A DNA stretch of 14,952 nt from assembly GCA_023299945.1 (NCBI GenBank), contig JALZVZ010000203.1:1-14952 (forward strand). Reading direction: 5' to 3'. This DNA is from Altererythrobacter sp. Its GTDB lineage: Bacteria > Pseudomonadota > Alphaproteobacteria > Sphingomonadales > Sphingomonadaceae. Below are positions 1 through 14,952 of the stretch, one piece after another. Made by a program: the position numbers and the translations under genes. How positions within the stretch are numbered: position 1 is the first letter of the stretch; each line of letters begins with the position of its first letter. The notes under the pieces were generated by a model. That model saw only the letters and a list, made by a program, of their open reading frames with translations. It ran no database searches and was not told the origin of the DNA.

Positions 1-354
1 AAGAAAATCATGGAGTTTCTGGAGTTCTGCAACACAGTTGCGGGCCAATCGGCAGATCAAGACTTTGCACTGCACGACATCGTCAAAGAGCCGGAAAATT
101 GGTACCAATATGCCTTGGCTACAATCGATCTCGATTGTTTCATTGAGCACGAGCGCTCGCTTCAAAATTCAGCGCAGATATACCAAGATGTCGGAGCCCA
201 TGTGCGAAGGCTTATAGATGCTCCGCCCCAAGCGAATAAAGTGCTTTCCTTTGAACAGGGCGCACTCATGCGACAGAATAAGATATTGGAGCTTCTCGGA
301 CGCACCTCGATCAAAAGACTGCCGGCTAAACATATTGGTGCAAGGCTTTCGTGA
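1..354 (+). CDS. 3' end of an unrecognised protein (partial)
   Basis: The frame is open from the first base of the window (three codons before the ATG at 10) to a TGA at 352-354, so this is most likely the C-terminal part of a gene that starts outside the window; a start at 10 (114 aa) is possible, but no ribosome binding site can be judged. The product is soluble-looking, mixed charged and hydrophobic, with no signal peptide, membrane segment or motif that I recognise. It converges on the barrel gene ending at 431, leaving a gap of 76 bases. I do not assign a function. That it is coding is inferred from the undisturbed frame; it is the weakest CDS call in the window. Confidence 0.5.
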   Translation, partial: KKIMEFLEFCNTVAGQSADQDFALHDIVKEPENWYQYALATIDLDCFIEHERSLQNSAQIYQDVGAHVRRLIDAPPQANKVLSFEQGALMRQNKILELLGRTSIKRLPAKHIGARLS

Positions 355-430
355 TCGCGCCTTCAGGAACCCCGCAATTCTATTTCCATGGCCCCGCTCT
401 TGATTTCAAACCAAGCTTTGCAAAAGCCAA

Positions 431-1864
431 TTAAAGCACAAACGGAATCCGCAGGACCATACGCAGGTCGGTTGCATCATCGGTAAGGCCTGCTTCGATA
501 CCAAAATTGAGGCTGGTTTTTGGTGTCATTTTATAGGTTGTTCCAAAAAGGAAGCGGCCAATTTGCAAATCGCGAGAGGTCTGTTCGGTGGCTTCTGCTC
601 CCTCGGTCAGCGCGCGTGTCGTTGTCTGGGTTCCAAAGCCCCAGCTATGCGCATAGCCAAAATTGAGCGACAAGCGTGGGTTTAAGGCAAGGCCAACACC
701 TGCGCTGAACGATAGGGCATCGCCGGGATCAACTCGCTCAATCCGAACGGGCGGCAGCACTGCATCCACATCGCGCGCAAAATTCTTTGTGTAGCTCAAG
801 CTGCCGAACAAAACGCCTGGATCGCTTGGGACAATGGCGGTTAGGCCAGCCGTCGCACCCCAAAAACCGGAGCCGGTGGCGGCCTCGCTCGCTTCGCCAA
901 ATTGGTTGCGCTCCAGCGAAAATGGCCCTTCGCCTGTGGGAATAGCCACTTGGACATTGCCGATCACATAAGCACCAAAACCGCGCGGTGCGTGCAATTG
1001 TTTGCGCAGCTGTATCTCTACATCGCCGACACCATATCCATTGGCGCTATTGTCGATCTCGCGCGTTTCGCCATTTGCAGCAGGTCCGGCGACGGGCGCT
1101 AGGATTGACGTATTCCAGCGCGCCACGAAAGGCACGTCGATGCCGATTTCAATATCGTCAGTTAGGCCATATTGAAGGCCAACTTTTTGTGTGAAAACAT
1201 CTTGGCGGCTTTCATTGATGTCGAATGTCCCCACGAGCACGGATTCAACCACCTCGACCCCGCGGAAAACAGCGCGGTTGCGATCGGCGCGGGCATAGCT
1301 CCAAGCGACTTCGCCGCTGATCTTGCCCTTTTTGGTGATTGCACTGCCTTGGCGGCCCAATGCGGCGACTTCGGGTTGGCGGTCTGCGTCTTCGGGTGCG
1401 ACGCCAACGGTGCCTTGAGCAGCGGCTGCAGATGCGGATTGCGACGCTCCTGTTGGAGCGGCGGCAACACGCTGGACTGGTCCAGTAGGATTAGGAGCTG
1501 CGGCTGCGCGGATAGGTTTGGGCGTAGGTGTTTCGCCAAGCGCCAGCGCGAGCCTGCGCTCCATCGTGTCCAATTGACTTTGCTGTGCTTGAAGTGCGCT
1601 GATTTGCTGAGTTATGCTTGCCCGCTGCGCTGCGACTTCTGCCCGCAATTGGGTGAGTTCAGATGTGCCTGAGGACGACGGCTGCGCAGCTGCTTTAGCG
1701 GGGATAGGAGCAGGGGCCGGGACAGCAGCAAGCGGCTGCACAATTGTTTTGGACACAAATTGCATGTTCGCTGTTGGCGCTTCGGAATTTGTATCTTGCG
1801 CGCTAGCAGGATGCGCAACATTAGCTGCAGCCACAAGCACGAGACTTAGAAATGCGTTACGCAT
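431..1864 (-). CDS. FapF-like outer-membrane beta-barrel with N-terminal coiled coil
   Basis: A 477-residue secreted protein. Residues 1-22 form a signal peptide ending in A-S-A. A Pro/Ala-rich stretch follows, then a heptad-like Leu/Gln-rich coiled coil at about 66-108, a second low-complexity Ala/Pro linker (about 112-155), and from about 178 to the end alternating beta-strand sequence finishing in Phe-Val-Leu, as expected of an outer-membrane barrel. A segment near 199-215 (FRGVEVVESVLVG) is typical of barrels usually annotated only as 'transporter' or in the phenol MetA group. Signal peptide, coiled coil, linker and barrel in that order is the architecture of FapF, the trimeric pore that exports Fap amyloid subunits in Pseudomonas. 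It is the last gene of a five-gene operon, as fapF is. The FapF role is inferred from architecture plus neighbours; the barrel itself is clear. Confidence 0.8.
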   Translation of the reverse strand: MRNAFLSLVLVAAANVAHPASAQDTNSEAPTANMQFVSKTIVQPLAAVPAPAPIPAKAAAQPSSSGTSELTQLRAEVAAQRASITQQISALQAQQSQLDTMERRLALALGETPTPKPIRAAAAPNPTGPVQRVAAAPTGASQSASAAAAQGTVGVAPEDADRQPEVAALGRQGSAITKKGKISGEVAWSYARADRNRAVFRGVEVVESVLVGTFDINESRQDVFTQKVGLQYGLTDDIEIGIDVPFVARWNTSILAPVAGPAANGETREIDNSANGYGVGDVEIQLRKQLHAPRGFGAYVIGNVQVAIPTGEGPFSLERNQFGEASEAATGSGFWGATAGLTAIVPSDPGVLFGSLSYTKNFARDVDAVLPPVRIERVDPGDALSFSAGVGLALNPRLSLNFGYAHSWGFGTQTTTRALTEGAEATEQTSRDLQIGRFLFGTTYKMTPKTSLNFGIEAGLTDDATDLRMVLRIPFVL

Positions 1865-1902
1865 TATTTTTAACCACCCATTGGGTCAGCGATGACTAGA
1901 AA

Positions 1903-2412
1903 TTAGTCAAAACTGAAATTTGCTGTGTCCTCAGCAAGTGTGCCCAAAGTGGGGATAAGCGATCCAATTTGCCCAACCGCCATTCTCGATAAATCGAGAT
2001 CGATGGTTGTGACAGTCGTAATGGAACGATCATCGGCTGTATTGGTGATGATACTGCCAGTCGCGCGGCCCATCAGGTGAGAAACCTGAGTTCCAGGAAC
2101 TGAAATGGTTACACGGCTACTTGTATCATCGCCATCGGTTTGCACCGAAACGCCCTGAGACACTTGCTCAATCGATACAACAGGCCCGCCTTCGGCCAGC
2201 ACGTAAGAGGAGCGCAAAATCAGCTCTCCATCAATGCTGGTTTCTTGCAGAATGGCGATGTCCAAATCCAGGCCACCGGGGAATTCAAAGCCGCCGCGCT
2301 CACCCGCCAACGCAGCATCATCCATCGCGGCCACATCACCAAATGGTGTTTGTGCAGCGACAGGTGCAGCCAAGAAGGCAAACAATACAGCAATGTAGCG
2401 AATAAATCGCAT
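1903..2412 (-). CDS. Small secreted protein with GG leader-like motif, Fap-locus partner
   Basis: A 169-residue protein with a clean signal peptide (about 1-20, ending A-V-A-A) and no other membrane segment. At residues 29-42 it carries A-M-D-D-A-A-L-A-G-E-R-G-G-F, which resembles the double-glycine sites cut by C39 peptidases and matches the spacing of a motif in the protein encoded at 3135-3533. The rest alternates hydrophobic and polar residues like a beta-rich periplasmic or surface protein and ends in F-S-F-D. The ATG lies one base after the TGA of the C39 peptidase gene, and its GGAGAA ribosome binding site lies inside that gene's last codons, so the two are probably co-translated. By position it may correspond to one of the accessory Fap proteins (FapA or FapE), but I cannot assign it by sequence. 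The barrel gene begins 38 bases after its stop. Confidence 0.7.
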   Translation of the reverse strand: MRFIRYIAVLFAFLAAPVAAQTPFGDVAAMDDAALAGERGGFEFPGGLDLDIAILQETSIDGELILRSSYVLAEGGPVVSIEQVSQGVSVQTDGDDTSSRVTISVPGTQVSHLMGRATGSIITNTADDRSITTVTTIDLDLSRMAVGQIGSLIPTLGTLAEDTANFSFD

Positions 2413-2413
2413 C

Positions 2414-3133
2414 TCAAAATTCTCCGTAGCCCGGCGCAGTAAGGTTCAGCGCTTGCTGACTTACCGGCTGGAACATGCCCTGATCCGCCCCAAATCCAAT
2501 GACGCGGCCCCATTGCGCGTCCGAATTAAAGGAAAGATGGTTAATATTTACTCCACCTGTCACGACAAAATAGACGCCGTTCCAAGTCTTCTCAAATTCG
2601 TCGCGGTCCATTCTGCGCAAACCAAGCGAAGGATCTCCGACCAGAACGAAGCCGTCCTCAACGCCCTTAACGACTACAAAATGGCGGTATCCATTGGGTG
2701 CAATCAACGCGATGCCAGGCGTCTTGGCCTTGACCACTTGGTCAAGCGAAACCTTATAGCCATTTGCGTCAATTCCCTTAGCTCCAAGGTAACGCTTCAT
2801 ATCCAATAAGGAGAAACCCTGCTTTTGGATCGCAGCACGATCGCCATCGCGCCACATGCCCTGAAAAACTGTATTTTCGCCGCTCTTCTGACCGTAATGA
2901 TAGGTCATCAAAGTGGCGAGAGCCGCCGAGCCGCAGCTGAAATCAAACTGCTGGCGGACAACCGTATCATAGCGGGTTTCCACCATGCTGCGCGGAGCGG
3001 TTTCCAGTGCCAGACCGCCTGCATGCGTGGTAAGTTGGAACCCGCCATCATTCGCAGGCACGGCAGCGCACGCCGGCAGGAGCAATGCCCCTGCCGCCGC
3101 CGCTACAATGCGCAAGGCACCGCGCCACAGCAT
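2414..3133 (-). CDS. FapD-like stand-alone C39 cysteine peptidase, probable lipoprotein
   Basis: Papain-fold C39-family peptidase without ABC-transporter domains, as in FapD. I start it at the ATG at 3133-3131 (239 aa), one base after the upstream stop (TAA-T-ATG); the frame is open further upstream to an ATG at 3187, but that would overlap the previous gene by 53 bases and place a charged tail before the signal sequence. From this start, an Arg then a hydrophobic run leads to L-L-P-A-C, with Cys22 a possible lipidation site. The catalytic set is complete: Gln61 and Cys67 in Q-x5-C-G, His151 (Y-R-H-F), and Asp167 (G-D-P). C39 enzymes cut after glycine pairs in leader peptides; two neighbouring proteins carry such candidate sites. 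It probably acts in the periplasm on fibre subunits or accessories. That it is an active C39 peptidase is well supported; the substrate is inferred. Confidence 0.85.
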   Translation of the reverse strand: MLWRGALRIVAAAAGALLLPACAAVPANDGGFQLTTHAGGLALETAPRSMVETRYDTVVRQQFDFSCGSAALATLMTYHYGQKSGENTVFQGMWRDGDRAAIQKQGFSLLDMKRYLGAKGIDANGYKVSLDQVVKAKTPGIALIAPNGYRHFVVVKGVEDGFVLVGDPSLGLRRMDRDEFEKTWNGVYFVVTGGVNINHLSFNSDAQWGRVIGFGADQGMFQPVSQQALNLTAPGYGEF

Positions 3134-3134
3134 A

Positions 3135-3533
3135 TTATTCAGCAGGTACCGCGATATTGATTTGGACCGACGCATTGATCGCAACATTGTTGCCAGTGTT
3201 TGCGTTCAAAATCGTTATGCCGTTTATATTGCGAAAGGCATTGTCGCTCAGCACTATGGTGCCAGTGTTGGAATTGTCGCCAACGCTATTGCCTTCGACA
3301 CTGTTGGCCTGGTCCGATTGCGTGAACTGGTTCACATCTTCGCGGCCAGCAATCGTCGCAAGTTTTTTGTCAGTGATTGCGTTTGCTTCGGCAAACATAG
3401 GCGCTGGTGCAGCCTGTGTTTGCGCCTCGGGCGAAGAAGCTTCAACAACAGGCGCTGCTCGCTTCTCTTCGGCCAAAGCAGGCGGTGCAATCAACGCGCA
3501 CCCCAGCATCAAAGCCATGCTAAACTTTGTCAT
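3135..3533 (-). CDS. Secreted minor fibre subunit candidate (Fap B/E-like)
   Basis: A 132-residue protein with a signal peptide (about 1-21, ending A-L-A), a Pro/Ala/Glu-rich stretch (22-48), then I-T-D-K-K-L-A-T-I-A-G-R at 53-64, which resembles a C39 leader site with the second glycine replaced by Arg. The remainder is rich in Asn, Gln, Ser and Thr with short alternating hydrophobic residues, as in amyloid subunits. Residues 98-129 closely match the C terminus of the larger repeat protein encoded upstream: N-A-F-R-N, then Gly, L-N, N-T-G and N-A-S-V are shared in order. This suggests that the two proteins use one common export or assembly signal, or form one fibre. A good ribosome binding site (AAAGGGA, six bases before the ATG) supports the start. 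It could be a nucleator, minor subunit or FapE-like fibre component; the exact role is inferred. Confidence 0.75.
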   Translation of the reverse strand: MTKFSMALMLGCALIAPPALAEEKRAAPVVEASSPEAQTQAAPAPMFAEANAITDKKLATIAGREDVNQFTQSDQANSVEGNSVGDNSNTGTIVLSDNAFRNINGITILNANTGNNVAINASVQINIAVPAE

Positions 3534-3564
3534 AAATAGTCCCTTTGGGCGAGTTACCTCAGGC

Positions 3565-3595
3565 GTCTGCGGCCACCGGTAAGTGGGCCGCAGAC
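3565..3595 (-). promoter_or_regulatory. Perfect 10-bp intercistronic stem-loop after the first subunit gene
   Basis: GTCTGCGGCC (3565-3574) pairs perfectly with GGCCGCAGAC (3586-3595) around an 11-base loop. It sits 15 bases after the stop of the repeat protein and before the ribosome binding site of the next gene. No T-run follows on the transcribed strand, so it is not a canonical intrinsic terminator. A 3' hairpin that slows mRNA decay or attenuates read-through, giving more of the first subunit than of the downstream machinery, is the favoured interpretation. Confidence 0.7.
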
Positions 3596-3609
3596 AATCC
3601 TGAAACGAC

Positions 3610-4191
3610 TTAGTTTACGTCAAAGTTATCTGTCGAAACAGCGATGGTAACGCTCGCATTTTGCGAAGCGCCAACGCCGGTGTTCTGGTTCAACGCGTTC
3701 ATTCCGGAATAGTTGCGGAATGCGTTACCTGAATTGTTCAGCGTATTGGCATAAGACGCGCCATCTTCAACATCGCCGTAACTTACATCGACACCAGTGA
3801 CGACGTTGGACAACGTGGTTTCAGCAACAATCGCGTTATCATCAAACGTGTAGTTATCAGAGAAGGTCAGATTCGCGGTGTAATTGTCCGACAGATCATC
3901 GAAGCTATCGGTGATTGTCCGGTCCGAATTGTCGTTGTTGCTGTTATTATCAGAATTATCGTCAAAGCTATCATTGAACTGATGATCTGAATTGTCGTTG
4001 TGACTGTTAAAGTCACGGTTGTCATCAAAACTGTCCGTGGCCACAGTTCTGTCTGAAACATCAACATCGGTCACATCGACATCTGTTACATCAATGTTGG
4101 TTACATCAATATCAACGCCGTCAGCATCCTGAGCGAATGCAGAAGTGCTGGTTGCGAGCAGAGCCGCGGCAACAAATAATTTGGTCTTCAT
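3610..4191 (-). CDS. Secreted Asp/Asn/Ser-rich repeat protein, candidate major amyloid subunit
   Basis: A 193-residue protein, first gene of the Fap-like operon. A signal peptide (1-20, A-F-A | Q-D) precedes a five-residue-period run at 26-47 built on D-V-T-D-V. Next come three imperfect repeats of about 21-22 residues at 48-69, 70-90 and 91-105, each with a D-S-F-D-D core and, in the first two, N-D-N-S-D endings. A less regular middle (106-155) has two S-D-N-Y-T or Y-T-F-D-D echoes. Residues 156-185 match the C-terminal block of the next gene's product. It has no Cys and is very acidic. Repeats, signal peptide and co-operonic C39 peptidase and barrel are what FapC/FapB subunits show, but the repeat sequence itself is not one I recognise from Pseudomonas. 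The Asp-rich repeats might also bind calcium. A strong AGGAGA ribosome binding site fits high expression. Confidence 0.75.
   Translation of the reverse strand: MKTKLFVAAALLATSTSAFAQDADGVDIDVTNIDVTDVDVTDVDVSDRTVATDSFDDNRDFNSHNDNSDHQFNDSFDDNSDNNSNNDNSDRTITDSFDDLSDNYTANLTFSDNYTFDDNAIVAETTLSNVVTGVDVSYGDVEDGASYANTLNNSGNAFRNYSGMNALNQNTGVGASQNASVTIAVSTDNFDVN
3877..4050 (-). repeat. Three ~63-66 bp imperfect coding repeats (D-S-F-D-D units)
   Basis: Codons 48-69, 70-90 and 91-105 of the candidate major subunit form three diverged direct repeats, the last one partial. Shared cores are D-S-F-D-D followed by an Asn/Ser/Asp-rich tail ending N-D-N-S-D in the first two units. The DNA here is visibly more AT-rich than the surrounding genes because of Asn, Asp and Ser codons. 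Three imperfect repeats separated by linkers is also the number seen in Pseudomonas FapB and FapC, though the repeat sequence differs. Confidence 0.75.
4051..4117 (-). repeat. 15-bp tandem repeats coding for a D-V-T-D-V pentad run
   Basis: Four consecutive 15-base units, each starting ACATC on the + strand (4058, 4073, 4088, 4103), code on the minus strand for a five-residue period of alternating Asp and Val/Ile with Thr or Ser. The units differ at several bases but keep the amino-acid pattern, which points to selection on the protein after an expansion. The repeat lies just after the signal peptide of the candidate major fibre subunit. Confidence 0.8.
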
Positions 4192-4609
4192 TTTAGTCTC
4201 CTGAACGAATCAATGACACTTTAGTGCCTGACACATCAGGGCAAATACGGATCAAGTTCATTACAATTGGGAAATGTTCTTGCCTAAAGGGCTGTTAACT
4301 TATCGGCTTCTGCAATGCTCAATACGGCCAATACACAGCCGCATTGCGAGTATTGGATTGTTGCCACTTAGAAGCCTCGTACCCCTGACCCAATCACCAC
4401 CAGTGATACGCTCCAACCCAAACGTACCCACAAACGCCCGCTTCAGTTGATACTCTAGCCAAAACCGGACAGTCAGCTCTCGGCCCACATTCAACCGGCA
4501 TTTAGCAATTGAGCTTTGAGGGGAGGGCGCATCGTTATTTGATCAATGGCTTCTCCTGGAAAATCCATGACGTCCCTAGATTAACCTTATGCGATTGCCA
4601 GAGATGCCG
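4192..4609. other. Non-coding gap holding the presumed Fap-like operon promoter
   Basis: This 418-base stretch between the DUF3179 gene and the repeat-protein gene has no convincing gene; the short minus-strand frame at 4300-4494 lacks recognisable features. The part next to the operon (4192-4320) should contain its promoter and 5' leader. It includes an inverted repeat CCTGA-CACA-TCAGG at 4227-4240 and the short inverted pair CACT/AGTG just downstream. I found neither a convincing -24/-12 (sigma-54) nor a clear -35/-10 element. The part at about 4465-4493 resembles sequences in two other gaps of this window (a degenerate repeat family). Confidence 0.5.
4197..4202 (-). promoter_or_regulatory. 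Strong ribosome binding site of the repeat-protein gene
   Basis: AGGAGA on the minus strand lies five bases before the ATG at 4191-4189. It is the best Shine-Dalgarno match I found in the window and fixes the start of the candidate major subunit. Confidence 0.85.
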
Positions 4610-6031
4610 CTAATTGACCAACCGCGTCGAAGGAAAGCTGGCATGCCAACCAAACCAAAAGGCTCTATGCGAAGGCAATCGAGCTAGCGTGCGACCATCC
4701 GTCGCTACGAGTTGGTCTTCTTCCAGCGTCCAATTCACATCTGTACTGTCTCGAAGAGAAACTTCGCCATCATACTGCGTGAAGCGAACTTCCTCATGAT
4801 CATAGACCCGAGAGGAGCCAGCAGAATCGGTAACAATGAGAAAGTCCTGAAGCCCGATGCTATCCGAGTATAGCGGGTTCCTACTGAGGAAATCTGTGTC
4901 GATTGCGAGCTCGCCGCCCGTGAATCGTAATGCGACCACTTCTTGTTTATTTTCCAGTCGGCGATCATCGAACGGCGTGTTGAACATCAGGTCATCTGTC
5001 GCAAAGTAATCCTGGTAGGCCACGCCTTCCCCATAATCGCGCTTGTGCCCAGTATTGAGCGAAAGAACTAATGTGTCCGGATGGCGTTTGCGCCAATTGC
5101 CCCATGTTGTCGTGACGACTGCTTCGCGCTCCAGTTCAATGCCCGAGCCTACCAGTGGACCGACAACCGGAGTTCCCTGAAAGGTGTTCCAAAGCGATTG
5201 GGTTTCGCGATCATACATCAGCTTGTTTGAACGATAAAGAAAACCCGATGTGCCTAGCTCGAAGTGCTGATCGCCGAGCTTGGTTCGGTAGGGAATTACG
5301 GTGCCGCACAAGGTACAATAGACCCCAGCAATCTCCTCGCCGCCAATGTCGTTGATGAACATTTCGTGCCACGCGAGAATGCGTTTTGGATATGCATGCG
5401 CTTCGCCATTCACGACAATCCCGAAGACGATATTGTCATCGTCCAGATAGTCCGCCTCATTTGCAGGCAACATTTCCGGATTGCGCAGCGGCGGAATGCC
5501 ATCCTGAAGGACGCCGCCCCATACGATTTCGTCCAAACGGATGTCGGTGCTGTCCGTTCGCCCTTTAAAATAGCGCCCAAACTTGGGATCAATCGCCGAA
5601 TACAAGGTCGCCTTGAACTGGGCGTAGTCCTCTGTGATCAATTCGGGCTGCTGCCATAGCCAACTGTTCCAAGCGAGATAGTCGTGCCCAATGTCTTGCT
5701 GGGTCTTCTCGCGCAATAGTACAAAAATTTCCGCTCTCACACGCGGGTCGCGCGTAAAACGAACCGTTTCGAGCAACTGCGGGATGTATGCTGGTGACCA
5801 CGAGGCGCGGATTTCCTGCAGCGCATCCCCTGCGAGGAGAGGGTCATGTGACTGCATCAAGTCGAAGAAAGTCAAGAATTCCACTGACGCGGGTGCAGTT
5901 TGGCTTTCTTGCGACTCCGCATTCGTGGGTAAGGGCGCAAACGAGCCAATCGCGAAGATCCCAACAATGCCTGTTGTGGCGACCACACGCCTACCCATTG
6001 ATGTGCGCAGCGCTTTCAAATTCCGTATCAT
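4610..6031 (-). CDS. DUF3179 domain-containing secreted protein
   Basis: A 473-residue protein with an N-terminal signal or anchor sequence (hydrophobic at about 16-33, cleavage near A-E-S at 38-40), a helical region (about 50-150) and a DUF3179 core (about 160-350). The core has the family hallmarks: I-V-F-G-I-V-V-N-G-E near 201-210, H-A-Y-P near 212, W-H-E near 221, the C-T-L-C-G-T motif (Cys239, Cys242), F-x-L-G-T-S-G-F-L near 257, and M-Y-D-R-E-T near 272 followed by L-W. The biochemical role of DUF3179 proteins is not established; the CxxC-like pair suggests metal or disulfide chemistry. It starts 16 bases after a thioredoxin-fold gene, probably one operon, and has an AAAGG ribosome binding site about 11 bases before the ATG. 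The family call is firm; the function is unknown. Confidence 0.88.
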   Translation of the reverse strand: MIRNLKALRTSMGRRVVATTGIVGIFAIGSFAPLPTNAESQESQTAPASVEFLTFFDLMQSHDPLLAGDALQEIRASWSPAYIPQLLETVRFTRDPRVRAEIFVLLREKTQQDIGHDYLAWNSWLWQQPELITEDYAQFKATLYSAIDPKFGRYFKGRTDSTDIRLDEIVWGGVLQDGIPPLRNPEMLPANEADYLDDDNIVFGIVVNGEAHAYPKRILAWHEMFINDIGGEEIAGVYCTLCGTVIPYRTKLGDQHFELGTSGFLYRSNKLMYDRETQSLWNTFQGTPVVGPLVGSGIELEREAVVTTTWGNWRKRHPDTLVLSLNTGHKRDYGEGVAYQDYFATDDLMFNTPFDDRRLENKQEVVALRFTGGELAIDTDFLSRNPLYSDSIGLQDFLIVTDSAGSSRVYDHEEVRFTQYDGEVSLRDSTDVNWTLEEDQLVATDGRTLARLPSHRAFWFGWHASFPSTRLVN

Positions 6032-6047
6032 TTCAGCGATTACCTTT

Positions 6048-6551
6048 CTAGCCAGACAAAAGCGCCCGCATCTCAGCCTCGTTCAAAGGCGAGCCACGAC
6101 CAACTTCTTGATCCCCGCGAAACACCGCAAATTGGCCGTAACCAACCAAACCCATGTCGTTCCAGACGCTACGCGGGGTCTCTTCATCAATGCGAAGCAA
6201 AACCAGATTTCGGTAGCGTCTTTCCCGCCGCAAGCGCTCCACGATAGGAGCCTGAATCCGGCATGGCGCACACCAGTCAGCATACGTTTCCACCAAGATT
6301 AGACGGCCTTCGGCTTGCGCTCGGTCGAACCTCGCCTGCGAGAAGCTGGATGTATCTGAGCGGGGCACTGAAACTTCTCGCGCACTGGTGACATCCTGGG
6401 TGAATGGCAGTGCTAGCAGCGCTAGCGCTGCGATTGGAAGCAGGCGTCTCGTCCAGCTGTTGGCCAACTTTCCGGCAGTGGATTTAGTGATTGAACGCGA
6501 TCGTAATTCGGTGATTTTGTCGCTCTGCGCCATGACTCTGTTTTCAACCAT
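6048..6551 (-). CDS. Membrane-anchored or secreted thioredoxin-fold protein
   Basis: A 167-residue protein: a charged N terminus, a hydrophobic segment at about 37-52 (signal or anchor), then a thioredoxin-like domain with W-C-A-P-C at 93-97 (Cys94, Cys97) after the strand L-I-L-V-E-T-Y-A-D. The position of the usual cis-proline loop reads Y-G-Q-F-A-V-F (about 138-144) with no Pro, a variation seen in some thioredoxin-family proteins. It probably reduces or transfers thiols outside the cytoplasm, and its neighbour's two cysteines are an obvious partner (inference). Two starts are possible, 6551 and 6533 (seven codons in); neither has a strong ribosome binding site. It is divergent from the metal operon starting at 7175 and separated from it by 623 bases. 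Confidence 0.85.
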   Translation of the reverse strand: MVENRVMAQSDKITELRSRSITKSTAGKLANSWTRRLLPIAALALLALPFTQDVTSAREVSVPRSDTSSFSQARFDRAQAEGRLILVETYADWCAPCRIQAPIVERLRRERRYRNLVLLRIDEETPRSVWNDMGLVGYGQFAVFRGDQEVGRGSPLNEAEMRALLSG

Positions 6552-6912
6552 TCTAGTGCCACTTGTTGATCAGTAGTTCGCCCGCGAACACGAAATGGTT
6601 ACAGCAGCTGCCCTTCCATCAGGCTGTGATGGGAGTTACCCAAATTTGCTCAGACGCTAGTGGAACCTAACTTCGGTAGTGGTGCGAGAGGAGTGTTTGA
6701 ATTCCAACCCTCTGGCCCATCCCGTATCGGGCATCTTGGGGTTTGCTACGGCGAAATCAGTCAATGGGTCTGAGGCGACCAGTCTGCAATCGGCCCAGTT
6801 GCAGACATTCAGCAAGGTCCAACTAACAAACCCGTCTTTAAGTGAGTTTCCGTTGGTCGAGCCGCGACCCACACGATTCCCAAACTGCGCAGTGATTAAA
6901 AATTGACAGTTT

Positions 6913-6946
6913 CCTAGCGAAATCGCTTTGGTCCAATAGCAATTGC
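6913..6946. repeat. Degenerate intergenic repeat, copy matching 13341-13374
   Basis: The stretch beginning CCTAGCGAAA and containing CTTTGGTCCAA matches 13341-13374 at 28 of 34 positions without gaps, by eye. Both lie outside genes. A second shared word, CGGCCCAGTTGCAGA, occurs at 6791-6805 and inverted at 13306-13320. Confidence 0.55.
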
Positions 6947-7148
6947 CAAACTGACCTGCACTATACCTCAATGACCCATGGATGAGCGAAGCGCCCCATG
7001 TCTGAAATCGTCCGCTCTCGAGGCGCCCTTTGAAGTGTGAAATTAGGGTCAGAAGCGGAAGTTTATCAGCCTTAAAACTGACAGACCATTCTTTGCAAAT
7101 CGATGATCGAAATACGATTGACACTGCGAAACTGCGCACATAAACGGC

Positions 7149-7165
7149 ATGTAATAACGTTACAT
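7149..7165. promoter_or_regulatory. Palindromic operator, Zur-box-like
   Basis: ATGTAATAACGTTACAT has six-base inverted arms (ATGTAA / TTACAT) around five bases, and ends nine bases before the MerC-like start codon at 7175. Its inner 15 bases agree at 11 positions with the commonly cited Zur-type pattern TGTTATAATATAACA. Zur represses zinc-uptake genes when zinc is ample, and a TonB receptor with ABC genes downstream fits. An unrelated regulator with a similar palindrome cannot be excluded. Confidence 0.5.
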
Positions 7166-7174
7166 AGAGTCTCC

Positions 7175-7531
7175 ATGCCATCAATCGCCAATTTTGACCG
7201 CGCAGCCGCTGCGCTCAGCATCACATGCGTTGTGCATTGCGTCGCGGTGCCCGTCATCGCAGTCAGTGCTCCATTTTTGGCGGTGCTATCTGGAAATGAA
7301 TGGGTGCATTGGATGCTCGCGCTACTTTCCATAGCCGCCTCATCGGCAGTGATCGCCTCTTCCAAAACTGCGCGCAATCCGGGCTTTCTGGTGCCGGTCT
7401 TACTTGGTCTAGCTCTGATCTCCTCAGGTCTCTTCGCCGAGAATTTTGGCATTGATGAAGGCCTCCCGACCACCATTGGCGGCTTCCTGATCGCTGCAGC
7501 GCATCTTCACAGACTTTTCAAACATTCCTGA
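7175..7531 (+). CDS. MerC-domain inner-membrane protein
   Basis: A 118-residue protein starting at the ATG at 7175; the frame is open upstream to 7103, but the extra residues are charged and would cover the palindrome. It carries C-V-V-H-C (Cys18, His21, Cys22), the metal-binding signature of MerC-type proteins, within the first of about four hydrophobic segments (about 10-32, 38-57, 66-82, 90-108). The C terminus is His-containing (A-A-H-L-H-R-L-F-K-H). MerC proteins were described in mercury resistance, but no other mer gene is present, and chromosomal homologues without mer genes are common. The TonB receptor ATG follows 19 bases after its stop, and a candidate Zur box precedes it, so a role with zinc or another divalent metal is more likely than mercury (inference). 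Confidence 0.82.
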   Translation: MPSIANFDRAAAALSITCVVHCVAVPVIAVSAPFLAVLSGNEWVHWMLALLSIAASSAVIASSKTARNPGFLVPVLLGLALISSGLFAENFGIDEGLPTTIGGFLIAAAHLHRLFKHS

Positions 7532-7550
7532 ATTGGACGGATACACAAAT

Positions 7551-9725
7551 ATGACAAAATTACGCCTCGCTCTTTCGACTTCGGGTCTCGCGATTGTTGC
7601 GCTTGGCGCTGCCCCTGCTTTGGCGCAGAATGCCAGTGCAAATGATGAAGCAGCCACCACCGGCAATGAGATTATCGTAACCGAGCGCCGCGCCTATCGT
7701 GGTAATTTTGAAGAGGTGGAAATTCCTCAGGCGAACCAAACGCTTGATGCAGCAATTCTGCAGGATATCAATGCATTGGATCTCAATACAGCTTTGGATT
7801 TGTCGGCTTCTGTTTCTCGGCAAAACAATTTTGGCGGATTGTGGAACAGCTTCTCGATCCGAGGCTTTTCGGGCGACATCAACTTGCCAAGCAGCTTTCT
7901 CGTTAATGGCTTTAACGCTGGGCGCGGCTTTGGCGGCCCGCGTGATATTTCGGGAATTGAGGCTATTGAAGTTCTCAAGGGCCCACGCTCTGCGGTCTAT
8001 GGACGCGGTGAGCCAGGCGGCACAATCAATTTGATCACCAAACGTCCGCAAATGGAGACATCGGGCTATGTGCAGCTTCAGGGCGGCTCGTTCGATTTTT
8101 ATCGCGGCGATGTCGATCTACAGACCACTGTAGGTGACAATGTTGGCGTGCGTGTCGCAGGATTTTACGAGGATGCAGGCAGTTTCCGCGAGGGCAAAGA
8201 AACCAAGAAATTCGGATTCTACCCATCGGTTCGCGCCGATTTGGGCGACAGTTCGACCCTCACCTATGAGCTGGAATATACAAACCAAGAATTGCCGCAG
8301 GATCGCGGCGTCATTTTCTCAGAACAGTTCGGGTTCTCACCAATTGAGCTTTTCACAGGCGAACCCGATGCGCTCGTTGATATTGAAGTCCTAGGTCATC
8401 AGTTAGAGTTCCAGCACGACTTTGACGGTGATTGGGGTATCCTCGTCGGTGCTGGATACCGAGAAACGTCTCTGATCGGGGACGCTTATGAGAATAATTT
8501 CGGCAGCCGTCAGCCCTATTTGGTCGATGGCGAGACGATTTCGCGCTTCTTCCGTTTCCGCGATTATGAGGCAGACTATTTGGCTCTACGCGCCGAAGTG
8601 AATGGAGAGTTCGACACTGGCGGCATTCGTCACCGTGTTATTTTCGGTGTGGATTATGATGAGTTTGATAATGATCAAGTGGCAAACCGTTTTCGCCAGG
8701 CCGGTATTAACGGGGCGGCCAGCAGCACTCTTGATCCAGAGGTTTATTTGCTGCTCGATGTAGACAACCCGCAATATGGCATATTCCCGCGGCCGGATGC
8801 TGCCGCTCAGATTGATCGGTTGGAAAAAACTGGTGGGTTTGGGCTCTATATTCAAGATCAGATTGACCTAACCGACCGGCTTCAAGTGCGTTTTGGCGGA
8901 CGCTTTGACGATTTTGATCAAGAGCTCATTAACCGCCGCAGCGACCCTGCTGCTGTGAGTGAATCTTCCAATTCCGCTTTCTCGCCGCAAGCGGGCCTTC
9001 TCTACCGCGCGACCGATGGCATCAGCTTATATGCGTCCTATGGCGAAGGCATTCGCCAATTGTCCGGCGCTGATTTCGAAGGAAATTCGTTTGATGCTAA
9101 CAAATCGACCTCGTTCGAAGCAGGCATCAAGCTTGACCTTGCGGCCGTTTTCCCAGGCGTTCAGGGTTCAGCCTCTGCAACCGTATTTGACGTCGATCAG
9201 AGCAATATTCTCATCTTCGATAGCCGCCCAGAGGCTGCCGGTGAGTTGATCCCAGCAGGTGAGGCGCGCAGCCGCGGCCTCGAATTGGATGCTAATGCCA
9301 GCTTTGATAGCGGCCTGCGTCTTTGGCTTTCTTACGCCTACACCGATGCGGAATACACCAATAGCGGGACGGACTCCGCGACCTTCACGACCTTTGATGC
9401 CGGCGAACCACTGATCAATTCTCCTGATCATCAGTTGAGTGTGCAAGCATCTCAGAGCTTTGAAATCGCAAATGTTGGCGCGCAGATTGGCGGCGGTCTT
9501 TTGTATGTGGGCGAAAGAAACGGTGAAGTCGGGGCTGATTTTGATTTGCCAGATTACACGACTGTACGCTTGTTCGGTCAGATTGAGCCTGTAGAAAACA
9601 TTGCGATCAGGCTCGATGTCGATAATCTGTTCGATGAGACATTTTTCACGGACTCTTTTGCTAGTGTTTGGGTGCAGCCTGGTGCGCCTAGGACATTCCG
9701 CGTTTCAGCGCGGTATAGCTTTTAA
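7551..9725 (+). CDS. TonB-dependent outer-membrane receptor (metal or metallophore)
   Basis: A 724-residue receptor. I start at the ATG at 7551; a TTG six codons upstream is less likely. Residues 1-25 form a signal peptide (A-L-A | Q). A TonB box E-I-I-V-T lies at about 40-44. The plug domain follows, with S-I-R-G-F near 102, V-L-K-G-P-R-S-A-V-Y-G-R-G near 141-153 and G-G-T-I-N-L-I-T-K-R-P, the usual end of the plug. The rest is a 22-strand-type barrel ending R-Y-S-F with a terminal Phe. The plug resembles siderophore-type receptors, but that does not fix the ligand. It lies between a MerC-like gene and an ABC system (next ATG 17 bases after its stop). With the Zur-like operator, a zinc or zinc-chelate ligand is proposed; an iron siderophore or other metallophore is the alternative. 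Confidence 0.9.
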   Translation: MTKLRLALSTSGLAIVALGAAPALAQNASANDEAATTGNEIIVTERRAYRGNFEEVEIPQANQTLDAAILQDINALDLNTALDLSASVSRQNNFGGLWNSFSIRGFSGDINLPSSFLVNGFNAGRGFGGPRDISGIEAIEVLKGPRSAVYGRGEPGGTINLITKRPQMETSGYVQLQGGSFDFYRGDVDLQTTVGDNVGVRVAGFYEDAGSFREGKETKKFGFYPSVRADLGDSSTLTYELEYTNQELPQDRGVIFSEQFGFSPIELFTGEPDALVDIEVLGHQLEFQHDFDGDWGILVGAGYRETSLIGDAYENNFGSRQPYLVDGETISRFFRFRDYEADYLALRAEVNGEFDTGGIRHRVIFGVDYDEFDNDQVANRFRQAGINGAASSTLDPEVYLLLDVDNPQYGIFPRPDAAAQIDRLEKTGGFGLYIQDQIDLTDRLQVRFGGRFDDFDQELINRRSDPAAVSESSNSAFSPQAGLLYRATDGISLYASYGEGIRQLSGADFEGNSFDANKSTSFEAGIKLDLAAVFPGVQGSASATVFDVDQSNILIFDSRPEAAGELIPAGEARSRGLELDANASFDSGLRLWLSYAYTDAEYTNSGTDSATFTTFDAGEPLINSPDHQLSVQASQSFEIANVGAQIGGGLLYVGERNGEVGADFDLPDYTTVRLFGQIEPVENIAIRLDVDNLFDETFFTDSFASVWVQPGAPRTFRVSARYSF

Positions 9726-9742
9726 CGAAAAGGCATGGTTCA

Positions 9743-10462
9743 ATGACCTCTCCATTGGAAGCCCGCTCGCTTTCGCTCATTCGTGAAGGCAATGACGTTC
9801 TTGACGGGGTTTCCTTCACGGTCGCGCAGGGCGAAATATTCGCTCTGCTGGGCGGTAATGGCGCGGGCAAATCCAGCACGCTTCTCACCTTTCTGGGGTT
9901 TCTGGAACCCTCGGACGGAGACGTGCTAGTTCATGGGGAAAATGTTGGCAGCGATATTGCTGCGGCGCGGTCTGCCATTGCCTATTTGCCAGAGGCCGCA
10001 TCACTCTATGGCCATATGACAGCTTACGAGAACTTGGACTATTTTCTCGATCTGGCGGGCAAATCAGCTGGGCGCAGCGACATTGATGCTGCGCTCGACC
10101 GTGTGGCTTTACCAGACGAAGCGCGGACACGGCGTTTGCAATCCTATTCTAAGGGTATGCGGCAAAAGACTGCTATCGCTCTAGCGCTATTGCGCGAAAC
10201 GCCCATTTTGCTCCTGGACGAGCCCACTTCTGGGCTTGATCCGGTTGCAATTGATGAGTTTCATGATTTGGTCACGGCGCTGGCAAAGGGCGGTCAGACA
10301 ATCCTGATGGTGACTCATGATGTCTATGGCGCATGTCAGGTTGCAGACCGCATTGGATTGCTGCGAGGCGGACAGCTTGTTGGCAGCTTCACGGCTGAGA
10401 ATGGCGAGCGGATTGATACCGAAACCGTCCATGCAGCGTTTGCGCAGCGCCAGTCAGCATGA
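9743..10462 (+). CDS. ABC transporter ATP-binding protein (ABC-2 / DUF3526 type)
   Basis: A 239-residue cytoplasmic ATPase subunit. Walker A is G-G-N-G-A-G-K-S (37-44). The Q-loop region reads L-P-E near 82-84 with Glu where Gln is usual, common in ABC-2-type ATPases. The signature is Y-S-K-G-M-R-Q (135-141), Walker B is I-L-L-L-D-E (155-160) followed by P-T-S-G-L-D, and the switch histidine is His192 (T-H-D). All key residues are present, so it should hydrolyse ATP. Its TGA overlaps the ATG of the first permease (ATGA), so the subunits are translationally coupled. This class is better known for export or for maturation of surface and copper proteins than for import, which is odd beside a TonB receptor. 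Confidence 0.92.
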   Translation: MTSPLEARSLSLIREGNDVLDGVSFTVAQGEIFALLGGNGAGKSSTLLTFLGFLEPSDGDVLVHGENVGSDIAAARSAIAYLPEAASLYGHMTAYENLDYFLDLAGKSAGRSDIDAALDRVALPDEARTRRLQSYSKGMRQKTAIALALLRETPILLLDEPTSGLDPVAIDEFHDLVTALAKGGQTILMVTHDVYGACQVADRIGLLRGGQLVGSFTAENGERIDTETVHAAFAQRQSA

Positions 10463-11895
10463 GCTCCGCAATTCGTATAGCGCGCGAGGAATGGCGCCTT
10501 TGGCTGCGTTCTAAAGTCGTGATTGCCGCTGCATTGATTATCGCAGTGCTGCTGGCAGCAACCAGCTTTTTGACCGCGGGCCGCGTGGTCGATGAGCAAT
10601 CGCAGCGCTTGGATAAGCAAGTGGCCGCCGAGGAAGCCTTCTTTTCACAGCCTGATCGCCACCCTCACCGGATGGTTCATTACGGCCATTATGCCTTCCG
10701 CCCACCGCCGCCTCTCGCCGCATTTGAACCCGGCGTTGATGCGGTTACCGGCCAATCCATTTTCCTTGAAGGGCACAGGCAGAACACAGCAATGTTCGCC
10801 GATACAAAGGCGAGCGCTGACTTAGGCGGATTTGCAACGCTTTCGCCTGCAAACCTATATCAGCTTCTCTTGCCGCTATTGCTGATTGTCCTTGGCCATG
10901 CACTGTTCTTGCGAGAGCGGGAGAGCGGAACTTTGGCGGTATTGCTTGCACAAGGGCAGTCCGGCGTGAAGCTGGCAATGGGCAAAGGGCTTGCTCTGCT
11001 CTCCGTCATCGCAGCGCTTATGATTCCGCTGGTTGCAGTGGCTATATATTCAATCAGCCTCGGCGAAAGCGCGATGGCCGCGTCGTCTCTGGTGTTCAGC
11101 TATTTCATCTATCTCTGCATTTGGGGCGCTCTTGTTCTTGCCGCATCGATCATCCTCAAACAGCGCGCCGTATCGCTTGGAGTGCTCGTTTTTGTCTGGC
11201 TGTTTGCCGCGCTTATCGTGCCGCGTTTCGCGATCAATGCTAGTAGCGCGGCCATTGATGCGCCGGGCAAGATTGAAAGCGATCTGATAATGCTCGCAGA
11301 GCAGCGCAAACTTGGCGATGGCCACAATGCCGCCGACCCCGCGTTCCAGCGCCTCCAAGCGCAAGTGTTGGAGCAATATGAGGCAGAAACGATCGAAGAG
11401 TTACCGATCAATTGGCGCGGGATTGTCGCATCCTATTCGGAAGCAGAATTGACCGACCTGCTCAATGAACATGCTGAAAACCGCATGGGCCTTGAGGCCA
11501 GTCAATCCCGCATGTTTGATCTGTTCGGCGTGATATCGCCCACCATTTCCATTGGTTCTGTATCGCGGACATTGTCTGGAACAGATTTGGCGACGCACCA
11601 TCGGTTCCTGCGCGAAAGTGAGACTTTGCGGTTCAATTTCGTGCAAGCGGTAAATCAAGTGCATGTTGAAGATCTCGACTACGCGAGAGATTTGAACCGC
11701 AATGCCAGTGATGAGGCTGGGCAATTGGCGCGGGTCAGTGCGGATAGTTGGAAAGTGCTCGAGGAATTTCGTTTCGTATCGGACGCCAGCGGCGACCGCT
11801 TGAGCAGAGCAGCCTTATCATTGGGCGTAATGATCGCTTGGCTGCTGGCGTCGGTCTCCATTGTCTTTCTGGCTGCAAGAAGGGTGCGGATGTGA
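10459..11895 (+). CDS. ABC-2 type permease 1, DUF3526 family
   Basis: A 478-residue membrane protein. A first membrane helix at about 19-38 is followed by a large periplasmic loop with a His-rich stretch (H68, H70, H74, H77 in R-H-P-H-R-M-V-H-Y-G-H-Y), the Pro-rich R-P-P-P-P-L, and the family pattern E-P-G-V-D ... G-Q-S-I-F-L-E-G-H-R-Q-N. Helices follow at about 134-151 (then E-R-E-S-G-T-L), 178-199, 207-231 and 237-257, then a second long extracytoplasmic region and a last helix near 450-472. These are hallmarks of DUF3526 permeases. The clustered histidines could bind metal, but the H-Y-G-x-Y-A-F core is a family feature. It overlaps the ATPase gene by four bases and the second permease by one base (TGATG). 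Confidence 0.88.
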   Translation: MSSAIRIAREEWRLWLRSKVVIAAALIIAVLLAATSFLTAGRVVDEQSQRLDKQVAAEEAFFSQPDRHPHRMVHYGHYAFRPPPPLAAFEPGVDAVTGQSIFLEGHRQNTAMFADTKASADLGGFATLSPANLYQLLLPLLLIVLGHALFLRERESGTLAVLLAQGQSGVKLAMGKGLALLSVIAALMIPLVAVAIYSISLGESAMAASSLVFSYFIYLCIWGALVLAASIILKQRAVSLGVLVFVWLFAALIVPRFAINASSAAIDAPGKIESDLIMLAEQRKLGDGHNAADPAFQRLQAQVLEQYEAETIEELPINWRGIVASYSEAELTDLLNEHAENRMGLEASQSRMFDLFGVISPTISIGSVSRTLSGTDLATHHRFLRESETLRFNFVQAVNQVHVEDLDYARDLNRNASDEAGQLARVSADSWKVLEEFRFVSDASGDRLSRAALSLGVMIAWLLASVSIVFLAARRVRM

Positions 11896-13166
11896 TGCTA
11901 AGCAATCTGGCTCGCGAGACCCGTTTTCTTGCCAAGGATCGCGGCGCTTTATTCTGGTTGGCGCTCGCGCTTACTTTGTCTGTAATTGCCGTTTCCTTCG
12001 GTGTTGCCGAGGTGCGCGAACAGCGCAGCACCATTGCGACTCTAACCAAGGAAGACGCAGCTGATCGTCAAAATGCCTTGAAGACACAGGAAGATTGGGG
12101 CGGCGCGGCCTATTATGCGCTCCATTTCACCTATGCCCCGCCATCAGACTTTGCTTTTGCCGCCATGGGACAGCGCGATAGCAGCCCGTGGAAGCACCGG
12201 ATCAAAATGCTCGCGCTAGAAGGTCAAATTCATGAAGCGGATACGCGCAATGCGGACTTTGGATTGGTGGGGCGGTTTGACTTTGCCTTTCTAGCAGCCT
12301 GTGTCGCGCCTTTGCTTTTGATCCTGCTCCTCTATGATTTGCGCGCCTCGGAACGGACTGCAAGACGCCATGATTTGCTCGTCGCAACCGCTGGATCATC
12401 CTCGCGATTGTGGTTTCCAAGAGCGTTCGTGCGTGTCGCGGCGCTTGCGCTATTATTGCTCATCCCCTTGTGGATAGCGGCCATCATGCAAGGCACATCC
12501 TTCGTCATCACCGCGCAAGCAAGCATGATATTGGTTGGCGCATTGCTTGTGTGGTGGGTCATCACTGAATTGATCAGCCGGATCGATGCTTTGCCATCCA
12601 TATTGCTGACATCAATGATCGGTGTTTGGCTGGCTTTGGCGATCCTCATGCCAGCCATTTCTAAAGCGGCAATCGATGCGAATAACCCTGTGCCTGATGG
12701 CGGCGAGATTTTGCTGCTCCAGCGCGAAACAGTGAATGATGCTTGGGATTTGCCCAAGGACGACACGATGCTTCCATTCGCTGCGCTGTACCCTGAATTG
12801 AGTGACCATGTGCAAATCGACGAGGGGTTTGAGTGGAAATGGTATTACGCCTTCCAGCAGATGGGTGATGAAAAGGCCTCCCCTCTTTCTCAGCAATATC
12901 GCGGTGCGCGGCTCGCGCGCGACAGGCAGGCAGGGTTGGTGTCTTATTTGTCGCCCGCGTCTTTTGTGGAACGCGGTTTTGAGCGTTTGGCAGGCACGGA
13001 TGCCGCCTCAATGATCGCTTATGAGGATAATGTGCGCAATTTTCATGCAGGCTTGCGCGCGTTTCATTATCCGCTGATGTTCCCCGAAGTGCCTTATGAT
13101 GCGGCGCTTTTGAATGATCTGCCGATTTATGATCCAAATCCGTCTTCGCACGATCCGTCACCATAG
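11895..13166 (+). CDS. ABC-2 type permease 2, DUF3526 family
   Basis: A 423-residue membrane protein. I start at the ATG at 11895, whose first base is the last base of the previous stop (TGATG); the frame is open upstream to 11748, but that would lie inside permease 1. The first helix is at about 19-37, then a periplasmic loop with Y-Y-A-L-H-F-T-Y-A-P-P, parallel to the H-Y-G-H-Y-A-F-R-P-P-P of permease 1 but without the histidine cluster. Helices follow at about 130-147, 178-197, 207-229 and 234-254, then a long hydrophilic tail ending in a Pro/Asp-rich segment with no final helix, unlike permease 1. The pair probably forms an asymmetric heterodimer with the ATPase at 9743-10462. The substrate is unknown; context suggests metal acquisition. 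Confidence 0.87.
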   Translation: MLSNLARETRFLAKDRGALFWLALALTLSVIAVSFGVAEVREQRSTIATLTKEDAADRQNALKTQEDWGGAAYYALHFTYAPPSDFAFAAMGQRDSSPWKHRIKMLALEGQIHEADTRNADFGLVGRFDFAFLAACVAPLLLILLLYDLRASERTARRHDLLVATAGSSSRLWFPRAFVRVAALALLLLIPLWIAAIMQGTSFVITAQASMILVGALLVWWVITELISRIDALPSILLTSMIGVWLALAILMPAISKAAIDANNPVPDGGEILLLQRETVNDAWDLPKDDTMLPFAALYPELSDHVQIDEGFEWKWYYAFQQMGDEKASPLSQQYRGARLARDRQAGLVSYLSPASFVERGFERLAGTDAASMIAYEDNVRNFHAGLRAFHYPLMFPEVPYDAALLNDLPIYDPNPSSHDPSP

Positions 13167-13402
13167 GGCATTACCAGGTTTTACTAACCCAATTGCTTCG
13201 CATCAAATTGGCCGCCGTAAAGAAAAGCATGCTGGGTACCCCGGTATTTGGGATAACTCGTGATTATGCGCGCCCGCCGATGGCGTTTGGGCAGCAAGCG
13301 AACTTTCTGCAACTGGGCCGTGATGGCAGCTTCGAAGGGCCCTAGCGAAAGGACTTTGGTCCAAAAGAAACTGCTCGGGGACCTAAGAGTTTGAAGCCGA
13401 AG
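13167..13402. other. Non-coding gap between convergent operons with repeat copy
   Basis: These 236 bases separate the second permease from the convergent response-regulator gene. I see no gene. CCAATT (13189-13194) and AATTGG (13206-13211) form a weak inverted repeat without a T-run, so no terminator is called. Segments 13306-13320 and 13341-13374 match parts of the gap at 6552-7174. Confidence 0.5.
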
Positions 13403-14827
13403 TTAGGCGGCGCCCCAGCGTTCCAATTTTCGATATATGGTCGATGGGCTTACATCCAATTGCCGCGCGGCCTTGCAAATGTTGCCGGCACTTTGCGAAA
13501 TGGCTTGTTCAATTGCCATTCGCTCTATCTGTTCCAAAGTCATACCAGTAAAGTCTGCCGCAGCTGGGTTCGAATTTTGAGCCGGCGGCCAATTCTCTGA
13601 CGCAGTCGGCGGCACAATGGCGCCTGATGCGACGGGCTCATTTGCGACAGGAACGAGCCTTGAACTGGTTAGATCGATCTTTGTCCCACTAGCAGTGACG
13701 ATCGCACGGCGCAGGGAATTCTGCAGTTCACGCACGTTTCCTGGCCAAGAGTGTTGGGTCAGGAATGCTTCGCTTTGGGCAGTAAAGCCCTTCATTTCGC
13801 GCTGCTCTTCTTTCGCAATTCGGTTTGCCAATTCCTTGGCGATCAGAACAACATCCTCGCCGCGGTCCCTCAAGGGAGGCAGGGAAAGTGGTATGACATT
13901 CAGCCGATAAAACAAATCTTCACGGAACCTGCCGGCTGAAACCTCAAGCTCAGGATCACGATTGGTCGCGCATATTATACGAACATCGACCGGTTCGGCT
14001 GCGGATGAACCAACACGCTGAATCATTTCTGTCTGCAAAAAGCGCAGCAATTTCACCTGTAGCTTAAGGTCCATCTCGCAAATTTCATCGAGAAATAGAG
14101 TGCCTCCATCTGCGGCTTTGGCTGCACCAATGCGGTTTTCTACCGCTCCTGTGAAAGCGCCTTTCACATGACCGAACAATTCAGATTCGAGCAGGTTTTC
14201 CGGGATCGCCCCGCAATTGATGGCCACGAATGGGCCTTTGCTGCGCTTACTCGTGGCGTGAAGCGCCTCAGCTGTGACTTCCTTCCCTGTTCCGCTTTCT
14301 CCGGTTACAAAAACCGTTGCCTTTGAATTGGCGACACTTTCGATCGTACGGAACACGATTTGCATCGGCTTTGAACTACCAATGAAACCGTGAAAGTTGT
14401 CATTATTTTCAAAGTCGGTTTTGTCAGGCTCGGTAGCGGCCGTTGCATCTGATTTGCTTCCTTGATCAGCAGCTCGGCTCACGGTTGTTAGCAGCCTTGT
14501 GCCCGAAACCGGCTTCACCAAGAAATCATAAGCGCCCAGCCGCATTGCAGCGATGGCACGGGACAATGAACCGTCTGCTGTCACCACCACAACAGAAGGA
14601 AAGCCATCAGCGTCTTTTAGACTATCAAAGATCGTCAGTCCGTCTCCGTCTGGCAATTGGAGGTCGAGTAAGACAGTATCGAATTCTTGCGAAGCAAGCG
14701 CATTGCGCGCCTCGGCCAAATTTTCACAAAGCGTAACCTCATGCCCCGCCTCTTCCAATTGCGCCGAATAGCCCAAGGCCAGGGACGGGCTATCTTCTAC
14801 GATGAGGACTTTTGCGTTTTCCATCAT
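13403..14827 (-). CDS. Sigma-54-dependent response regulator, LuxO/NtrC-like
   Basis: A 474-residue three-domain regulator. The receiver domain (about 5-122) has acidic E-D at 11-12, phospho-acceptor Asp55 (V-L-L-D-L-Q-L-P-D-G-D-G), Thr83 and Lys105 (F-L-V-K-P). The AAA+ domain has Walker A G-E-S-G-T-G-K-E (about 175-182), an intact G-A-F-T-G-A sigma-54 contact loop (222-227), Walker B T-L-F-L-D-E (about 242-247) followed by I-C-E-M-D as in LuxO-type proteins, and R-E-D-L-F-Y-R-L-N-V. A C-terminal Fis-type helix-turn-helix lies at about 437-470. All residues for phospho-control and sigma-54 activation are present. I start at the ATG at 14827, four bases after AGGA and overlapping the upstream stop (ATGA); the next codon is also ATG. 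Its targets are not visible here; I found no convincing -24/-12 site in the window. Confidence 0.93.
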   Translation of the reverse strand: MMENAKVLIVEDSPSLALGYSAQLEEAGHEVTLCENLAEARNALASQEFDTVLLDLQLPDGDGLTIFDSLKDADGFPSVVVVTADGSLSRAIAAMRLGAYDFLVKPVSGTRLLTTVSRAADQGSKSDATAATEPDKTDFENNDNFHGFIGSSKPMQIVFRTIESVANSKATVFVTGESGTGKEVTAEALHATSKRSKGPFVAINCGAIPENLLESELFGHVKGAFTGAVENRIGAAKAADGGTLFLDEICEMDLKLQVKLLRFLQTEMIQRVGSSAAEPVDVRIICATNRDPELEVSAGRFREDLFYRLNVIPLSLPPLRDRGEDVVLIAKELANRIAKEEQREMKGFTAQSEAFLTQHSWPGNVRELQNSLRRAIVTASGTKIDLTSSRLVPVANEPVASGAIVPPTASENWPPAQNSNPAAADFTGMTLEQIERMAIEQAISQSAGNICKAARQLDVSPSTIYRKLERWGAA

Positions 14828-14952
14828 GCAATCCTGAACTGCGCCGTTTTGCCTGAAGGATCTTTTTCGAGCCAAGTGATGGCGCGTTCATCACCGAAAT
14901 GCGCCATACAGCCTTGGACCAAACCATAAGCGATATGCGCGAATGGGCGGTG
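14824..14952 (-). CDS. C-terminal tail of upstream gene, possibly haem-NO-binding type (partial)
   Basis: Reading the minus strand from the window edge gives 42 residues ending R-I-A and a TGA at 14826-14824. That stop overlaps the response-regulator ATG (ATGA), so both are probably one translationally coupled operon. The tail includes H-I-A-Y-G-L-V-Q-G-C-M-A-H-F-G-D-E-R-A-I and ends F-R-I-A. This pattern (G-L-x-x-G-x-x-x-H-F-G-[DE], then a loop and a final F-x-I) resembles the C-terminal end of haem-NO-binding (HNOB) domain proteins, but 42 residues are too few to be sure; a related 4-vinyl-reductase-type fold is another option. That it is coding is well supported by the overlap and open frame; the family is a low-confidence guess. 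Confidence 0.6.
   Translation of the reverse strand, partial: HRPFAHIAYGLVQGCMAHFGDERAITWLEKDPSGKTAQFRIA

Follow-up and report, generated by a model that had tools for sequence, protein, structure and literature searches.

The locus and its genes

The window, that is, the whole stretch of 14,952 nucleotides that was analysed, contains five open reading frames within positions 431–4191, all on the minus strand and in the transcription order S1, S2, D, E, F (Table 1). The intergenic gaps in that order, taken from the sequence with the D start placed at ATG 3133, are 76, 1, 1 and 38 bp; the first in-frame start of D is ATG 3187, the use of which gives an overlap with S2. Signal peptides can be read from the sequences of all five proteins. 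The host is a sphingomonad, the closest D coming from an uncultured Erythrobacter (86%). A preliminary description had already recognised the tight same-strand spacing and a probable alphaproteobacterial host, along with a C-terminal block common to S1 and S2, a C39 peptidase with complete catalytic residues, and a barrel with coiled coil and linker, all of which are upheld here and below.

Table 1. Positions in the window of the five genes and of features within their products
Feature	Position	Strand	Remarks
S1	3610..4191	-	193 aa; D/N/S-rich repeat protein, predicted Sec-exported
S1 C-terminal block, residues 156-186, NAFRNYSGMNALNQNTGVGASQNASVTIAVS	3634..3726	-	common to S2
S2	3135..3533	-	132 aa; small, predicted secreted protein
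S2 leader-like element, residues 53-64, ITDKKLATIAGR	3342..3377	-	I at -12, L at -7, I at -4, G at -2, R at -1
S2 C-terminal block, residues 98-129	3147..3242	-	phmmer, hhalign, B1 alignment
D	2414..3133 (alternative start 3187)	-	FapD-type C39 cysteine peptidase, predicted lipoprotein
D lipobox LPAC, residues 19-22	3068-3079	-	Cys22 invariant in 15 B1 sequences
D Gln61	2951-2953	-	invariant, 15 B1 sequences
D Cys67, presumed nucleophile	2933..2935	-	invariant column, 15 B1 sequences
D His151	2681-2683	-	invariant, 15 B1 sequences
D Asp167	2633-2635	-	invariant, 15 B1 sequences
E	1903..2412	-	169 aa; small, predicted secreted protein, FapE position
E leader-like element, residues 30-41, MDDAALAGERGG	2290..2325	-	cleavage predicted after G41, codon 2292-2290
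E C-terminal block, residues 118-141, TGSIITNTADDRSITTVTTIDLDL	1990..2061	-	hhalign vs S2 97.6%
F	431..1864	-	477 aa; predicted FapF-type export barrel of the outer membrane, with a coiled coil in the periplasm
F coiled-coil helix, residues 66-108	1541..1669	-	predicted model, pLDDT 91-96 in blocks 71-110
F transmembrane barrel, residues 182-476	437..1321	-	predicted model and profile matches

Peptidase and barrel

Among family models, FapD scores best for D and FapF for F, such that the HMMER comparison proposed in the preliminary description comes out in favour of both. D matches the NCBIfam FapD model at 9.4e-45 (152.6 bits, below the equivalog cut-off of 330) and Pfam C39 at 3.2e-20, and F matches the NCBIfam FapF model at 2.1e-38. 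The four residues of D that we take, from C39 peptidases, to be catalytic, with Cys67 as the nucleophile, are invariant in an alignment of 15 B1 sequences which includes the window's own D (Table 1). A lipobox-like pattern is found in D of 15/15 B1, 0/5 B2 and 19/72 other class B sequences, as well as in 12/12 alphaproteobacterial and 2/11 canonical Fap representatives. From these features D is probably a lipid-anchored, periplasmic C39 peptidase. Neither the lipobox cysteine nor the leader-like element of E and S2 appears in the preliminary description.

The predicted model of F consists of an N-terminal helix, the coiled-coil helix, a low-confidence linker and then the barrel; in the region of the helical plug it has short turns only (158–161 and 171–173), within a stretch of lower confidence. 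The FapF trimerisation motif R-h-x-x-h-E was not found in the coiled coil of the window's F. It is present in F of 31/87 class B, 12/12 alphaproteobacterial Fap and 4/11 canonical loci and, since only part of class B and of the canonical sequences have it, it is not diagnostic.

Putative secreted subunits

S1, presumed to be the main secreted subunit, has no family match above cut-off in Pfam or NCBIfam. A homologue is detected by phmmer in 15 of 16 B1-type loci, the sixteenth (L050) having a 503-aa open reading frame at that place, and the protein is as long as 621 aa in L045. The loci with the B1 operon include one (L107) from a cultured environmental sphingomonad, Sphingomonas jejuensis DSM 27651. 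S2 occupies the place of a minor subunit, and none of its 100 listed homologues (the window's S2 included) has a Pfam domain. The two proteins share their C-terminal block, a phmmer search with S2 finding S1 at E = 0.0022 and the family profiles matching in hhalign with 96.0% probability; over its own C-terminal block E in turn matches the S2 profile (Table 1).

A survey of gene neighbourhoods, also suggested in the preliminary description, finds the set to co-occur: S2 is present in 21 of 199 family genomes, exactly those with a class-B D–F pair. The same 199 genomes contain 34 strong FapD places, each with a strong FapF nearby except in G117, a split assembly where FapF lies on another contig. 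Together with the FapD and FapF scores, this pairing exceeds chance. What emerges is another gene set, without annotation and made up of S1, S2 and E, that goes with FapD–FapF-like pairs in many Pseudomonadota.

Relation to Fap and Fil systems

The preliminary description regarded the locus as Fap-like, and the likeness stands insofar as D and F are homologues of FapD and FapF; that it is a Fap operon, however, is not supported. No match at E ≤ 1 is given by the FapB, FapC and FapE models with the window's proteins, S1 and S2 being negative both for FapB and for the NCBIfam model of FapC, the major subunit with GN-x-G-N-x2-AG-x2-NQQ-x-N repeats. The FapC model also finds nothing in the window's own genome, which is 90% complete, while the control genomes G121, G041 and G475 do match. 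The S1 and S2 profiles fail to align with Fap repeats (probabilities of 0.9% and 6.7% respectively), in keeping with the earlier remark that the fibre subunits are unlike the Pseudomonas repeats. In a midpoint-rooted tree of 114 of the 119 D representatives (L092, L093, L096 and two sequences without SCG[SA]A omitted; sequence sets collected with different queries; FilB absent), canonical and alphaproteobacterial Fap D sequences form a 22-row clade with support of 99/98, outside which the window's D falls. The idea of Fap in an alphaproteobacterium suits another locus type instead, represented by 12 loci of the same family (L032–L043), all with Fap-repeat open reading frames. In L038, the one of the 12 that was checked with the FapB, FapC and FapE models, these match at 86.8, 75.2 and 68.8 bits, all below cut-off. 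The 12 loci have in common with the present operon the D and F homologues, the lipobox in D and an E leader such as DSELADMRGK; they differ in their repeats and in FapF scores of 321–405 bits, as against 105–160 for the present type. With the Pseudomonas operon (FapABCDEF) the locus shares a FapD-type C39 peptidase, a FapF-type barrel with coiled coil, the leader-like element of E and the order subunits–D–E–F, whereas it has no FapB/FapC-type repeats that could be found, no sixth, FapA-like gene, a D from a separate clade and with a lipobox that is infrequent in canonical representatives, and a leader that ends, in class-B E, in GG rather than in the GR/GK of canonical FapE. The locus is best described as a probable one-operon secretion system that is Fap-like but not Fap.

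Could it nevertheless be a true Fap operon that has diverged fast, S1 being FapC and S2 FapB, with repeats drifted past recognition and amyloid formed as in Pseudomonas? The order of roles (subunit, subunit, D, E, F) is indeed the same, strong variation is described for FapC (PMC3792158), and E shares by profile the leader region and C-terminal block of FapE: the class-B E profile matches canonical and alphaproteobacterial FapE at 96.8% each, and E of the relative L059 matches the FapE model at 0.0032 over residues 40–82, the leader region. Such divergence is nonetheless quite unlikely given the placement of D, the missing family matches, the low repeat probabilities and the occurrence of both kinds of locus in a single same-genus genome (G121). 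An Acinetobacter-type Fil pilus locus (FilA/FilB/FilC), which likewise has a C39 peptidase and a FapF-type barrel, is exceedingly improbable. FilB is the second-best model for D (3e-36) and FilC for F (2.1e-18), and in L178 the protein at the FilA position shows a similar leader, an LxxxxGQ element (MDDAALSAATGQ), after its signal peptide. Both Fil models, however, score below FapD and FapF, and FilA is a DUF6160 protein: that of L178 matches this family at 37.1 bits, whereas S1, S2 and E have no match above the cut-off of 27 bits (the best being S2 at E = 0.053, 14.2 bits), and no match at E ≤ 0.1 exists between L178 and the class-B S1, S2 and E profiles.

A possible second leader behind the signal peptide

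The classical double-glycine leader has the consensus [DE]L..[ILVM].G. This pattern occurs in 52 of 134 distinct E proteins (shuffled mean 3.5, maximum 10), which had been picked on gene position and the presence of a signal peptide alone. A pattern written after the sequences had been viewed, [LM]...RG[GRK], occurs in 94 of 116 E representatives (shuffled mean 1.23, maximum 6, 500 shuffles) and in 0/119 D. Further patterns were devised on the very sequences counted, and one of these, spanning -12 to -1, is found in 73/113 E and 36/92 class-B S2 (shuffled means 1.14 and 0.40, the latter with a maximum of 3). It is rare in the other operon proteins (F 2/110, D 1/115) and present in 0/88 S1-position open reading frames, the element not having been seen in S1. 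C39 domains bind their substrates at -4, -7, -12 and -15, and the only cut-site endings named for these peptidases in the source are GG, GA and GS (PMC7018657). In 94 E windows, anchored solely on RG[GRK] plus the residue that follows, such that -12, -7 and -4 played no part in the anchoring, these three positions are hydrophobic in 90, 99 and 67%, and the intervening ones in 0–13% each; position -15 is hydrophobic in 36% and -18 in 55%. In the E of the window itself, position -8 is A and position -4 is E, and the predicted model of this protein places a helix (32–38) immediately before RGG. Residue -1 is G in 92% of class-B E.

In S2 the hydrophobic share is 48% at -4, 100% at -7 (the anchor here), 92% at -12 and 21% at -15. 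L58 and G63 are unchanged throughout the B1 alignment of 15 sequences, and the weighted frequencies among S2 homologues are 100% for L and 91% for G (99 of the 100 proteins listed, P0099 omitted). At -1, S2 has G in 43, R in 29 and K in 13%, or R/K/M/Q in 58% against G in 43% (rounded; 70/85 with motif), and a strict GG/GA/GS ending is at chance level (4/138, shuffle maximum 4). Taken together, E and S2 appear to carry a conserved element behind the Sec signal peptide, in which hydrophobic residues occupy three of the four C39-read positions (-12, -7, -4) ahead of a G and then G, R or K; this is a new observation.

Open reading frames came from simple scripts, and the sets of E, S2 and S1 picks accordingly include some that are wrong. 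The motif is missing from 10 of the 90 picks for class-B E, some of which may be wrong open reading frames, and these 10 were excluded from the profile comparison and from the A2 alignment, the invariant G40 of which is thereby partly selected. The A2 and A3 sets comprise 56/65 and 45/61 listed relatives. L049, L092, L093 and L096 were omitted from the counts of -1 residues, hydrophobic positions and the -12 to -1 pattern; seven S2 picks judged to be wrong were dropped from profiles and -1 counts, and kept in the other two.

Proposed mechanism

All five proteins would cross the inner membrane by Sec. D, periplasmic and probably lipid-anchored, would then read the double-glycine-type leader still present on S2 and E once the signal peptide has been removed, and cut it after the G or R at -1. 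The cut S2 and E, and the uncut S1, would leave through a trimer of F, and outside the cell the shared C-terminal blocks may allow assembly, with S1 as bulk material and S2 and E as nucleator or anchor. We consider this mechanism as a whole to be probable.

It is also conceivable, if unlikely, that the LxxxRGG element is never cut and is instead a motif by which E and S2 dock on D, acting as a chaperone, or on the coiled coil of F. The role of a shared stretch close to the signal peptide could be in docking and not in cutting, the variation at -1 (G, R, K, M, Q) is unusual in a cut site, and there are C39-like domains that act as chaperones without catalysis (PMC6173800). Conversely, D retains its Cys, His, Asp and Gln throughout the B1 alignment, and secretion is abolished in the FapD C38A mutant (PMC5557850). 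The small size of E and S2 also calls to mind the Neisseria nap island, which has the same pairing of a C39 peptidase (NapP) and a FapF-like channel (NapF) together with GG peptides (PMC11798529), and from which it might be supposed that small bioactive peptides are exported here too. This is very improbable, since the nap peptides are described as cationic, under 10 kDa and involved in autolysis, with structural repeat cargo not described in the parts of that source consulted (PMC11798529), whereas the present cargo is of 132–193 aa, and S1, which is far longer in L045, is repetitive with a conserved C-terminal block.

A predicted cut site of FapD

The preferred reading, cleavage of the second leader by D, bears on Pseudomonas itself. 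There, N-terminal peptides of FapE are missing, and the 2017 paper describes the target of FapD as unclear and the Fap proteins as being without canonical C39 sequences (PMC5557850). A December 2025 review names the N-terminus of FapE, and FapF in the periplasm, as presumed targets of processing by FapD, no further detail being given in the part consulted. FapD is essential to Fap export, its Cys being required, while the passages on it, in the literature open to search, leave its cut site unspecified. The leader-like element is present in 11/11 canonical FapE, ending in GR or GK (-1 being R in 73 and K in 27%), and so offers a new, sequence-based prediction of that site. On balance, we lean slightly towards Fap, Fil, nap and the present family being one secretion class, in which Sec cargo would keep a second double-glycine-type leader to be cut by a periplasmic C39 peptidase before exit through a FapF-type barrel; FapE would then be the main Pseudomonas substrate of FapD, cut after the GR/GK of LxDxELxxLRG(R/K)↓Y. 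A site of this kind would be masked in tryptic mass spectrometry, because trypsin cleaves at the same residue. Its conservation in the C39-read register makes the FapD cut site testable by single substitutions.

Operon layout and conservation

The interval 4191-431 is filled by five minus-strand ORFs, which bears out the preliminary description of five tightly spaced same-strand genes. They are transcribed in the order S1-S2-D-E-F, where S1, S2 and E are predicted secreted proteins. With the start of D at 3133, the intergenic gaps in the sequence are 76, 1, 1 and 38 bp, such that S2-D and D-E are stop-to-start neighbours.

Genes of the operon at 4191-431
Gene	Position in order	Start	Strand	Features
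S1	first		minus	193 aa, signal peptide, D/N/S-rich repeats
S2	second		minus	132 aa
D	third	3133 (taken)	minus	FapD-type C39 peptidase
E	fourth		minus	169 aa
F	fifth		minus	477 aa, FapF-type barrel

The expected co-occurrence of this gene set in relatives is indeed found. The same order is present at 16 D loci, the window included (type B1), at which phmmer recovers S2 in 16/16, F in 16/16 (one on a separate contig), S1 in 15/16, with a 503-aa ORF in its place in the sixteenth, and E in 15/16, the remaining contig ending. Five further loci (type B2) have S2-D-E with F facing from the opposite strand, E being recognised by phmmer in four and by position in the fifth. An S2 profile matches 21 of 199 genomes of the window's family, which, compared by hand, are exactly those with a window-type (class B) D-F pair except that of locus L049, and the match lies beside D; a second, weak match lies inside S1 in one genome (G147). 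The five-gene operon is real and conserved. A conserved gene of ~350-400 aa, which on reading looks like a sensor-LuxR-type regulator, lies upstream of S1 in 11 of the 12 B1 loci compared (L045-L047, L050, L051, L053, L055, L057, L058, L060 and L061; two copies in L045); none was noticed in the window.

Relatives of D number at least 581 in named genomes, unsorted by clade. The best 80 of these are mostly from Pseudomonadota (Sphingomonas, Massilia, Halomonas, Methylobacter, Acidithiobacillus and others), besides which there are two Geobacteraceae and one MAG each under the labels Anaerolineae and Ignavibacteria; the Anaerolineae-labelled MAG may be misbinned, since its E leader resembles that of an alphaproteobacterial bin. 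At the same best 80 of at least 581 loci, F lies within the stretch for 74 (47 same strand, 27 opposite), and the E pick carries [LM]...RG[GRK] in 62. The closest D among the matches listed is from an uncultured Erythrobacter (86%). The set also occurs on plasmid records of Polymorphobacter megasporae and Croceicoccus marinus, annotated as hypothetical except for the C39 peptidase in both and a 'transporter' in the latter.

Relationship to Fap

Sorted by score, the FapD model matches in the 199 genomes form a top group (12 places, 208-240 bits), a second group (22, 128-166 bits) and a set of 10 weak ones (24-41 bits) within long ORFs, and FapF matches split likewise (12 at 321-405, 22 at 105-160, 4 weak). 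Strong FapD and FapF matches occur, paired, in the same 33 genomes, one pair (G117) being on two contigs. The top 12 (L032-L043) resemble Fap operons, since every locus carries one or more ORFs in which the Fap-type repeat occurs at least twice. Family models were applied at L038 alone, and its neighbouring genes match FapB (86.8 bits), FapC (75.2) and FapE (68.8), all below cut-off, as against 388 bits for FapC and 346 for FapE, both above cut-off, in the canonical control L066. The window locus belongs to the second group; G121, of the window's genus, holds both kinds (L038 and the window-type L059). In those L032-L043 loci that were read, an extra ~200-aa gene lies between E and F, with weak peptidoglycan-binding-type matches in L038. 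L049 is a third D-F type in the family, its subunits having other N/Q repeats and its small E-position protein reading SDEELSTKRGG.

The preliminary description called the locus Fap-like, and D and F bear this out; that the operon is a branch of Fap itself is not supported. In a midpoint-rooted tree of 114 D proteins, collected with different queries, one 22-row clade (support 99/98) unites canonical and alphaproteobacterial Fap; the window D sits among the other 92 rows, and all 15 B1 rows lie within a 30-row sphingomonad clade (100/99). The presumed cargo proteins S1, S2 and E match no Pfam or NCBIfam family above its cut-off, and no Pfam domain is found in the 100 proteins listed as S2 homologues. 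Profile comparisons, whose percentages can be inflated by short repetitive segments, give 96.0% for the S1 tail with S2, 97.6% for E with S2 (C-terminal block), 96.8% for E with alphaproteobacterial FapE (leader and the segment behind) and 96.8% for E with canonical FapE (C-terminal block), while against FapB/C repeats S2 reaches 6.7% and S1 0.9%. S1-position ORFs of relatives extend to more than 600 aa with N/S/D/T- or G-rich repeats, and many end in a similar block. Judged by D and F the locus works like Fap, but on its subunits and the phylogeny of D it is not a Fap operon.

The complete catalytic residues noted earlier in D are confirmed by alignment of 15 B1 sequences including the window, in which C67, H151, D167, Q61 and the Cys of a lipobox (LPAC, present with the start at 3133) are invariant. 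A lipobox-like pattern occurs in 15/15 B1, 12/12 alphaproteobacterial Fap, 0/5 B2, 2/11 canonical and 19/72 other class-B representatives.

A putative second leader in E and S2

The part of E that follows the signal peptide approximates x(L/V)xDxELxxMRGGF, a candidate double-glycine-type leader. With E picked by position and signal peptide alone, the pattern [DE]L..[ILVM].G, based on the classical double-glycine consensus, occurs in 52/134 distinct E (mean in shuffled sequences 3.5, maximum 10) and 14/138 S2-position picks (mean 1.9, maximum 7). When a GG/GA/GS ending is also required, it occurs in 31/134 E (mean 1.1) and only 4/138 S2 picks (maximum 4). The pattern [LM]...RG[GRK], composed after the sequences were seen, occurs in 94/116 E representatives (mean 1.23, maximum 6, 500 shuffles) and in 0/119 D as control. 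A slightly wider pattern, likewise composed afterwards, finds the leader-like element in 11/11 canonical FapE (residue -1, just before the predicted cut, R in 73% and K in 27%), 12/12 alphaproteobacterial FapE (K 100%) and 80/90 class-B E (G 92%). By a -12 to -1 pattern it is present in 36/92 class-B S2 (mean 0.40), absent from S1 (0/88) and at chance level in F (2/110).

In the 94 E windows, anchored on RG[GRK] and the next residue alone, residues are hydrophobic at -12 (90%), -7 (99%) and -4 (67%), with 0-13% at each intervening position, 36% at -15 and 55% at -18. According to PMC7018657, the hydrophobic residues to which C39 domains bind lie at -4, -7, -12 and -15, and cleavage follows GG, at times GA or GS; three of these four positions are thus matched by the putative E leader. 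The window E deviates with A at -8 and E at -4; its model (mean pLDDT 79.4, about 68 in the leader stretch) has a helix at 32-38 directly before R39-G40-G41.

Leader-like motifs appear elsewhere. An Acinetobacter sp. SAAs474 plasmid locus (L177:1435-5531) pairs a C39 peptidase with a weak FapF-like barrel (39.8 bits) and three adjacent small secreted proteins, all with LSRQEMKDTQGA behind the signal peptide, a textbook-like GA leader; it looks similar to nap, the Neisseria C39-barrel peptide export island. At L178:3176-6404, the protein (DUF6160) in the position of FilA, a component of the Acinetobacter pilus system Fil, reads LxxxxGQ behind its signal peptide, and inspection of L092 and L093 shows the same for comparable genes beside other C39-barrel pairs; Fil may be in the same secretion class. 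An RG motif also follows the F coiled coil in 12/12 alphaproteobacterial Fap barrels (LRGRY-like; e.g. L041 residues ~110-120) and occurs twice in the F linker of some Oxalobacteraceae-type barrels (LDxLRGTG; e.g. L084, L173); this motif may be a second FapD site.

Proposed mechanism and predicted FapD cut site

Homology and the motif are observed, whereas the cleavage, the sequence of export and the assembly described next are inferred. Sec would carry all five proteins over the inner membrane, periplasmic D would remove the second leader from S2 and E, and S1, S2 and E would exit via F, after which their common C-terminal blocks would drive assembly outside the cell. Whether S1 forms amyloid fibres is likewise a matter of inference, at about even odds.

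The locus yields a concrete prediction of the FapD cut site. According to PMC5557850, FapD and its Cys are required, its target is described as unclear, canonical C39 sequences are absent from Fap proteins despite GG and GA motifs in FapE, and FapE peptides are absent for about the first 70 residues; PMC12822426 holds that FapD is thought to process the FapE N-terminus and FapF. In canonical L066 FapE, tryptic peptides ahead of the predicted site are of ordinary size (e.g. DQELATLR), and the one following YVMPGR would be very long. The missing peptides would therefore fit leader removal, as judged from L066 rather than strain UK4. Trypsin would mask the cut, because -1 is R or K.

Other genes of the window

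Upstream on the operon's strand, at 4610-6551, a DUF3179 protein adjoins a secreted thioredoxin-like protein. At 7533-13166, next to a TonB-dependent receptor come an ABC ATPase and then two consecutive long proteins, putatively ABC-2-type permeases, a weak label resting on one low NCBIfam match. At the contig end, 13403-14875 encodes a sigma-54-type response regulator (receiver, AAA, Fis).
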